A stretch of DNA of 64,000 nucleotides from an uncultured Bacteroidales bacterium (GTDB lineage Bacteria > Bacteroidota > Bacteroidia > Bacteroidales > Bacteroidaceae), in the NCBI GenBank assembly GCA_902779845.1, contig CACZCZ010000014.1:17704-81703 (forward strand), in the 5' to 3' direction. Of this stretch, positions 1 through 64,000 are shown piece by piece. A program made the translations under genes and the position numbers. Numbering within the stretch: the stretch's first letter is position 1; each line of letters starts with the position of its first letter. The notes beneath the pieces were generated by a model. The model saw only the letters and a list, made by a program, of their open reading frames with translations, had not been told where the DNA came from and searched no databases.

Positions 1-18
1 AACGTCAAACGTAAGTAT

Positions 19-678
19 TCACCAAGCAATCGGACTTTGTCCGTTGCGAACGAGGTAGTCGTTGCAGAGTTGGAAGTGGTGGTTGCCGAAGAAGCCGCGG
101 TAGGCAGACAGCGGCGAGGGATGCGCCGATGTCAGCACTAAGTGCCGTTGTGCGTTGATGAATTGGGCCTTTTTCGCCGCATAGGAGCCCCAGAGCAGGA
201 ACACCAGATGCTCGCGCTGCTGCGCCAGGGCACGGATGGCGGCATCGGTGAAGCGCTCCCAGCCATGTCCCTGATGGGAGGCGGCCTGTCCGCGGCGCAC
301 GGTGAGCGTAGCGTTCAGCAGCAGCACGCCCTGTGCCGCCCAACGCGTGAGGTCGCCCGATGCCGGTGGCACCGTGCCCAGCTCCTGCTGTATCTCCGCG
401 TAGATGTTGCGCAGCGACGGCGGCAGCGCCACACCCTCCGGCACCGAGAACGACAGCCCCATGGCCTGTCCCGGCTCGTGGTAGGGGTCTTGGCCCAGAA
501 TCACCACCTTCACGCGCTCGAAGGGCGTTGTGTTGAAGGCGTTGAAGATCTTGGAGCCCGGCGGGTAGCAAGGCCCTGCGGCATACTCCTGCCGCACGAA
601 CTGCGCCAGCGCCTCGAAGTACGGCTCTCCGAACTCCGCCGCCAGCACCCTACCCCACGATTCTTCTATCTTAACCAT
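19..678 (-). CDS. ung: Uracil-DNA glycosylase (family 1)
   Basis: Removes uracil from DNA at the start of base excision repair. The 219-residue protein has the full family length. It shows the water-activating motif GQDPYH and the minor-groove loop HPSPLSAYRGFFG, which together are diagnostic of family 1 UDG. The reading frame is complete and ends 18 bases from the window edge. It lies in the same orientation as lepB and dapB; the 70-bp gap to lepB contains heptamer repeats, so co-transcription is uncertain. Confidence 0.97.
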   Translation of the reverse strand: MVKIEESWGRVLAAEFGEPYFEALAQFVRQEYAAGPCYPPGSKIFNAFNTTPFERVKVVILGQDPYHEPGQAMGLSFSVPEGVALPPSLRNIYAEIQQELGTVPPASGDLTRWAAQGVLLLNATLTVRRGQAASHQGHGWERFTDAAIRALAQQREHLVFLLWGSYAAKKAQFINAQRHLVLTSAHPSPLSAYRGFFGNHHFQLCNDYLVRNGQSPIAW

Positions 679-689
679 TTACTATTTCG

Positions 690-757
690 TCTAAGACAAG
701 TTTCAAGTTTCAGGTTTCATGATTCATGATTCGTCATTCGTCATTTGTCATTCTTCA
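690..757. repeat. Heptamer-type repeat tract
   Basis: The ung-lepB gap and the last lepB codons hold near-tandem seven-base words such as caagttt/caggttt, catgatt and cattcgt. The same word family recurs in many other intergenic spaces of the window. No promoter or hairpin terminator is obvious. Confidence 0.7.
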
Positions 758-2202
758 CTCTCCACCCACCTGAACAACCTGCTCCAGCGGATATGTCCGT
801 CGAACCACCCGCGGTCCTTGTCGATGGACAGCCATATCATGATAGGCTTGCCCACGATATGATCCTCCGGCACGAAGCCCCAGTAGCGGCTGTCGGCGCT
901 GTTGTGGCGGTTGTCGCCCTGCATCCAGTAGTAGTCCATCTTGAACGTGTAGCTCGTCGCCACGCTGTCGTTGATGAGAATCGTGCCGTCGTCGCGCACC
1001 TCCAGCTTGTTACCCTCATACACCGCTATCGGGCGCTCATACACCGCGATATTGTCTATGGACAGTTTGATGCTCGCGCCCTTCTTCGGAATCCAGATGG
1101 GGCCGTAGTTGTCGCGTGTCCACCCCGTCACCGCATTCAGCGGGTACAGGTCGCCGTAGCCCCCTGTCGTGTCCACATCGATGCGCTCCACCAAGTCCGT
1201 CATCTCCAGCAGCCGCTCGCGTGTCGCCGCCGTCAGCGGCATCACGCCCGTCTGGTGCAGTGCCACCAGATCCTCGCTGCTCAGCCGCAGGTCATGCGCC
1301 ACCTGCTCCGGCAGGTCGCGACGGCCGTCGCGCAGCACCACGTGGTAGTTATACTGCACATTCTCCGGCTCCTTGTTCGGTTCGCCGTCCAGGTAGATGA
1401 TGCGGTCAATGATCTGCAGCGTCTGCCCCGGCAGCCCCACGCAGCGCTTCACGTAGTTCTCGCGCCTGTCCACGGGGCGGGACATCACCTCGCCGAACTC
1501 CGCGGCGTTCTCCGTGATATACTGGCGTCCCACGGCGCGGTAGAAGTTCAGCAGGCGGCGCTGCTCCGTCGGCGTCAGCGAGTGGATGTCAGGCAGCTGC
1601 TGGTTCTGCGCGATAATCTGCTGGCCGTAGCCCATGCACAGCCCGTAGAAGTCCATGGCCTGGTACGCCGGGTTCGCCACCACCGTGTCGCCCGACGGGT
1701 AGTTGAACACCACGATGTCGTTCAGCCCCACCGGCTTCGGCGACACCCGCTTGTAGTCCCATTGTATCAGCTCGCTGTAGCTCTTCGCGCCGCCCGGCAG
1801 CGTGTGCTGCACCAGCGGCAGCGACAGCGGCGTCTGCGGCACGCGCGGGCCGTAGCTCATCTTCGACACGAAGAGGTAGTCGCCCACCAGCAAGCTCTTC
1901 TCCAGCGACGACGACGGTATCGTGTAGTTCTGGAAGAAGTAGATGTTCACGAAATACACCGCCACCAGGGCGAACACGATGGCATCCACCCACGACATGA
2001 TGGTGCGCGTCACCGGATTCTCCAGCTCCTTCCACCACGTCCACGGAATCCGCTTCGTGATGTAGATGTCGAAGATGAAGGGCACCACAATCAGCCCCCA
2101 CCAGGCATCCACCCATGCCAGGAACCAGATGTAGAGGCCCACTACGACCCCCATCTTCACCCAGTCCACCCACGTAATCTTTTTCTTATCTAATTGTTTC
2201 AT
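748..2202 (-). CDS. lepB: Signal peptidase I, long Bacteroidetes form
   Basis: Cleaves signal peptides from exported proteins at the outer face of the inner membrane. The 484-residue protein is much longer than the E. coli enzyme, which is usual for Bacteroidales. It has hydrophobic membrane segments at the N-terminus, the serine-nucleophile region (TIPSSSLEKSLLVGDY), the lysine general-base region (YVKRCVGLPG) and the C-terminal box GDNRHNSADSRYWG. The extra length lies between the catalytic boxes. It is followed 30 bp upstream by dapB in the same orientation. Confidence 0.95.
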   Translation of the reverse strand: MKQLDKKKITWVDWVKMGVVVGLYIWFLAWVDAWWGLIVVPFIFDIYITKRIPWTWWKELENPVTRTIMSWVDAIVFALVAVYFVNIYFFQNYTIPSSSLEKSLLVGDYLFVSKMSYGPRVPQTPLSLPLVQHTLPGGAKSYSELIQWDYKRVSPKPVGLNDIVVFNYPSGDTVVANPAYQAMDFYGLCMGYGQQIIAQNQQLPDIHSLTPTEQRRLLNFYRAVGRQYITENAAEFGEVMSRPVDRRENYVKRCVGLPGQTLQIIDRIIYLDGEPNKEPENVQYNYHVVLRDGRRDLPEQVAHDLRLSSEDLVALHQTGVMPLTAATRERLLEMTDLVERIDVDTTGGYGDLYPLNAVTGWTRDNYGPIWIPKKGASIKLSIDNIAVYERPIAVYEGNKLEVRDDGTILINDSVATSYTFKMDYYWMQGDNRHNSADSRYWGFVPEDHIVGKPIMIWLSIDKDRGWFDGHIRWSRLFRWVESEE

Positions 2203-2232
2203 ATTTCTTATTTCTTTTGGGGAGATAAGGAG

Positions 2233-2949
2233 TTAAAATGAGAACAAATCCCCCATGCTCAGCAGTCCGCTGTGCCCGGCCGTATATTCCGCCGCCAGCA
2301 CTGCCCCCAGCGCAAAGCCCTTGCGCGAGTGAGCATCGTGCGTAATCGTTATCAGATCCGCCTCGCTGTCGTAGCGTACCGTGTGAATCCCCGGCACCTC
2401 GCCCCGTCGGATGTTGTCGATGCGCAGCAGCTTCGGATCTGTCGTGTCCTCGGCCCACGCCTCCTTACGGTCCAGTTCGCTGACGATATCCTCTGCCAGC
2501 GTGATCGCTGTGCCGCTGGGGTGGTCCAGCTTATGCACATGGTGCGTCTCCTCCATCTCCACGTCGTACTGTGGGAACCCATTCATGATGCGTGCCAGGT
2601 AGCGGTTCACGGCGCCGAAGATGGCCACGCCGACGGAGAAGTTCGAGGCCCAGAACAGCGTCCTGCCCTCCTCCTCACACTGCCGGCGCACCTCAGCCTC
2701 ATGCTGTGCAAACCACCCCGTGCTGCCCGACACCACCTTCACGCCCGCCGCAAACGCCCGCTGCACGTTGCCGTAGGCCACCGTGGGAGCCGTGAATTCT
2801 ATCGCCACGTCAGCGCTGCGGAACGCCTCGCTCTCGAAGTCCTGAGGGTTGTCGATGTCGATGCGGCACACGATGTCGTGGCCGCGCTCCAGTGCAATCT
2901 GTTCTATCATACGGCCCATCTTGCCGTACCCTATCAATGCAATTTTCAT
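2233..2949 (-). CDS. dapB: 4-hydroxy-tetrahydrodipicolinate reductase
   Basis: Carries out the NAD(P)H-dependent reduction step of the diaminopimelate/lysine pathway. The 238-residue protein starts with the dinucleotide-binding GYGKMGRM loop, and EETHHVHKLDHPSGTA is the DapB catalytic/substrate motif. It is transcribed away from the DUF2851 gene. The promoter lies in one arm of a 25-bp inverted repeat (2972-3033), with its -7 element on the minus strand at 2972-2980. lepB and dapB probably form one operon. Confidence 0.96.
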   Translation of the reverse strand: MKIALIGYGKMGRMIEQIALERGHDIVCRIDIDNPQDFESEAFRSADVAIEFTAPTVAYGNVQRAFAAGVKVVSGSTGWFAQHEAEVRRQCEEEGRTLFWASNFSVGVAIFGAVNRYLARIMNGFPQYDVEMEETHHVHKLDHPSGTAITLAEDIVSELDRKEAWAEDTTDPKLLRIDNIRRGEVPGIHTVRYDSEADLITITHDAHSRKGFALGAVLAAEYTAGHSGLLSMGDLFSF

Positions 2950-2971
2950 AGTCGTTTCATATAATCACGGC

Positions 2972-3033
2972 GCAAAAGTAGTATAAAAATCCGAAACTCA
3001 CGCGGTCATTTCAGATTTTTATACTACTTTTGC
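2972..3033. promoter_or_regulatory. Divergent promoters built as a near-perfect inverted repeat
   Basis: Two 25-nt arms (2972-2996 and 3009-3033) are inverted copies with one mismatch, separated by 12 nt. Each arm carries the Bacteroidetes -7 element TACTTTTGC followed by an A/T-rich block, pointing to dapB on one side and the DUF2851 gene on the other. The symmetry suggests a shared operator or a duplicated promoter. Confidence 0.75.
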
Positions 3034-3056
3034 ACTGTTGAACATCAAGACAACCC

Positions 3057-4376
3057 ATGGAAGCCCTACTGCACTACGTCTGGAAACACCGAATATTCCC
3101 ACTGAAGCAGCTACACACTACAGGGGGAGAGACTCTGGAAGTCATCGACCCAGGGCTGCTCAACAACAATGCCGGTCCCGATTTCTTCAACGCGAAAGTG
3201 CGCATTGGAGGGACATTGTGGGTGGGCAATATCGAGATTCACCTGCGCTCCTCGGACTGGCAGCGACACGGCCACACCGGTGATGACGCCTATAACAATG
3301 TCATCCTGCACGTGGTGGAGGTCGCAGACTGCGAAGTCGTCACCGCCGACGGCAAGCTGTTGCCACAACTGCAACTGCCCATCCCCAACAGCGTTCGTGA
3401 AAACTACGCCCAACTCTGCCAAACCGATGACTACCCACGTTGCTGGCGCATTGTACCTCAGTTGCAAAAGCTGACGGTACACTCATGGATGTCAGCACTA
3501 TTGGCTGAGCGGCTACAAGAGCGCTCCGAGCGCTGTCTGGCACGCCTGAAGGCCGTGGAGGGCGACTGGGAGCGGGCACTGTTCATCACGCTGGCACGCA
3601 ACTTTGGTTTCGGTATCAACGGCGATGCCTTCGAGACCTGGGCACGCAAGTTCCCGCTTCACGCCGCCGCCAAGCATCGTGATGACGCATTCCAGATGGA
3701 GTCCCTGTTTCTGGGCACAGCGGGACTACTGGAGCATGAGGCCATTCCAGCGTCGGCACAAGTCGCCGCCGAGACAGACAACTATCTGCTTCGCCTGCGC
3801 AAGGAATACAGCTATCTGCAACACAAGTTCCAGCTGGATGAACCCGCGCGGGCGGGATGGCGCTATCTACGGCTGCGGCCGCAGAACTTCCCACATCTGC
3901 GACTGGTGCAACTGGCACAACTCTACCACCGCGGCACAGCAGGCCTCTCAACCCTGCTCCACGCCACCACACGCGAGGAGCTGCACGATGCCTTCGAGAC
4001 CAGCGCAACGCCATACTGGCAGGAACACTATCTGTTTGGGATGCCATCGACGTTGAGCGAAAAACGTCTGTCTGCCGCCAGTCGCGACCTACTCATCATC
4101 AACACCGTCTGCCCCATCCTTTTCGCCCACGGGCAAGCACACAATGACGAAGAGGAACAGGAGCGAGCCGTAACGCTGTTGGAACAGCTGAAACCCGAAC
4201 AGAACTTCATCATCAGGCAATGGCAGCAATGCGGACTCACCGTAAGCACGGCCGCTGACAGTCAGGCGCTCATACAACTGAAACGAGAATACTGCGACCG
4301 TCACGACTGCCTGCGATGCAGGTTTGGATATGAGTATCTTAAAAACCACTTAGACCCTTCTAACGTTAAACGCTAA
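3057..4376 (+). CDS. DUF2851 family protein
   Basis: A 439-residue protein whose N-terminal region (LLNNNAGPDFFNAKVRIGG, then VGNIEIHLRSSDW, then YNNVILHVV) matches the DUF2851 family as I remember it, conserved in Bacteroidetes. No enzymatic function is established. The C-terminus has a C-x(5)-C-x-x-C cluster (CDRHDCLRC) that could bind metal. It lies 8 bp upstream of dprA on the same strand, so the two probably form one transcript from the promoter at 3025-3033. This pairing hints at nucleic-acid work but proves nothing. Confidence 0.85.
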   Translation: MEALLHYVWKHRIFPLKQLHTTGGETLEVIDPGLLNNNAGPDFFNAKVRIGGTLWVGNIEIHLRSSDWQRHGHTGDDAYNNVILHVVEVADCEVVTADGKLLPQLQLPIPNSVRENYAQLCQTDDYPRCWRIVPQLQKLTVHSWMSALLAERLQERSERCLARLKAVEGDWERALFITLARNFGFGINGDAFETWARKFPLHAAAKHRDDAFQMESLFLGTAGLLEHEAIPASAQVAAETDNYLLRLRKEYSYLQHKFQLDEPARAGWRYLRLRPQNFPHLRLVQLAQLYHRGTAGLSTLLHATTREELHDAFETSATPYWQEHYLFGMPSTLSEKRLSAASRDLLIINTVCPILFAHGQAHNDEEEQERAVTLLEQLKPEQNFIIRQWQQCGLTVSTAADSQALIQLKREYCDRHDCLRCRFGYEYLKNHLDPSNVKR

Positions 4377-4384
4377 ACAAATCC

Positions 4385-5521
4385 ATGTCCGACCAAGAGC
4401 TTCTCTATACGATGGCGCTGACGATGGCAATGCGCCAACAATCCAAACACCAACGGACACTGCTGAATGAGCTGGGCAGTGCAACAGCGGTGTATGAAAA
4501 CCGCCGTGATCTGGGACGTATGTTCGAACATTTCTCCGAGCACTTCGCCGATACGCTGTCTGCGATGGATACCTTGTTGCCGCGTTGCGAGGATGAACTC
4601 GCCTATGCCCACAACCATCACATCCGCATCCTCTGCATACAGGACCAAGAGAATTATCCTACACGATTGGCACAATGCGAGGACGCACCTCTGGTGATTT
4701 ACACGCTGGGAAATACGGAACTGAACGCCGAACGAATCGTCAGCATCGTCGGCACACGCCGCTGCACCGAACGGGGCCGCGAGTTGTGCGAAGAGCTGGT
4801 GAAAGAACTGGCAGCGCAGAGCCCAGGGACGTTGATTGTAAGCGGCTTAGCCTACGGCATCGATGTCGCCGCACACCGCGCCGCGCTAGCGAAGGGGCTC
4901 CCGACAGTGGGCGTGCTGGCACATGGGATGGACGAGATCTACCCCCGCACACACAGGTCTGTAGCCATCGAGATGCTCAAACAAGGAGGTCTGGTGACAG
5001 AATTCATGAGTCACACCGCCATAGACAGGCTCAACTTCCTGCAGCGCAACCGCATCGTAGCAGGGATGGCCGACGCCATCATCGTCGTGGAGAGCCCGGT
5101 GAAAGGCGGCGCACTGAATACGGCACGTTTGGCAGGCGACTACCACCGCGAGGTCTTCGCCTTCCCAGGACGCCCCACGGACACCACGTCGGTGGGCTGC
5201 AACATGCTCATTCGAAAGAATGCAGCCACGCTGCTGACTGCGGCCTCAGACCTGCTGAAGGACATGGGATGGCAGCAGGAAGAGAGCTCTGCATTCTCCG
5301 AGGAGGCCGGACAGCAGAAACTGTTCCTTGAATTAAGCGTCGAGGAACAGGCAGCAATAGAAGCACTGGCAGCATCAGACGGCGAGTTGACAACGGCTGA
5401 CCTGGCTGCAGCACTGGATATGGCCATTCACAAAATCACGCCCCTCATGCTCTCTTTGGAGCTGAAGGGCGTGATAAAGGTATTGCCGGGTGGGCGGTGC
5501 CACCTGATGATTCGGGTTTAA
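4385..5521 (+). CDS. dprA: DNA-processing protein DprA/Smf
   Basis: Binds incoming single-stranded DNA and loads RecA during natural transformation. The 378-residue protein has an N-terminal helical region, a Rossmann-like DprA core (VSIVGTRRCTERG, LIVSGLAYGIDVAAHRAAL, TVGVLAHGMDEIYPRTH, VVESPVKGGALNTA) and a C-terminal winged-helix-like segment. All core blocks are present, so the protein looks functional. It is second in a pair with the DUF2851 gene. Its last four bases overlap the 3' end of the convergent HIT gene. Confidence 0.96.
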   Translation: MSDQELLYTMALTMAMRQQSKHQRTLLNELGSATAVYENRRDLGRMFEHFSEHFADTLSAMDTLLPRCEDELAYAHNHHIRILCIQDQENYPTRLAQCEDAPLVIYTLGNTELNAERIVSIVGTRRCTERGRELCEELVKELAAQSPGTLIVSGLAYGIDVAAHRAALAKGLPTVGVLAHGMDEIYPRTHRSVAIEMLKQGGLVTEFMSHTAIDRLNFLQRNRIVAGMADAIIVVESPVKGGALNTARLAGDYHREVFAFPGRPTDTTSVGCNMLIRKNAATLLTAASDLLKDMGWQQEESSAFSEEAGQQKLFLELSVEEQAAIEALAASDGELTTADLAAALDMAIHKITPLMLSLELKGVIKVLPGGRCHLMIRV

Positions 5522-5919
5522 GCCTGCTTGTCGAACGCGGCGCGGATGGCGTCGGCGACGGCTTGCATCTCATCGGCAGGGAGCTGGAGCTTAGGGTTGG
5601 AGAAGAGCATGTCCTTCTCGCTCTGCATGGGGATGAGGTGGATGTGGGCGTGGGGCACTTCGAGGCCGAGGACGGCCTGGCCGACCTTGACGCAGGGGAT
5701 GACGGCCTTGATGGCACGCGCCACGTGGGCGGCGAAGATGTGCAGGCGGCCGAGCTCTTCGTCGGTGAGGTCGAAGATGTAATCGACTTCACGACGGGGG
5801 ATGACGAGGGTGTGACCCTTCACCAGGGGGTTGATGTCGAGGAAGGCATAGAACTCCTCGTTGCTGGCGCAGCAGTAGCTGGGTATCTCGCCAGCGGCGA
5901 TTTTACTGAAGATGGACAT
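5518..5919 (-). CDS. HIT family hydrolase
   Basis: Histidine-triad nucleotide hydrolase or transferase, Hint-like. About 133 residues with FSKIAAGEIPSY at the start and the triad HAHIHLIP near the C-terminus. An upstream start at 5934 is possible, but its extra codons come from an octamer repeat, so I prefer 5919 (MSIFSKIAAG). It lies downstream of greA on the same strand, with about 195 bp of repeats between them. Confidence 0.93.
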   Translation of the reverse strand: MSIFSKIAAGEIPSYCCASNEEFYAFLDINPLVKGHTLVIPRREVDYIFDLTDEELGRLHIFAAHVARAIKAVIPCVKVGQAVLGLEVPHAHIHLIPMQSEKDMLFSNPKLQLPADEMQAVADAIRAAFDKQA

Positions 5920-5924
5920 CTTTC

Positions 5925-6106
5925 GATTTGACAATTTGACGATTTGACAATTTGCAGGACATTCGGCTTAACTCCTTAACTCCTTAACTTCTTAACTCCT
6001 CAAAAGTTGAGCGAATGCGAAACTTGAAACCTGAATCTTGAAACCTGAATCTTGAAACTTGAAACCATGAACCATGAATCATGAATCCTGAACCATGAAT
6101 CAGGCC
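5925..6106. repeat. Mixed 7/8-mer tandem repeat tract
   Basis: The greA-HIT gap is built of three word families in succession: octamers of the atttgacg/atttgaca type, ttaactcc words, and gaatcttgaaacc-type heptamers with a final catgaat/ccatgaa run. No gene or clear promoter is visible. The octamer family is the one also found inside both NRPS genes. Confidence 0.8.
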
Positions 6107-6114
6107 TCTGGCCT

Positions 6115-6585
6115 TCACTCTTCGTAGCTGATGTTGAGGATTTCGAGTTGGATGATGCCCTGCGGGACGCGGATATCGACGACTTCGCCGACCTTGCGGC
6201 CGAGGAGGCCTTGGGCGATGGGGGTCTTGACGCTGATCTTGCCCTCGCGCAGGTTGGCCTCGGTCTCGCTGACGATGGTGTAAGTCATCTTGGCGTTGTT
6301 CTTGACGTTCTTGAGTTCTACGCGGGTGAGGATCTGCACGGTGTCGGCATTGAGCTTGCTGGTGTCGATGATCTTGGCATCGGCGATGGTGGCCTTGAGC
6401 TGGGTGATCTTCATCTCCAGCAGGCCTTGTGCCTCCTTGGCGGCATCGTACTCTGCATTTTCACTCAGGTCGCCCTTGTCGCGGGCTTCGGCGATGGCTG
6501 CAGATGCCTTGGGGCGCTCAACAGCTTCGAGTTGCTGGAGCTCGGCCACGAGCTTGTCGTAGCCCTTCTGTGTCATGTAAGCCAT
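6115..6585 (-). CDS. greA: Transcription elongation factor GreA
   Basis: Stimulates RNA polymerase to cleave backtracked transcripts. The 156-residue protein has the family length: an N-terminal coiled coil (residues 1-75, with GDLSENAEYDAAKEAQ carrying the acidic tip residues) and a C-terminal FKBP-like domain ending in ILNISYEE. It is a single-copy housekeeping gene with repeat tracts on both sides. Confidence 0.97.
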   Translation of the reverse strand: MAYMTQKGYDKLVAELQQLEAVERPKASAAIAEARDKGDLSENAEYDAAKEAQGLLEMKITQLKATIADAKIIDTSKLNADTVQILTRVELKNVKNNAKMTYTIVSETEANLREGKISVKTPIAQGLLGRKVGEVVDIRVPQGIIQLEILNISYEE

Positions 6586-6589
6586 TTAT

Positions 6590-6642
6590 ATTTGACGATT
6601 TTACGATTTTACGATTGACGATTTGACGATTGACGATTTCAT
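6590..6642. repeat. Octamer repeat tract upstream of greA
   Basis: Successive copies of ttacgatt / ttgacgat words between greA and the next gene. They belong to the word family of 5925-5960, 36790-36823, 37163-37206 and the in-gene copies at 54195-54231 and 56856-56897. Confidence 0.75.
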
Positions 6643-6764
6643 CCGAGTCGGGACAAAAGGAAAAGAGCCCCGTCGGTGTCACGGAACCCTTTTTTTCGTC
6701 GTTGGCGGTGCAAAGATAGGCTTTTAAGTGATTCGCACCAAATCTTTTGGCAAGAAAATGCAAG

Positions 6765-6788
6765 AAAAGCCCTCTTACGGGGGCTTTT
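6765..6788 (-). terminator. Hairpin terminator for the thioredoxin-fold lipoprotein gene
   Basis: An 8-bp stem (aaaagccc / gggctttt) with an 8-nt loop lies 40 bp past the stop codon of the gene at 6829-8040. On the minus strand T-rich sequence follows it. Confidence 0.6.
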
Positions 6789-6828
6789 CGTGTTTTCATG
6801 AGGCCAGAGGTGTCGCAGGAAAGGATGC

Positions 6829-8040
6829 TTACAGCGCCTTTTCGATGGCCTGGCGCAGGTCGGGAATCTGCTCGCCACGTGCCTGCAGCTCGCAGCCGCG
6901 ACCGATGAGGAAATAGGTGGGCAGGGCTTGCACGCTGTAGAGCTGCACCATGTCGTTGGCAATGCCCTCGGCACAATAGACGCAGACCCACGGCAGCTGC
7001 TCGCTCATGGTCTTCCAGAAGTGCTCGTCACCGTCGAGGGAGACTTGATAGATCTCGAGGCCGCGGGCGTGGTAGTCGGCATAGAGCTCGCGAAGCTCCA
7101 TGATGCGCTGCTGGCTCTGGGGCAGGCTGTAGGCGGTGAAGTCGAGGAGGACGACATTGTCGGGGAAGTCGCTGAGGCGACGCTCGCGGCCGCGGATGTC
7201 GGGGAAGCCGAAGTCGATGATGCCGGTCTCCCGAATCTTGTCGTCGTCAATCTGCAGCTCTACGGTGCGCGGCGGACGTGTGTTGCGCAGGCCGCGGATG
7301 GCGATGTTCTTGAGGTTCTCGGTGCGCGGGCTGCGGGGGTACAGAAGGTCCCACTGCGTGGCCACGGCGGCGAAGAACTGGATGTCGGAACGGTCGTCCT
7401 CGGGGTTGAAGAGCATCTGGGAACCGATGGTCTGGAACAGCGCGAAGTAGGCTGCGGAGGAGGCGGGGTCCTGGAGGATGTAGTCGGCCTTGAGGCGGTG
7501 CTTGTAGCGCTCTACGAGCTGCAGGGCGCGCTCCTGCTTCTCCAAGGCGGAGAGCGAGGCATCGGCACCGAGGGCTGTGAGCTGCTGCTGCAACTGGATG
7601 TTGAGCAGCGAGATGGACTTCATGATGCGCGAGGCGGCGCTGCCCTGGATGTCGTAGTCGATGGCCATGCGGGCGTAGGGGGCTTCGACGGTGATGTCGG
7701 CGATGCTATCGACGACGAAGTTGATGACTTGGGTGCCGATGCGCAGGCGGTAGAACTCGGGGATGGAGGCGCTGTCGGCGGGGACGCTGAAGGCAAAGGT
7801 TCCATCGGACTGCAGACGCACGGAATCCACAGGCTCCACGCCGCCCAGCGTCATGGCCTCCAGCACGAGCGTGGAGTCCGCAGCGCCCTGAATGGAGCCC
7901 TGCACGGCTACGCGGGGACCGCCATCCGTGCAGGAGACCATGGAGAGGAAGAGCCAGCACACCAGCAGGACGATGAGCGCCATGGCGATCACGCCCCGCA
8001 TGATGGCTCGGTTGGTGTTTTGTGCCTTACGCCGTCTCAT
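6829..8040 (-). CDS. DUF4369/thioredoxin-fold lipoprotein lacking active-site cysteines
   Basis: A 403-residue predicted lipoprotein. A hydrophobic stretch ends in a lipobox (FLSMVSC), followed by a DUF4369-like beta domain (about residues 40-140), a helical middle and a C-terminal AhpC/TlpA-like thioredoxin fold. Where TlpA proteins carry WCxxC, this one reads DFTAYSLPQSQQ, so it cannot be a thiol oxidoreductase. I recall this cysteine-free form as common in Bacteroidetes, so it is probably a family trait rather than a mutation. The start overlaps the flotillin gene by 14 bp, implying coupling. An alternative start at 8001 would give a shorter leader. Confidence 0.82.
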   Translation of the reverse strand: MRRRKAQNTNRAIMRGVIAMALIVLLVCWLFLSMVSCTDGGPRVAVQGSIQGAADSTLVLEAMTLGGVEPVDSVRLQSDGTFAFSVPADSASIPEFYRLRIGTQVINFVVDSIADITVEAPYARMAIDYDIQGSAASRIMKSISLLNIQLQQQLTALGADASLSALEKQERALQLVERYKHRLKADYILQDPASSAAYFALFQTIGSQMLFNPEDDRSDIQFFAAVATQWDLLYPRSPRTENLKNIAIRGLRNTRPPRTVELQIDDDKIRETGIIDFGFPDIRGRERRLSDFPDNVVLLDFTAYSLPQSQQRIMELRELYADYHARGLEIYQVSLDGDEHFWKTMSEQLPWVCVYCAEGIANDMVQLYSVQALPTYFLIGRGCELQARGEQIPDLRQAIEKAL

Positions 8041-9412
8041 CGTCCTTAGCTTCGGGGTGGCTATCGGGTTGGCTGTCGGCTTTCTTCTTGGCGAGGTACT
8101 CGGGCAGACTCAGGCCGGCCTGGTCGAAGAGCTCGTTGAGCGGGGGGATGCTCTTCATGAGACCGCTGACGAAGCCTGCGGTAGAGCTCTTGCCATCGCC
8201 GGAGGCACCGCTGTCCCAGACGGTGACCTTGTCGATGTTGATGCCCTTGATGGCATCGACCTGTGTCTTGACGAGTTCGGGCAGCTTCTCGAGCAAGAGC
8301 AGGGAGTAGGCGGCAGTGGCGTCGCCACCGGCGGCCTGCACCATCTTGTCGTAGCCCTGGGCCTGGCGTGTGAGGACTTCGAAGAGACCCTTAGCCTCAG
8401 CTTCCATCTTGGCGAAGACGGCGTCGGCCTCACCCTTGGCGATGGCGCGCTTCTGCTCGGCCTCGGCCTCGGCGGCGATGATGAGTCGCTGCTTCTCGAT
8501 CTCCTGCTGCACGATGATATTGGCGGTCTCGGTGGCACGCTCGCGCTCGGCACGGGCGGTCTCGGCGAGCTGCTCGGCAGCGTAGGCTTCCTCGAGGGCC
8601 TTGGCAGCCTGCACCTTCTCGGCAGCCTGCGCCTTGCGCTGGGCCTCGGCCTCCTTCTCGCGGCGGTAGGCCTCGGAGTTGGCAATCTCGACCTTGGCCT
8701 CGTTCTCACCCTTCACGGCCTGGGCGTTGGCCTCGGCGGTACGGATGCGGGTCTCACGGACGGCCTCGGCCTTACCGATTTCACCAATCTTGTCCTGCTC
8801 GGCCACGCGCACCTTGGCTTCGTTGATGGCCTTGGCGGCAGCCTCGCGACCGAGAGCCTCGATGTAGCCGCTCTCGTCCTTGATGTCGGTGACGTTGACG
8901 TTGATGAGGCGAAGACCAATCTTCTTCAGCTCCACCTCGACATTGGTGGAGATGGCCTCTAGGAACTTGTCGCGGTCGGAGTTCAGCTCCTCGATGGACA
9001 TGGTGGCGATGACCAGACGCAACTGACCGAAGAGGATGTCGCGCGCCAGCTCCTGAATCTGCTGCGGCGTCTGACCCAGCAGACGCTCGGCGGCAGCACT
9101 CATATACTCGGGCTCGGTGGAGATACCCACGGTGAAGCGGCAGGGGACATCCACGCGGATGTTCTGGCGTGACAGGGCATTGGTGAGGTTGGCGTCGATG
9201 CTCAGCGGCGTCAACGACATGTAAGCATAGTCCTGAATGATGGGCCACACGAAGGCACCACCACCATGGACACACTTGGCAGAGCCACGGGCTGCGCTCG
9301 TACCGTAAATCACTAAAATCTTGTCCGAAGGACAACGGCGGTAGCGGTTGAACAACGCTACGACCAGGAAGAAGGCCACTACGACGGCCACAACTACAAT
9401 GTAGAGATCCAT
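8027..9412 (-). CDS. Flotillin-like SPFH protein
   Basis: Scaffold protein of membrane microdomains. The 461-residue protein has one N-terminal membrane segment (residues 4-22), an SPFH/band-7 domain (about 25-210) and a long alanine/glutamate-rich helical coiled coil (about 210-370), which is the flotillin architecture. It lies 35 bp downstream of an NfeD/YuaF-like partner, as in the Bacillus yuaF-floT pair, and its 3' end overlaps the thioredoxin-fold lipoprotein gene. The three genes are probably one operon of envelope proteins. Confidence 0.93.
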   Translation of the reverse strand: MDLYIVVVAVVVAFFLVVALFNRYRRCPSDKILVIYGTSAARGSAKCVHGGGAFVWPIIQDYAYMSLTPLSIDANLTNALSRQNIRVDVPCRFTVGISTEPEYMSAAAERLLGQTPQQIQELARDILFGQLRLVIATMSIEELNSDRDKFLEAISTNVEVELKKIGLRLINVNVTDIKDESGYIEALGREAAAKAINEAKVRVAEQDKIGEIGKAEAVRETRIRTAEANAQAVKGENEAKVEIANSEAYRREKEAEAQRKAQAAEKVQAAKALEEAYAAEQLAETARAERERATETANIIVQQEIEKQRLIIAAEAEAEQKRAIAKGEADAVFAKMEAEAKGLFEVLTRQAQGYDKMVQAAGGDATAAYSLLLLEKLPELVKTQVDAIKGINIDKVTVWDSGASGDGKSSTAGFVSGLMKSIPPLNELFDQAGLSLPEYLAKKKADSQPDSHPEAKDDETA

Positions 9413-9447
9413 GTTGTGTATAGTTTAAAGTTGAAAGTTTAAGGGGG

Positions 9448-10119
9448 TTAAGAGTTTAAAATCCTCTCCACCAGCAGGCTGCCGCTGTCGATGACTTTGA
9501 CGACGGTCACGCGTGAGCCGGTGGGCAGTGCCTCGCCGTCGGTGAAGGCGGTGATTTCGTGGACGGAGCCGTTGATGCTGATCTGAACCTTACCGGAAGC
9601 GGAGTGGTTGGCGGGGATGCGGAGATAGACGCTGGCCGTCTGCCCCACACAATCCTGGATCTTGAAGTTGCCGCTCTTCTCCAGCTTCAGGATGGCACGC
9701 ATCAGCACCACGAAGATGGCCACGAATGCCAGGCCGATGAGGAAACTCAGGAAGATAAGCAGCGTCTGACTCTTCACCACGGGAGACAGGCTGATGCCAC
9801 CCCAACCGAAGCCGAGGAAGAAGTTGATGAAGTTGCGCAGCGAGAACAGCGAGAAGATACCCGCCGAGCCCAGCGTGCCCTCATGACCGGTGTGCCCCGA
9901 GGAGATGTCGCTGTCACCGACACCATCGCCGTCGAGGTCGGTGTGAACGTCGAAGTCGCTGCTCACATCCGCATCAACGTCGGAATCCATGTCGCCGATG
10001 CCCAGCAGCATCAACGCATTCTGAATGACAAACACGACGCTCGCAGCAACGGCACAAGCCCAGAAGACCTGCATCGTGGAATCCAGCGAGCCAAACCAGT
10101 TAGAAATCGTTGTAAACAT
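9448..10119 (-). CDS. NfeD/YuaF-like membrane protein
   Basis: About 223 residues with a hydrophobic segment near the N-terminus (VFWACAVAASVVFVIQNALML), an aspartate-rich linker (GDMDSDVDADVSSDFDVH), further membrane segments (about 85-140) and a C-terminal OB-like beta domain (DCVGQTASVYLRIPAN to the end). This matches short NfeD/YuaF partners of flotillins. The partnership with the next gene is inferred from order. A start at 10146 is also possible. The 35-bp gap to the flotillin gene contains agtttaa-type repeats. Confidence 0.8.
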   Translation of the reverse strand: MFTTISNWFGSLDSTMQVFWACAVAASVVFVIQNALMLLGIGDMDSDVDADVSSDFDVHTDLDGDGVGDSDISSGHTGHEGTLGSAGIFSLFSLRNFINFFLGFGWGGISLSPVVKSQTLLIFLSFLIGLAFVAIFVVLMRAILKLEKSGNFKIQDCVGQTASVYLRIPANHSASGKVQISINGSVHEITAFTDGEALPTGSRVTVVKVIDSGSLLVERILNS

Positions 10120-10279
10120 ATTGATAATGATAATGGATTGATCCAACTTTATGAATTAGACGGCAGATGCAATAGAAAAGTTGCAGACCGCGGACATTTT
10201 TTAGGAATGCTCTCACCCTCTTTCTCACTCTAATGACCACACGCTCATACATATATAATAAGGTACGCGTGCGGAGGAT

Positions 10280-11377
10280 TTATTTGTATTTGGCCAGATA
10301 GCTGTCAAGGGATTCGCCGGTGACCTTCTCGAAACTGCTGCGAGCGGTCTTGATGGTGCCGAAGCCGGCATCCTGACAGGCCCCAAGCGTGCGGACTTCG
10401 CCGCGAGCAATCATGCGCATGAGCTCATTGATGCGGTAGGTGCTGATGTACTCATGAATGTTGTAGTAGCCCTGACTGCGCACAGACTGCAGCAGAAGAT
10501 GACGGTTGAGCCCCACGGCTTCACAAAGCTGATCGCGACCAAAGGTGTAGTCCTTCCAGGCATCCTGGTTGTGCTGCATCCAGAACTCGATACGCTCGAA
10601 GCGGTGGCGGTTGGCCTCGTTGAAGTCTTCGTCATCCCCCTCGTTGGTCTCCACGACAGAAGGTTCGGTCTCCACCTTCAGGATTTCAGGCTTCGGCAGA
10701 CCCAGGGCCAGGGTCTCCAATGTGCGGAAACACATATAGAGGTTCTGCAGCGTCAGGATGACAAGCCACACGATGAAGAGCCAAAGGCTGTAGTCCAGCG
10801 TGAGCCACACGAAGATGCAGGAACTCAGTCCCAGCCCCACGGTGTAGGCCGCCAGATAGTTCGGTATGTCTGGGTGCTGCAGCAGGGTGCGAGGCAGACG
10901 GAACATGTTCAGCATGTAGTAGAAGCTCAGCCCCAGCACGACGAAACGCAGGAGGATGTCACTGGTGAAAAGTTGCGCCGGAATCTCACGCCACATGTGG
11001 AAGTGAACGGGATGGAAGCCGAAGAGAGACAGGAAGCCATAGACCACGAAGACACAGATAGCGGGAGCGGCATAGATGAGCATTCGCTTCCACTGCAGAT
11101 AGGCGGGCATCGGGATGCTCAACGGATAGATGGACTGCAAGAAGACGGCTGCGGTAAGTCCCATGAGGAGACCGGGGTCCAGAAGCATCGGCGTGGACGA
11201 CTCAATTTCCGGCGAGAAGAAGAGCATCGCCATAAAGGCAAAGCCGAAGAGCCCCATGATAGCGGCGAGAGAGAGATACTGCACCCTATGACGCGCAAAA
11301 AGCGACATCACGGCAGCTATCATCAGATGGGCAACCGTCACCGCCAGCAAAACGCTATGTAATGAGACAGAAATCAT
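10280..11377 (-). CDS. AraC-type regulator with a seven-helix membrane N-terminus
   Basis: A 365-residue protein. Residues 1-220 form about seven hydrophobic segments, then comes an acidic linker (VETNEGDDEDFNEANRH), and the C-terminal ~110 residues read as an AraC helix-turn-helix pair (LCEAVGLNRHLLLQSVRSQG, then YRINELMRMIARGEVRT, then GFGTIKTARSSFEKVTGESLDSY). It is therefore probably a membrane-bound transcription factor. Its signal is unknown. A minus-strand -7 element lies at 11412-11420. Its target could be the nearby envelope operon, but nothing shows this. Confidence 0.85.
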   Translation of the reverse strand: MISVSLHSVLLAVTVAHLMIAAVMSLFARHRVQYLSLAAIMGLFGFAFMAMLFFSPEIESSTPMLLDPGLLMGLTAAVFLQSIYPLSIPMPAYLQWKRMLIYAAPAICVFVVYGFLSLFGFHPVHFHMWREIPAQLFTSDILLRFVVLGLSFYYMLNMFRLPRTLLQHPDIPNYLAAYTVGLGLSSCIFVWLTLDYSLWLFIVWLVILTLQNLYMCFRTLETLALGLPKPEILKVETEPSVVETNEGDDEDFNEANRHRFERIEFWMQHNQDAWKDYTFGRDQLCEAVGLNRHLLLQSVRSQGYYNIHEYISTYRINELMRMIARGEVRTLGACQDAGFGTIKTARSSFEKVTGESLDSYLAKYK

Positions 11378-11483
11378 GTGTTAAATGGGGTATTTTTACC
11401 GCAGAATGCGTGCAAAGATAAAATGTTTTAAGGAAATAGACAAATTTCAGGCATTGAAAAGTGCAAGTTGTCATCTTTATTGC

Positions 11484-11492
11484 TATCTTTGC
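11484..11492 (+). promoter_or_regulatory. -7 element TATCTTTGC for the purine nucleoside phosphorylase operon
   Basis: Matches the Bacteroidetes TAnnTTTG consensus and lies 34 bp before the chosen start codon of the phosphorylase gene. Confidence 0.6.
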
Positions 11493-11526
11493 AACGAAAA
11501 GACGCAAAAAATCATTTTTTTCGCTT

Positions 11527-12408
11527 ATGTACGAGAAGATTCAAGCAACAGCGGCGTGGCTCAAAGAGAAGATGCCATCGAACCCCACGACAGCCATCAT
11601 CCTGGGCACAGGATTAGGACGTCTGGCTGAAGAAATAGAGATTTCACTGGCCATTGAGTACAAAGACATACCCAACTTCCCCATCTCCACGGTCGAGGGA
11701 CACAGCGGACAGTTCATCTTCGGAAAGCTGGGCGGTGTGGACATCATCGCCATGAAAGGACGCTTCCATTACTATGAAGGTTACTCGATGCAGGAGGTCA
11801 CCTTCCCCATCCGTGTCATGTATGAGCTGGGCATCCGAACGCTCTTTGTCTCGAATGCCGCCGGCGGAATGAATCCCGGCTTCAAAATTGGTGACCTGAT
11901 GGTCATCACAGACCACATCAACTTCTTCCCCGAGCACCCGCTACGCGGAAAGAACTACCCCACGGGGCCACGCTTCCCGGATATGCACGAGACCTACGAC
12001 CCGGCACTCATCAAGCTGGCCGGACAGATTGCTCGTGAGAAGAAGATACGCCTGCAATACGGCGTCTATGTCGGCGTGCAGGGACCCACTTTCGAGACGC
12101 CGGCCGAGTACAGGATGTACCGCACCCTGGGCGGTGACACCGTGGGAATGAGCACGGTGCCCGAGGTCATCGTGGCTCACCACTGCGGCATCCGCACCTT
12201 CGGCATCAGTGTGGTCACGGACCTGGGCGGTTTCGACAACCCCGTTGAGGTGTCACACGAAGAGGTTCAGGAGGCGGCCGACAAAGCCCAGCCTATCATG
12301 ACCGAGATCATGCGCGAGATGATTGTGCGCTCCGAGAAGCTGAAACACGAGAAGAATGAACAGTATAACACCGACCACCCGACAGAAACATGGAAATCGC
12401 AGAAATAG
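11527..12408 (+). CDS. Purine nucleoside phosphorylase
   Basis: Phosphorolysis of purine (deoxy)ribonucleosides for salvage. The 293-residue protein has GTGLGRLAEE, the phosphate-site motif EGHSGQ, MKGRFHYYEGYS, FVSNAAGGMNP and GPTFETPAEYRM, all trimeric PNP (PunA/DeoD2) signatures. I chose the ATG at 11527 because it follows the promoter at 11484-11492; a longer frame from a GTG at 11461 would run through that promoter. Its 3' end overlaps thiL by 19 bp. Confidence 0.95.
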   Translation: MYEKIQATAAWLKEKMPSNPTTAIILGTGLGRLAEEIEISLAIEYKDIPNFPISTVEGHSGQFIFGKLGGVDIIAMKGRFHYYEGYSMQEVTFPIRVMYELGIRTLFVSNAAGGMNPGFKIGDLMVITDHINFFPEHPLRGKNYPTGPRFPDMHETYDPALIKLAGQIAREKKIRLQYGVYVGVQGPTFETPAEYRMYRTLGGDTVGMSTVPEVIVAHHCGIRTFGISVVTDLGGFDNPVEVSHEEVQEAADKAQPIMTEIMREMIVRSEKLKHEKNEQYNTDHPTETWKSQK

Positions 12409-13448
12409 GTGAGTTCGGGCTGATACGCCACCTCACGGAGAACATAGAGCTGAAGAACCCTGAGACAAAGCGGGGCGCAGGGGATGACTGTGCTGTGATG
12501 GCGTTCGAACCGGGCCGCCAGGTGCTGGTCACCACCGACCTGCTGATGGAGGGTGTTCACTTCGACCTTCAGTATATGCCCCTGAAGCATCTGGGCTACA
12601 AGAGTGCGATGGTGAACCTGTCGGACATCTACGCCATGAACGGCCGTCCGCGCCAGATGACCGTCTCGCTAGCGCTCTCCAAACGCTTTGCCGTGGAGGA
12701 TCTGGAGACGTTCTACGAAGGGCTACGCCTGGCATGCGATGCCCACGGCTGCGACATCGTAGGCGGCGACACATCAGCATCACTGACGGGACTGGCCATC
12801 AGCATAACATGCATCGGCGATGCTCGCCCCGAGGACGTGGTCTATCGCGACGGCGCCAAGGATACAGACCTCATCTGCGTCACAGGCGACCTGGGCGCAG
12901 CATACATGGGGCTGCAACTGCTGGAACGCGAGAAGACAATCTACAATAGTCAAGTGAAAAGTGATAGTGCGAAGAGTGAGAAGCAGAATGCTGAGCTTGA
13001 TTTTCAGCCGGATTTCGCAGGCAAGGAATACCTGTTGGAACGCCAGCTGAAGCCCGAAGCGCGCAAAGACATCATTGAGGCACTGGCCCAAGCGGGCATC
13101 CGGCCCACAGCCATGATAGACATCAGCGACGGCCTCAGCAGCGAGCTCTTTCACATCTGCACACAGAGCCACGCGGGCTGCCGCATCTACGAGGAACGCA
13201 TTCCCCTGGACTACCAGACGGCGGTGATGGCTGAAGAACTGAACATGAACGTCGTCACGTGCGCCCTGAACGGCGGCGAGGACTATGAGCTGCTCTTCAC
13301 AGTGCCTCTGACAGAACACGACCGCGTGGCTGCCATCCCAGGCGTTAAAGTCATCGGTCACATGACGAAGCCGGAACTGGGACTACAGCTGGTGTGCCGC
13401 GATGGCGTTGAAATGCAACTGAAAGCACAAGGGTGGAGGGCGATCTGA
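12390..13448 (+). CDS. thiL: Thiamine-monophosphate kinase
   Basis: Phosphorylates TMP to the cofactor thiamine diphosphate. The 352-residue protein shows the metal/ATP motifs DDCAVMAF, VTTDLLMEGVHF, VNLSDIYAMNGRP, VGGDTSAS and IDISDGLSSE. After LQLLEREK comes a low-complexity stretch (NSQVKSDSAKSEKQN) encoded by agtgaaa-like words at 12946-12990, in frame and in a variable region, so activity is probably kept. It overlaps both neighbours, making a tightly coupled PNP-thiL-lpxK unit. Confidence 0.95.
   Translation: MEIAEIGEFGLIRHLTENIELKNPETKRGAGDDCAVMAFEPGRQVLVTTDLLMEGVHFDLQYMPLKHLGYKSAMVNLSDIYAMNGRPRQMTVSLALSKRFAVEDLETFYEGLRLACDAHGCDIVGGDTSASLTGLAISITCIGDARPEDVVYRDGAKDTDLICVTGDLGAAYMGLQLLEREKTIYNSQVKSDSAKSEKQNAELDFQPDFAGKEYLLERQLKPEARKDIIEALAQAGIRPTAMIDISDGLSSELFHICTQSHAGCRIYEERIPLDYQTAVMAEELNMNVVTCALNGGEDYELLFTVPLTEHDRVAAIPGVKVIGHMTKPELGLQLVCRDGVEMQLKAQGWRAI
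12946..12990 (+). repeat. Heptamer-like words inside thiL
   Basis: The codons between LEREK and AELDF are made of agtgaaa / agtgata / gagtgag words like those that fill intergenic spaces elsewhere. The stretch keeps the reading frame. Confidence 0.5.
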
Positions 13449-14515
13449 TCCATATCAACGACTGGCTGCGACCGCTCTCCTGGCTGTACGGAATGGGAGT
13501 CCGCCTGCGCAACGCCTGCTTTGATGCCGGTGTGCTGAAGCAGGTGAGCTTCGAGCGACCAGTCATCTGCGTGGGCAACCTCACCGTTGGCGGAACAGGT
13601 AAGACGCCACACACCGAGCTGCTGCTGCGCTGGCTGCTGCCCACGCATCGGGTAGCGGTACTCAGCAGGGGCTATAAGCGCAAGACACGCGGCTTCTTCC
13701 TGGCACAGCCGGACAGCACGATGCACGAGATTGGCGACGAGCCCTGGCAGATGAAGAAAAACTTCCCCAACGCCATCGTAGCCGTTGATAGCAACCGTCG
13801 CCGTGGTATCCGCAAGCTGCTCGACGATGAAAGGACACGCGACGTAGATGTCATCCTGCTTGACGATGCCTACCAGCACCGCTATGTGAAAGCCGGTCTG
13901 AACATCCTGCTCACCGACTACCACCGTCTGATGACCGACGATGTGCTGCTCCCTGCCGGACGCCTGCGTGAGCCGGTGACGGCGAAGGAACGCGCACAGA
14001 TCGTTATCGTCACGAAATGTCCTACAAACATGAAGCCGATGGACTTTCGTGTCATTCAGGAGGCCATGAACCTGAAGCCCTACCAGCACCTCTTCTTCTC
14101 CACTTTCCACTATGGGCATCTCCGCCGTTTGTTTGCTGACACGCCCGGACAGGTCGAAGTGCTGACACCCGACACGCATGTGCTCCTGATTACAGGCATC
14201 GCATCGCCACAGCAGATGTTGATCGACCTGAACCGCACGACGCGACACATCACACCCATCTCTTTCGCTGACCACCACGAGTTCACGGAACACGACATCC
14301 AGAGAATCGAGGAGGCCTTCACAGAGCTACAGGGCAACAAACGACTGATTATCACCACCGAGAAGGATGCAGCTCGTCTCTTGCTCATCCGCGACCTCTC
14401 ACCCATCGTGCGGCGACACATCTTCGTCCTGCCCATCCAAGTGAGGATTCTCCGCGACCAGAGCGACGAACTGCAGAAAATCATCATGAATTATACAACA
14501 AAGGGCTGTGTCTGA
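13433..14515 (+). CDS. lpxK: Tetraacyldisaccharide 4'-kinase
   Basis: Adds the 4'-phosphate of lipid A at the inner membrane. The 360-residue protein has the Walker-A-like GNLTVGGTGKTPHTELL, AVLSRGYKRKT, DDAYQHRYVKAGLNILL (LpxK signature) and LPAGRLREP. The start lies inside thiL (16-bp overlap). The stop codon is within the stem of the terminator at 14498-14528. Confidence 0.95.
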   Translation: MEGDLIHINDWLRPLSWLYGMGVRLRNACFDAGVLKQVSFERPVICVGNLTVGGTGKTPHTELLLRWLLPTHRVAVLSRGYKRKTRGFFLAQPDSTMHEIGDEPWQMKKNFPNAIVAVDSNRRRGIRKLLDDERTRDVDVILLDDAYQHRYVKAGLNILLTDYHRLMTDDVLLPAGRLREPVTAKERAQIVIVTKCPTNMKPMDFRVIQEAMNLKPYQHLFFSTFHYGHLRRLFADTPGQVEVLTPDTHVLLITGIASPQQMLIDLNRTTRHITPISFADHHEFTEHDIQRIEEAFTELQGNKRLIITTEKDAARLLLIRDLSPIVRRHIFVLPIQVRILRDQSDELQKIIMNYTTKGCV

Positions 14516-14528
14516 CACAGCCCTTTGT
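14498..14528. terminator. Bidirectional hairpin terminator between lpxK and sppA
   Basis: A near-perfect inverted repeat (acaaagggctgtgtc / gacacagccctttgt) spans the lpxK stop codon and lies 18 bp from the sppA stop. The genes converge here, so it probably serves both. Confidence 0.85.
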
Positions 14529-14545
14529 CCTCTATCGCATTGCTT

Positions 14546-16354
14546 TTACCAGATCTTCAGTTCATAAGGCAGACGCGCATACACACACTGGTCGATGCGC
14601 TGCGGCTGCAGCATTCGCTGCATCGTTGAGACGAAGGGATAAAGCTCACCGAAGGACGTGCGAATGCGCTCGTCGAAGTAGCTCTCCTTCTTTTCGTTGA
14701 AAAGCTCCTGCATGAAATCAGCCTTGGCAGGATATGCATCCACCGAATACTTCTCTAATTCAGCCAACTTGGCAGCCTCGGCAATTGCATCGTCGAGATT
14801 ACCCAGCTGGTCAACAAGACCAATCTTCAAGGCTTGCTCGCCAGTCCACACACGACCCTGTCCAATCACATCTACGCTGTCCTGCGAGATACCACGACCT
14901 GCAGCTACGCGCGATGTAAAGAGGTCATACCCACGTTCGATCATGCCTTGCAGCAGAGCGCTCTCGCTCTCATCGAAGCCACGAGCCATCAGGCCCAGGA
15001 CTGCGGAGCCGCCGAAGTCAGCGTGCTTGTTCGTCTTCACGACATCAAAGCGCAAGCCTATCTTATCCCGCAAGAGTTCAGAGCCATCGGGGAACATTCC
15101 AAAGATGCCGATGGAACCGGTTAAAGTGGAAGGCTCTGCAATAATCTTATTGGCACCACAGCTGATGTAGTAGCCACCGCTGGCTGCCATTCCGCCCATC
15201 GACACCACAACAGGCTTCTCAGCCTTGAGCAGCTCGATCTCATGCCATATCTGTTCGCTGGCGAAAGCGCTGCCACCCGGGGAATTCACGCGCAGCACCA
15301 CAGCCTTCACCTTGTCATCCTTGCGCAGCTTCTGCAATTCGCGGATGGTCGGCATCGTCTCGATATAGCTGTTTCCCACAGACATTGGGCTGCTGCCAGC
15401 TTGATCCACAATCTCACCAAAAGCGTAATAGACAGCTACGCGACTCTTTTCGTCGTCCTTGTCGGAAGCAGCAACGAGATCAGCAGGCGACACGAAGCGA
15501 ATCTTTTCTTCCGCTTTGAGGTCCAGCTTCGCACGCAACATCTCCTTGAAGCCATCGAGATAGGCCAGCGTATCCACCAGTCCGCTCTCAACGAGCTGTT
15601 CCGTGGGGCGAAGTGTCATAAACGAGTCTGCCAGTGCATTCAGCTGGTCGGTGCTAAGCTTGCGGCTCTCGCCGATTTCCTGAAGGTACTGCCCCCAGAT
15701 GCTACCCAGATAAGCCTCTACCTGCTGGCGGTTGGCCTCGCTCATTTCTGTCAAAATGTACGGTTCCACCGCACTCTTGAATGTGCCGACCTTAAAGACC
15801 TGCATCTTTATGCCCAGCTTCTTCATCGCCTCGGTGAAGAACATCGGAGCACCACCCAGGCCGTGCCAGTCAACAACGCCGTGAGGATTCACCACCACTT
15901 TGTCAGCGAGGCTGGCAAGATAGTAAGCGCCTTCGGAATAGGTGTCACCATAAGCAAAGATCCACTTACCGCTCTCTTTATATTTTAAAAGCGCCTGGCG
16001 CAGTTCCTGCAACATGGCCGGCGTTGCGCCACCGAAGGCTGCACCCACTTCCATGTAGATTCCCTCCACCTTATCATTCTTGGCAGCCTCCTCAACGGCA
16101 GCCAGCAACTGATCCAAACCCTGGGTCTCGTAGCGGTCGCCCAAGAACATCGCCAGTGGGTTCTCGGCAGCAGACCGTTCCTCGAGGGCACCGGTGAGAT
16201 TGATGCGGAGCACAGAGCCCTTGCGCACGCTGGTAGTCTGTCCCTCGCTGGCAGCCATTCCGATGAATGACACCAACATGATAACACATGCAATCAGTGT
16301 CCACAAGCCCAAGCCGACCACTGTTGCAAACACATACTTCAGAAAATCTTTCAT
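14546..16354 (-). CDS. sppA: Signal peptide peptidase SppA, 67K type
   Basis: Membrane-bound serine protease that degrades released signal peptides. About 602 residues: one N-terminal membrane helix (KYVFATVVGLGLWTLIACVI), then two tandem protease-fold halves. The C-terminal half contains the serine region SMGGMAASGGYYIS, and the N-terminal half contains the lysine region around GVVDWHGLGG. Length and two-domain layout match the E. coli type. I chose the start at 16354 (MKDFLKYVFATV); an in-frame ATG at 16408 adds residues not typical of the family. Confidence 0.94.
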   Translation of the reverse strand: MKDFLKYVFATVVGLGLWTLIACVIMLVSFIGMAASEGQTTSVRKGSVLRINLTGALEERSAAENPLAMFLGDRYETQGLDQLLAAVEEAAKNDKVEGIYMEVGAAFGGATPAMLQELRQALLKYKESGKWIFAYGDTYSEGAYYLASLADKVVVNPHGVVDWHGLGGAPMFFTEAMKKLGIKMQVFKVGTFKSAVEPYILTEMSEANRQQVEAYLGSIWGQYLQEIGESRKLSTDQLNALADSFMTLRPTEQLVESGLVDTLAYLDGFKEMLRAKLDLKAEEKIRFVSPADLVAASDKDDEKSRVAVYYAFGEIVDQAGSSPMSVGNSYIETMPTIRELQKLRKDDKVKAVVLRVNSPGGSAFASEQIWHEIELLKAEKPVVVSMGGMAASGGYYISCGANKIIAEPSTLTGSIGIFGMFPDGSELLRDKIGLRFDVVKTNKHADFGGSAVLGLMARGFDESESALLQGMIERGYDLFTSRVAAGRGISQDSVDVIGQGRVWTGEQALKIGLVDQLGNLDDAIAEAAKLAELEKYSVDAYPAKADFMQELFNEKKESYFDERIRTSFGELYPFVSTMQRMLQPQRIDQCVYARLPYELKIW

Positions 16355-16408
16355 TGTTGTTACTGATTTAGTTGACAAAATTCGGGGCAAATGTACAAAG
16401 AAAATCAT

Positions 16409-16831
16409 TGCTACATCACGATTTCGTCGACTAATTTTCGGTCACACCGCATTTTTATACCTTTTTTATCATACGCTCTGTCCACAAAAACGTACTTTTG
16501 CATCACAATTCAACAAAAGCGCGTCCTTTCCACCTTTCATCACAAGAACAGCAAAACAATCCTTAGCGGTTGAGCACCCCACTCAGGGGCTGTTTTTACG
16601 CCAGTGATAACAAGGATGGCTCTTTAAATAAGAAAATTATTCAAAAAGCACCGATTTCATCGGGATAATAGAAGGCAGGTGTCGATGTGAGTCGATGCCT
16701 GCTTAATTTGTACGTTTCGGTACACACGATGCAATTATACCGATATTCCATATATAATATACGCGCGTGTGTGTATTTTTGCATGATGATTTAGAGAGGT
16801 ATATCAACAAATTTTCAAAGCATATCATTTT
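16409..16831. other. Gene-free region with promoters and hairpins
   Basis: A 420-bp spacer between the divergent sppA and PCMD genes. It holds a plus-strand -7 element TACTTTTGC (16493-16501) with no ORF after it, an imperfect gcacccc/ggggctg hairpin followed by Ts near 16572-16600, a hairpin with arms gcagg..tcga / tcga..cctgc (16675-16702), and a final TATTTTTGC element about 50 bp before the PCMD gene. It might encode a roughly 100-nt RNA, which is inference. Confidence 0.4.
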
Positions 16832-18031
16832 ATGATGAAAAAACATCTTCAACCTTGTCTTCTGTTCTCCATAGCCTGCATGACTCTGTCCTCATGCTTC
16901 GGCGATGATCCCGCGAATGCAGAATGCGACATTGAGCAGGCGTGGATTCATGTTGATAATCCACGAAGCGTTTTCTACAACGCTTATGACACGTTAGTAA
17001 CTGTTGCATCAACAGATAATGAAATAACCTTTGAGACGAAAGGTGAGGCTATTCAGCACGCGCCCATTTTCTTCAAGACTACCCCGGGCTCATCAATCTT
17101 TATCCTTGAAAAGAATGGCCTGGAAACGCCATTTACCAATGGAAGTCTAGTCGATTTTTCTGGTGCTCAAATAATTAAATTTCGGGTACGTTCTGAGGAT
17201 CATCACTATCTTCGTGATTATCAAGTTCAAGTGAAGCCTAGGCCCGAAATGCCAGTGAATCCGCTCTTCAACTTTGATAACAATTTCGAGCTCACCACCA
17301 TAAAAGAAGCTGACGATAATCCATACTATACTTGGACTGAAACAGATGCCAAAATTAAATGGTGGGCGAGCGGCAATGCAGGTTATCGTCTCACGGGTCT
17401 CAAGGTTGGACCTCTTGATTATCCCACCTGCCCAGAGCTCGAGACTGGCGTTGATGGAAAGAATTGCTTAAAGCTCACCACTCGTGACACTGGCAGTCTG
17501 GGCAAAATGGTTAATATGCCTCTTGCTGCTGGCAATTTATTTTCAGGTTCTTTTGACACAGAAAACGCCATGAAGGAGCCCCTCTCCGCTACACGTATGG
17601 GACAGCCCTATGCCCATAAGCCCATTCGCATGACTGGATTCTACAAGTTTAAGCGTGGTGAAATAATGCAAGACAGAGAAAAGAATCCGCTTGACGGCGA
17701 AGTTGATTATCCCGACTTCTACTGTGTTGTCTATCGCAACAGTGATGAAAAGGGGAATCCCATTCTGTTGGATGGTTCCAATGTCTTATCCAGCCCCGCG
17801 ATTGTAGGCATGGGCCGTATCAGCAAATCTGAGATCAACGCAGACGGTACAGAGTGGAGACCATTCTCCATTGAAATTGCTTATACCCAAGACATATCAG
17901 AAGAAGATGTATATGACTACAAATACAACACCGCCGTAGTATTCTCCTCCAGTGTGCGTGGTGCAGAGTTCATCGGCGCACCGGGCAGCACGCTATGGAT
18001 TGATAATGTAAAACTTGAATGCGCGTATTGA
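16832..18031 (+). CDS. PCMD-domain surface lipoprotein
   Basis: A 399-residue predicted lipoprotein: leader ending MTLSSC, then a beta-rich region (about 30-140) and a PCMD (putative carbohydrate metabolism) domain (about 150-399; FNFDNNFEL, YTWTETDAKIKWWASGNAGY, NCLKLTTRDTG, RMTGFYKFKRGE). PCMD proteins are common in Bacteroidales surface loci, but their ligand is unproven. It is the first of three plus-strand genes; the next starts 2 bp later, so they are probably one operon. Confidence 0.85.
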   Translation: MMKKHLQPCLLFSIACMTLSSCFGDDPANAECDIEQAWIHVDNPRSVFYNAYDTLVTVASTDNEITFETKGEAIQHAPIFFKTTPGSSIFILEKNGLETPFTNGSLVDFSGAQIIKFRVRSEDHHYLRDYQVQVKPRPEMPVNPLFNFDNNFELTTIKEADDNPYYTWTETDAKIKWWASGNAGYRLTGLKVGPLDYPTCPELETGVDGKNCLKLTTRDTGSLGKMVNMPLAAGNLFSGSFDTENAMKEPLSATRMGQPYAHKPIRMTGFYKFKRGEIMQDREKNPLDGEVDYPDFYCVVYRNSDEKGNPILLDGSNVLSSPAIVGMGRISKSEINADGTEWRPFSIEIAYTQDISEEDVYDYKYNTAVVFSSSVRGAEFIGAPGSTLWIDNVKLECAY

Positions 18032-18033
18032 TT

Positions 18034-18837
18034 ATGAAACTGAGAAACATCATATATTGCCTGCTGCTCCTGGCTGTCAGCACGGCTCAAGCTCAAACAG
18101 TCTCCAACACGGATGTTGACAAATGGAAGAAATGGGGTCCTAAAGACATCCACAACAGCGGCTGGATAATCCGTGCCGGTTATGTCATCGGCGGCACAGC
18201 CCCTATTCCCGTGCCTAAAGAGATTCGCAGCATCAATGATTTCAAGCCTTTAGGCGGTGTCACTGTCGGTGCCGACTACTACCACATGTTCGGCAAACGA
18301 TTGGGCATACAGTTTGGTATGCACCTTTTCTTCGAGGGCTTCCACACCAGTGCAGATGTGAAGAACTATCGCATGACCATTACACAAGGCAACAGTACCC
18401 TCAGTGGAAACTTCACCGGCACTGATGAGACTAACACAAAGATGGTAGGCATCACACTGCCCGTGACCGCCACCTTCCGCATCTCTCCGCGCTGGAACGT
18501 CGGTATAGGCCCCTTCTTTTCGTTCGTGGGCAAAGGGACTTTTGATGGTGAGGTCTATGACAACAGCGAGGGCATCGGCTACCTCCGTGAGGGCGACCCC
18601 ACAGGACCCAAGATTGAGATCACACGCAAGAACCCTGCCAGCTACGATTTCTCCAGCGATATGAAACATTTCTACTGGGGACTTGAGTTTATGTTCGAGT
18701 GGAAAGCGCTCCAGCACATGAATGTTTTCGGTGGTCTTGACTGGGGTTTAAGCAGTATCTTCCCTAGCGATTTTGAGACAGTGCCTTTCAAGATGTATCC
18801 CATCTATGCCAAATTCGGTTTAGCCTATCGTTTCTGA
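18034..18837 (+). CDS. Outer-membrane beta-barrel protein
   Basis: About 267 residues with a signal peptide (IIYCLLLLAVSTAQAQ) and alternating aromatic strands typical of small PorT/OmpA-like barrels (GWIIRAGYVIGG, FGKRLGIQFGMHLFFEGF, WNVGIGPFFSFVGKG, FYWGLEFMFEW, YAKFGLAYRF with terminal aromatic Phe). I chose the ATG at 18034 rather than 18019 because it follows the upstream stop and begins the signal peptide. It sits between two PCMD genes and may anchor or export them; that is inference. Confidence 0.8.
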   Translation: MKLRNIIYCLLLLAVSTAQAQTVSNTDVDKWKKWGPKDIHNSGWIIRAGYVIGGTAPIPVPKEIRSINDFKPLGGVTVGADYYHMFGKRLGIQFGMHLFFEGFHTSADVKNYRMTITQGNSTLSGNFTGTDETNTKMVGITLPVTATFRISPRWNVGIGPFFSFVGKGTFDGEVYDNSEGIGYLREGDPTGPKIEITRKNPASYDFSSDMKHFYWGLEFMFEWKALQHMNVFGGLDWGLSSIFPSDFETVPFKMYPIYAKFGLAYRF

Positions 18838-18864
18838 ATTATATCACACAAAATAAAAAGTAGT

Positions 18865-21800
18865 ATGAAAAGATTCCTTACTCTCTTTGCTGCTTCAGCC
18901 CTCGCTCTGACGGCAAGTGCACAGCTCCAAATTCAGAATCCCAGTTTTGAGGAATGGGACAACGAAGAGACAAGTTCTGTTGAGCCCTCTCATTGGAACT
19001 CGTTCATGAGCGGCACTGGTGCCATGAAGGGCTTTGCCGCAGCCCAGCAAGTGCAGAAAAGCGACGATGCCCACTCGGGCAACAGTAGCGCCCGCATCTA
19101 TGCGCGCTCCGTATTCGGTGTGGTGGCTCAGGGCAACCTCACCACAGGTTGCATCAACATGGGCAGCGCCACGGCCACGGATGCCAACGGCAACTACAAC
19201 TACACCAACGAGGATGACGCCAACTTCCACCAGAAGTTCACTGGTCTGCCCGATGCCATGCGCGTGTGGGTGAAAGCCTCATGCGCCTATCCCGCCGGGG
19301 CCAGCTGTAACCTTCACACTACAGGCTATTTCCAGGACCCTGCCGGCAACACCATCACGGCCAAGCGCATTGCCAAGGCCAACAGCTCCAGCATCGCCAG
19401 CAGCAACGACTGGCAGGAGGTCATCATACCCTTTGTATATGATGTCACTGACGGCACACGCCCAGCCTACGCGCTGATTACACTGACCACCAGCGGCACA
19501 CCTGGTCAGGGCGATGCCTCTGACTGGATGTTGGTTGATGACGTGGAGTTCCTGTACTACAGCGAGCTGCAGAGCATCACCTTCAACAGCAAGGACATCG
19601 AGGTGACAGGCAACAACATCACCATCGACGGTACTTACGACGAAGCCCTGCTCCAGCTGAAGAGCAACGGTCAGGGCGCCAGCATCACCACCAGCTACAA
19701 CGATGCAAACATGACGCTGACGGTGACCATTAAAGGCGACGACATCGCCGCAAACCCCAACAACCAGCACACCTACACCCTGACCTTCACTGGCAAGGAG
19801 AATGAAGATCCGACTCCCGATCCTGATCCGCAACCCGTCATCGAGAACTATGCTTCTCTTGTGCCTTTTGGCGACTTCGAGGCATGGAAGAATGAGTGCG
19901 GCACCACACAACAAACCGGCAGCGGCGGCGGCGACCGCCAACGTCCTGGCTCGGAGCCCGAAGGTTGGAACGGCGGTAGCCTCAACCTCGGTGTCAAACT
20001 CATCGCAACGAGTGATTTGAAAGCCACATTGGTTGAGAAGGCCTCTGGCATCAACGGCACAGGAACTGCCGTAAAGATGACAAACCAGTCCGTGTCCTAC
20101 TGGGGAAACAGCATGACCTTCCCCGGCTTTGTCACCTATGGTAACATCTGGGCATGGAGCGGTCCCACGAACTTCAAGAACTCCGATGAAGGCGTCTATG
20201 GCGGTCTTGCCTACACAAAGCGCCCAGATGCCGTTCGAGGCCAGTTCAAGCGCCCCATCGCTTCCGGCGAGAACGCCCATATCATCACTTATCTGTGGAA
20301 GGGAACTTTCTGGAGCAATATCGGCGCCTACGACTCGCCCAGCACAGGTTTTGAGGATGTCGACCGTGCCATCATGGGACACACCCAAACAACAGGCGGC
20401 GACGGTCAGCTCATCGCATCCTGCGACTACAACTTTGAAAGCACCAAGGACGGCGAATGGGAGACCATCACAGTGCCCCTCACTTATGTCGAAGGTCAGG
20501 AAGACGCTGTACCACAGAAGATGAACATCATCATCTCCAGCGGCGACTATTGGACCCGCAGCATCAAGGAGGGCAGCATTCTCGAAGCCGACAGCATCCA
20601 GTTCCTGTTCTACTCCGACCTCACATCTGCCACCTTCAACGGCAAGGACATCACCTTCGACGAAAACAACCATGCTGTCATGGATGTCGATTACGCCGAG
20701 GAGTTGCTGCAGGTGACCGCCAACGGCCGCTCTGCCACTGTCGAGACACAGTACGACAGCACGACACGCATCCTCACAATCACTGTCAAGGGCGGCAACA
20801 TCGACGAGAATCCTGAGAACTTCCACACCTACACCCTCGCCTTCCCCTTCTACTCTGACCTCACAAGCGTCAGCTACAAGGGCAAAGCCGTGACTTTCGA
20901 CAGTAATAACAAAGCCGTCATCGATGATGACTACGACGTTGCTCAGCTGCAGCTGACACAGCACGATGCAGCCGCCATCATTGAGAAGAGCTATGACAAC
21001 GGCACCCGCATCCTGACTATCACCGTCAAGGCCGCCAACTACGAGAGCGACCCCGCCAACGTCCACACCTACAGCATCGAATTCCTGCCGCAGGTGAAGA
21101 TTATCAGCGAGCGACCCTACACTGACCAGCTGCAGATCAAGGTGAATGAGGGCGACCCCGAGTTGCAGGATGCCACCATCACCATGCAGGAATGGAACAC
21201 AGGTGCCACCAGCCTCGTCCTGAAGAACTTCAAGCTCGGCAGTGGCGCTGAAGCCATGAACGTGGGCACCATTGTTGTCAACGACATCCAGCTCGATGCC
21301 GAGGGCAAGTTCCAGATAAAATGTAACACCACCATACAGGCAGGCGACGATCCCGCCGGCGCTCAGTGGTTAGGTCCGGTGCTGGGCCAGGTACCCCTGG
21401 AGATCAACGGCCAGGAACTACGCGGACGTGATGTGCCCGACTCCCTGCACGTACATATTCTTATTGACTTGAAGAGTCGCATGGGCCAAAGCATCGATGT
21501 GCTCTTCGGCAAATCACTCATTGACCAGCAGGGAGGCAAGACTCCCATTGATCCGCCAAGCGGCAAGATCACGCTGCCCGACCATCAGGACTACGAGGAC
21601 GACCTCATCGTGACGCTCAACGGCAATGCTACAGCACCGCAGCGCACTGTCATCAGCGTTGATTTCCACAAGAACAGCAACACGCTGGATCTCATCCTGA
21701 AGAATTTCGGTCTGAAAGACGGCGAGACGGATATGCCCGTTGGCACCATCAACGTCAAAGGCATTCCTTACACGCTTGCCAGCGGCGTCTCCTACGCCAC

Positions 21801-22596
21801 CTTCAAGAAGGATGTGACTGTGACCATTGAAGAAGGCGACGATCCCAATGTTGGCATGTGGATGGGTCCCATGCTGGGCGACATCCCCATCACACTCGCA
21901 GGTAAGGCCGGCACCGACAAACTCTACTGCACCATCGACATCAACATGGTGGGTGTAGGTGTCATCCACGTTGATTTCGGCACCGATGCCAACTGGCCTG
22001 AGCCTCCCAGTGGCGGCGAAGATCCCATAGATCCTCCTGTCAACCCCATTCTCAAAGACCGCACCTACACTGACCAGCTCACAGTTACCGTCAATGGCGA
22101 GAGCAGCCAGCCCAAGGAGGCACAGGTGAACATGATTGTCAACGATGACGAGACCGTGACCCTCACACTCAAGAACTTCTATCTGACCACCAATGACGGC
22201 TCATCGCTGCCCATCGGCAACATCGAACTCACGGACATCACACCCGTAGAGGTTCCCAACAAGAACTACTACATGTTCCAAAGCAGCCAAAACGTGCGCA
22301 TCAAGGACGGCGACAATCCTGCCGAGCTTTGGTCCGGCAGCTTCCTGGGCGAGATTCCGGTCACCATGAACGGTAAGATAGCTGAAGGCAAGCTCTACTG
22401 CAACATCAGCATCTATATGCCGACCATGAAGGAGAACATCAACGTCGTCTTCGGTGCAGACTTCACCGATGGCATAGCAAGTCTCACCACCTCTCCTGTG
22501 AGCAAGGAAAGCATCTACAACCTCGGCGGTCAGCGCCTGGGCAAGTTGCAGAAGGGCATAAACATCGTTGGTGGAAAGAAAGTCTTTGTGAAGTGA
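18865..22596 (+). CDS. Large PCMD/calycin-like surface protein with C-terminal sorting-type tail
   Basis: A 1243-residue secreted protein. Signal peptide 1-19; PCMD-like domain (about 20-230); a small beta repeat (232-315); a second PCMD-like domain (330-580); two more copies of the small beta repeat (590-745, each with SDLTS, GK, TYTL/TYSI landmarks); three calycin/lipocalin-like domains (about 750-895, 900-1060, 1065-1210, each with YxDxL..V..NG, LKNF, and a GxxxGxxP/I loop); and a tail IYNLGGQRLGKLQKGINIV ending in KKVFVK. This tail is common at the C-termini of Prevotella secreted proteins and may be a sorting signal. The function is probably surface binding, not catalysis. Confidence 0.82.
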   Translation: MKRFLTLFAASALALTASAQLQIQNPSFEEWDNEETSSVEPSHWNSFMSGTGAMKGFAAAQQVQKSDDAHSGNSSARIYARSVFGVVAQGNLTTGCINMGSATATDANGNYNYTNEDDANFHQKFTGLPDAMRVWVKASCAYPAGASCNLHTTGYFQDPAGNTITAKRIAKANSSSIASSNDWQEVIIPFVYDVTDGTRPAYALITLTTSGTPGQGDASDWMLVDDVEFLYYSELQSITFNSKDIEVTGNNITIDGTYDEALLQLKSNGQGASITTSYNDANMTLTVTIKGDDIAANPNNQHTYTLTFTGKENEDPTPDPDPQPVIENYASLVPFGDFEAWKNECGTTQQTGSGGGDRQRPGSEPEGWNGGSLNLGVKLIATSDLKATLVEKASGINGTGTAVKMTNQSVSYWGNSMTFPGFVTYGNIWAWSGPTNFKNSDEGVYGGLAYTKRPDAVRGQFKRPIASGENAHIITYLWKGTFWSNIGAYDSPSTGFEDVDRAIMGHTQTTGGDGQLIASCDYNFESTKDGEWETITVPLTYVEGQEDAVPQKMNIIISSGDYWTRSIKEGSILEADSIQFLFYSDLTSATFNGKDITFDENNHAVMDVDYAEELLQVTANGRSATVETQYDSTTRILTITVKGGNIDENPENFHTYTLAFPFYSDLTSVSYKGKAVTFDSNNKAVIDDDYDVAQLQLTQHDAAAIIEKSYDNGTRILTITVKAANYESDPANVHTYSIEFLPQVKIISERPYTDQLQIKVNEGDPELQDATITMQEWNTGATSLVLKNFKLGSGAEAMNVGTIVVNDIQLDAEGKFQIKCNTTIQAGDDPAGAQWLGPVLGQVPLEINGQELRGRDVPDSLHVHILIDLKSRMGQSIDVLFGKSLIDQQGGKTPIDPPSGKITLPDHQDYEDDLIVTLNGNATAPQRTVISVDFHKNSNTLDLILKNFGLKDGETDMPVGTINVKGIPYTLASGVSYATFKKDVTVTIEEGDDPNVGMWMGPMLGDIPITLAGKAGTDKLYCTIDINMVGVGVIHVDFGTDANWPEPPSGGEDPIDPPVNPILKDRTYTDQLTVTVNGESSQPKEAQVNMIVNDDETVTLTLKNFYLTTNDGSSLPIGNIELTDITPVEVPNKNYYMFQSSQNVRIKDGDNPAELWSGSFLGEIPVTMNGKIAEGKLYCNISIYMPTMKENINVVFGADFTDGIASLTTSPVSKESIYNLGGQRLGKLQKGINIVGGKKVFVK

Positions 22597-22604
22597 TAAA
22601 GAGT

Positions 22605-22635
22605 TAAGGAGTTCATGAGGTTCATGAACTCCTTA
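22605..22635. terminator. Hairpin terminator between convergent genes
   Basis: Perfect 14-bp inverted arms (taaggagttcatga / tcatgaactcctta) with a 3-nt loop, just after the calycin gene stop, followed by T-rich sequence. The arms themselves use the repeat word ggagttcat. Confidence 0.7.
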
Positions 22636-22697
22636 AACTTTTAAACCCCTAAACTCTTAAACTCTTGAAACCTGAATCTTGAATCTTAAACCCTTTA
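22636..22697. repeat. cttaaact / gaatctt repeat tract
   Basis: Words cttaaact and tgaatctt fill the space between the terminator hairpin and the end of the NSS transporter gene. Confidence 0.7.
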
Positions 22698-22701
22698 TTT
22701 T

Positions 22702-24063
22702 CTAGAACAAGAGTTCATCAATAAAGATGGCCAAAATGGCCAATGGGGCAACCCATCGAATTAGAAAGAAGAAGCTCACGAACAGCCAGCGCGGAAAACG
22801 CAACGTATGGTTGTTCGTGAGTTCTTTTATGACCATGTCCTTCGGCAGGTACCATCCCACGAAGATACTCAGCAGGATGCCGCCTATCGGCATGATGATC
22901 TTTGCCGAGATGAAATCGAAGAAGTCAAAGAAGGTCATCCCGAACAGGAAGCGCACGTCTGCCAGCGGCCCGAAGCTCAAGGAGCATAGCGAGCCCAGCA
23001 GGATGCAGGTGACCGTCACCACTGTCGTGGCAACGGGGCGCGACAGCCCTGTGCGCTCTATCAGGAAAGCCGTGACAGGTTCATGCAGGCTGATCATGCT
23101 CGTCAGCGCCGCCAACAGCAGCAGCAAGTAGAACATCACTGCAAAGACCCAGCCCACCATCGGCACATTCGCGAAAGCCATCTGGAACACAGAGGGTAGC
23201 GTGATGAACACCAAGCCAGGTCCCGCATCCGGAGCCACCGTCTGAACTGAGAACACGGCGGGGAAGATGATGAAACCGCCCATGATGGCCACGAGCGTGT
23301 CTATCACCACCACCTTGCGCGCCGTCGTCATCAGTTTGGCATCATCGGTGAAATAGCTGCCATAGGTCAGGAGAGCACCCATTCCCACGCTCAGCGAGAA
23401 GAACGCCTGTCCCATTGCACTCAGTAGCACGTCACCGTTAATCTTCGAGAAATCAGGTTTCAACATAAAGCGCAACGCCTCATCCGAGCCGGGCATGGCA
23501 AAAGAGCCGCCCACCAGCACAGCGATAATCAGCAACAACAGCGGCATCAGGAATTTCGAATAGCGTTCGATACCGCCCTGTACGCCGTGCACTATCACCC
23601 AGTGTGACATCAGCAGCACGCCCGCCACCATCACTAAGGGCATCCACGCACTCTGCGTGAAATGTGTGAAGTAGGCCGCCGAATCCGACATCGTCGTCAC
23701 CTTGCCCGTCACAGCAGAGATCAGGTACTGCAGCGTCCACCCTGCTACCACACTATAGTAGCTCAGGATAATCCAAGCCACGAAGATGCCAAGGATGCCC
23801 TGCATCACCCACCCCGTTCCTGGGGCCAGCGAACGGTAGGCATCGACCGGATTCTTGTGTGTCTTGCGGCCCACAATGAACTCTGCCGTCATCAATGGCA
23901 TGCCTATGAGCACGACACACAATATATATATAATAATGAAAACGGCGCCTCCGTTCTCTCCCACCTCTGTGGGGAAGCGCCAGATGTTACCGAGGCCCAC
24001 CGCTGAGCCTGCTGCGGCCAGGACGATGCCTATTTTACTACCAAAAGTTGCTCTTTTTTCCAT
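22702..24063 (-). CDS. Sodium-dependent NSS/SNF family transporter
   Basis: Na+-coupled symporter, probably for an amino acid. About 453 residues with eleven to twelve hydrophobic segments. The N-terminal signature GSAVGLGNIWRFPTEVGENGG forms the sodium site, and FFSLSVGMGALLTYGSYF is the second conserved core. Start at 24063 (MEKRATFGSKIGIV); its minus-strand -7 element is at 24071-24079, almost touching the start codon. The substrate cannot be read from sequence. Confidence 0.93.
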   Translation of the reverse strand: MEKRATFGSKIGIVLAAAGSAVGLGNIWRFPTEVGENGGAVFIIIYILCVVLIGMPLMTAEFIVGRKTHKNPVDAYRSLAPGTGWVMQGILGIFVAWIILSYYSVVAGWTLQYLISAVTGKVTTMSDSAAYFTHFTQSAWMPLVMVAGVLLMSHWVIVHGVQGGIERYSKFLMPLLLLIIAVLVGGSFAMPGSDEALRFMLKPDFSKINGDVLLSAMGQAFFSLSVGMGALLTYGSYFTDDAKLMTTARKVVVIDTLVAIMGGFIIFPAVFSVQTVAPDAGPGLVFITLPSVFQMAFANVPMVGWVFAVMFYLLLLLAALTSMISLHEPVTAFLIERTGLSRPVATTVVTVTCILLGSLCSLSFGPLADVRFLFGMTFFDFFDFISAKIIMPIGGILLSIFVGWYLPKDMVIKELTNNHTLRFPRWLFVSFFFLIRWVAPLAILAIFIDELLF

Positions 24064-24117
24064 ATCGGCGGCAAAAATACAAAGAAAAGCTGTACTTTTG
24101 TCACAGAATTCCAAAAA

Positions 24118-24543
24118 ATGCGATTGATGCTTTCTATTTATCTCCGGCGCTACCCCTTCAGTCTGCTCACCGTCCTCTTGATTACGGCCTTGTCGCTACT
24201 TCCCATCGGCAGCGTGGAAATCGCTAAAGACGTGCCCTTTGCCGACAAATGGACACACATGGTCATGTACGGCATCCTCACCCTTGTCATCTGGGTCGAG
24301 TACCTGCGCCACCATCGCCGCATCCAACGCTCCCGCCTCATCCTCTTCGCCTTCATCGCACCTATTGCCATGAGCGGTTTGATGGAACTGCTGCAGGCCT
24401 ATGCCACCACCTACCGCTCTGGCGAGTGGCTGGACCTTGCCGCCAACAGCACTGGTGTCTGTCTGGGTACAGCCATCGGCTACGGCCTATTCCTCCTTCG
24501 TCGGAAAACAGCGAAGCCCGCTCCCGAGGAGCAGGCTTCGTGA
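24118..24543 (+). CDS. VanZ-like membrane protein
   Basis: A 141-residue protein with about four membrane segments and the VanZ-type pattern DKWTHMVMYGILT, GLMELLQAY, SGEWLDLAANSTGVCLG. The family has been linked to teicoplanin and lipopeptide tolerance; its role in Bacteroidales is unknown. A -7 element TACTTTTG at 24093-24100 lies 17 bp before the start. It is divergent from the NSS gene. Confidence 0.88.
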   Translation: MRLMLSIYLRRYPFSLLTVLLITALSLLPIGSVEIAKDVPFADKWTHMVMYGILTLVIWVEYLRHHRRIQRSRLILFAFIAPIAMSGLMELLQAYATTYRSGEWLDLAANSTGVCLGTAIGYGLFLLRRKTAKPAPEEQAS

Positions 24544-24549
24544 CGGCTG

Positions 24550-24622
24550 TCGGAAAGAGGCGACTCGAACGCCCGACCCCTACGTCCCGAACGTAGTGCG
24601 CTACCAACTGCGCTACTTTCCG
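24550..24622 (-). tRNA. tRNA-Pro (anticodon CGG)
   Basis: On the minus strand a full cloverleaf is visible: acceptor CGGAAAG/CTTTCCG with discriminator A, D-arm GCGC/GCGC, anticodon stem CTACG/CGTAG with loop TTCGGGA (anticodon CGG), T-arm with TTCGAGT. CCA is not encoded. The -7 element TACCTTTGC lies on the minus strand at 24656-24664. Confidence 0.93.
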
Positions 24623-24759
24623 AAGGCAAACGTCCATTTCATGTCGTTTGCGGGTGCAAAGGTACAACATTTTCTGGATTCACAGAACTTTTTACGCATT
24701 TTTTCACTCCAAACACAAAGTTTTTTGCCCAAAACCTTGCAGGAATCGTCAAAAACATA

Positions 24760-24768
24760 TACCTTTGC
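24760..24768 (+). promoter_or_regulatory. -7 element TACCTTTGC of the tRNA-Phe promoter
   Basis: A TTG at 24737-24739 lies 23 bp upstream of its first base, the same spacing as in the cupin promoter (TTG 37347, TACCTTTGC 37370), fitting the -33/-7 arrangement of Bacteroidetes. Confidence 0.65.
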
Positions 24769-24820
24769 ACCCGCAAAACCGAAAGACCCGCGTCAGCAGG
24801 CCGTTAGGAACAGCAAAGTT

Positions 24821-24893
24821 GGTGTCATAGCTCAGTTGGTAGAGCAAAGGACTGAAAATCCTTGTGTCCCCGGTTCGATTCCTGGTGACACCA
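24821..24893 (+). tRNA. tRNA-Phe (anticodon GAA)
   Basis: Acceptor GGTGTCA/TGACACC with discriminator A, D-loop AGTTGGTA, anticodon stem AAGGA/TCCTT around CTGAAAA (anticodon GAA), and T-loop GGTTCGATTCC. No CCA is encoded. A terminator follows at 24901. Confidence 0.96.
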
Positions 24894-24900
24894 CAGAAAG

Positions 24901-24936
24901 AAGCAAGGCTCTGATGAGGGCTTTGCTTTTTTCTTT
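24901..24936 (+). terminator. Terminator of the tRNA-Phe transcript
   Basis: Stem agcaaggctc / gagggctttgct (about 10 bp with two G-T pairs) followed by a long T-rich run, 8 bp after the tRNA 3' end. Confidence 0.8.
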
Positions 24937-25163
24937 TTATACATTTTCATACCATAAAAATGCCCATTTCATCGAGATTGTTAAGTCCGGCTTCCTACGC
25001 TAGGCTTACTTTTTCTCGTTTTGAGACTCTTTTTTCCTACCGTAGGACTACGGTGTTTTGAAAACAGCCTACCTTTGCAGGTGAAATCAGACAAATCATG
25101 CGTATGGATATTACGTCACCATTCAAAGGGAATTTAAAAACGCAAAATCGATATTCAACAAAC

Positions 25164-25589
25164 ATGAAAAGGAATCTTATAACACTCGCAACCGTCCTTT
25201 GCTGCTTGGTGACAATAGTTATGTTCTCCGCCTGCGATAAGGACTTACAAGAAGTCAAGAACGAACTGGTTGGCACCTGGACGGAAAAGAATAATCTCTT
25301 CACAGACATCCTTACGTTTAAAGAGGACGGCACATTCAGTTTCCAAAGCCATATCAAGCGATACAATGGATCTGGTACTTACAGCTGTAACTACATTACC
25401 AACCAGAACCCCAATAGCGCACTTGGAAACAATGGTAATAATGACAACAAGAATAATGTGAGTACAACTCGAACGCTTGTCCTGAACTTCACCGACCGCG
25501 GAATCGAGACGCTGGAAGTCAGCAAAATCACCAGTAGCAAGTTGGAGATGACAGACCGTTATGGCAACACCTTCCACTTTAGCAAATAA
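25164..25589 (+). CDS. Small lipocalin-like lipoprotein
   Basis: About 141 residues. Leader with lipobox MFSAC, then ELVGTWTEKNNLFTDILTFKEDGTFSF, which is the opening of lipocalin-like (DUF4923/5640-type) beta-barrel lipoproteins, then an asparagine-rich loop (NNGNNDNKNN) and a final strand. No specific function is recognised. Start at 25164 rather than 25098 because it begins the signal peptide. A -7 element TACCTTTGC lies at 25070-25078. Confidence 0.7.
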   Translation: MKRNLITLATVLCCLVTIVMFSACDKDLQEVKNELVGTWTEKNNLFTDILTFKEDGTFSFQSHIKRYNGSGTYSCNYITNQNPNSALGNNGNNDNKNNVSTTRTLVLNFTDRGIETLEVSKITSSKLEMTDRYGNTFHFSK

Positions 25590-25645
25590 CCAACGAGATA
25601 TCAGCTGTTACGACGAAGGTTTTATTATTTCGGAATAGCCTAAAA

Positions 25646-25770
25646 GAGCATGCTCCTTCACGGTGTTCCACCGGTGGAACTCGTTGGAAGAGCATGCTCT
25701 TATTGTTTTTCTCACTAGTGAGAAAGGATTTTCTCATTGATGAGAAAAGGGTTTATCATTGATGAGAAAA
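25646..25770. repeat. Cluster of short perfect palindromes
   Basis: Six palindromes in 125 bp: gagcatgctc (25646-25655), gttccaccggtggaac (25665-25680), aagagcatgctctt (25688-25701), tttctcactagtgagaaa (25708-25725), ttttctcattgatgagaaaa (25729-25748) and an imperfect tttatcattgatgagaaa (25752-25769). The first and third share a core, as do the last two. No coding frame explains them. Confidence 0.8.
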
Positions 25771-25829
25771 CCGGACGCATATTATTCTTACGCCCTGAGC
25801 ATCGAGGGAAAGGTCGCTATACGAAAATC

Positions 25830-25854
25830 CCCGCAGCTCGCTGGAGCCTGCGGG
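25830..25854 (-). terminator. Hairpin downstream of serB
   Basis: Arms cccgcag / ctgcggg with an 11-nt loop, about 30 bp past the serB stop codon on the minus strand. Confidence 0.5.
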
Positions 25855-25884
25855 AATTTATGGGTTGACAAGTTGGGGGGGGCA

Positions 25885-27114
25885 CTACAGCTTTCCCTGT
25901 TCGCCGAGATAGGAATCTTTGAAGCCGAGGAAGTAGAGGACGCCGTCGAGACCGATGGTATTGATGCTCTGCTCGGCATTGGCCACCACACGGGGTTTGG
26001 CATGGAAGGCGATGCCCAGACCGGCTTCCGCTATCATGGGAAGGTCGTTGGCACCGTCGCCCACGGCAATGGTCTGTGCCAGATTGACCTTCTCCACCTG
26101 CGCTATCAGCTTCAGGAGTTCGGCTTTGCGGTGGCCATCTACAATCTCGCCCACATAGCGGCCCGTGAGTTTTCCATCGTCACCCACCTCCAGCTCATTG
26201 GCATAGACATAGTCGATGCCATAGCGGCGCTGCAGGTACTCGCCGAAGAAGGTGAAGCCGCCGCTGAGGATGGCAATCTTGTAGCCACAGGTCTTCAGCA
26301 CAGACATCAGTCTGTCCACGCCCTCGGTGATGGGCAGGTGCTCAGCAATGTCCTGCATCACGCTGACGTCGAGGCCCTTGAGCAGCGCCACACGACGTGT
26401 GAAGCTCTCCCGGAAGTCTATCTCGCCACGCATGGCACTCTCGGTGATGGCTCGCACCTCGGCCCCTACCCCATTGCGCTCAGCCAGTTCATCGATGCAC
26501 TCGGTCTGGATGAGCGTGGAGTCCATGTCGAAGCAGATGAGACGGCGCATACGGCGGAACATGTCGTCCTTCTGGAAGGAGAAGTCAATCTCCATCTGCT
26601 GTGACAGCTTCATGAGCTTGGACTGCATCTCCCTGCGGTTGACGGGCTCTCCGCGAAGTGAGAACTGGATGCAGGCACGCGAGTGCTTGTTCAGCTGGCG
26701 GATGCTCTTGCGGCCGGTCAGGCGGATGATGCTGTCGATGTTCAGGCCCTGGTCAGCCAGGATCTGCGTGGCAGCCTCTATCTGGCGTGCCTCCAGCTGG
26801 CGCCCCATCATCATGAGGATGTAGCGGTTCTTGCCCTGATGGCCTACCCAGTCCTCATACTCGTCGTCGCTGATGGGCGAGAAGCCGATGTTGACGCCCA
26901 GTTCCGTAGCCTTGAACAGGAGTTCCTTCATGGCCAGTCCGGACTTCATCTCGTCTATGCGGATGAGGATGCCCAGCGAGAGGGTGGAATGAATGTCGGC
27001 CTGACCGATGTCCAGGATATAAGCATCGTATTTAGCCAGGATGCCCATCACGGCAGCCGTCAGACCGGGACGGTCCTGCCCTGTAATGCGTACGAGAATT
27101 TGCTCTTCTTTCAT
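25885..27114 (-). CDS. serB: Phosphoserine phosphatase with N-terminal ACT domains
   Basis: Final step of serine synthesis. The 409-residue protein has two ACT-like regulatory domains (about 1-80 and 90-170; ITGQDRPGLTAAVMG and YILMMMGRQL) and a C-terminal HAD domain with DMDSTL (nucleophile region), LSGGF and GDGANDLPM. The two ACT domains suggest amino-acid feedback. A minus-strand -7 element lies at 27168-27176. Confidence 0.95.
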   Translation of the reverse strand: MKEEQILVRITGQDRPGLTAAVMGILAKYDAYILDIGQADIHSTLSLGILIRIDEMKSGLAMKELLFKATELGVNIGFSPISDDEYEDWVGHQGKNRYILMMMGRQLEARQIEAATQILADQGLNIDSIIRLTGRKSIRQLNKHSRACIQFSLRGEPVNRREMQSKLMKLSQQMEIDFSFQKDDMFRRMRRLICFDMDSTLIQTECIDELAERNGVGAEVRAITESAMRGEIDFRESFTRRVALLKGLDVSVMQDIAEHLPITEGVDRLMSVLKTCGYKIAILSGGFTFFGEYLQRRYGIDYVYANELEVGDDGKLTGRYVGEIVDGHRKAELLKLIAQVEKVNLAQTIAVGDGANDLPMIAEAGLGIAFHAKPRVVANAEQSINTIGLDGVLYFLGFKDSYLGEQGKL

Positions 27115-27325
27115 AGTTTCTTCTTCTCAGGAGCGAGCCTGAGGCCTTGCGGCGTTGTTTATTTTGTGCAAAAGTACAGGTTTTTATTAAATTAGAAGCA
27201 TAAAAGCCGACAAATGTGGAAAAAAGGCTGTGGAATCAAGAAAAAAAGCCTTCGACGATGTGAATCACAAAAAAATGAGTACTTTTGACCCGCAAATTCA
27301 AAAACACAAAACAAAAACATCTGTT

Positions 27326-28408
27326 ATGAAGAAGTTTTTTACGAGCCTGTGCCTGATGGCATGCGTGCTGACGGTTTCGGCACAGAGCATCTATGATTTC
27401 AAGGTGAAGGACGACGAGGGCAAGGACGTGTCCCTTGCCGACTATAAGGGCAAAGTGCTGCTTATCGTGAACACGGCTACGCGCTGCGGGTTCACGCCGC
27501 AGTACAAGGAGCTGGAGGCGCTGTATGAGAAGTACGGCAGCGAAGGTCTTGAGATTCTGGACTTCCCCTGCAACCAGTTCGGGCAGCAGGCTCCTGGCAG
27601 CATTCAGGAGATTCATGAGTTCTGCACTGCGAACTTCGCCATCCGCTTCCCTCAATTTGATAAGATCGAGGTGAATGGCGCCAACGAGTCGCCGCTCTAC
27701 ACATGGCTGAAGGCGCAGAAAGGCTTCGGCGGCTTCGACGCTTCCGACCCACGGGGCAAGATGATGGACGGGATGCTCCGCAAGCAGGATGCAGACTACG
27801 ACAAGAAGTCGGACATCAAATGGAACTTCACCAAGTTCCTGGTCTCGCGCGACGGACAGGTGCTGCAACGCTATGAGCCGACAGACAAGCTGAGCGACAT
27901 CGAGGCTGCCATTCAGATGCAGGTGAACCCCGTCATGAGCAACATCATGGCACGCCGCTCGGTACGCAAATATCTCGACAAGCCCGTGGAGCACGAGAAG
28001 TTGGAGGCCGTGGCCCTCGCTGGCATCAATGCGCCCAGCGCCATGAACCGACAGAACTGGGCCGTGCGCATCATTGAGAACCAGGCACTACTGGCTGACG
28101 TGAAGGACATGTGCCGCCATGCGCCGAACCTCATCTGTGTCTGCGCTCCCGCCGACGGCAGGTTTGACCTTGACGCCGGACTGATGGGGCAGAACATGAT
28201 GCTGGCAGCACAGACGCTGGGTCTCGGCACCTGCATTCAGACAGGGCCCATCCGTTTCCTCACCACCAACGAGAAGGCACAAGCTTTCCGCGAGAGTCTC
28301 GACATCCCTGAAGGCTACAAGCTGCTGTATGTCATCTCCATCGGCTACCCCGACGAGCAGCCTGCCGCCAAGCCTCGCGATGTCTCAAAAGTGAAGTATA
28401 TCCAATAA
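27326..28408 (+). CDS. Secreted glutathione peroxidase-nitroreductase fusion
   Basis: About 360 residues: signal peptide (1-18), a glutathione-peroxidase-like thiol peroxidase (about 20-190) with the peroxidatic Cys (NTATRCGFTPQY), FPCNQFG and WNFTKF, and then a nitroreductase domain (about 205-350; IMARRSVRKYLDKPVE, NAPSAMNRQNW, GLMGQNMMLAAQTLGLGTC). All key blocks of both halves are present, and the frame runs straight through, so this is a real fusion. The signal peptide puts a flavoenzyme in the periplasm, which is unusual because FMN and NAD(P)H are mostly cytoplasmic. A -7 element lies at 27280-27287. Confidence 0.85.
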   Translation: MKKFFTSLCLMACVLTVSAQSIYDFKVKDDEGKDVSLADYKGKVLLIVNTATRCGFTPQYKELEALYEKYGSEGLEILDFPCNQFGQQAPGSIQEIHEFCTANFAIRFPQFDKIEVNGANESPLYTWLKAQKGFGGFDASDPRGKMMDGMLRKQDADYDKKSDIKWNFTKFLVSRDGQVLQRYEPTDKLSDIEAAIQMQVNPVMSNIMARRSVRKYLDKPVEHEKLEAVALAGINAPSAMNRQNWAVRIIENQALLADVKDMCRHAPNLICVCAPADGRFDLDAGLMGQNMMLAAQTLGLGTCIQTGPIRFLTTNEKAQAFRESLDIPEGYKLLYVISIGYPDEQPAAKPRDVSKVKYIQ

Positions 28409-28879
28409 TCACAAGATCGTTTCCATGCCCGTTTTCTGCACGCGCATTCCCATGCGGAGGTAGAAAGCGTAGGCGGGGTCGTTGCCCTCCCACACATTGA
28501 GGGTGATGTTGTAGCATCCGAGTGAGCGGGCGTAGTCGCAGACGTGCTCATAGAGAGCCTGTCCGATGTGCCGGCCGCGTGCAGCCTCATCAACACAGAT
28601 GTCGTCGATGTACAGCGTCTTGATGTCCTGCAGCAGACGGTGATTCCTCACCTCGGTGATCTGACAGAAGGCGTGGCCCAGGATCTTGCCATCGTCGTAC
28701 ACGAAGATAGGCTTGTCGGCATCATCGAGGAGACGTTCCAGGTCCTGCTCGCTGTACTTTGGCGTGTTGGACTTGAACAGGTCGGGGCGGATGCCATGAT
28801 GCACGGCATCGGCCTGGTAGAGCAGAGCAATCAGCCCTGGGATATCGCTGCGTTCGGCTTTCCTTACTATTGCTGCCAT
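28409..28879 (-). CDS. GNAT family N-acetyltransferase
   Basis: A 156-residue acyl-CoA-dependent transferase. Residues 75-130 show the GNAT core: YIDDICVDEAARGRHIGQALYEHV (acetyl-CoA loop RGRHIG), then YNITLNVWEGNDPAYAFYLRMGM. The substrate is unknown. It converges with the peroxidase fusion with no bases between stops. A minus-strand -7 element TAGTTTTGC lies at 28931-28939. Confidence 0.92.
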   Translation of the reverse strand: MAAIVRKAERSDIPGLIALLYQADAVHHGIRPDLFKSNTPKYSEQDLERLLDDADKPIFVYDDGKILGHAFCQITEVRNHRLLQDIKTLYIDDICVDEAARGRHIGQALYEHVCDYARSLGCYNITLNVWEGNDPAYAFYLRMGMRVQKTGMETIL

Positions 28880-29074
28880 AATTGTTATTCTTTATCGTGA
28901 TTGGAGAACTGTTTTTCTTTCGTAGAGCGGGCAAAACTACATAAAAGATTCTAATATAGAGGAACGCGCAAGAGAAAAAATGGTTAAAAAGGTCGCGATT
29001 TCCGTTTTTATGTGTACTTTTGCGCTGGAAAAACTGAAGACATCGGGATTCAGCCCCCAAAGACAGAAGAAACA

Positions 29075-29275
29075 ATGGAATATCTACCCCAAGACCCCGC
29101 CATACTGGTGTCGAGCGTGAATATGCTGCTGCGCGACGAGGAGTTCGACACGCTGGAGGAACTATGCTATGCCTTTGACCGTGAGCCGGAAGAGGTCAAG
29201 AGCTACCTCGCCGCAAACGGTTTCGTCTATAGCGAACACCAGAAACAATTCAGGCCCACTGGCTACGACGCATGA
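29075..29275 (+). CDS. DUF4250 domain protein
   Basis: A 66-residue protein beginning MEYLPQDPAILVSSVNMLLRD, matching the small DUF4250 family as I remember it. The function is unknown. The start at 29075 gives family length; the promoter -7 element TACTTTTGC is at 29015-29023. The stop codon overlaps the next start (ATGA), so the two are translationally coupled. Confidence 0.8.
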   Translation: MEYLPQDPAILVSSVNMLLRDEEFDTLEELCYAFDREPEEVKSYLAANGFVYSEHQKQFRPTGYDA

Positions 29276-29520
29276 TTACGAAGGACAGCATCGAGACCGC
29301 ATACAGTTTCCTGCATCAGAAGCGGAATGTCTATATCCATTCCACCCTCGACTGGCAGAAGGATGACATAGAGCTGGCCATCGGCAGCTATGTGGATGAC
29401 ATGAGCACGGAACTCTACCAAGCCATCTCCGACGGAAGAGCTGACTTCCTGCGCGACCACAAGCGCTTTGGCGAGGACATCACCCTTGCCGTCAGCGTGT
29501 TGGAAAAGATGTTGTCCTGA
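29272..29520 (+). CDS. Small hypothetical protein coupled to DUF4250
   Basis: 82 residues, not recognised. Sequence is hydrophilic and mostly helical (RADFLRDHKRFGEDITLAVSVLEKML), with no membrane segment or signal. The ATGA overlap with the upstream gene and normal codon use support it as real. Confidence 0.65.
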   Translation: MITKDSIETAYSFLHQKRNVYIHSTLDWQKDDIELAIGSYVDDMSTELYQAISDGRADFLRDHKRFGEDITLAVSVLEKMLS

Positions 29521-29547
29521 GAGAGCGCTATGCCTTAACGCGATGTG

Positions 29548-32052
29548 TTAAAAGGCTATCACGCGGAAGGAATAAGGTGGCAGCTTGAGGGCATCCTTGC
29601 CGGCGGTTCCACGGCGTACTGCTATCTTCTGGTCCTCAGGCTGCCCGCAGAACTCCTCCATCTTGCTGCCAGCAGGGATGGTGAGCCCATTCACCGCCAG
29701 CGTCAGCTCGACAGGCAATGCATTCACCAACTTCAAGTAGCGCCGCCCCGTCTGGGAGTCGCGCACAAGGCTGGCAGCCACACGATGTCTAAGCGTAGGG
29801 GCGATGTCGAGCGAGGTGCTCACATAGCGGTCGCCACCATAGACCGAGAACAGACGCTGCACGTCGTAGGCCGGCGTGGGACGCACCTCGGTGTTGGAAA
29901 AATAAATCATATCGGGGTTCCAGTTGTGATGCCCGTCCTTAGCCAGCATCGGGGCATAGCTGGTCATCTCAACCACATCGCCATTGCGCTCCACATCAGT
30001 CAGATAGAGGGCTTCGGCCAAGGCCGTCTCCACATTCGGGCGCTTTACCCTTGTGGAAGCCGCATACTCACCCAGATACACCTTCGGCATCGAACGGTCA
30101 TAGCCGTCGTAGTAGTCACGATGGTGCATGAACCAGCCCGTGGACTCATAGTAATGCTCATCGACCATGTACTGCAGGTCGGGATGCTTCTTCGTGAAAT
30201 CCCAGCCCTCGATGTAGTCGGCTGACGGGGTGTGGAAAGGTCCCACGGTGCCGCACACCTTGATGTCGGGGTACTTTTGGCGGATGGCCTTGCAGATCAT
30301 TTCATAGCGTTCCTCGAAGACGGTGCCGATGATGTCCTCGTTGCCGATTCCGATATATTTCAGGTTGAAGGGAGCGGGGTGACCGACGTCGGCTCGCATC
30401 TTGGCCCACTTTGAGGTGGCGGGGTCGCCGTTGGCCCAGTCGATCATGTCGAGCAGCTCTTGGATGTAAGCCGGCATCTGCTCCATGGGTATTCCGCCCT
30501 GCTGCCCTCCTATGCCCTCTGCGTTGGCGGCAGAATTCTGACAGGGCACGCCCGCAGCCAGCACGGGCAACGGCTCGGCACCGATATCCTCGCAGAACTG
30601 GAAGTACTCGAAGAAGCCCAGACCGCGTGTCTGGTGATAGCCCCAGATGTTGAAGTCGGGCTGGCGATCCTGCAGCGGGCCTACGGTGTGGTTCCAATGG
30701 TAGATATTCTCAAGGCCCTGGCCATGACTCATGCAGCCACCGGGGAAGCGCACGAACTTAGGCTTCAGGTCGGCAATCACTTGTGCCAGGTCTTTTCGCA
30801 AACCGTTCTTTCGGTTCTTGAACGTCTGCTGCGGGAAGAGACTGACGAGGTCGATGCACGCTGTGGCCTCCTGCAGGCCGATCAGCGCTAAACGTGCCTT
30901 CGCACAGGTCCTGCCGGGCTGCAGCACGACCTCGTATTTCTGCCAGTAGGGGCTCTGCGTGTCCAACGTGCCTTGCGCGATGGGGGTGTTGGCCTCATCC
31001 AGGAGACGTACGACGAAGCGCTTTTGGCCCTGGGGATTTCTCGCGAACATCGAGAAGTCATATTTCTCGCCAGCCTTCACGGCGAAGCCGTCCCAGCCCT
31101 CATTATACAGAGTGTCTGCGCCCACGACAGCATAGTGCGGATTGCAGGTGCTCAGCGGGTTCTCGGTCGCAATGGCAATGGGTCTCGCACTGCTCCAGGC
31201 CGTGGTGGCGTTCCACTCACGGCGGTCTTTGGCATTGTATTCGAAGTCACGGTTCTGAACCATCTCAGCATAGAGACCGCCGTCGGCTGCATAGCTGATG
31301 TCCTCAAAGAAGATGCCGATGAGCTTGTCGCTGATGGCCTTCTCCTGTGTCGCTACGGTCAGCGTGGCAGCAACGGGCTGACGGGGCATCAGGGGGTTCG
31401 TGGCATCATCGTGCATACGCTCGCTACTCAGCCGTCCATCCTCCCTCATCAACTTGAAATGCGTGGTGATGGCATCGACCTCCAGCACCGGTAGCTCAAA
31501 AATCTGCCCTTCAAACAACTTGCCACCCAACTGGACTTTGTCAACAATCTGCAGCGCCTCAACGAACTCCTGCAGGTCATCGATGCGCTCGCCTGACGAG
31601 AAATGGCGGAAGTCAGGCGACGCCGTCACCCGATAGCGTACGCCGTCACAGGTGTAGATGACCTCAAAGCCATCACCCGCAGCGTGCACCACAGGCGCCA
31701 GACAGTTGTGCGTGGCCACACGCGGATAGTCCTGCGGACGCCACGTCACGAGGTCACGGCTGTAGGCTGCGGCAAAGAGCGGTGCACGGTCGTTCACCTG
31801 AAACACCAAGCGCCAGGTGCCGTCCTTCGCCCTGGCCACCGAGGGGTGGAACATCCGCTTCTCCACTCCCCACGTTCCGTAGTCCGAGGCACACAACTGT
31901 CCCACCTCCTGCCAGCCCTTGTCCGTGAGCTGGGCAAGATGCAAGCCAGCCCGCTCATTGGGGCTATAGATAAACACTTTCTTTGTCTCCTGGGCGCAGA
32001 CGGCCATTGCTGCACCGATGAAAAGGCTTAGCAGCCACATTTTTGCTTTCAT
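29548..32052 (-). CDS. Secreted GH51-type alpha-L-arabinofuranosidase with an added N-terminal domain
   Basis: About 834 residues. Signal peptide 1-20; an N-terminal ~200-residue segment reading like a GH43-type blade (GTWGVEKRMFHPSVARAKDG, YSRDLVTWRPQDYP); then a GH51 (alpha/beta)8 domain starting GIFFEDISYAADGGLYAEMVQ, with acid/base Glu572 in GIGNEDI and likely nucleophile Glu662 in YLGEYAAS, plus a C-terminal beta domain. It releases arabinose from plant polysaccharides or a related linkage. Start at 32052 gives the signal peptide. It diverges from the GH29 gene, with its -7 element at 32085-32093 on the minus strand. Confidence 0.87.
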   Translation of the reverse strand: MKAKMWLLSLFIGAAMAVCAQETKKVFIYSPNERAGLHLAQLTDKGWQEVGQLCASDYGTWGVEKRMFHPSVARAKDGTWRLVFQVNDRAPLFAAAYSRDLVTWRPQDYPRVATHNCLAPVVHAAGDGFEVIYTCDGVRYRVTASPDFRHFSSGERIDDLQEFVEALQIVDKVQLGGKLFEGQIFELPVLEVDAITTHFKLMREDGRLSSERMHDDATNPLMPRQPVAATLTVATQEKAISDKLIGIFFEDISYAADGGLYAEMVQNRDFEYNAKDRREWNATTAWSSARPIAIATENPLSTCNPHYAVVGADTLYNEGWDGFAVKAGEKYDFSMFARNPQGQKRFVVRLLDEANTPIAQGTLDTQSPYWQKYEVVLQPGRTCAKARLALIGLQEATACIDLVSLFPQQTFKNRKNGLRKDLAQVIADLKPKFVRFPGGCMSHGQGLENIYHWNHTVGPLQDRQPDFNIWGYHQTRGLGFFEYFQFCEDIGAEPLPVLAAGVPCQNSAANAEGIGGQQGGIPMEQMPAYIQELLDMIDWANGDPATSKWAKMRADVGHPAPFNLKYIGIGNEDIIGTVFEERYEMICKAIRQKYPDIKVCGTVGPFHTPSADYIEGWDFTKKHPDLQYMVDEHYYESTGWFMHHRDYYDGYDRSMPKVYLGEYAASTRVKRPNVETALAEALYLTDVERNGDVVEMTSYAPMLAKDGHHNWNPDMIYFSNTEVRPTPAYDVQRLFSVYGGDRYVSTSLDIAPTLRHRVAASLVRDSQTGRRYLKLVNALPVELTLAVNGLTIPAGSKMEEFCGQPEDQKIAVRRGTAGKDALKLPPYSFRVIAF

Positions 32053-32222
32053 GACTTCGGGTTGTTGATGAATTGTTTGCAGGTGCAAAGGTATGGAAAA
32101 GTGGAGAATCCACAACAATTCCACGAAAAGAATTACATGTGCTGTGGGCGTTTTTTTGTTAAATTATCACAAGACATGGCATTTCCCATATAATATAATA
32201 AGGTGTATTTGGCATTATTCTA

Positions 32223-32230
32223 TACTTTTG
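32223..32230 (+). promoter_or_regulatory. -7 element TACTTTTG for the GH29 gene
   Basis: It ends only 4 bp before the fucosidase ATG at 32235, so transcription would begin at or inside the first codons. This implies either a leaderless message or an internal start (MKKMCCYLCGL, residue 9). Confidence 0.5.
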
Positions 32231-32234
32231 TGAC

Positions 32235-34013
32235 ATGAAACCCATGAATGTGAGAAATATGAAAAAGATGTGTTGCTACCTATGCGGACTTGCGGTCGTG
32301 CTGTTGACGGCGCTTCGCGGGATGGCGCAGACGCCCTGTGGCCCTGTGCCGACGGAGAGCCAGCTACGCTGGCAGGAGATGGAGATGTATGCCTTCATCC
32401 ACTATTCGCTGAACACCTACACCGACCAGGAATGGGGCTTCGGCAACGAGTCTCTGGTTCTGTTCAACCCCACAGACTTGGACTGCCGCCAGTGGGCCCG
32501 GGTCTGCAAGCAGGCGGGCATGAAGGGTATCATCTTCACCGCCAAGCACCACTGCGGTTTCTGCATGTGGCCCTCGGAATACACGGAGTACTCGGTGAAG
32601 AACACGCCTTGGAAGCAGGGCCACGGCGATGTGGTTCGCGAGCTGGCCAATGCGTGCCGTGAGGAGGGCCTGAAGTTCGCCGTCTATCTCTCGCCGTGGG
32701 ACAGGAACCACAAAGACTACGGGCGCCCGGAATACGTCACCTACTTCCGCAACCAGCTGCGCGAACTGCTGACGAACTACGGCGAGGTGTTCGAAGTGTG
32801 GTTCGACGGGGCCAACGGCGGCGATGGCTGGTATGGCGGTGCCAACGAGCGGCGACAGATTACCAAGGACTACTACGGCTGGCCGGAGACCTTCAAGATG
32901 ATCCGCGAGCTGCAGCCGAGGTGTGTCATCTGGAGCGATGCGGGCGGCGACCGCGGCGACCTGCGCTGGGTCGGCACCGAGGGCGGCTTCATCGGCGAGA
33001 CGAACTGGAGTCTGGTGCCTCGCGAGGGGCGCCTGAACTATCAGCTTCTGCACTACGGCGCCGAGGACGGCGAACTGTGGGTGCCAGGCGAAACGAACAC
33101 GAGCATCCGTCCGGGCTGGTTCTATCATGAGGCTGAGAACGAACATGTGAAGAGCCTCTCGAAACTTATGGACACCTATTATAAGAGCGTGGGCCGCAAC
33201 TCATGTCTGCTGCTGAATTTCCCCATTGCTCCGAACGGTCGCATCCACCCCAACGACAGCCTGCGGGGCATTGCATTCAACAAGATGATTCACAAGGTCT
33301 TCAAGACCGACTTGGCCGCCCTTCCCGGCAATTCCATTGACACGCAGTCGGGAGCTGCAGGAGGAACCACACTCATCACCTTCAAGCAGCCGACGGCCTT
33401 CAATCGCTTTGTCGTTGAAGAGGACATCCGCTATGGCCAGCGCGTGAAGAAGTTCGCTTTGGAGGCCGAGGTCAACGGGCGATGGGTGCCCTTGAAGGAT
33501 GAGTTGGTGGAGCATGGCGACGGGCTGACCACCATCGGCCATCGGCGCATCATCTGCTTCCCCACCGTCACGGCCACCCGCCTGCGTTTCAGCATCCTCG
33601 ACAGCAAGTGCGACCCCATCATCACCCGCACCTCCGTATATCTGGCTCCAGAGCTGACAGCCGACATCGCAGATTCCGGCGAGAAGCGCAGCAGTGGTCT
33701 TCACTACTTCTTCAGCAGCCCTAAGCAGATGATGATAGACTGGAATACGGAACAAAACATCTCGTCGTTCCGTTACCTGCCCCCACAGCATTCCAAGAAG
33801 GGGATGATAACCCACTACAGCCTGTGGGCCTCCTCCGATTGGAAGACGTGGACAAAGCTCTCCTCGGGCGAATTCTCGAATATCGTCAACAACCCCATTT
33901 GGCAGACCCTTCAATTTGCTCCCGTCAAGGCCAAGGTTCTCCGCCTGGATGCCGAACGTCTGGCTGATGGCGACCGCATGGCCTTTGAAGACATCGAGGT
34001 AATCACACAATGA
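32235..34013 (+). CDS. GH29 alpha-L-fucosidase with C-terminal discoidin-like domain
   Basis: A 592-residue secreted exo-fucosidase. Signal peptide (about 10-31), GH29 barrel (about 35-360) with FIHYSLNTYTDQEWG, IIFTAKHHCGFCMWPS and nucleophile Asp191 in EVWFDGANGG, then a carbohydrate-binding beta domain of F5/8-type (about 365-592). The real start may be residue 9 because the promoter abuts the first codon. It probably acts on fucosylated glycans. The stop overlaps the next start (ATGA). Confidence 0.93.
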   Translation: MKPMNVRNMKKMCCYLCGLAVVLLTALRGMAQTPCGPVPTESQLRWQEMEMYAFIHYSLNTYTDQEWGFGNESLVLFNPTDLDCRQWARVCKQAGMKGIIFTAKHHCGFCMWPSEYTEYSVKNTPWKQGHGDVVRELANACREEGLKFAVYLSPWDRNHKDYGRPEYVTYFRNQLRELLTNYGEVFEVWFDGANGGDGWYGGANERRQITKDYYGWPETFKMIRELQPRCVIWSDAGGDRGDLRWVGTEGGFIGETNWSLVPREGRLNYQLLHYGAEDGELWVPGETNTSIRPGWFYHEAENEHVKSLSKLMDTYYKSVGRNSCLLLNFPIAPNGRIHPNDSLRGIAFNKMIHKVFKTDLAALPGNSIDTQSGAAGGTTLITFKQPTAFNRFVVEEDIRYGQRVKKFALEAEVNGRWVPLKDELVEHGDGLTTIGHRRIICFPTVTATRLRFSILDSKCDPIITRTSVYLAPELTADIADSGEKRSSGLHYFFSSPKQMMIDWNTEQNISSFRYLPPQHSKKGMITHYSLWASSDWKTWTKLSSGEFSNIVNNPIWQTLQFAPVKAKVLRLDAERLADGDRMAFEDIEVITQ

Positions 34014-35215
34014 TGAAACGAGAACTGTACAATCACCTCAGACCTATGATAAAAAGAACTCTGGTTTTCTGGGGGCTTTGCCTCCTCATGACCCTTAGCA
34101 GCACTGCGGTTCTTTCTGCATGTTCCAAGACTGAGAACACGATAGATAAGAGCTGTGTATCGTCTATAGCGGATAAGGTGTGGGCCTTCAGTCAGAACCA
34201 CCCTGACGGCTTCACTCTCGACATCCGCACGATGACAGCACCCACGAAGGGCATCGCCGTCAGCTACGCTGCCACGCAGAACAGCCACTCGCGCAACCAG
34301 CTCGACAAGGTCGTCACTCATGCACTCACTCACGACGGCTATGTAGGCGGCTGGCTGAACAGCGAAGAAGGGCTGTACTACTTCGACAGCACCAAGCTCT
34401 TCCCCGAAACGGCGCTCAAAGAAGCCCTGCAGTTCGGCAAGGACAATGGCCAATCTTCAGTGTTCATCCTGTCCACCGGCACCGGCATCCCCGTGGACGG
34501 GAAGGTGGCAGAGATTGTTGAGCGCGGCACCCTGCTCGTGGGCACTACAGGCGACTACCGCCCGCTGTCCTTTCGCGAAGAAGATGGCACCTACTGGGGC
34601 TTTGGCATTGACATGGCCAAGGAGATTGCCGGCCGGTTAGGCGTGGAGATTGCCTTCGTCAGCACTTCATGGCCTACGCTGACAGCCGATGTGCTGACAG
34701 AGCCTCAGCTGTTCGACCTGGCCATCGGCGGCATCACCATCACCGACGCGCGCCGCGAGACGATGGCGATGAGCGAAGGCTATCTGGCCAATGGCAAGAC
34801 GATTCTTTGTCGAGCCTCTGAGGCCGACCGCTTCCGCTCGCTGGCCGACATCGACAAGTCCGAAGTGAGCGTGATGGTGAACCCGGGCGGATTGAACGAG
34901 AAGTTTGCCAAAGAGAATCTCACGCACGCCACGATTATCGTCCACCCGAAGAACGAAGAAATCCCCAGCCTCATCGCCGAGGGGAAGGCCGACGTGATGA
35001 TTACGGAGATTACAGAAGCACCCTACTATGTAAGAACTGACCCTCGGCTCGCCGCCCCACTCCAGAACGAACCCTTCACGCATGGCAAGATTGGCGTGCT
35101 GATGCAGCAGGGGCAGGAGGATTTGTTGCAGATGGTGAACAGCATCATCCGCCAGATGAAGGCCGACGGTTCGCTTCGCCGTCTGCATGAGAAGTACGGT
35201 CTGCAGTACGAATGA
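34010..35215 (+). CDS. Solute-binding lipoprotein with an extra N-terminal domain
   Basis: A 401-residue lipoprotein with lipobox VLSAC. A roughly 105-residue N-terminal domain (TAPTKGIAVSYAATQNS, HDGYVGGWLNSEEGLYYFD) that I do not recognise is followed by a type-3 periplasmic binding protein domain (about 165-400; LLVGTTGDYRPLSF, GFGIDMAKEIAGRLGVE, IGGITITDARRETM), the fold of amino-acid ABC receptors and of PheC-type cyclohexadienyl dehydratases. No permease or ATPase lies nearby, so an enzymatic or sensory role is as likely as transport. It is translationally coupled to the fucosidase. Confidence 0.8.
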   Translation: MMKRELYNHLRPMIKRTLVFWGLCLLMTLSSTAVLSACSKTENTIDKSCVSSIADKVWAFSQNHPDGFTLDIRTMTAPTKGIAVSYAATQNSHSRNQLDKVVTHALTHDGYVGGWLNSEEGLYYFDSTKLFPETALKEALQFGKDNGQSSVFILSTGTGIPVDGKVAEIVERGTLLVGTTGDYRPLSFREEDGTYWGFGIDMAKEIAGRLGVEIAFVSTSWPTLTADVLTEPQLFDLAIGGITITDARRETMAMSEGYLANGKTILCRASEADRFRSLADIDKSEVSVMVNPGGLNEKFAKENLTHATIIVHPKNEEIPSLIAEGKADVMITEITEAPYYVRTDPRLAAPLQNEPFTHGKIGVLMQQGQEDLLQMVNSIIRQMKADGSLRRLHEKYGLQYE

Positions 35216-35285
35216 GCGCCATCCGCCCGGCCTCCGTCATCAGCCCACGAGTTTTACGTTATATACCTCTGTCCTCTGTCACCCT

Positions 35286-35912
35286 TTAACATGAGTCCGT
35301 TGTGTTCATTGTCTGCTGCAATCGTTCCAGAAAGAGGGCGGCTTGGCGGCCATCGAACTGGGAGTGATGGAATTGGAGGGAAATCGTCAGCGTGGTTCTG
35401 AACCAACGCCGTTTGTATCTGCCCCATACGAGGAAGGGGTTGTTGTAGATGCCGTTATATTGGTTGATGATGCAGTCAAGTTCCGTGCCCACTACGGCCG
35501 ATGTCCCGATAATCATGGCCTCGTCGTCATTGATGTCCCTGCAAGTGGTAGCCGACTCCTTCGTAAGCTTGTCATAATCACGAGCGAACTGCTGCAGGTC
35601 GTCGCTGTAGGGAACATCGCAGTTGCTGATGCCGCCTTGCACGTTATCGACAATCACATTGATGCCCAGCCGGTCATATTTGAACAACTTGCCATCCTTG
35701 GGCAACAGGTAGAACTCTGGAATCTGACTGGCAGCCTTGCCTATGCACCAGCACAGGAGCATGTTGAACTTCAGCCCTTGCCTCCGGCTCGCCCGTCGAA
35801 GGCGCGTGACGTCAAAGGTCTTGACGAGCGTCACCATCGGCATCGGCGACTTCATCCACAGTTCGAAAGCCAGTGCGCGACTGGTCTGTTTGGGGTCGAT
35901 TTCCTGTTTCAT
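35286..35912 (-). CDS. Chloramphenicol acetyltransferase-like acyltransferase
   Basis: About 208 residues with the CatA fold signature: catalytic LQFHHSQFDGRQAALFL (HHxxxDG) near the C-terminus and the N-terminal TLVKTFDVTRLRR. CatA-like proteins in Bacteroidales are often chromosomal and not proven resistance enzymes. Start chosen at 35912; 35951 is also in frame. Confidence 0.85.
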   Translation of the reverse strand: MKQEIDPKQTSRALAFELWMKSPMPMVTLVKTFDVTRLRRASRRQGLKFNMLLCWCIGKAASQIPEFYLLPKDGKLFKYDRLGINVIVDNVQGGISNCDVPYSDDLQQFARDYDKLTKESATTCRDINDDEAMIIGTSAVVGTELDCIINQYNGIYNNPFLVWGRYKRRWFRTTLTISLQFHHSQFDGRQAALFLERLQQTMNTTDSC

Positions 35913-36029
35913 CTTAATACAATGTCTGGCCTCTTTCTCCGTTTCGAGCATGAAGCCGCTATGGAGTATGTAGGTCCGTTTCTTTTTTCTTTCTCTTACT
36001 TCAAAACAATAATATCACTCCAACGAGTC

Positions 36030-36446
36030 TTATTCAAGTAAAGACGAAACCATATCGCCATGCCGCTTTTCGTCGTTCTTTACGCTTTCCACCTCTGGGA
36101 AATCAGCAATCAGATGCTCATAGCCGACGGCAGCATCGTATTCACCTTTTGCTATCAGCTTATATAGACGCTTCTTTCCCAACAGCCGATAAAGGAACGG
36201 CATGATGATTGCCATAGTTTTCTTGGGCTTTAGTGCCTCTTTGGTGTAAGCATGAAAAACGCTGGCATGTCGTCCTTCTTCCTTTGCAAGCTGGAGGAAC
36301 GTCTCACGTTCCTTATCTGTCTTTACAACTTTTGCAAGTCTCTGGTACATCAGCACGGCATTCAGTTCGCCCTGCTGACTACGAATGAGTTCTTCGCGAT
36401 GCGAAGCGACCTTTGGGTCGAGTGCTTTGAATTGAGTTTGTGTCAT
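36030..36446 (-). CDS. Ferritin-like/rubrerythrin-related protein
   Basis: 138 residues. The di-iron helix motifs are visible: QGELNAVLMYQRLA, then AKEEGRHASVFHAY, then GEYDAAVGYEHL and NDEKRHGDMV, giving four ExxH-type helices. There is no rubredoxin domain. Likely peroxide or oxygen protection. It starts the accessory segment around the HxlR regulator. Confidence 0.83.
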   Translation of the reverse strand: MTQTQFKALDPKVASHREELIRSQQGELNAVLMYQRLAKVVKTDKERETFLQLAKEEGRHASVFHAYTKEALKPKKTMAIIMPFLYRLLGKKRLYKLIAKGEYDAAVGYEHLIADFPEVESVKNDEKRHGDMVSSLLE

Positions 36447-36493
36447 TAGTGTGTGATGATTAAAGTTTGTATTTCAGTTCGTTAAGCACCGGT

Positions 36494-36697
36494 TTATCGT
36501 TCTTCTGTGAATGTATAAACTGCGCATGTAGGTAGGATGATCCATAGCCATAAGATTGTCTCCACGAATGTGTATGAGCCAAAGTAGTCAACCAATGACT
36601 TGAATTTCAAGACGCCATCCACGAGGAATACCAGGAGGGCTAACCAGCAGACAAAGAAGATGGCTGCATACTTGATTTTTCTTTTCTTCAGTTTCAT
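36494..36697 (-). CDS. Small two-helix membrane protein
   Basis: 67 residues: a basic start (MKLKKRKIKY), two hydrophobic helices (AAIFFVCWLALLVFLV and VETILWLWIILPTCAVY) and a charged end. Not recognised. It lies just upstream of the ferritin-like gene in the same orientation, so the two may be co-transcribed. Confidence 0.6.
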   Translation of the reverse strand: MKLKKRKIKYAAIFFVCWLALLVFLVDGVLKFKSLVDYFGSYTFVETILWLWIILPTCAVYTFTEER

Positions 36698-36718
36698 TGT
36701 GCTGTATTATTCTTATGC

Positions 36719-36793
36719 TTAATCCTCGCTAAATGGCTGGTCTTTGTAAGCCCTTACACTATGGCGGGCTTCTATGGCTTCCTGTAGTGTCAT
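36719..36793 (-). pseudogene. N-terminal remnant of a nitroreductase
   Basis: A 24-codon frame MTLQEAIEARHSVRAYKDQP ending in a stop. It matches the opening of FMN nitroreductases (RxSVRxYxxxP). The remaining ~150 codons are missing. It lies directly downstream of the HxlR regulator, a usual partner of such genes. Confidence 0.75.
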
Positions 36794-36823
36794 ATTCAAT
36801 TTACAATTTACAATTTGACTCAG
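36790..36823. repeat. Octamer repeat tract (aatttaca words)
   Basis: Near-tandem ttcaattt/acaattta/caatttga words at the end of the HxlR gene, overlapping the start of the nitroreductase remnant. Same family as the copies inside the NRPS genes. Confidence 0.7.
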
Positions 36824-37160
36824 TTACTACCTCGTTGAAATGTTCCTGGGCCCACTCTATGAGTGAAATGATGGACGGCATGAGTGACAATCCCGTTTCC
36901 GTCAGGGAGTATTCAACGCGCGGCGGCACTTCAGCATACACTTGACGATTGACGAGATTGCTCTGCTCGAGGTTCTTCAACGTTTGGGAGAGCATCTTCT
37001 GCGAGCAGTCCGTCATCAGACGGCGGATCTCATTAAATCGTAATACACCCGTCTCACTCCTGTTCAACATGAAGAGCACGAGCAACGACCACTTGTCGCC
37101 AAAGCGACTAATCACTTGCCTAATGGGGCAGGCTAAATACTCTGCTTTGATGTCCGACAT
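36801..37160 (-). CDS. HxlR family transcriptional regulator
   Basis: 119 residues with the HxlR winged helix: CPIRQVISRFGDKWSLLVLFML, RFNEIRRLMTDCSQKMLSQTLKNLEQSNLVNRQVYAEVPP. The N-terminal Cys (position 11) is the usual redox- or aldehyde-sensing residue. It probably controlled the adjacent oxidoreductase genes, most of which are now fragments. The minus-strand -7 element is at 37217-37225. Confidence 0.93.
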   Translation of the reverse strand: MSDIKAEYLACPIRQVISRFGDKWSLLVLFMLNRSETGVLRFNEIRRLMTDCSQKMLSQTLKNLEQSNLVNRQVYAEVPPRVEYSLTETGLSLMPSIISLIEWAQEHFNEVVTESNCKL

Positions 37161-37162
37161 AT

Positions 37163-37206
37163 AATTTACTATTTGACAATTTACTATTTACTATTTGACA
37201 ATTTGG
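37163..37206. repeat. Octamer repeat tract upstream of the HxlR gene
   Basis: Alternating tttactat / ttgacaat words between the HxlR start codon and its promoter, so they would form its 5' leader. Confidence 0.7.
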
Positions 37207-37369
37207 AGTTTGCACGGCAAAGGTAGCAAATAGTTACCAAGTAACGACAATGTACTATGTTAATCTAAGTTAATGCTGCGTTCGTGGAAGTCCGACAACA
37301 TGCCAATTCCTACTTTTTGGTAACTATATCACCTTTTAGAACCCTCTTGTGGGATTGAAAAAGTGGCCG

Positions 37370-37378
37370 TACCTTTGC
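37370..37378 (+). promoter_or_regulatory. -7 element TACCTTTGC of the cupin gene
   Basis: A TTG at 37347-37349 gives the -33 element with 23-bp spacing. It faces the HxlR promoter across 145 bp, so HxlR may regulate both. Confidence 0.65.
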
Positions 37379-37420
37379 AGCGTCAAAACGAAATAAGTAA
37401 CCCTTTAAACAAATGAAATT

Positions 37421-37876
37421 ATGAAACAGATTGAGACAATCAAGAGAGGTAAAAACTACAGCGCTGTCAGCGTAGGTAAGATGGATGAGATTATTGAGCA
37501 TGTGTTGCCGATGGGCCCCGAGATGACGATTCAAGGCAAGGTGTTTGCCGGTCAGGCCGTAGGTGCTACAGGCAGCGAGTTCTCGTTCCAAACACTTGTT
37601 CCGGGTCAGGACAGCGGTTTCCTGCACACCCACAAAACTCACGAAGAACTTTACTTCATTCTGAAGGGCGAGGGACAGTATCAGGTAGATGGCGAGATTT
37701 TCCCCGTCAGCGAGGGCACCGTCATCCGCGTGGCTCCCGATGGCAAGCGTGCGCTGAAGAATACAGGCAATGCAAACCTCACGATGCTCTGCATTCAGTA
37801 CAAGGCCAATGCCTTCACCGAAGCCGACAGCCCCATGACCGACGGCGTCATCCTAAATGAAGAACTGAAATGGTAA
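37421..37876 (+). CDS. Cupin domain protein
   Basis: A 151-residue single-domain cupin. The metal-binding boxes are visible: GFLHTHKTHEELYFILKGEGQYQVDGE and FPVSEGTVIRVAPDGKRALKNTG. Substrate unknown. It is transcribed divergently from the HxlR regulator and overlaps the PNPOx-family pseudogene by 7 bp. Confidence 0.9.
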   Translation: MKQIETIKRGKNYSAVSVGKMDEIIEHVLPMGPEMTIQGKVFAGQAVGATGSEFSFQTLVPGQDSGFLHTHKTHEELYFILKGEGQYQVDGEIFPVSEGTVIRVAPDGKRALKNTGNANLTMLCIQYKANAFTEADSPMTDGVILNEELKW

Positions 37877-38287
37877 ACGAGATGTTTGCGCGAGCCTTTC
37901 AATTCTTGAAAGACCACAAAGAGATTGCCCTTGCCACCTGCGAGGGTAATCTCCCTAAGTTACGCATCTTCCAAATCATGAAGCAGGAGGGACATGTGCT
38001 CTACTTTGCCACCTCTGCCAAGAAAGCCGTCTGGCGTGAACTGCGTCAGAATCCCAATGTGGAGATACTGGCATACGCCGACAACATTTCCGTACAACGC
38101 TGTGCTGTCCCGCCTCTATGCGAGCTACGACCAGATGGAATACTTCTGTCTGCCCATCGCCGAGATGGACTACTACGACCTGTCTCCCACTCCACCCGTC
38201 TTCCAGCACTTCGACCTCATCGCCGGTCAAGTCGGTCAGGGATACGTCGGTGAAAGATTCAAGCATTCCAACGCCGGTTTATCCTGA
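37870..38287 (+). pseudogene. Frameshifted pyridoxamine-5'-phosphate-oxidase-like gene
   Basis: The first frame (from 37870) reads as a PNPOx-like flavoprotein up to VEILAYADNISV near 38090. The matching C-terminus (NAVLSRLYASYDQMEYFC through QGYVGERFKHSN) continues in another frame to 38287. The join lacks the middle of the domain, so there is both a deletion and a frameshift near 38092-38105. Confidence 0.8.
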
Positions 38288-38381
38288 CGGGTAACACCGT
38301 TACCGCCTTGTCTTGTATTTTGCCCTCACTATCTCATAAGGTCACACAATGACAGGCAATACTCGTGATAGTCACCTATAT

Positions 38382-38630
38382 TCATTGTATCTCTCTCGTC
38401 TCTCCCTCTCGGTTAATCCCCCAGAAAGGAATATTTTTTGCATCCGTGAACTCCTTCATGCGCCAGGCTGTCTCAAAGCCGCTGGCTACAAAGTGCATAG
38501 GGACAAAAAGACCAACTTTGAAACGCTCGATGAACTGACGGGCGCCGAGCGTATAGCCGTTGCCTATGCGGCCATCCACAGGAAACATCACGATGTCGTC
38601 GGCTAAATTCAGATTTATCTGTCTTTCATC
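38382..38630 (-). pseudogene. C-terminal remnant of an MBL-fold hydrolase
   Basis: Minus-strand frame with LADDIVMFPVDGRIGNGYTL, GARQFIERFKVGLFVPMHF and a normal C-terminus ending at 38382. This is the C-terminal third of UlaG-like metallo-beta-lactamase-fold proteins; the metal-binding HxHxDH portion is missing. No credible start exists upstream. Confidence 0.7.
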
Positions 38631-38670
38631 TCCATCTTTTTTATTACCTTGGCATGCACACTGCCGACAA

Positions 38671-38985
38671 TCACTTTTGATGCATTCTTATCAGTTCTAT
38701 CGCCTCTTTTCCCGTAAGATGCTCTATGTCGAGGCGAATCATTAGCATCCGCGAAAGCCCTTGCTCCAGTTCCTTTTGTAGGGCTTCCTCTTGATTGGGG
38801 TTATATCTGTTCCCCAGCATCCGGGCTGTTTCCAACTTCTCCTGCTCATCCTCTATGATATGGATTCTGCCAAAGGCGATGACACTACGAAAGTATGTGG
38901 TATCCGGTTCATTTTCTTAGTAATCGGAACCATAAATTCCGATTTATCTGTCTGCAAAGGTACGCTAATTCCGTTGAAATCCTTC
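38671..38985 (-). pseudogene. Broken Nim-like / PNPOx-family gene
   Basis: The minus strand reads TTYFRSVIAFGRIHIIEDEQ, NRYNPNQEEALQKELEQG and LDIEHLTGKEAIELIRMHQK, the C-terminal half of 5-nitroimidazole-resistance (Nim)-type proteins. Upstream a promoter element TACCTTTGC (minus strand, 38957-38965) and a short ATG frame (MVPITKKMN) remain, but out of frame with the rest. The middle of the gene is deleted. Confidence 0.7.
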
Positions 38986-39171
38986 AACTGATTATGTTAA
39001 ACTACCTTTATAGACCTAATTTCATCCTCAACTGCAAATAATGGTTAATTATTTAAAGCTGCGAATGTATTTGTGATTCCTGTATTTGCATTTTCAAATG
39101 GAAACGTATAGTTTTGCAACTCAGATTCTAACCATGTCGCAGGACATGAAGAAACTTAAATCAAAGAAATT

Positions 39172-39261
39172 ATGAAGATTCTGATTTTGCAAGGCTCCCC
39201 GAGAGCCAATGGCAACACCGCTTGGATGGCGGAAGAGTACAAGAATGCTGCCGAGGCATAA
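39172..39261 (+). pseudogene. N-terminal stub of an NADPH-dependent FMN reductase
   Basis: A 29-codon frame MKILILQGSPRANGNTAWMA then EEYKNAAEA and a stop. GSPRxNGNT is the FMN-phosphate loop of this family; about 140 residues are missing. It lies 6 bp before the DUF1295 gene and has its own -7-like element near 39108, so it may now serve only as a leader. Confidence 0.75.
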
Positions 39262-39267
39262 ACGAAT

Positions 39268-40161
39268 ATGAAACGGAATTATTCAAAATGGTGTAGCGTG
39301 GCGCTGATAGCCGCTATATACATCCTTGCAGGCGCGGCAGGCTGGCTGCTGTTCCATGCGCTAACCTCCGGCCCACTCTCCACAACTCCCCTCATCGCGC
39401 TTCTATGTGCTGATGTGCTGGCGACGGTGGTCGTATGGGCTTTCGGCTTACTCTATGAGAACGTATCCGTCTATGACCCGTATTGGAGCGTCTTCCCTCC
39501 TGTTGCATATCTGTTGTGGGCCTTCTACACCGGCGTATGGTCCCTACCGGTTTGTCTGCTGCTCATCGCTACGTGCTATTGGGGCTGGCGGCTCACACGC
39601 AACTGGAGGATCACCTTCAATGGTATCGGTCACGAAGACTGGCGCTACACCAAGTACCGCAGCCAACACCCGTTGGTTTTTCACATCATCAACCTTTTTG
39701 GTCTGAACATGATGCCTACGCTCGTTGTCTTTGCCGCCATGCTACCCGGACTGAAGCTGTTTGATACGCCGTTTGATACGAATACCCTGTTTGTGAACGA
39801 TGGGCATTTGTTTTCCACGGTTCTTCTTTGTCTGGCTTTTCTGCTTTGTCTTGTTGCACCTACCCTCCAACTCATCGCAGACAAACAAAGCCATGATTTC
39901 CGTGCGGCCAATCCCGGTAAGGTGTGCAACGTTGGTCTTTGGAAACAGGGTCGTCATCCGAACTATTTCGGTGAGATTCTGTTCTGGTGGGGGATATGGA
40001 TGATGTATAGTGCTCTGAACGGTTTTGACTGGTATATCCTCGGAGCCATCGCCATGACCGCTCTCTTCCTCGGAATCTCCATCCCTCTCATGGAGCAGCG
40101 CCAACTCGCCAACAAACCAGGCTACGCCGAATACCGCAAACAGACGCGAATGCTAATTTGA
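39268..40161 (+). CDS. DUF1295 / steroid 5-alpha-reductase-like membrane protein
   Basis: 297 residues with about seven membrane segments and the family block near the C-terminus (GLWKQGRHPNYFGEILFWWGIW, then GISIPLMEQRQLANKPGYAEYRKQT), typical of isoprenylcysteine methyltransferase/steroid reductase-like DUF1295 proteins. Substrate unknown. The 3' end overlaps the convergent YjbR gene by 9 bp. Confidence 0.9.
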   Translation: MKRNYSKWCSVALIAAIYILAGAAGWLLFHALTSGPLSTTPLIALLCADVLATVVVWAFGLLYENVSVYDPYWSVFPPVAYLLWAFYTGVWSLPVCLLLIATCYWGWRLTRNWRITFNGIGHEDWRYTKYRSQHPLVFHIINLFGLNMMPTLVVFAAMLPGLKLFDTPFDTNTLFVNDGHLFSTVLLCLAFLLCLVAPTLQLIADKQSHDFRAANPGKVCNVGLWKQGRHPNYFGEILFWWGIWMMYSALNGFDWYILGAIAMTALFLGISIPLMEQRQLANKPGYAEYRKQTRMLI

Positions 40162-40533
40162 CACGCATAAATACCTTGACCGAATGGCCTTTGGCAGCTT
40201 CGATGCAATGAGCTGATAGGACTCTCTTATCAAGCCCTCTACGAATGCCTTGTCCATTTCTTCATAATAGATGTCGCTCCAATGCGTCTTATTCCAATGA
40301 TAGGCAGGTGTCACAGCAGAGAATTGTTCTCGGAGTTCGATATTCCTATCCGGTGACAGCTTCAGGGCAATTCTTGGGGCTCCATCCTTCATATCATACC
40401 GGCCACCACCTAACCACAGGCAGACGAATATCTTACCTTCCAAGCGGAAGTTGAGGATGTCCTCACCAAACGCCTGGTCTTCGGTCACTCCAGGAAGTGA
40501 CAACGTGTACTCTCGGACTTGTTCAATGTTCAT
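40153..40533 (-). CDS. MmcQ/YjbR family protein
   Basis: About 126 residues beginning MNIEQVREYTLSLPGVTEDQ with WNKTHWSDIYY and LIRESYQLI near the end, the CyaY-like YjbR fold. Biochemical role unproven. The start at 40533 gives family length. Confidence 0.9.
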   Translation of the reverse strand: MNIEQVREYTLSLPGVTEDQAFGEDILNFRLEGKIFVCLWLGGGRYDMKDGAPRIALKLSPDRNIELREQFSAVTPAYHWNKTHWSDIYYEEMDKAFVEGLIRESYQLIASKLPKAIRSRYLCVSN

Positions 40534-40549
40534 ATCCAATAAAGATTTT

Positions 40550-40642
40550 TCATTTATTTCCCGTGAAGTCGCAGGCGGCACGCAGGTCGCGGGTAATCAT
40601 GCTGCCCTGTTCGCGGCCACTCCCATCTAAGAAGGTATTCAT
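40550..40642 (-). CDS. Possible 30-residue ORF or gene remnant
   Basis: A short frame starting MNTFLDGSGREQGSMITRDL and ending DFTGNK, just upstream of the YjbR gene. I cannot assign it. It may be another decayed fragment of this accessory segment. Confidence 0.25.
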   Translation of the reverse strand: MNTFLDGSGREQGSMITRDLRAACDFTGNK

Positions 40643-40654
40643 AAAATTCTGTTC

Positions 40655-42235
40655 TTAATATTCGTAGAGCTTGATGTGGAGGATTTTCCATTCGCCGACA
40701 CCGATTCGGGCGTGACGGCCTTGGTGGGTCTGGTCACCATTATGACGTCGGAGGTACTGCATCGTGCCGTCATCAGCGATTGAAACTTCATCGACGGAGA
40801 GAAGGCCGAAACGCTTACCACTAAAACGCATGCCCGCCTTCTGGCCTATGCCTCCACCCGCCTCGGCAAAACCATCCTCGCCTAACGCTTTCTGCTCTGT
40901 CTGTCTCTTCTCAGTAGGAGTCTTGAAGTCAATGACCACACCACTGCCAGCCAAAAGATAGTCGAATTTGCCAAGACGGATGAGTATGGCACCGCCCTCG
41001 GGCCATGTTGTGCCGTCGGTGGCACGGGGATCCCAAGGAAGTGTGAAATAATGGCGACACGTCATCACTATCCCGTCGTCATCGATGATGCGCTCGCGTT
41101 CCTCCTGGTCGAAGAGCAAGCCCCATGACTTAGACGTGAAAAATGAAGTTTGGAAAGTGAAAAGCTGTCGCAGCAGGTTGTAGGCTTTGGTAACGGATTC
41201 TGTTTCCTTAGGGCTGGCCTGATCGATGGCAAAGGGTGAGAAACCAATGGCTTGATGCTCGCCGAAGGCATAGAGGGCGCGGACTCCGCTGTTCTCGCAG
41301 CAGCGGGTCTCAGGAATGAAAAGACGATTCTGCACTTTCCCACCATCCTGCGGACGCAAAGGCATGGCATATTGTGCACACCACGACTTGAAGCCCGTAT
41401 CGTAGATATCGGGGGCAAGTAGGTCGATGCTGGGCGCGCCCTCATGCCAGAAGTCGATAAGATGTGCCAGCGGCCCTGCCGACGGATATTCGCCAGGACG
41501 ACGCCCACGGCTGTTCATGGCGGCGTTTACGTAGAGTGGCATCTCATGGATCTCGCGTGCCGCCTTGGCCAGATGCTCCACATAGCGGGCATAGCTCAAT
41601 GCCATAAACTTCTCGTCGGCATATTCGTCCGTGCCGTAGCGCTCTGCCCACTTTTCCTTCTTATAAGCATTCTCTGCCAGCGGCGAATGGTCGCGTGCCG
41701 ACTCCAGCATACCAATCTCGTTTTCTATCTGCATCATGATGACCACCTCGCGTTGTGGATCTTTCTCACGGATATGACGCATGAGTGTTGAGAAGGCTTT
41801 CAGGTCGGCCTGCAACACATTATCGCTGAAGCACGATGCAATCTCCATCTGCTTTCCTTCGGCGGTCATCGCCCGTGGGAATCGCCTTGTATCCTGCTTG
41901 AACCATGCTGGCGCATAGCACGACATCGAGTTCTTCCATACACCGAACCAAAGGAACACCACGTGCAAGTGCTCCCGTTGTGCCACGTCGATGGTGCGGT
42001 CGATGAGCGTGAAGTCAAATTGTCCTTCCACCGGTTCCATCAGTTCCCAATAGGCCGGCACGAGCACCGTGTTAAGTCCCAACACCCGCATCCGTGGCAT
42101 CACCTCGTCAATGTCGGACACCGATGTCGCGGCCGAGTTACTCAACTCACCGCCAAGGATAGGAGCATTTAGCTCTTGCGATGAAAGCGCCAGTACGCTC
42201 ATCAGTAATACGAAGCAGGAAACCATTCTCTTCAT
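40655..42235 (-). CDS. GH35-type beta-galactosidase-like enzyme with DUF5597-like C-terminus
   Basis: About 526 residues: signal peptide (1-19), a clan GH-A barrel with PAYWELMEPVEGQFDFTLID, VVIMMQIENEIGM (acid/base Glu) and LLAPDIYDTGF, RLFIPETR (likely nucleophile Glu), then a DUF5597-type C-terminal beta domain. It probably releases galactose from plant or host glycans. The start at 42235 begins the signal peptide. Minus-strand -7 element at 42260-42268. Confidence 0.87.
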   Translation of the reverse strand: MKRMVSCFVLLMSVLALSSQELNAPILGGELSNSAATSVSDIDEVMPRMRVLGLNTVLVPAYWELMEPVEGQFDFTLIDRTIDVAQREHLHVVFLWFGVWKNSMSCYAPAWFKQDTRRFPRAMTAEGKQMEIASCFSDNVLQADLKAFSTLMRHIREKDPQREVVIMMQIENEIGMLESARDHSPLAENAYKKEKWAERYGTDEYADEKFMALSYARYVEHLAKAAREIHEMPLYVNAAMNSRGRRPGEYPSAGPLAHLIDFWHEGAPSIDLLAPDIYDTGFKSWCAQYAMPLRPQDGGKVQNRLFIPETRCCENSGVRALYAFGEHQAIGFSPFAIDQASPKETESVTKAYNLLRQLFTFQTSFFTSKSWGLLFDQEERERIIDDDGIVMTCRHYFTLPWDPRATDGTTWPEGGAILIRLGKFDYLLAGSGVVIDFKTPTEKRQTEQKALGEDGFAEAGGGIGQKAGMRFSGKRFGLLSVDEVSIADDGTMQYLRRHNGDQTHQGRHARIGVGEWKILHIKLYEY

Positions 42236-42271
42236 AACCTCAAACTTATAATTACGAGGGCAAAGATACAC

Positions 42272-42576
42272 ATTATTTTTAATAAATGTGTCGTTTCATG
42301 CATTTTTTTACGTCGGTTCACTCTCGGTTTTTCCCGTTTCGCACACATTGTTATTTTATATCGCACGGGAAAACGTGATGGAGCATTGGCGGCAATTGTG
42401 TATTGAGGATATGCGGGCAACAGAAAAAAAATTTTTTCTCTACGCCCTCCATCACCATCCATGCGCCCTTTGGAAAAATCCTAAATAATCACAAAAAATC
42501 CTCCACATCACAAATGGTATGGAGGATTTTTTCATATATTTGCGCCGCATAACAAAAGGATTACACAGTTATTCGT
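42272..42576. other. Gene-free spacer with a long hairpin and a promoter
   Basis: No ORF is convincing. A 12-bp perfect stem aaaaaatcctcc / ggaggatttttt (42493-42532) resembles a bidirectional terminator, and a -7 element TATATTTGC (42535-42543) immediately follows for the small hexapeptide ORF. A weaker tttcccgt/acgggaaa pair lies near 42340-42372. Confidence 0.5.
42493..42532. terminator. Hairpin with 12-bp perfect stem
   Basis: Arms 42493-42504 and 42521-42532 with a 16-nt loop, A-run on one side and T-run on the other, immediately upstream of a promoter. It could isolate the following gene from read-through. Confidence 0.6.
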
Positions 42577-42768
42577 ATGTTTGAAAAGATTGATGCGACG
42601 GGGTCCGGCTGCAAAGACAATGCGTGGATTTGCATGGGTGCCATCATCTGCCCGGGTGTGACCATCGGCAGGAATGCCGTCGTTGCCGCCGGAGCTGTTG
42701 TGACGAAGGATGTGCCTGACGATGTGGTCGTCGGCGGCAATCCCGCCCGAATCATCAAACATATATAA
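42577..42768 (+). pseudogene. C-terminal piece of a hexapeptide-repeat acetyltransferase
   Basis: 63 residues: [59 protein letters not shown]. This is exactly the last coils and C-terminus of left-handed beta-helix acetyltransferases (maltose O-acetyltransferase type); the first ~120 residues, with most of the acyl-CoA site, are absent. It has its own promoter element and start codon, so a short peptide may still be made. Confidence 0.7.
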
Positions 42769-42781
42769 TATAGGTATAGCC

Positions 42782-43540
42782 ATGGAAGAAGCTATTTTTC
42801 AAAGAGTGGAGCTGCTGCTGGGTGATAACACGACGAGGAGTCTGGCAGCGAAGCGTGTCATCATCTTCGGCGTGGGTGGCGTGGGGTCGTGGTGTGCCGA
42901 GAGTCTGGTGCGCTCGGGCATCCGGAAGTTGACCATCGTGGATTCGGACTGCGTCAGTGTGACGAATATCAACCGCCAGCTGATGGCCACCACAGAGAGC
43001 GTGGGACGGGTGAAGGTGGAGGTGCTGAAGGAACGTCTGACGAGCATCAACCCCACGGCAGAGATCACGGCCCGGCATGAGTTCTTCACCGCCGAGACGG
43101 CCTCGCGGTTCAGTCTGGAGGACTATGACTACATCATCGATGCCATCGACTCGCTGAAGGACAAGGCGCTGCTCATCCTGATGGCCACGGCCGCATCGCG
43201 TTCAGCGGGGAATGGCGGTGGCCCCAAACTCTTCTCGTCGATGGGGGCAGCCTTGAAGCTTGACCCCACACGCATCAAGATTGCCGAGTTCTGGAAGGTG
43301 ACGGGAGACCCGCTTGCACGCGCCCTCCGCAACCGTTTCAAGCGCGACAAAGAGTTCCCAAAGCGTAAGTTCCAATGTGTCTATTCCGACGAGCTCCTGC
43401 AAAACAAGAAGCCCATTGACCCCGATGACAGGGGCAACGGCACCGTCGCCCACGTCACCGCCATCTTCGGCTTCATGCTCGCAGGCCTTGTGGTGCAGGA
43501 TTGTGCGGCCTCAGCAAACCCTATCTGCCAAGATGGGTAA
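42782..43540 (+). CDS. tcdA: tRNA threonylcarbamoyladenosine dehydratase
   Basis: An E1/ThiF-like enzyme that cyclises t6A37 in tRNA. About 252 residues with FGVGGVGSWCAESLVRSGI (ATP loop), VDSDCVSVTNINRQL and DYIIDAIDSLKDK. Start at 42782 (MEEAIFQRVELLLG) matches family length. It begins 14 bp after the hexapeptide remnant and may use its promoter. Confidence 0.93.
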   Translation: MEEAIFQRVELLLGDNTTRSLAAKRVIIFGVGGVGSWCAESLVRSGIRKLTIVDSDCVSVTNINRQLMATTESVGRVKVEVLKERLTSINPTAEITARHEFFTAETASRFSLEDYDYIIDAIDSLKDKALLILMATAASRSAGNGGGPKLFSSMGAALKLDPTRIKIAEFWKVTGDPLARALRNRFKRDKEFPKRKFQCVYSDELLQNKKPIDPDDRGNGTVAHVTAIFGFMLAGLVVQDCAASANPICQDG

Positions 43541-43619
43541 GAAGACATGTCGCACACGACCTAATGTTAAACAAGCTTAAACTTTCGGATAAATCGCTTG
43601 CGATATAAATGAAAGTCCG

Positions 43620-43628
43620 TACCTTTGC
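43620..43628 (+). promoter_or_regulatory. -7 element TACCTTTGC of the glutathione peroxidase gene
   Basis: TTG at 43598-43600 provides a -33 element with 22-bp spacing. The 50-nt leader up to 43679 has no clear operator, although an OhrR-type regulator is encoded downstream. Confidence 0.6.
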
Positions 43629-43678
43629 CGGCGCAAACGAGAAACAAGCATTATCAACAACTAAAAAACAATAAGATT

Positions 43679-44224
43679 ATGGCAAAGATTTATGATTTCA
43701 AAGCTCTCACGAGCAAAGGCAAAGAGCTGGATTTCGCTCAGTTCCAGGGCAAGGTGTTACTGATTGTCAACACGGCCAGCAAGTGCGGCTTCACCCCTCA
43801 GTTCGCAGGACTGGAGGAACTCAACCAGCAGTACAAGGACAAGGGTCTGGTCATCATCGGCTTCCCCTGCAACCAGTTTGCCTCACAGGATCCGGGCAGC
43901 GACAGCGAGATTGAAGGCTTCTGCCAGCTGAACTACGGCGTATCCTTCCAGATCATGAAGAAGGTGGATGTGAACGGCGCTGCCGCAGAACCCATCTTCG
44001 AGTACCTGAAGGCTCAGGCTCCCACGGAGGATTACAACGGACTGAAGGCCAAAGCAGCCAAAGCCCTCTTCAAGACCATCAGCAAGAGCGTGGAGAAGGA
44101 CAGCGACATCAAATGGAACTTCACCAAGTTCCTGATCTCCAAGGATGGCGAGACCATCAAGCGCTATGCCCCCACGACTGAGCCCAAGGATTTTGCCAAG
44201 GACATTGAAGCCCTGCTGGCGTAG
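43679..44224 (+). CDS. Glutathione peroxidase (thiol peroxidase type)
   Basis: A 181-residue cytoplasmic peroxidase with peroxidatic Cys in NTASKCGFTPQF, FPCNQFASQDPGS and WNFTKFLIS. There is no signal peptide, unlike the fusion protein at 27326. It reduces organic or hydrogen peroxide, probably with thioredoxin in this lineage. It is followed by an OhrR-type regulator 80 bp downstream. Confidence 0.95.
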   Translation: MAKIYDFKALTSKGKELDFAQFQGKVLLIVNTASKCGFTPQFAGLEELNQQYKDKGLVIIGFPCNQFASQDPGSDSEIEGFCQLNYGVSFQIMKKVDVNGAAAEPIFEYLKAQAPTEDYNGLKAKAAKALFKTISKSVEKDSDIKWNFTKFLISKDGETIKRYAPTTEPKDFAKDIEALLA

Positions 44225-44302
44225 GCTTGAGTTTAAGGAGTTTAAAGAGTTCAAGAGTTTAAGAGTTTAAGAAGTTTAAGAGTTTAAGGGTTTAAGGTTG
44301 AG
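44225..44302. repeat. agtttaag repeat tract between gpx and ohrR
   Basis: About eight near-tandem copies of the octamer gagtttaa/agtttaag fill the whole 80-bp gap. Reading through to ohrR would place the repeat in the message. Confidence 0.8.
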
Positions 44303-44305
44303 CGT

Positions 44306-44746
44306 ATGTACACAGAGTTGCAACTTGACAATCAGATTTGTTTCCGGCTCTACACGGCAGCGCGGCTGGTGACACAGGCTTACACGCCGCTGTTGACGGC
44401 GCTGGGCATCACCTATCCGCAGTATCTGGTGTTGCTGGTGCTGTGGGAGAAGGACAACCAGCCTGTCAACGACATCGCCCACCGGCTGCTGTTGGAGACG
44501 AACACTGTGACCCCCCTACTCCAGCGCATGGAAAAGCAGGGCATCGTCAGCCGCAAGAAGGGCGAGCAGGACAAGCGGCAACAGATTGTCAGCCTGACCG
44601 CCAAGGGCAAGCAGCTGGAGCAAGAAGCTTTCGAGCTGGTGCCTGCCGGCATGAAGGATCAGCTGGCCACCTGTCCGCTGGAGTTTGCAGACTTTCAGCA
44701 GCTGGCCCAAGAGTTAGACGCTATCATTAACGCCCTAAAAAAATAA
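44306..44746 (+). CDS. ohrR: OhrR-type MarR family peroxide sensor
   Basis: 146 residues. LDNQICFRLYTAARLVTQAY carries the reactive Cys of OhrR at position 12, and the winged helix follows (LGITYPQYLVLLVLWE, LLLETNTVTPLLQRMEKQGI, KKGEQDKRQQIVSLT). In the family, Cys oxidation by organic peroxides releases the repressor from DNA. It probably controls the upstream peroxidase. Confidence 0.9.
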   Translation: MYTELQLDNQICFRLYTAARLVTQAYTPLLTALGITYPQYLVLLVLWEKDNQPVNDIAHRLLLETNTVTPLLQRMEKQGIVSRKKGEQDKRQQIVSLTAKGKQLEQEAFELVPAGMKDQLATCPLEFADFQQLAQELDAIINALKK

Positions 44747-44753
44747 ATGGATT

Positions 44754-44828
44754 ATGGCATGGGAGGCTCAGTACCTCAACTACATCGACAAGCTGGGCTA
44801 CGAGAACTTCCTCACTGCTATGATGTAA
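44754..44828 (+). CDS. Possible 24-residue ORF or fragment
   Basis: MAWEAQYLNYIDKLGYENFL then TAMM and a stop, located between ohrR and its terminator. The codon use looks coding and the length suggests the remnant of a longer gene. Not identified. Confidence 0.3.
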   Translation: MAWEAQYLNYIDKLGYENFLTAMM

Positions 44829-44847
44829 TACAACAGTAAAACAAATG

Positions 44848-44889
44848 GGGCGCATGTTTTCATCTGCAAAACATGCGCCCTTTTTGTTT
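44848..44889 (+). terminator. Strong rho-independent terminator after ohrR
   Basis: Perfect 13-bp stem gggcgcatgtttt / aaaacatgcgccc, 7-nt loop, then a T-run. Confidence 0.9.
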
Positions 44890-45013
44890 TCAATCCACTG
44901 CATTCATGCACAAAACAGGAGGCTATTGAGCCCCATAAGCTGTTTTTTCCGCTGTTTTTTCCCCACCGCGCTACTTTTTTGGTATTTCTTGTTATCAGCT
45001 CAAAGAAAATATT

Positions 45014-45022
45014 TATTTTTGC
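45014..45022 (+). promoter_or_regulatory. -7 element TATTTTTGC upstream of the phosphatase-STAS-NRPS genes
   Basis: It lies 54 bp before the phosphatase start, after a strong terminator at 44848-44889. No other clear promoter is visible before the NRPS genes, so one long transcript is possible. Confidence 0.5.
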
Positions 45023-45076
45023 AGCCAAAAGAACTAAGAAAACGACCAACTGAATCTTTAGCCAACCTCATAAAGC

Positions 45077-47236
45077 GTGAAAGAAGACAGTCTCTGGCAT
45101 AGAATCGTGGAACAGGTGTTCAAGAAGAACCTGTCCCTGACGCTAATCATCATTGCAGCACTGCTGTTGGAATTGACGACGGCCGTGATGTACTATTCAG
45201 CGCAAGACATTATCTATGCAACGAAGACACGTCTGGTGAAGCAGGAGATGAACAGCGCGGCCATGTCCATTCGCAAGCAGTTGGCCAAGGTGGAAGCCAC
45301 CATCAACAACTATGCCTGGGTTGTGAGCGGCGACGTGGAGAAGTCCGAGTGGCTGTTTGAGACATCGCGACAGCTGCTGGACCACAACCCCTTCCTGCTG
45401 GGTTGCGGCGTTGCCTTCAGGCCCGATTTCTATCCTAAGAAGGGACGATGGTTCGAGCCCTATGCCGTACGGCGGCCTGATGGCCACATTGAGTCGATGC
45501 AGTTGGGTTCGATGCACCACGACTATTCGCAAAAGGAATTTTACGCGTTCACTTTGGAGAACGACAGCGACCACTGGAGTGAGCCCTACATAGACATGGA
45601 GGGAGCGCAGATGGTGGTGACGACCTACTCCTCGCCCGTACACGGTCTCCAAGACAGCAGCATCATCGCTGTGGTGTTCGCAGACATATCGCTGGAATGG
45701 CTGAAAGACTTGATGGACTACGCCGACGGCTACGCTTCGACACAGCGTTTTCTGATTTCGCGCAACTATGCGCTTCTGGCCGGTGAGGAAGATTCCCTCT
45801 ACCACGCTATCCTCCATCAGATAAAGGAAGACAAGAGTGGGCAGGGGTATTTCACGATGGAGAATGAGAAAGAGGGGAAACAGCATGTGTTCTATTATCC
45901 CGTGGGCGGCATCACAGGATGGCAACTGATTTGCGTGTGCAGCGACGAAGAGGTCTTCGGGACGCTGCGTCATGTGCGGCGCACGCTGCTATCCCTAGTC
46001 CTGGCGGGCCTGATGTTGATTGGGTTCATCGTGTGGCGCACATCGCGCAACCTGGAGCGTCTGCACGAAGTGAATGCCGAGCAGGAGCGCATCGGCGGCG
46101 AATTGCGCGTGGCGAGTCGGATTCAGCAGACCATGCTGCCGCGAAGCCATCTGCAGGACGACGACGTAGAGCTGTGCGGCTGCCTGGTTCCGGCCCGTGC
46201 TGTGGGCGGCGACCTGTATGACTACTTCACCCGCGACGGCAAGCTGTTCTTCTGCATCGGCGACGTGAGCGGCAAAGGACCTGCCGCAGCGATGCTGATG
46301 GGTGTTACCCACGCCCTGTTCCGTGCGTTCTCGTCCCACCAGCAAAACCCTGACAAGATCATGAAAGCCATGAACGAGGCCTCATGCCAGGGCAACGACT
46401 CGAATATGTTCGTGACGCTGTTTATCGGCGTACTCGACCTGCCTACGGGACGCCTGAGGTACTGCGATGCAGGACATGATGCGCCGATCGTGGTGGGCAC
46501 GGGGGCCCTGGAATGCAACCCGCATCTGCCCATCGGCGTGTTCGACGGAGTGAACTACACGATGCAGGAGACGGTGCTGGAAGAGGGTGCGACGCTGTTC
46601 CTCTACACCGACGGCGTGACAGAAGCGAAGAACGAGGCGCGACAACTGTTCGGACTGGAGCGCACGGAAGCGGTGCTGCAGCGCTGTGCTGCGGCCCAAC
46701 TGGGACCGAAGGAGATCCTGGAGGCCATGGGCGACGAGGTACGCCGCTTTGTAGGCAGTGCCGAACAGAGCGACGACCTGACGATGCTGGCCATCCGCTA
46801 CACGCCCCGGCATTTTGAGAGCAGACTGACGGAGGCGCTGATGCTGAAGAACGATGTACATGACGTGGTGAAGCTGAGCGCATTCATGAAGTCGGTCTTC
46901 GAACAGCTGGAGATAGAGCCGACACTGGCCAACCAGCTGCGTCTGGCTGTCGAAGAGGCCGTGGTGAACGTGATGGACTACGCCTACGCCATCGGCATCG
47001 AAGGCTACATCGAAGTGCGTGCGCTGTCCGACGGACAAAGCCTGAAGGTGGTCATCATCGACAACGGCGTCCCCTTCGACCCGACAGCCAAGGACAAGGC
47101 CGACATCACGCTCTCTGCCGAGGAACGCCAGATTGGCGGCCTGGGCATCTTGCTTGTACGCGATCTGATGGACAGCATCAACTATGAGCGCATTGAAGGA
47201 AAGAATATTCTTACACTGATAAAAAGAATCAAATAA
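45077..47236 (+). CDS. Membrane sensor SpoIIE phosphatase fused to an RsbW-like ATPase
   Basis: 719 residues. TM1 (about 19-42), a dCache-like extracellular sensor (about 45-295), TM2 (about 303-322), a PP2C/SpoIIE phosphatase (about 345-590; VGGDLYDYF with Asp379/Asp382, DVSGKGPAAA at 396, DDLTML at 566) and a C-terminal HATPase (about 595-719; AVEEAVVNVMDYAY with Asn631, IIDNGVPFDP, GGLGILLVRDLMD). Phosphatase and anti-sigma-type kinase in one chain would dephosphorylate and phosphorylate the STAS partner encoded 22 bp downstream. The signal is unknown. The start codon at 45077 is read as GTG. Confidence 0.9.
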   Translation: MKEDSLWHRIVEQVFKKNLSLTLIIIAALLLELTTAVMYYSAQDIIYATKTRLVKQEMNSAAMSIRKQLAKVEATINNYAWVVSGDVEKSEWLFETSRQLLDHNPFLLGCGVAFRPDFYPKKGRWFEPYAVRRPDGHIESMQLGSMHHDYSQKEFYAFTLENDSDHWSEPYIDMEGAQMVVTTYSSPVHGLQDSSIIAVVFADISLEWLKDLMDYADGYASTQRFLISRNYALLAGEEDSLYHAILHQIKEDKSGQGYFTMENEKEGKQHVFYYPVGGITGWQLICVCSDEEVFGTLRHVRRTLLSLVLAGLMLIGFIVWRTSRNLERLHEVNAEQERIGGELRVASRIQQTMLPRSHLQDDDVELCGCLVPARAVGGDLYDYFTRDGKLFFCIGDVSGKGPAAAMLMGVTHALFRAFSSHQQNPDKIMKAMNEASCQGNDSNMFVTLFIGVLDLPTGRLRYCDAGHDAPIVVGTGALECNPHLPIGVFDGVNYTMQETVLEEGATLFLYTDGVTEAKNEARQLFGLERTEAVLQRCAAAQLGPKEILEAMGDEVRRFVGSAEQSDDLTMLAIRYTPRHFESRLTEALMLKNDVHDVVKLSAFMKSVFEQLEIEPTLANQLRLAVEEAVVNVMDYAYAIGIEGYIEVRALSDGQSLKVVIIDNGVPFDPTAKDKADITLSAEERQIGGLGILLVRDLMDSINYERIEGKNILTLIKRIK

Positions 47237-47258
47237 CAAATAACAAAATTAAACTACT

Positions 47259-47561
47259 ATGAATGCAAAAATTGAAGAGATGGATGGCAAGTTCGTTGCC
47301 ACTTTAGACGGAGAAATGGACACCGCAGCCGCCTTGGAGGTAGAAGAGATCCTGAAACCGCTCTACCAGAGCAACGGCAAGGACGTGATTATTGACTGCA
47401 AAGGTCTGGAGTATATCGCTTCCAGCGGCCTGCGCATCCTGCTCAGCATTCTGAAGGGCGCTAAGGCGACAGGCAGCAAGGTGACCTTGAGCAACGTGAA
47501 CGACGACATCAAGAACGTATTCAAGCTGACAGGATTTATCAGCATCTTCGAGTTCGAATAA
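47259..47561 (+). CDS. STAS-domain anti-sigma factor antagonist
   Basis: A 100-residue single STAS domain. GLEYIASSGLRILLSILKGA holds the switch serine (Ser55 or Ser56), aligned with the SpoIIAA/RsbV phosphosite. It is encoded 22 bp after the phosphatase-kinase fusion, its likely partner. No sigma factor is encoded in the window, so the downstream target is unknown and need not be a sigma factor. Confidence 0.93.
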   Translation: MNAKIEEMDGKFVATLDGEMDTAAALEVEEILKPLYQSNGKDVIIDCKGLEYIASSGLRILLSILKGAKATGSKVTLSNVNDDIKNVFKLTGFISIFEFE

Positions 47562-47596
47562 GCCGTCTGCTCGTTGGAATGATCATGAATAATTGA

Positions 47597-47782
47597 CAGG
47601 AAGGTACGGATGTCATGATTCCTGTCGGCGCCATGGGCATGGCCTTGTTCACCGGTTGGTTTGTGCCGAAAGCAAGGTACCAGGGCTCGCGCGTGGCATC
47701 GTTCATCTATCTGGTGATGCTGAGGTGGATTATTCCACTGGCGATTTTGATTATTTTCTTAAATTCGTTGAAATTAATATAA
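47597..47782 (+). pseudogene. C-terminal remnant of an NSS-type transporter
   Basis: The frame reads TDVMIPVGAMGMALFTGWFV, then PKARYQGSR, then RWIIPLAILIIFLNSLK, which matches the last two membrane helices of sodium-dependent NSS/SNF transporters (compare RWVAPLAILAIFIDEL in the intact gene at 22702-24063). The other ten helices are missing. It lies between the STAS gene and NRPS1 and ends 12 bp before NRPS1. Confidence 0.75.
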
Positions 47783-47794
47783 AGGTCTAGAGAT

Positions 47795-50700
47795 ATGAAA
47801 ACCGGGGTATTATCAAAAGTGCAACATGGCATTTATGCCGAATGTGTAGCCCACCAAGGAGAGATTTGCTATAACATTCCTTATCTTTTTGAGCTCGACG
47901 GTAGCCTGGACGAAGCCAAACTGAAAACGGCCGTAGAGAAAACCGTAGCGGCCCATCCGACACTGTTTACACGCATTCACGTGAACGAACAGGGTGATCC
48001 CGTGCAGGCAGTGGACATAGAGCCGTTTACGCTGAACGTAGAGCATGGCGTTATCAACATAGAAGAGGGGACTTTCAACGGTCAGCCGTTGCTTGTGCCG
48101 TTCGACATCAGCCAGGAGCGTCTGTTCCATATCCGGCTGTTGAAAGACGACAAGCATTACTACCTCGTGCCGGATATCCACCACCTGATCGCCGACGCGG
48201 TAACCCTACAGGTGCTGATAGAAGACATCGAGGCCGCCTACAACGGAAAGGCCTTGGAACCCGAGGAGATGACGCTGATGGAGTTCGCCGCAGCAGAGGA
48301 CGAGAAACGCCAGACGCCGGCGTTTGAGGTAAGCAAGCAGTGGTATGCGAAGAACTTCGATTGTGGCGACACGTTCACTCAGCTGAATCCCGACCTGGAA
48401 GGTACGGAACGCACGGAGGCCCATGTGCTTCGCACGATGCATCTGGACCCGAAGAAAGTGGAGGCGTTCTGTCAAGCCAACGGCATCTACAAGACCACGC
48501 TGTTCACAGCGGCATACGCGTATCTGATTGCCAAATACAACAACGAACAGGAGGCACTGTTCACCACGGTGTACAACGGTCGCACGGATAAGCGCCTGCT
48601 TCGCACCGTAGGTATGACCGTGAGGACGCTGCCAGTGTACGCCAAGTTCACCGACGAGACCACGGTGCTCGACTTCCTGAAAGCCGGACAGGAGCAGTTG
48701 ACCGGTTGTCGCGAGCACGACATCTACGCGTTCAGCGACGTGATGGCCGACCTGAACCTGCAGAGCAACTCGCTGTTTACGTGGCGCGGAGACATTTGCC
48801 GCAAGAACCAGTTCCTGGGCACACCTATGCAGTTGGTGCAACTCAGGAATCACACGTTGGAAGTACCGTTCTGCCTGATGGCATGTGCTGCCGACGGTGG
48901 CTACCAGCTCAGAGCAGAGTATGAATCGAACAAATATTCAGAGGCGCTGATCAGCCAATTCATGGAGAGCTACGAAGCCACGTTGGAGGGCTTCCTGAGT
49001 CAGACAAACCTGCGCGACATCTGTATCACCACTGATTCGCAGGCAAAGTTGCTGGACAGCTTCAATGAGACAGATATGCCCTACGACAACACGCAGACTC
49101 TCGTGTCGCTGTTCCGTCATCAGGCACAAGCCATGCCTGAGAAAACGGCGGTGGTATATAAGGACAAACAATACACCTATGCCGAAGTGGACGAGATCAG
49201 TGACCGCATCGCAGGCTTTATTGCCTCGAAGGGCTTGGGAGACGAGGACGTAGTGGCTATCCTGATTACCCGTTCCGAGTGGATGGCGATTGCATCGCTG
49301 GGCGTGCTGAAGGCCGGTTGTGCCTATCAGCCGTTGGACCCGACCTACCCGAAGGAGCGCCTGAACTTCATGACGCAGGACTCAGGCTCGAAGCTGTTGA
49401 TAGCCGACGAGGACCTGTGCTCCATCGTGGACGAGTATCATGGCGACGTTTTGCTGACCCGCGATATCATGGGGCTGAAGGACGTCAAAGACATACAGGA
49501 CGTGAAGGGGCCCAAGCCCGAGAGCCTGTTTACGATGATATACACCAGCGGTTCGACAGGTGTGCCCAAGGGCTGTCAGCTGGAGCAGCGTAACATGGTG
49601 GCGTTCTGCCATGCACACGTACATGCTTTGCATGTGGAAACGGACAGCCGCATCGGTGCGTATGCCAGCTTCGGTTTCGACGCGTCGCTGCAGGAGATCT
49701 GGCCGACATTCATGGTGGGTGCCACCCTGTATATCATCCCCGAGGAACTGCGCTTCGACCTGGTTGCGCTGAACGAATACTTCGAACAGAACGGCATCAC
49801 GCATACGTTTATGACCACGCAGGTGGGCCGTTCGTTTGTGAACGATATCCCCAACCACTCGCTGAAGGGCCTTATCACCGGCGGCGAGAAACTGGCAGAC
49901 GTCACTCCCCCGCCCTACCTGCTGCTGAACGGCTACGGTCCTTCGGAGACCATCTGTTACGTGACATCTTTTGCCGTGAAGGAGAAGATGCAGAACATCC
50001 CCATCGGTAAGGCCATGGAGAATATGCATCTGTACATCATGGATGCCTACGGACACCGGCTGCCTGTGGGCGCTGCGGGTGAACTATGGGTCAATGGTCC
50101 GCAGGTGGGACGAGGCTATCTGAACCGTCCGGAGAAGACCGCTGAGGCCTTCGTGGAATCGCCTTGGGGTCGCTGCTACCGCACCGGCGACATCGTGCGT
50201 TATCTGCCAGACGGAAACATCCAGTTTGTGGGTCGCCGCGACGGTCAGGTCAAGATCCGCGGTTTCCGTGTCGAGCTGACCGAAGTGGAGGCTGTCATTC
50301 GCCAGTTCCCCGGCATCAAAGACACGACAGTGCAAGCCTTCGACGACGAGGTTGGCGGTAAGTTTATTGCGGCATATATCGTTGCAGATAAGAAGATTGA
50401 CATTGACGCATTAAACAACTTCATCATGGACGAGAAACCGCCTTACATGGTGCCCGCCGTGACGATGCAGATAGAGTCCATTCCGCTGAATCAGAACCAG
50501 AAGGTGAACAAGAAAGCACTGCCCAAGCCCGAGAAGAAAGCCGCTGCGGCCGAGGTGGAGAGCAACGTGCCGATGAACGTGCTGGAGAAAGAAATCCACA
50601 GCATCATCGCGGAGATCATCAACACCGAGGACTTCGGCATCACGACGATATTGGGCTATGTCGGCCTCACCTCCATCATGGCCATCAAGCTGGCCATCCA

Positions 50701-53700
50701 GATCAACAAGCGCTTCGGCGTCACGCTGAACGCGAAGGCCCTGGCCAAGAGCGGCAGCGTACAGAGCATCGAGAACGAGATCCTTACGGCGCTGCTGAGC
50801 GGAACTGCCGCCAAGCCGGAGACAGCCGAGGTGGCACATGCCGACATGAGCAATATTCCGTTGTCGTATGCACAGATGGGCGTCTATGTGGATTGCATGA
50901 AGCAACCCGATTCCACCATCTATAATACGCCGGTCATCGCGCGCTTCCCCAAGAACGTGGACATCCAGTTGCTGTCGAAGTCTGTGGAGACGCTCGTCAA
51001 GACGCATCCCATGCTGCAGGCTCATTTCGGAAGCGCTGGAGCTGACATCATCCAAATCGTAGACACTGCACAACCCGTTGAGATTACCCAGAGCCAGTGC
51101 AAGGAGGCTGACTTCCCGCATTACAAGCTGGAGTTCGTCAAACCGTTCAACCTGAGACAAGGACCACTCTACCGCATCGAGATTGTCACTACCGAAGAGT
51201 GGGTGTATCTGATGATGGATATTCATCACCTCGTGGTCGATGGCGGCTCGTTTGACATGCTGCTGGCACAGCTCTTCGACCTGCTCAACGGCAAGGAGAT
51301 TGAGCCTGAGAGCTTCACCTATGCCGACTTCGTGGCCGCACAGAAAGCCGCTGAGAGCAGCGAGGAATATGCCGCTGCCCGCGACTTCTTCCAGGAGCAT
51401 CTGGGAAAGGTGGAAGGCGTAACGGAAGTGGCGTCCGACCTGACCAATCCGCTGGAGCAAGGCACCGTAGGCTCCATCTACACACCGTTGGATTTCGACG
51501 CCATAGAGACCTTCTGCCGTCAGCACAGTATCTCTCCGGCTCATCACCTGCTGGCTGCCACCTTCTACGCGCTGGCTCGCTTCACCAACAACGAGCAGCT
51601 GTGCATCACGACCATCAGTAACGGACGCTCCGACCTGCGCATCAGCAACACCGTGGGTATGTTCGTCAACACGCTGGCACTGAGTGCACAGATTGGCGAG
51701 CAGAGCGTGATGGAATTCTTGAACGAGACGAGCAAGAACTTCGACGAGACGCTGAGCCACGAAACCTATCCGTTTGCACGCATTGCTGCCGACTATGACC
51801 TCTCGGCAGAGATCATGTTCGCCTACCAGATGGGCATCATTGACGACTATCAGTATAAAGGTCAGACCATTGCCATTGAGAGCTTCGAGTCCGAAACGCC
51901 CAAGTTCCGCATCGCCTTCTTTATACAGAACGACGAGAAGGGACAGCCCAGCATTTGCCTGCAATACGACAATGGCCGCTACAGCCACGACCTAATGCAA
52001 AGCCTGGCGCAGTCCATCAGCAACGCTGCCAATGCCTTCATGAGTAATCCTGATGCAACGCTGAAGAATGTGGTGTTGCTGGATGCCCAGCAGACCGCAT
52101 TGCTCGACAGTTTCAACCAGAACGATGTGCCCTACGACAACACGCAGACCGTCGTATCGCTGTTCCGTCGTCAGGCTGAACTACATCCTGATAACATCGC
52201 CATGGTCTATCACGACGTCCGCCTGACCTATAAGCAGGTCGATGAACAGTCGGAGCGTATTGCCGGGTACGTCCAGTCACTGGGTCTTGGCAACGAAGAT
52301 GTGGTTTCCATTCTGATTCCACGCAGCAAGTGGATGGTAGTGGCATCAATGGGTGTACTGAAAGCCGGTTGTGCCTACCAACCGCTGGATCCCAGCTATC
52401 CTGCTGAGCGACTGAATTTCATGATGCAAGATGCGGGTGCCAAGCTGCTGATTGCTGACGAGGAGCTGCGCCCGCTGGTGGATGAATACCAGGGCAAGGT
52501 GCTCTTTACCAAGGATATCGAAGCCCTGCCGGCTGCCACGAAGCCTGTGCAAGCCAATATCACGCCATCGTCGCTGTTCATCATGCTCTATACCTCAGGT
52601 TCTACAGGTACGCCTAAGGGTTGCCAGCTGGAACATGGCAACTTGGTATGCTTCTGCCACTGGTACCATCGCTACTACGATTTGAAGCCTGAGAGCAAGG
52701 TAGCCGCTTATGCCAGCTACGGTTTTGACGCTTGTATGATGGACATGTACTCCGCCCTGACTTGTGGCGCTGCTGTCTATATCATCGGCGAAGACATCCG
52801 TCTGAACCTGCCCGACCTGAACGACTACTTCAACCGTGAAGGCATCACCCATTCGTTCATGACCACACAAGTGGGCTGTCAGTTTGCGATGAACTTCGAC
52901 AATCATTCGCTGCACCATCTCTCCGTTGGTGGCGAAAAGATACTGCCGCTCACACCTCCTACAGCCTATCAACTCCATAATGGCTACGGTCCTACAGAGT
53001 GTACCATCTTTACGACCACATATCCCATGAAGGAGTTCGAGCAGAATGCCCCCATCGGCAAACCGCTCGACAACTTCCGCCTCTACATCGTTGACAAGCA
53101 GTTCAACCGCCTGCCCCTCGGTGCAGCTGGCGAGCTGTGGGTCAGCGGTCCGCAAGTGAGCCGAGGCTACCTCAACCGTCCGGAAAAGACTGCCGAGACC
53201 TATCTGAAGAACCCCTTCACGGATGAGGCGAAATATGCGCGTGTGTATCGCACTGGCGATATCGTGCGCTATCTCCCCGACGGCAATATACAGTTCGTAG
53301 GCCGCAAGGACGGTCAGGTGAAGATCCGCGGTTTCCGCATCGAGCTGAAGGAAGTCGAGGCCGTTATCCGCGAGTTCCCCGGCATTAAGGACGCTACTGT
53401 CCAGGCTTTCGACTACGAGAAGGGCGGTAAGTTCATCGCGGCCTATATCGTCAGCGACCAGCAGGTGGACATCAAGGAGCTCAACGCCTTCATCGGCAAG
53501 CAGAAGCCGCCTTACATGATACCCTCTGCCACGATGCAGATTGATGCCATCCCGCTCAACCAGAACCAGAAGGTGAACCGCAAGGCATTGCCCGCCCCGG
53601 TTGTCCAGGCTGCCGAGCACGACTACGAGGCACCCGCCACCGAGGTGGAGAAGTTCTTCTGCGACGTCTTCTGCAATGTCCTGACGATGGACAAGGTCGG

Positions 53701-55078
53701 TGCCACCGACAACTTCTTCGAACTGGGTGGCACGTCGCTCATGGTGACCAAGGTCATCATCGAGGCCGACAAGGCTGGCTACCACGTTATCTATGGCGAT
53801 GTGTTCACCCATCCAACGCCGCGTTTGCTGGCTCAGTTTGTGAGTGGCGAAACTCCCACTGAGGATTCAGATGTCGAATATACCAACTTTGACTACACCG
53901 GCATCGATGCCATCCTGCAGCGCAACACGGTGGAGACGTTCCTCAAGGGCGAACGCCAGCAGCTGGGCAATGTTCTCCTCACCGGTGCCACCGGCTACTT
54001 AGGCATCCATGTGCTACGCGAGCTCATCGACAGCGATGCCACCACCATCACGTGTCTCGTGCGCGGCAAGGATCAGGCTTCCGCAGAGCACCGCCTCAAG
54101 AACCTGCTGTTCTACTATTTCGAGTCATCGTTCAAGGAACTCTTCGGCACCCGCCTCTTTGTCGTCAACGGCGACGTGACACAAGACTTCACAGAAATTG
54201 TAAATTGTAAATCGTCAAATTGTCAAATTAATACCGTTTTCAACTGTGCCGCCAACGTGAAGCACTACTCCAAGGGCACGGACATCGAGGATGTGAATAT
54301 CGGCGGAGCACAGCGCTGCGTAGAGTTCTGTCTGAAGACCGGCGCCCGACTGGTGCATATCTCCACAACCTCCGTGGGCGAGATATGGATTATCCATAAC
54401 GACGGTGAACAAGTGCCCACGTTGGACGAGCGCAAGTTGTGGTTTGGACAGTTCCTCGACAATCGCTACATCAGCTCCAAGTTCCTTGCAGAGCGTCTGG
54501 TGCTGGATGCAGTGGCTCATCATGGTTTGAGTGCCAAGGTAATGCGAGTGGGTAATCTCGCACCACGCAGTTACGACGGCGAGTTCCAGGCCAACTTCAA
54601 CAGCAACAGTTTCATGGGACGTCTCAAGGTGTTCTACACACTTGGTTGCTGCCCCTACGACCAGTATGGCGAACCAACAGAGATGTCGCCCATCGACCAG
54701 ACGGCGAAGGCTGTGGTGCTCCTCGCATCGACGCCCAAGGAATGCACCGTCTTCCAACCCTTCAACGACCACACTGAGCTGTTGGGCGATGTCCTCCAGC
54801 TCTTGGCGAAGGTGGGTCGCGAGATGCGCTTTGTGGAGGATGAAGAATTCGAGCAGACCATCGCCATTGCCGGACAAGACCCCGAGAAGGCCAAACTGCT
54901 CTCAGCCATTCTGGCCTACCAGGATGTTGCCCACGGACAAAAGGCCGCCATCATCGAGCGCGACAACCGCTACACCTGCTCCATCCTCCACCGCCTCGGC
55001 TTCCACTGGAAAGACACCTCGTGGGACTACGTCGATCAGATGCTGACCGCCATATCAGGGTTCGGTTTCTTTGAATAA
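47795..55078 (+). CDS. Dimodular nonribosomal peptide synthetase, C-A-T-C-A-T-R
   Basis: 2427 residues. C1 (1-430; HHLIADA 129-135, so the last Gly of HHxxxDG is Ala), A1 (about 430-925; YTSGSTGVPKG 583, FGFDASLQEIW with the binding Asp 629, NGYGPSE 712, YRTGD 795, Lys903), T1 (Ser960 in GLTSIM), C2 (1025-1440; HHLVVDG 1144-1150), A2 (1445-1935; YTSGSTGTPKG 1599, FDACMMD 1644), T2 (Ser1981 in LGGTSLM), R (2040-2427; GATGYLG 2064, YxxxK Tyr2225/Lys2229). All active sites are intact. There is no epimerase, methyltransferase or thioesterase, so release is by NADPH reduction to an aldehyde. The first domain being C implies an acyl or aminoacyl starter supplied in trans. By-eye pocket residues: A1 D-A-Q-T-I-G-G-C-Y-K, A2 D-A-M-S-S-G-G-I-F-K; substrates not assigned. 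Confidence 0.93.
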   Translation: MKTGVLSKVQHGIYAECVAHQGEICYNIPYLFELDGSLDEAKLKTAVEKTVAAHPTLFTRIHVNEQGDPVQAVDIEPFTLNVEHGVINIEEGTFNGQPLLVPFDISQERLFHIRLLKDDKHYYLVPDIHHLIADAVTLQVLIEDIEAAYNGKALEPEEMTLMEFAAAEDEKRQTPAFEVSKQWYAKNFDCGDTFTQLNPDLEGTERTEAHVLRTMHLDPKKVEAFCQANGIYKTTLFTAAYAYLIAKYNNEQEALFTTVYNGRTDKRLLRTVGMTVRTLPVYAKFTDETTVLDFLKAGQEQLTGCREHDIYAFSDVMADLNLQSNSLFTWRGDICRKNQFLGTPMQLVQLRNHTLEVPFCLMACAADGGYQLRAEYESNKYSEALISQFMESYEATLEGFLSQTNLRDICITTDSQAKLLDSFNETDMPYDNTQTLVSLFRHQAQAMPEKTAVVYKDKQYTYAEVDEISDRIAGFIASKGLGDEDVVAILITRSEWMAIASLGVLKAGCAYQPLDPTYPKERLNFMTQDSGSKLLIADEDLCSIVDEYHGDVLLTRDIMGLKDVKDIQDVKGPKPESLFTMIYTSGSTGVPKGCQLEQRNMVAFCHAHVHALHVETDSRIGAYASFGFDASLQEIWPTFMVGATLYIIPEELRFDLVALNEYFEQNGITHTFMTTQVGRSFVNDIPNHSLKGLITGGEKLADVTPPPYLLLNGYGPSETICYVTSFAVKEKMQNIPIGKAMENMHLYIMDAYGHRLPVGAAGELWVNGPQVGRGYLNRPEKTAEAFVESPWGRCYRTGDIVRYLPDGNIQFVGRRDGQVKIRGFRVELTEVEAVIRQFPGIKDTTVQAFDDEVGGKFIAAYIVADKKIDIDALNNFIMDEKPPYMVPAVTMQIESIPLNQNQKVNKKALPKPEKKAAAAEVESNVPMNVLEKEIHSIIAEIINTEDFGITTILGYVGLTSIMAIKLAIQINKRFGVTLNAKALAKSGSVQSIENEILTALLSGTAAKPETAEVAHADMSNIPLSYAQMGVYVDCMKQPDSTIYNTPVIARFPKNVDIQLLSKSVETLVKTHPMLQAHFGSAGADIIQIVDTAQPVEITQSQCKEADFPHYKLEFVKPFNLRQGPLYRIEIVTTEEWVYLMMDIHHLVVDGGSFDMLLAQLFDLLNGKEIEPESFTYADFVAAQKAAESSEEYAAARDFFQEHLGKVEGVTEVASDLTNPLEQGTVGSIYTPLDFDAIETFCRQHSISPAHHLLAATFYALARFTNNEQLCITTISNGRSDLRISNTVGMFVNTLALSAQIGEQSVMEFLNETSKNFDETLSHETYPFARIAADYDLSAEIMFAYQMGIIDDYQYKGQTIAIESFESETPKFRIAFFIQNDEKGQPSICLQYDNGRYSHDLMQSLAQSISNAANAFMSNPDATLKNVVLLDAQQTALLDSFNQNDVPYDNTQTVVSLFRRQAELHPDNIAMVYHDVRLTYKQVDEQSERIAGYVQSLGLGNEDVVSILIPRSKWMVVASMGVLKAGCAYQPLDPSYPAERLNFMMQDAGAKLLIADEELRPLVDEYQGKVLFTKDIEALPAATKPVQANITPSSLFIMLYTSGSTGTPKGCQLEHGNLVCFCHWYHRYYDLKPESKVAAYASYGFDACMMDMYSALTCGAAVYIIGEDIRLNLPDLNDYFNREGITHSFMTTQVGCQFAMNFDNHSLHHLSVGGEKILPLTPPTAYQLHNGYGPTECTIFTTTYPMKEFEQNAPIGKPLDNFRLYIVDKQFNRLPLGAAGELWVSGPQVSRGYLNRPEKTAETYLKNPFTDEAKYARVYRTGDIVRYLPDGNIQFVGRKDGQVKIRGFRIELKEVEAVIREFPGIKDATVQAFDYEKGGKFIAAYIVSDQQVDIKELNAFIGKQKPPYMIPSATMQIDAIPLNQNQKVNRKALPAPVVQAAEHDYEAPATEVEKFFCDVFCNVLTMDKVGATDNFFELGGTSLMVTKVIIEADKAGYHVIYGDVFTHPTPRLLAQFVSGETPTEDSDVEYTNFDYTGIDAILQRNTVETFLKGERQQLGNVLLTGATGYLGIHVLRELIDSDATTITCLVRGKDQASAEHRLKNLLFYYFESSFKELFGTRLFVVNGDVTQDFTEIVNCKSSNCQINTVFNCAANVKHYSKGTDIEDVNIGGAQRCVEFCLKTGARLVHISTTSVGEIWIIHNDGEQVPTLDERKLWFGQFLDNRYISSKFLAERLVLDAVAHHGLSAKVMRVGNLAPRSYDGEFQANFNSNSFMGRLKVFYTLGCCPYDQYGEPTEMSPIDQTAKAVVLLASTPKECTVFQPFNDHTELLGDVLQLLAKVGREMRFVEDEEFEQTIAIAGQDPEKAKLLSAILAYQDVAHGQKAAIIERDNRYTCSILHRLGFHWKDTSWDYVDQMLTAISGFGFFE
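54195..54231 (+). repeat. Octamer repeat in frame inside the NRPS1 reductase domain
   Basis: The codons for EIVNCKSSNC are built from aaattgta/aatcgtca words. Thirty bases match the copy in NRPS2 (56856-56897) with one difference, and the words match intergenic tracts at 5925-5960 and 36790-36823. Confidence 0.8.
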
Positions 55079-55100
55079 TAGACCTCTAAAAATTTCCTAG

Positions 55101-58100
55101 ATGCAAACCTACCCCCTGCTCCAATCTCAATTAGGTGTCTTCTATGATTGCCTGAAGTACCCGCAGGTGATGCAGTACAACATCCCGGGCATCATCACAT
55201 TAACCGATGATATCGACCTCGACCGCGTGGAACGTGCCGTGCAGGCCATCTTTGCCGCACGCCAGGAGCTACGCCTGCGCTTCCTCATCGATGACAGCGG
55301 CGAGCCGCGACAGTATGTCGATGACGCCAAACAGCTGACCATCGTTCGGCGCCAGATGACGGAGGCCGACTTCCGCCAGTATGCCTATCACGGCTTCTGC
55401 CGCCCGTTTGATATCATGGGCGAGGAGCCGCTGGTGCGCGTGGAGCTCGTGATGACCACTGAAGGGCCGCGTTACATGCTGTTTGACATCCAGCATTTGG
55501 TGTCCGACGGCACGGGCTACCTGAAGCTCTTCCCCCAGCGCGATCTGCCCTTGGCCTACGAGGGTAAGCCGTTGCCCACGCAGGAGTATGGTATCTTGCA
55601 AGCAGCCGAGGAAGAGGCAGCTGCCATCGGCAATGAGGAATACGAGCGCGCCAAGGCAGTGATGACAGAGAAATACGCTGGCGTGGACTTGGCAACGCTG
55701 TCCGATCAGCCTGCGAATCCGGTGGGTGAGATGGGACAGGAGTCAGCCTATATCAACCGTGCGATGGTGGATGATTGGTGCCAGGCCAACGGCTTCGCAC
55801 CCTATCAGCTATTCCAGGCAGCGTTTAGCTACGTGGTGGCCCGCTTGCTGCGCGAGGAGAAGGTGGCCTATACCACCAGCTACCACGGGCGCCACGACCC
55901 GCGACTCAAGCAGGCCTACGGTATGTTCGTACGTACACTTCCTTTTATGATGGAAATCAAGAAGGGGGAAAACGTTCGCGAGTTCATTGCCGACATACGC
56001 CGGGAGATGAAGGACACGCTCTCGCAGTGGGCCTACCCCTTCTCGCACTTCTGTCGCGACCTGGGCATGCAACCCGGCATCTCGTTCAGCTTTACGGCGC
56101 TGCCCGATTGGGAGGAGGTCTATCATTTCGGCGAGACATCTTGTCCGCTGGTGCAGCCGGATCGTGGCGACGTTTTTTACGATATGCTGGCTCATATCTA
56201 CCTGGCAGGTGAGGACTACGACATCCGCATGGAGTCCAGCCTGGCCGTGAACAGCCGCAAGCAGATGCGGTTGGTGGCCGATGCCATCAAGGCCACGATG
56301 GAGCAGATGATGGCGCAGCCCGATGCGGACATCAACAGCATCAGCATCGTCAGCGACGAGGAGGCTGCGCGGCTGATAGAATTGGGCAGGGGAAAGGACA
56401 TCGATGTGGATCTGAGCAAGACGTTTGCCAACCTCTTCACCGAACAGGCTCTGCGCACGCCCGATGCCCCCGCTGTCGTGGACAAGGACAGCCAGCTGAC
56501 CTACGGCGAGATGGACCGCTATTCCAATGCGCTGGCTCACCAGCTCATCGACTTCGGCGTGCAGCCCGATGACTTCGTATGCGTGATGCTCGACCGCGTC
56601 AAGGAGTTCCCGTTGGCCGTGCTCTCCATTCACAAGGCCGGAGCAGCCTACACACCCCTGGACTTCGAATACCCCAACGAGCGTCTCCGCTATATGCTCG
56701 AGAACTCCGAATCAAAAGTCCTGATTACTACTCACGACGTCCTTGAAGCCAAACAGGCCGAGGGCGACTTCAGCACCGCTGCCGCCAAGCCCTTCTTCAT
56801 CGACGACTTCATGACCACTGTGGTCGGCGGTTTCCCCGCCGACGTCATGCCAAATGAAATTGTAAATGGTAAATCGTCAAATTGTAAATCAATTGACTTG
56901 TCCCGTCCCGACGGCCTCGCCTACATGATTTACACCTCCGGCTCCACCGGCAAGCCGAAGGGCGCCATGCTCCATCAGGCCGGCTTGCGCAACTTCATCG
57001 CCGTGGTCATCGATATGGAGAAGTTGACCGCCGATGACCGCATCAGCGGCCATCGCTCCTTCTCATTCGACGCGCATATCGAGGATATGTACCCCGTGCT
57101 GACGCTCGGAGGCTCCTTCCACATCATGCCCGCGGAGATTCGCAAGGACCTGGCCGCAATACGCCAGTTCCTCATCGACCACCGCTGCACGGGTGGCGGC
57201 TACTCGACAGCGATGACCAGCCTCCTGCTCAACACCTTCGACGACCTCCCCATCCGATTCACCACGGGTGGCGGCGAGAAGATGGACGGCGTCTATAGCG
57301 ACCATATCGAAATCATCAATGTTTATGGTCCCACGGAATGCACCGATGACACCTCGTACTATAGCATCGCCCCGGGCTGCCGCGTAGAGAATATCCCCAT
57401 CGGACAGAGCGTGGCCAACAACTGGAACTTCATCGTCGATACGGCCGGCAACCTCGTGCCGCAGGGCGTAGCGGGTGAGTTGTGCTTCGCTGGCATTCAA
57501 GTAGGGCGCGGCTACTGGCGACTGCCCGAACGCACAGCCAAGTCGTTCGTTGACTGCCCCTTTGTGAAGCAGGACCGCTGGGGACACCCCGTCCAGATGT
57601 ATCACACGGGCGACCTCTGCCGCTGGAACGATGAGGGACAGATAGAATATCTTGGACGCATCGACACGCAGGTGAAGCTGCGCGGTTTCCGCATCGAACT
57701 TGGTGAGATTGAGAGCAAGGCCTTGAACATCGAGGGCATCCGACAGGCTGCCGCCGAAGTTCGCAAGGTGCAGGGCAATGAGCACCTGGTGCTCTACTAT
57801 ACAGTGTCTGATGGTTCACCCATCGGAGAAGATGACATCCGCGCCTCCCTCGCTGCCTCCTCGCTGGCTGAATACATGGTGCCTGATGCCTATGTGCAGA
57901 TGGATGTCATGCCCATGACGCCCAACGGCAAGATCAACCGCAAGGCATTGCCCGCCCCCGAGATGAAGCGCTCCGCCGAGTATGTAGCTCCCGTGGGCGA
58001 AACAGAAGAACTCTTCTGCAGCATCTTCTCCGACGTGCTGAAGATTCAGGAGGTAGGCGCCACCGACAACTTCTTCGAGATCGGCGGCACCAGCATCAAC

Positions 58101-59498
58101 GCCATCAAGGTCATCGTCGAGGCCAGCAAGCACGGTGTGCAGATGGTGTTCAACGACCTTTTCAACCTGAAGACCCCGAGGGCGCTGGCCGCAAGCCTCA
58201 CCCCCGACCCCTCTCCAAAGGGCGAGGGGAGTGAACACACTCAAGAGCAGAATCTATCTACTCCCCTCTCTATCGGAGAGGGGTCGGGGGTGAGGCTTCT
58301 TCTTGCGGCCAATACGCTCGACCATTTCCTCAATGGCAAGCGTCTGGCTATTGGCGATGTCCTGCTGACAGGTGCCACCGGCTATCTCGGCATCCACATC
58401 CTCAACGAACTGCTCACGAACTTCCACGGGAAGATTCTCTGTCCTGTCCGTGCGAAGGGAGACAGCGAAGCGCTGAGCCGCATCAAGACCCTCTACTTCT
58501 ACTATTTCGGCCGTACTGAAGCCTTCGACCATTTCGACGAGCGCGTCAAAGCCTTCGCCGCAGAAGTCACCGAGGCCAATGCCCTCAGTGTGCTCGACAA
58601 TTCCCCCGCCAATGCCCCCAGTGTGCTCGACGGTTTTCCCGTCGAGCCCCTAACCGTCGTGAACTGCGTCGCCAACGTGAAGCACTTCTCTGCCGGCAAT
58701 GACATTGAGATGGTGAACATCGAGTCTGTGCGCCATCTCATTACCTTCTGCCTGCGCACCTCTTCGCGTCTGATACACATCTCCACCAACAGCATTGCCG
58801 GCATCAGCATCGACAACGTGCCTGGCCCCGAGGTCAAGCTGACGGAGCAGGACTTATACATCGGTCAGAACATCGATGCCAACAAGTATGTCTTCTCAAA
58901 GTTCAAGGCCGAGGAACTGGTGCTCGACGCCATCGCCCACCACGGCTTGAATGCGAAAATTATGCGCGTGGGCAACCTCTCAGCCCGCCAGAAGGACGGC
59001 GAGTTCCAAATCAACTTCAACACCAACAACTTCCTGGCTACGTTGCGGGCCTACGTGGTATTGGGCATGGTGCCTTACGCTGCCCTCGACCAGCGTTTTG
59101 AGTTCTCGCCCATCGACGAGGTGGCTCACGCCATCATGTTGTTGGCACAGACGCCGCAGGAGTGTGTCGTCTTTCACCCCTACAACACCCACCGCCAGTT
59201 CCTCAGCGATATCCTAATGGGCTTTGCTGAGGCAGGCATCTCGCTGAAGCGTGTGGAAACAGACATCTTCCAGCAGGCCTTGGAGAAGCTGACGGAAAAT
59301 CCCGACCTCATCACCCTGCTACGTCCGCTGATGGCATACGACATGGGCGGTAAGCATACCACGCGCTGGATAGAATCTACCAACGACTACACCACACAAG
59401 TCCTCTATCGCCTCGGCTTCCAGTGGCCTCCCACTGCTGCCGACTACGTCCACCGCTTCGTGGATACCATTGTGGGCTTCGACTTCTTCAAGGTCTGA
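55101..59498 (+). CDS. Monomodular nonribosomal peptide synthetase, C-A-T-R
   Basis: 1465 residues, 22 bp after NRPS1. C (1-430; QHLVSDG 131-137, the first His is Gln but the catalytic second His stays), A (about 440-960; YTSGSTGKPKG 611, FDAHIED 656, INVYGPTEC, YHTGD, NGKINRKALP), T (Ser998 in GGTSIN), R (about 1080-1465; GATGYLG 1091-1097, Tyr1263/Lys1267). By-eye pocket D-A-E-G-T-G-V-D-D-K does not resemble a code I know. Three repeat-derived insertions interrupt it: in A (about residues 586-599), in the T-R linker (1033-1066) and an 11-residue tandem duplication in R (1159-1180). The frame stays open, so the protein may still be made. The product would be an N-acyl amino aldehyde. Confidence 0.92.
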   Translation: MQTYPLLQSQLGVFYDCLKYPQVMQYNIPGIITLTDDIDLDRVERAVQAIFAARQELRLRFLIDDSGEPRQYVDDAKQLTIVRRQMTEADFRQYAYHGFCRPFDIMGEEPLVRVELVMTTEGPRYMLFDIQHLVSDGTGYLKLFPQRDLPLAYEGKPLPTQEYGILQAAEEEAAAIGNEEYERAKAVMTEKYAGVDLATLSDQPANPVGEMGQESAYINRAMVDDWCQANGFAPYQLFQAAFSYVVARLLREEKVAYTTSYHGRHDPRLKQAYGMFVRTLPFMMEIKKGENVREFIADIRREMKDTLSQWAYPFSHFCRDLGMQPGISFSFTALPDWEEVYHFGETSCPLVQPDRGDVFYDMLAHIYLAGEDYDIRMESSLAVNSRKQMRLVADAIKATMEQMMAQPDADINSISIVSDEEAARLIELGRGKDIDVDLSKTFANLFTEQALRTPDAPAVVDKDSQLTYGEMDRYSNALAHQLIDFGVQPDDFVCVMLDRVKEFPLAVLSIHKAGAAYTPLDFEYPNERLRYMLENSESKVLITTHDVLEAKQAEGDFSTAAAKPFFIDDFMTTVVGGFPADVMPNEIVNGKSSNCKSIDLSRPDGLAYMIYTSGSTGKPKGAMLHQAGLRNFIAVVIDMEKLTADDRISGHRSFSFDAHIEDMYPVLTLGGSFHIMPAEIRKDLAAIRQFLIDHRCTGGGYSTAMTSLLLNTFDDLPIRFTTGGGEKMDGVYSDHIEIINVYGPTECTDDTSYYSIAPGCRVENIPIGQSVANNWNFIVDTAGNLVPQGVAGELCFAGIQVGRGYWRLPERTAKSFVDCPFVKQDRWGHPVQMYHTGDLCRWNDEGQIEYLGRIDTQVKLRGFRIELGEIESKALNIEGIRQAAAEVRKVQGNEHLVLYYTVSDGSPIGEDDIRASLAASSLAEYMVPDAYVQMDVMPMTPNGKINRKALPAPEMKRSAEYVAPVGETEELFCSIFSDVLKIQEVGATDNFFEIGGTSINAIKVIVEASKHGVQMVFNDLFNLKTPRALAASLTPDPSPKGEGSEHTQEQNLSTPLSIGEGSGVRLLLAANTLDHFLNGKRLAIGDVLLTGATGYLGIHILNELLTNFHGKILCPVRAKGDSEALSRIKTLYFYYFGRTEAFDHFDERVKAFAAEVTEANALSVLDNSPANAPSVLDGFPVEPLTVVNCVANVKHFSAGNDIEMVNIESVRHLITFCLRTSSRLIHISTNSIAGISIDNVPGPEVKLTEQDLYIGQNIDANKYVFSKFKAEELVLDAIAHHGLNAKIMRVGNLSARQKDGEFQINFNTNNFLATLRAYVVLGMVPYAALDQRFEFSPIDEVAHAIMLLAQTPQECVVFHPYNTHRQFLSDILMGFAEAGISLKRVETDIFQQALEKLTENPDLITLLRPLMAYDMGGKHTTRWIESTNDYTTQVLYRLGFQWPPTAADYVHRFVDTIVGFDFFKV
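56856..56897 (+). repeat. Octamer repeat in frame inside the NRPS2 adenylation domain
   Basis: Encodes EIVNGKSSNCKSID between GFPADVMP and LSRPDGLAYMIYTSG, just before the A3 core. Same orientation, same frame and nearly same bases as the copy in the NRPS1 reductase domain. Confidence 0.8.
58196..58295. mobile_element. 100-bp palindromic element inside NRPS2
   Basis: Perfect 21-nt inverted ends (58196-58216 and 58275-58295), an inner inverted pair gaggggagt/actcccctc, and no ORF of its own. It is translated as LTPDPSPKGEGSEHTQ through LSIGEGSGVRLL, between the carrier and reductase domains. I recall LTPDPSPxGEG-type peptides as translations of a widespread intergenic palindromic repeat. Confidence 0.85.
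58575..58640 (+). repeat. 33-bp tandem duplication in the NRPS2 reductase domain
   Basis: Two copies (58575-58607, 58608-58640), encoding ANALSVLDNSP and ANAPSVLDGFP. The second copy runs into a ctcgacgg/ccgtcgag hairpin (about 58626-58646). Confidence 0.8.
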
Positions 59499-59514
59499 GC
59501 CTTTTGCCGGAACC

Positions 59515-60057
59515 TTAATAGTTTTCAGCTTTGAGCTGGAAATAGCTCTGGGGGTGGTCACAGGTAGGACACACCTCGGGGGCTTGCTTGCCGATGACGA
59601 TATGGCCGCAGTTGGCACACTGCCAGATGACATCGCCCTCACGGCTGAAGACAACAGCATCCTGGATGTTTTTCAGCAACTGACGATAGCGCTCCTCGTG
59701 GTGTTTCTCAATGGCACCCACCAACTCAAACTTCGTGGCAATCTCATCGAAACCCTCTTCGCGCGCTTCCTTGGCCATACGGGCATACATATCTGTCCAC
59801 TCGAAGTTCTCGCCGTTGGCAGCATCTTCCAGGTTCGTAGCGGTGTCGCTCACGCTGCCGCCATTCAGGTACTTATACCACATCTTGGCATGTTCCTTCT
59901 CGTTGGCTGCCGTCTCCTCGAAGATGGCGGCAATCTGCACATAGCCGTCCTTCTTGGCTCTGGAGGCAAAATACGAGTACTTGTTGCGAGCCATGCTCTC
60001 ACCGGCAAAAGCCTCCTTGAGGTTTTGCTCGGTCTTGGTTCCTTTTAGTTCTTTCAT
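59515..60057 (-). CDS. rbr: Rubrerythrin
   Basis: A 180-residue peroxide reductase of anaerobes. N-terminal di-iron four-helix domain ([39 protein letters not shown]) and C-terminal rubredoxin-like domain ([24 protein letters not shown], two CxxC). It converges with NRPS2 with only 16 bp between stops and no clear terminator. Confidence 0.96.
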
Positions 60058-60102
60058 AACATCTTAGGATGAAGGTGAATAAAAAAATGAATGATAACAA
60101 GT

Positions 60103-60462
60103 TTACAGTTCCCATAGGTTCTCATGCCAACGGATCTCGGGGGCTTCAACCGGGCTGTGGACAACAACGGCGATGGCAGAATAGCGAACAGGCATGGGTG
60201 ATGGATGCTGCAGCTTCCAGGCCATCATAGCGCGCCACATGAGCGCTTTCTTCTTTGCCGTGATGGCGTCCTCGGCTTTCCATTCCTCTCCGTGGCGTGT
60301 CTTCACCTCTACGAAGTAGAGTGTCCCATCCCGTTGGGCGATGATGTCTATCTCCTGGTGTGCATGCCGCCAGTTCCGTGCCAGGATCTCATAGCCGTTT
60401 TCTGTGAGGTAACTCACGGACACATCCTCACCCCATTTACCAAAGTCATTATGGTGCGCCAT
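60103..60462 (-). CDS. YraN/UPF0102 family nuclease-like protein
   Basis: 119 residues with G-KWGEDVSVSYLTENGYEILA, HQEIDIIAQRDGTLYFVEVK, the PD-(D/E)xK-like pattern of UPF0102. Role unproven. It lies 18 bp downstream of purT on the same strand. Confidence 0.93.
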   Translation of the reverse strand: MAHHNDFGKWGEDVSVSYLTENGYEILARNWRHAHQEIDIIAQRDGTLYFVEVKTRHGEEWKAEDAITAKKKALMWRAMMAWKLQHPSPMPVRYSAIAVVVHSPVEAPEIRWHENLWEL

Positions 60463-60480
60463 AAGAACCTCTGGAGTTGT

Positions 60481-61665
60481 TTACAGGACGCTGACTTTCA
60501 GCTTGGCATACGCACGCTCCACCTTCTCCAGCGCCTTCTCCACGGTCTCCGCACGTGCCAGGAGTACACCCATGCGGCGGTGCCCCTGAATGAAGGGCTT
60601 CCCGAAAAGACGAATCTGCACATCGGGCTCTGCCAACACCTCCTCCAGGTTCTCAAACTCCACCATGGTCGTATCACCTTCCACCACAATGGCCTTGGAG
60701 GCAGAGGGACCATAGAAGTTCACCTTCGGGATGGGCAGCCCAAGCACGGCACGGGCATGAAGAGCAAACTCCGACAGGTCTTGAGAGATCATGGTCACCA
60801 TACCGGTGTCATGCGGACGAGGCGACACCTCGCTGAACAGCACATGATCACCGCACACGAACATCTCGACACCGAAGATTCCGTAACCGCCCAGGGCATC
60901 GGTGATCTTCTTGGCGATATCCTGTGCCTGCGCCAGTGCCTTCTCACTCATGGGCTGTGCCTGCCATGACTCTCGGTAGTCACCATCGACCTGATGGTGG
61001 CCTATGGGGTTGAGGAATGTGGTGCCACCGCTGTGACGCACGGTAAGTAGCGTGATCTCATAGTCGAACTTGACGAATCCCTCTACAATCACCTCGCCAC
61101 CTCCGGCACGACCGCCCTCCTGGGCGATCTTCCAGGATGTGTCGGCATCTTCGGGACGTTTGCATACGCTCTGGCCATGACCCGAGGAACTCATAATCGG
61201 CTTCACCACACAGGGGGTACCGATCTCCTTGAGGGCTGCATCAAACTCCTCGCGCGTAGCGGCGAAACGGTAATTGGATGTCGGCAGTCCCAGTGTCTCG
61301 TGAGCCAGCTGCCGGATGCCCTTGCGGTTCATGGTCAGGAAGGTGGCGTTGGCTGTAGGGATCACGTTGTAACCTTCCTTCTCCAACTTCACCAGCTCGG
61401 GCGTGGCGATAGCCTCCACCTCGGGGATGATGATGTCCGGTTTCTCCTGTTCGATGATTGCACGCAACTTCGCGCCGTCCAGCATGGACAGCACATAGCT
61501 GCGGTGTGCCACCTGCATCGCCGGGGCATGCTCATACCTGTCAAGAGCGATGACCTCAACGCCATAACGCTGCAGTTCTATTGCGACCTCTTTTCCCAGT
61601 TCTCCCGAGCCGCACAGGAGTGCTTTCTTTGCCACTTTGGTCAGTGGAGTGCCTATCTTTACCAT
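60481..61665 (-). CDS. purT: Formate-dependent phosphoribosylglycinamide formyltransferase
   Basis: A 394-residue ATP-grasp enzyme of purine synthesis using formate directly. N-terminal [21 protein letters not shown], middle [14 protein letters not shown], and [19 protein letters not shown] are PurT signatures. It is in the same orientation as yraN and the GHMP kinase fusion, with 27 bp to the latter. Confidence 0.96.
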
Positions 61666-61692
61666 ATCACTAGAAAATTGATTCTTGTTCGT

Positions 61693-62961
61693 TTACATTC
61701 CAGGTCTGCGGATGGTCAACCGGATAGCTTCTGCATGTTCTTTGCAGAACGAGTCGCTGTCGCTCACCACACATGCCAGATATCCGCCGCCACCGGCCCC
61801 GGGCATCTTGTATGCCAGTACCCCCGGCACCTTCGCCCACCTATCAATCATCTCCTGAATTGCCCCACCTGAATCCTGAATCCCCTTAGTCTTTAGTCCT
61901 TTTACTTTAGTCCTTCGACTTTCGTCTTGAACCCTGAACCCTTCACCATTCACCGGCCTCACCATCCCCGGGAACATCGCCACCTGCGCCTCAAAGCTGG
62001 CTTGATAGGCGGCAGCGAAAGAAGAAAGGTCGCGCGCCAGAATCGCCTTCCAGCAGTCATCTGCGGCCTTAGCCAGCGCACGCACATGCGGTTCATCAAT
62101 CACCTTCCCCTCCACCACGCTGCATCCGGGCATGCGCGGCTCCATGGGAATCATCGCCAAATGGTTTTCCAACCAACTCAGGATGCCCTCGTCATAGCAG
62201 GTCTCTATCTTCTCTGGCCAAAAGCGGTTGTTGTAATAGTGGCGACACAACCCGGGCACGCAGACACCGATAGCATCTTGCGCCCCGCTGATGATGCCAT
62301 CCGAGCGCTCTGGGTCATTCTCGAAACAGAACACCAGTTTCGCCAGCGTCTCCGGCTCCATATTGGGCAGCTGGTACGGCCATATCTTCTTAATCATATT
62401 GCGGGTCGATGTGGAAAGACCGCAACGCTCACGTATTTCAAACGTGGGTTCCAGACTGATGGTGAGGGCCCAGCCTGGGGCATATTGGCTTACATAGGGC
62501 TGGTCTATCCATGTGCCCGCCAAATCCAGACGGGTTGGAATACGGCTTTCCGTCTTCTTTAAGTCGGTGGAAGAGCGCGCTGTCAGTCCAGGCTGCGGCA
62601 CGCGTTCCAGCACCACATACTCGATGCCGTGCTCCTCGCAGAAACGACGTTTGTCATCGTTACCCCCATCACTGTTCACCACCAGGATGTCCGGTTTCAG
62701 CGCCTCCACCGTGGGCACAAAGTCCATAATGCCACTGCCCGCGTTGATAAAGGCATCCTTCACATAGCGGATGCTCTTGACCATAAACAGACGCTCCTGC
62801 TCGCTATACACCGTCTTGTGGTGTTTATATTCTTGAATCGTAGCGTCGCTGCCAATGCCCACATACAGGTCACCATATTCCGCCGCCTGACGGAAAAACT
62901 CCACATGCCCGCTATGCAGCAAATCATAACAACCACTCACAAAAACTTTCTTATTTGCCAT
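61693..62961 (-). CDS. Nucleotidyltransferase-GHMP kinase fusion
   Basis: 422 residues. N-terminal cytidylyl/adenylyltransferase domain (1-135; GCYDLLHSGHVEFFRQA, IGSDATIQEYKHHKTVYSEQE) joined to a GHMP kinase domain (about 150-420; ARIDLAGTW-like RLDLAGTWIDQP, and the C-terminal KMPGAGGGGYLACVV). One chain could phosphorylate a sugar and activate it as a nucleotide. Residues about 337-366 (FRVQDESRRTKVKGLKTKGI and on) are repeat-derived and are not expected in the family. The exact sugar is unknown. Confidence 0.82.
   Translation of the reverse strand: MANKKVFVSGCYDLLHSGHVEFFRQAAEYGDLYVGIGSDATIQEYKHHKTVYSEQERLFMVKSIRYVKDAFINAGSGIMDFVPTVEALKPDILVVNSDGGNDDKRRFCEEHGIEYVVLERVPQPGLTARSSTDLKKTESRIPTRLDLAGTWIDQPYVSQYAPGWALTISLEPTFEIRERCGLSTSTRNMIKKIWPYQLPNMEPETLAKLVFCFENDPERSDGIISGAQDAIGVCVPGLCRHYYNNRFWPEKIETCYDEGILSWLENHLAMIPMEPRMPGCSVVEGKVIDEPHVRALAKAADDCWKAILARDLSSFAAAYQASFEAQVAMFPGMVRPVNGEGFRVQDESRRTKVKGLKTKGIQDSGGAIQEMIDRWAKVPGVLAYKMPGAGGGGYLACVVSDSDSFCKEHAEAIRLTIRRPGM
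61868..61955. repeat. Heptamer words in frame inside the GHMP kinase gene
   Basis: tgaatcc, tttagtc and accctga words encode about 30 extra residues before the conserved KMPGAGGGGY motif. The same words form the intergenic tracts at 62965-63125 and 63620-63790. Confidence 0.75.
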
Positions 62962-62964
62962 TAT

Positions 62965-63109
62965 CTCTTAAACATTAAACATTAAACCCTCAACCATAAA
63001 CCCTTAACCATAAACCCTTAACCATGAACCTTAGCCCCAAGAACCCTCAACCCTTAACCCTTCACCCTTAACCCTTAACCATAAACCCTTAACCATAAAC
63101 CCTCAACCC
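62965..63109. repeat. Telomere-like ccctta/accata heptamer array
   Basis: About 20 near-tandem copies of aaccctt, aaccata and aaccctc words between the GHMP kinase gene and a tiny upstream ORF. Confidence 0.85.
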
Positions 63110-63190
63110 TTAACCCTCAACCCTGGCGTTGATGCCCATGCCCGGCGCCAGCCCGAAGGGCTTCTTGGCATACTGTTTTTTATTTTCCAT
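63110..63190 (-). CDS. 26-codon ORF ending in the heptamer array (possible gene remnant)
   Basis: Begins MENKKQYAKKPFGLAPGMGI and ends NARVEG; the last four codons and the stop come from the repeat array. PFGLAPGMGINA resembles the PFALAPGMGLNA motif of AzgA-type purine permeases, though in them it is not at the N-terminus. A minus-strand -7 element TACTTTTGC lies just before the ATG (63195-63203). It may be the start of a truncated gene. Confidence 0.35.
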   Translation of the reverse strand: MENKKQYAKKPFGLAPGMGINARVEG

Positions 63191-63254
63191 GCTGCAAAAG
63201 TACAAAACTATTCTATAATTCCCATCATTTTTTAAGGTTTTTCATAATTATTAC

Positions 63255-63475
63255 CATTTTTCCTGCATCCTGAATCCTGAATCTTGAATCTATTTATTAT
63301 TTATCATTTATCATTTATCATCTATCATTTATCATTTATTCCCTCATCCTTCATACATCGCACCTCATCCCTCAGCCTTCATACATCGCACCTCATCCCT
63401 CATCCTTCATTCGTCATTCGTCATTCTTCATCCCTCATCCCTCATCCCTCATCCTTCATCCCTCATCCTCCTCCC
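63255..63475. repeat. Arrays of atttatc, catccct and cattcgt heptamers
   Basis: Three successive heptamer families with near-perfect seven-base periodicity and no promoter or ORF of weight. Confidence 0.85.
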
Positions 63476-63489
63476 CCTTCCTCCATTCT

Positions 63490-64000
63490 AACCGCAAAGG
63501 CACAGAGGAACAAAGGCCGGTCCTGTTGTCGTCATAATCCTGAAGTACAGAAAGCCGCATGAATGGCGCTGCGCGCAAGCATTCATGCTAGGCGAAGGAC
63601 ACAGAGGGCTGCGCGATGAATCTTGAATCCTAAATCTGTCGTCCATCGTTTTCGTTAAACTTCTTAAACTCTTACCCCCCCCCCCTTGAACCGCGCGACA
63701 GCGCTTGAATCTTGAATCCTGAATCTTGAATCCTGAATCTTGAATCCTGAATCCTTAACCCTTAACCCTTCACCCTTAACCGAAGTACGCCTTCATCCTT
63801 CCTCCCTCCTCCCTCCTCTGTGACCTTCGCCTAAGCCAAAACCCGCGTAGCGTTTTGGCTGACTCTCCGTACAAATGAATGCGAGAGGACAGGCCTTTGT
63901 CCCTCTGCATTCTATGTTAAATTCCTAGAGATTTTCTGTTTTTAACTATATATTTAACACTTCTTTTATCAAGCCGCCTTAATTGCAGTATAATAATCAA
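63490..64000. other. Gene-free right end with inverted arms and hairpins
   Basis: Contains a hairpin gcatgaatg/cattcatgc (63557-63588), a gaatctt heptamer array (63700-63755), a hairpin agccaaaac/gttttggct (near 63834-63860) and a hairpin gaatgc..agagg/cctct..gcattc (63877-63912). Segments at about 63495-63605 and 63815-63912 are imperfect inverted copies (shared words aggcgaagg, cacagagg, acaaaggcc). No coding region is seen up to the window edge. Confidence 0.6.

Follow-up and report, generated by a model that had tools for sequence, protein, structure and literature searches.

The window, by which we mean the whole 64,000-nt stretch of DNA analysed here, carries two intact NRPS genes on the + strand, NRPS1 and, 22 bp downstream, NRPS2 (Table 1). 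Pfam places two Condensation, two AMP-binding and two PP-binding domains and one NAD_binding_4 domain in NRPS1, and one of each in NRPS2, and lists no thioesterase family for either protein. In both proteins the C, A and T domains follow a modular order and lead to a terminal R domain with GATGYLG and a Thr-Tyr-Lys triad. An initial annotation of this DNA had proposed C-A-T-C-A-T-R and C-A-T-R lines without a thioesterase; Pfam gives the same order in the same ORFs, and the observation of two reductase-ending NRPS lines is confirmed, while its interpretation is partly supported. The carrier serines that it reported are present in all three T domains, as are the reductase catalytic residues: we checked whether the triad is lost in alignment, and it is present against both 6vtj and 4f6c, the 6vtj alignment covering nearly the full length of the R domain in NRPS1 and NRPS2 alike. 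Its statement that all condensation residues are in place holds for the second His, which we take to be the catalytic His of HHxxxDG, and for the Asp, both kept in all three C domains, but two of the three depart from the full motif. The genome (2.92 Mb, 47 contigs, ~86% complete) has three Condensation matches, every one within NRPS1 or NRPS2.

Table 1 Features of the NRPS1-NRPS2 locus, with positions in the window
Feature	Position	Strand	Basis
SpoIIE-type phosphatase fused to RsbW-like HATPase, PDC sensor between two hydrophobic segments, 719 aa	45077..47236	+	Pfam SpoIIE 165 bits, HATPase_c_2 87 bits, MCP-like_PDC_1 63 bits
STAS anti-sigma-antagonist-like protein, 100 aa, ASSGL phospho-serine motif at residue 54	47259..47561	+	Pfam STAS 61.9 bits; NCBIfam TIGR00377 over cut-off
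C-terminal remnant of NSS (sodium:neurotransmitter symporter family) gene, 55 aa	47615..47782	+	38/54 (70%) identical to L058 NSS C-terminus
NRPS1, C-A-T-C-A-T-R, 2427 aa	47795..55078	+	Pfam
NRPS1 C1, motif HHLIADA (Gly -> Ala)	47795..49084	+	Pfam, motif reading
NRPS1 A1, approximate pocket code D-A-Q-(F/M)-I-G-G-C-Y-K	49097..50539	+	Pfam, landmark placement
NRPS1 T1, GLTSI	50567..50794	+	Pfam, motif reading
NRPS1 C2, HHLVVDGGS	50846..52105	+	Pfam, motif reading
NRPS1 A2, approximate code D-A-M-(F/M)-S-G-G-I-F-K; best solved match linear gramicidin synthase A	52142..53599	+	landmark placement
NRPS1 T2, GGTSL	53636..53854	+	Pfam, motif reading
NRPS1 terminal reductase, IST...YISSK	53912..55075	+	closest solved 6vtj E 2.6e-66; AusA R 4f6c E 4.8e-31
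NRPS2, C-A-T-R, 1465 aa	55101..59498	+	Pfam
NRPS2 C, motif QHLVSDG (first His -> Gln)	55101..56375	+	Pfam, motif reading
NRPS2 A, approximate code D-A-E-(G/Y)-T-G-V-D-D-K	56418..57965	+	landmark placement
NRPS2 T, GGTSI	58008..58193	+	Pfam, motif reading
Palindromic repeat read in frame as T-R linker (SLTPDPSPKGEGS...LSIGEGSGVRL)	58194..58297	+	long inverted repeat
NRPS2 terminal reductase, IST...YVFSK	58308..59495	+	closest solved 6vtj E 3.2e-54; AusA R 4f6c E 6e-25

Comparison with solved relatives gave mixed matches for the C domains, with no assignment to the starter or LCL class, and general similarity only for the A domains as regards substrate, the best match being linear gramicidin synthase A. 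The pocket-code positions of all three A domains were set by sequence landmarks rather than by a curated predictor, and the codes are approximate. The repeat in the NRPS2 linker has a predicted energy of -82 kcal/mol for 144 bases; its 20-base arm occurs at 50 genome sites with ≤2 mismatches, against 0 for a reversed control pattern. Another repeat pattern matched 0 sites.

The SpoIIE-type protein upstream of NRPS1 has the phosphatase motifs GGDL, GDVSGKG, YTDG and SDDL, the kinase N-box EAVVN, and two hydrophobic segments, one close to residue 19 and one close to residue 304; it would serve the operon as a membrane-bound sensor switch. With the STAS protein that follows, three parts of a partner switch are present: a SpoIIE-type phosphatase, an RsbW-type kinase and a STAS antagonist with a phospho-Ser motif. 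The operon genes include no recognised sigma factor. We considered the NSS-like ORF as a complete gene and rejected this, since only the 55-aa tail is there. At the same site, between STAS and NRPS, locus L058 has a complete 451-aa NSS protein (PF00209).

The operon and its SpoIIE/STAS pair in relatives

The SpoIIE/STAS pair directly upstream of NRPS1, which the initial annotation overlooked, belongs to a conserved operon. We compared 20 NRPS1-type loci (L050-L069) taken from high-ranking matches in 399 family genomes, so that the synteny counts are biased to close relatives; STAS genes hidden behind longer antisense ORFs were recovered by tblastn. The usual gene order is SpoIIE, STAS, barrel, NRPS, with or without an AMP-ligase-like gene, then MATE, with or without a PPTase. 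SpoIIE and STAS are both present in 18 of the 20 loci and missing in L059 and L067, and in L068 and L069 they flank the NRPS on either side. In G014, the genome of L067, a different contig (L091) carries SpoIIE and STAS together, the STAS being 78% identical to that of the window, indicating that the switch is present in trans for L067.

A barrel (PF13372, alginate-export-like) is found in 15 of these loci, MATE in 13, a PPTase in six, NSS in two, and the AMP-ligase-like gene, which scores under the Pfam AMP-binding cut-off, in four. The window locus keeps SpoIIE-STAS and holds the NSS remnant, and barrel and MATE are absent beside its NRPS genes. Given how many relatives carry MATE and the barrel, the absence of an exporter is, on this comparison of loci, a peculiarity of the window locus. 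The initial annotation had listed no PPTase, MbtH or exporter in the window. Pfam recognised no exporter among the 31 ORFs scanned, which are part of the ORFs of the window, and no MbtH was found in the ~86% complete genome. Elsewhere in the genome are a 199-aa PPTase of the ACPS family on contig C9, another contig than that of the window NRPS genes, MATE genes on contigs C2, C36 and C10, and a barrel, 52% identical, on contig C22.

Of the 399 family genomes, 30 have a STAS match at least 61% identical to that of the window, although in two the match is partial; below these, the highest identity of a full match is 56%. The STAS gene lies beside an NRPS in 25 of the 30 (15 of the fetched NRPS1-type loci, the window, L082, L092-L094, L095, L096, L099, L101 and G340, by coordinates). 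In G271 the contig border follows the barrel; in G014, G081, G185 and G145 no NRPS lies beside STAS, G014 and G185 having one elsewhere. An NRPS match was found in 26 of the 30 genomes with this STAS type and in 31 of the 369 others (Fisher p ~5e-21, uncorrected for kinship and with both draws of 399 assumed to be identical). We considered whether the four STAS-bearing genomes lacking an NRPS match disprove the link, and rejected this: G271 meets its contig border, G356 has the start of an NRPS beside the pair, and G081 and G145 stay exceptions. NRPS-linked STAS proteins do not form a uniform class: the one in G260 (L063) is only 48% and the one in G294 (L069) only 45% identical, and that of G263 (L068) scored below the search threshold.

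The SpoIIE family was also considered as NRPS-specific, and this was rejected. Copies lie beside what we take to be an SLC13-like permease in five loci (L083, L084, L088, L089 and L090), or elsewhere (L085, L086). STAS lies within the fetched stretch in L083, L089 and L090; in L084 and L088 a STAS match lies 1-3 kb upstream, outside that stretch. These paralogues beside the permease indicate that use of the switch is not confined to NRPS loci.

NRPS2 and its pairing with NRPS1

We compared 16 NRPS2 loci: the window, the 12 loci L034-L045, L047, L048 and L081. The distant match L049 (27%, residues 803-950) was left out, L046 was counted as a chimera rather than as an NRPS2 orthologue, and L036 and L056, which are one contig, were counted once. 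An antisense ORF hid the NRPS2 fragment of L048 when the longest ORF was kept, and its C and A motifs were unread; L047 is cut within the A domain. Flanking stretches vary in length, and absences beside the short loci L047 and L048 are weak. Titles of 15 NRPS2 relatives give Prevotellaceae, Prevotella, Bacteroidaceae, Bacteroidales or Muribaculaceae; rumen, reticulum or omasum is named in five of the 15, and the RUG names among them presumably denote rumen.

All 12 orthologues read (L034-L045) share the pocket code D-A-E-x-T-G-V-D-D-K with the window NRPS2, and so does the second module of L046. The code has Glu at position 3 and Asp at positions 8 and 9, a pattern typical of basic residues, and our weak guess is that the NRPS2 A domain may select such a residue. 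This domain is 86-90% identical in the relatives measured and is the most conserved part of the protein except against L034, the nearest orthologue. The C motif reads HHxxxDG in 12 of 13 relatives (L034-L045 and L047) and QHxxxDG in L034 only. Against seven orthologues, dN/dS for NRPS2 is 0.147 with L034 and 0.06-0.10 with the six others, dS being near saturation in six of the seven pairs; for the C domain against L034 it is 0.085, with the Gln present in both proteins. NRPS2, a gene in its own right, is by these ratios subject to purifying selection.

The same values bear on whether the cluster is decaying, with its exporters lost, its C motifs eroded and no product made. Such decay would fit the NSS remnant, the lack of an adjoining MATE or barrel, the two altered C motifs and the repeat inserted in the NRPS2 linker. 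However, both NRPS ORFs are full length, the dN/dS of NRPS2 and of its Gln-bearing C domain is low for a gene in decay, and a barrel paralogue, MATE genes and a PPTase are present elsewhere in the genome. We consider decay very improbable.

An NRPS1-type gene lies directly upstream of NRPS2 in three of the 16 loci (the window; L036/L056; and L041, where an AMP-ligase-like gene stands between the two). Twelve have none, and L045 offers too little upstream sequence. In L035, a lone NRPS2 has a divergent SpoIIE-STAS pair on one side (its STAS at 69%) and a barrel on the other. Each of the three pairs has a module-2 code of its own, DAM.SGGIFK, DAQRRGCVAK and DMKRMGTVSK, which speaks against a dedicated hand-over from NRPS1 to NRPS2. 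The initial annotation called the adjacency of two lines unusual; the pair is indeed rare, but it recurs, and the family is rich in reductase NRPSs: 57 of the 399 genomes match NRPS2 at E<=1e-100, mostly via modules of other, often NRPS1-type, proteins.

L046 encodes a chimera, a 2465-aa NRPS in which an NRPS1-type C-A-T-C is followed by an NRPS2-type A-T-R. Through C2 it is 49-67% identical to NRPS1 by domain; its A-T-R is 75-97% identical to NRPS2 over most of its length, falling to 40-68% in the region of the T domain and linker, and the switch point is close to residue 1440, where C meets A. On this fusion, the NRPS2 A-T-R is an exchangeable terminal unit. It could also be taken to favour one joined line, in which the NRPS1 dipeptide would pass to the C domain of NRPS2 and leave as a leupeptin-like acyl-dipeptidyl (basic) aldehyde, since L046 uses the NRPS2-type ending in cis after an NRPS1-type first module. 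The close spacing of the two genes on one strand and the acidic residues of the NRPS2 pocket, typical for basic substrates, point the same way. However, the complete NRPS1 reductase would release its product first, and the 12 NRPS2 loci with no NRPS1-type gene directly upstream include that of the nearest orthologue, such that a joined line seems to us improbable. Two separately released lines, as initially proposed, are the better reading of those 12 loci and of the differing pair codes.

NRPS1, capping and release

Against 26 long NRPSs, NRPS1 is 48-67% identical in C1 and 65-73% in A1, with L041 and L068 lower. Its nearest relative is L067 (67-91% by domain), and no NRPS2 lies beside the L067 NRPS. 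The second module of NRPS1-type proteins is of two main kinds: in the first, with codes such as DAM(M/I)SG.IFK, A2 is 73-91% identical to that of the window, whereas in the second (DAQRRGCVAK) A2 is only 32-37% identical and T2 and R are still 58-67% identical. On these identities, the two kinds are the outcome of domain exchange within the NRPS1-type line.

The best NCBIfam match of NRPS1 is AusA (NF047350), at 1326.7 bits, which misses the curated cut-off of 2500, as does NRPS2 at 576.2 bits; NRPS1 also has a C1, and AusA is A-T-C-A-T-R without a first C domain. This match would suit a reading in which C1 does not acylate and the product of NRPS1 is a dipeptide aldehyde without a cap, which cyclises to a dihydropyrazinone or pyrazinone, as the AusA aldehyde cyclises and oxidises (PMC12153313). 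The window C1, reading HHLIADA, is consistent with this. On the other hand, C1 aligns to the internal C domain of AusA (positions 996-1313) rather than to its N-terminal part, and HHxxxD is present in C1 of all 20 loci L050-L069, with the Gly missing also in L055 only, suggesting that C1 is used; in one relative, L082, the NRPS appears to start at an A domain, without C1. We regard an uncapped product as possible but unlikely. A first C domain by itself proves no capping, so the 'N-capped' products of the initial annotation stay unproven, and with the C1 Gly and the first His of the NRPS2 C domain lost, capping could be impaired in the window locus.

Reductive release, to an aldehyde or else an alcohol or cyclic imine, was likewise claimed initially and is well supported by the R-domain alignments. 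R domains are known for both aldehyde and alcohol outcomes (PMC7586950), and double reduction would release alcohols here. The closest named family, AusA, gives an aldehyde, however, and the AusA and ATRed precedents favour aldehyde release (PMC12153313, PMC7586950); we give alcohol release little probability.

The explanation that we favour, and as a whole hold to be moderately probable, is that the window locus belongs, in derived form, to a Prevotellaceae family of reductase-NRPS operons, and that it is sensor-switched, with two independent reductive-release lines. Its domain order, active-site motifs and synteny, the purifying selection on NRPS2 and the NSS remnant are observed; its substrates, capping, release oxidation state, regulation and transport we infer as follows. 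The PDC/SpoIIE/RsbW-like membrane protein would set the phosphorylation of STAS and thereby control the operon. NRPS1 would couple two amino acids that are probably hydrophobic, C1 perhaps providing an N-acylation beforehand, and its reductase, to judge from its family, would release the thioester as a dipeptide aldehyde, either capped or cyclising. NRPS2, a separate gene presumably acquired beside NRPS1, would acylate one amino acid, probably basic, and release an amino aldehyde. The two lines would probably work independently, each with reductive release, while sharing one putatively sensor-controlled operon. In relatives the product may exit via the MATE pump and the outer-membrane barrel; in the window genome, export would need genes elsewhere in the genome. 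We know of no product for any member of the NRPS1/NRPS2 family.

More tentatively, and with confidence short of even, we suggest that there may be a class of Prevotellaceae NRPS operon run by its own extracellular-sensing SpoIIE/STAS switch, without an operon sigma factor, and diversifying by terminal A-T-R swaps. The basic amino-aldehyde ending represented by NRPS2 would move between standing alone, being paired with dipeptide lines and being fused to them.

Relation to known systems

Reductase NRPSs, partner switches and AusA/gut-aldehyde-type chemistry are already known; the joining of the switch to an NRPS appears unreported in the open-licence literature. Within open-licence PMC literature, we found no paper linking SpoIIE/STAS to NRPS, none on partner switching with SpoIIE and STAS in Bacteroidetes, and none on a Prevotella peptide-aldehyde biosynthetic gene cluster; the accessible sections of a Bacteroidetes natural-products paper do not describe the Prevotellaceae reductase-NRPS family. 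A survey of rumen BGCs counts 5,346 NRPS clusters and describes expression of NRPS genes in Prevotella, which are among those differentially expressed in steers of differing feed efficiency; the words 'aldehyde' and 'reductase' occur nowhere in its main text (PMC8241843). We found no product for these feed-efficiency-linked genes. The Prevotellaceae reductase NRPSs, with a conserved sensor switch and export genes around them, would provide defined loci in which to look for protease-inhibiting aldehydes in ruminants, and they also offer a regulator for deletion and natural module swaps with visible crossover points.

The solved reductase closest to both R domains, 6vtj, which we take to be from Methanobrevibacter ruminantium, was compared over the reductase region only. 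Like SpoIIE/RsbW/STAS partner switches, the window locus has a phosphatase, a kinase and a STAS protein, each with its motifs; it differs in that phosphatase and kinase are fused in one sensor protein, and in that the neighbours of the switch are NRPS and export genes, with no sigma factor recognised in the operon. Guo et al. 2017 reportedly described 47 reductase-NRPS clusters of the gut whose products are dipeptide aldehydes and pyrazinones; as described in papers citing that work, these share with the window locus the reductase ending, the predicted dipeptide aldehydes and a host-associated habitat, to judge by the rumen, reticulum and omasum titles of several NRPS2 relatives.

AusAB, the Staphylococcus aureus aureusimine/phevalin NRPS, shares with NRPS1 a dimodular build, a terminal reductase and similarity over most of the protein, and its companion PPTase has a counterpart beside six of the 20 NRPS1 relatives. 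NRPS1 differs from AusA, described as A-T-C-A-T-R (PMC12153313), in its C1, which is unmatched to the AusA N-terminus, and in a score under the AusA cut-off. ATRed of Xenorhabdus indica, a minimal A-T-R, is like NRPS2 a single module ending in R; unlike NRPS2 it has no C domain, and its free amino aldehydes dimerise to a pyrazine (PMC7586950).

Repeats inside the two NRPS genes

The T-R linker of NRPS2, between its carrier and terminal reductase domains, contains a long palindromic repeat. A pattern search of the genome with the 20-base arm of this repeat returned 50 sites at ≤2 mismatches, and the reversed control pattern returned 0 sites in the same search. Because the linker of the NRPS2 orthologue at L039, a locus from a related genome, carries a similar peptide, STPLLHREGTGVGL, NRPS linkers may be recurrent landing places for such repeats. 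A second short repeat, present in both NRPS1 and NRPS2, encodes the peptide EIVN.KSSNC.

Features of the window and of related loci
Feature	Location	Strand	Description
NSS symporter gene, full-length	window 22702-24114	-	470 aa; PF00209
Protein with HHSQFDG motif	window 35286-35951	-	12 kb upstream
Second short repeat	window 54194-54238 (NRPS1 R), 56856-56900 (NRPS2 A)		GAAATTGTAAAT.GTAAATCGTCAAATTGT; read in frame
Long palindromic repeat	window 58194-58297		in-frame part of NRPS2 T-R linker
Stretch dense in short degenerate repeats	window 62962-64000		CCCTTAACC-like and CATCCTTCAT-like
STAS with altered motif	L036 872-1174		ASNGL in place of ASSGL
Natural NRPS chimera	L046 6875-14272		NRPS1-type C-A-T-C and NRPS2-type A-T-R
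NRPS locus of G313	L082 1212-16137		SpoIIE-STAS pair, 3032-aa NRPS, 1073-aa NRPS-like protein

Other genes in the window

The full-length symporter gene and the NSS remnant, the 55-aa ORF between STAS and NRPS1, are 23 kb apart, with the full-length gene upstream. The protein with the HHSQFDG motif presumably resembles the chloramphenicol-acetyltransferase fold.

NRPS and SpoIIE-STAS variants in relatives

The junction of the chimera falls at the C/A border. In the related genome G313, the SpoIIE-STAS pair comes before the 3032-aa NRPS, whose first domain appears to be an A domain, and the 1073-aa NRPS-like protein comes after it. The presumed phospho-serine of STAS is replaced in the L036 operon (L036 and L056 are one and the same contig). 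At five further loci (L083, L084, L088, L089 and L090), SpoIIE-family sensors adjoin a permease of ~600 aa, which we take to be SLC13-like, with a STAS gene within the fetched stretch or just outside it. This arrangement suggests that the family has a broader set of partner switches linked to transport.
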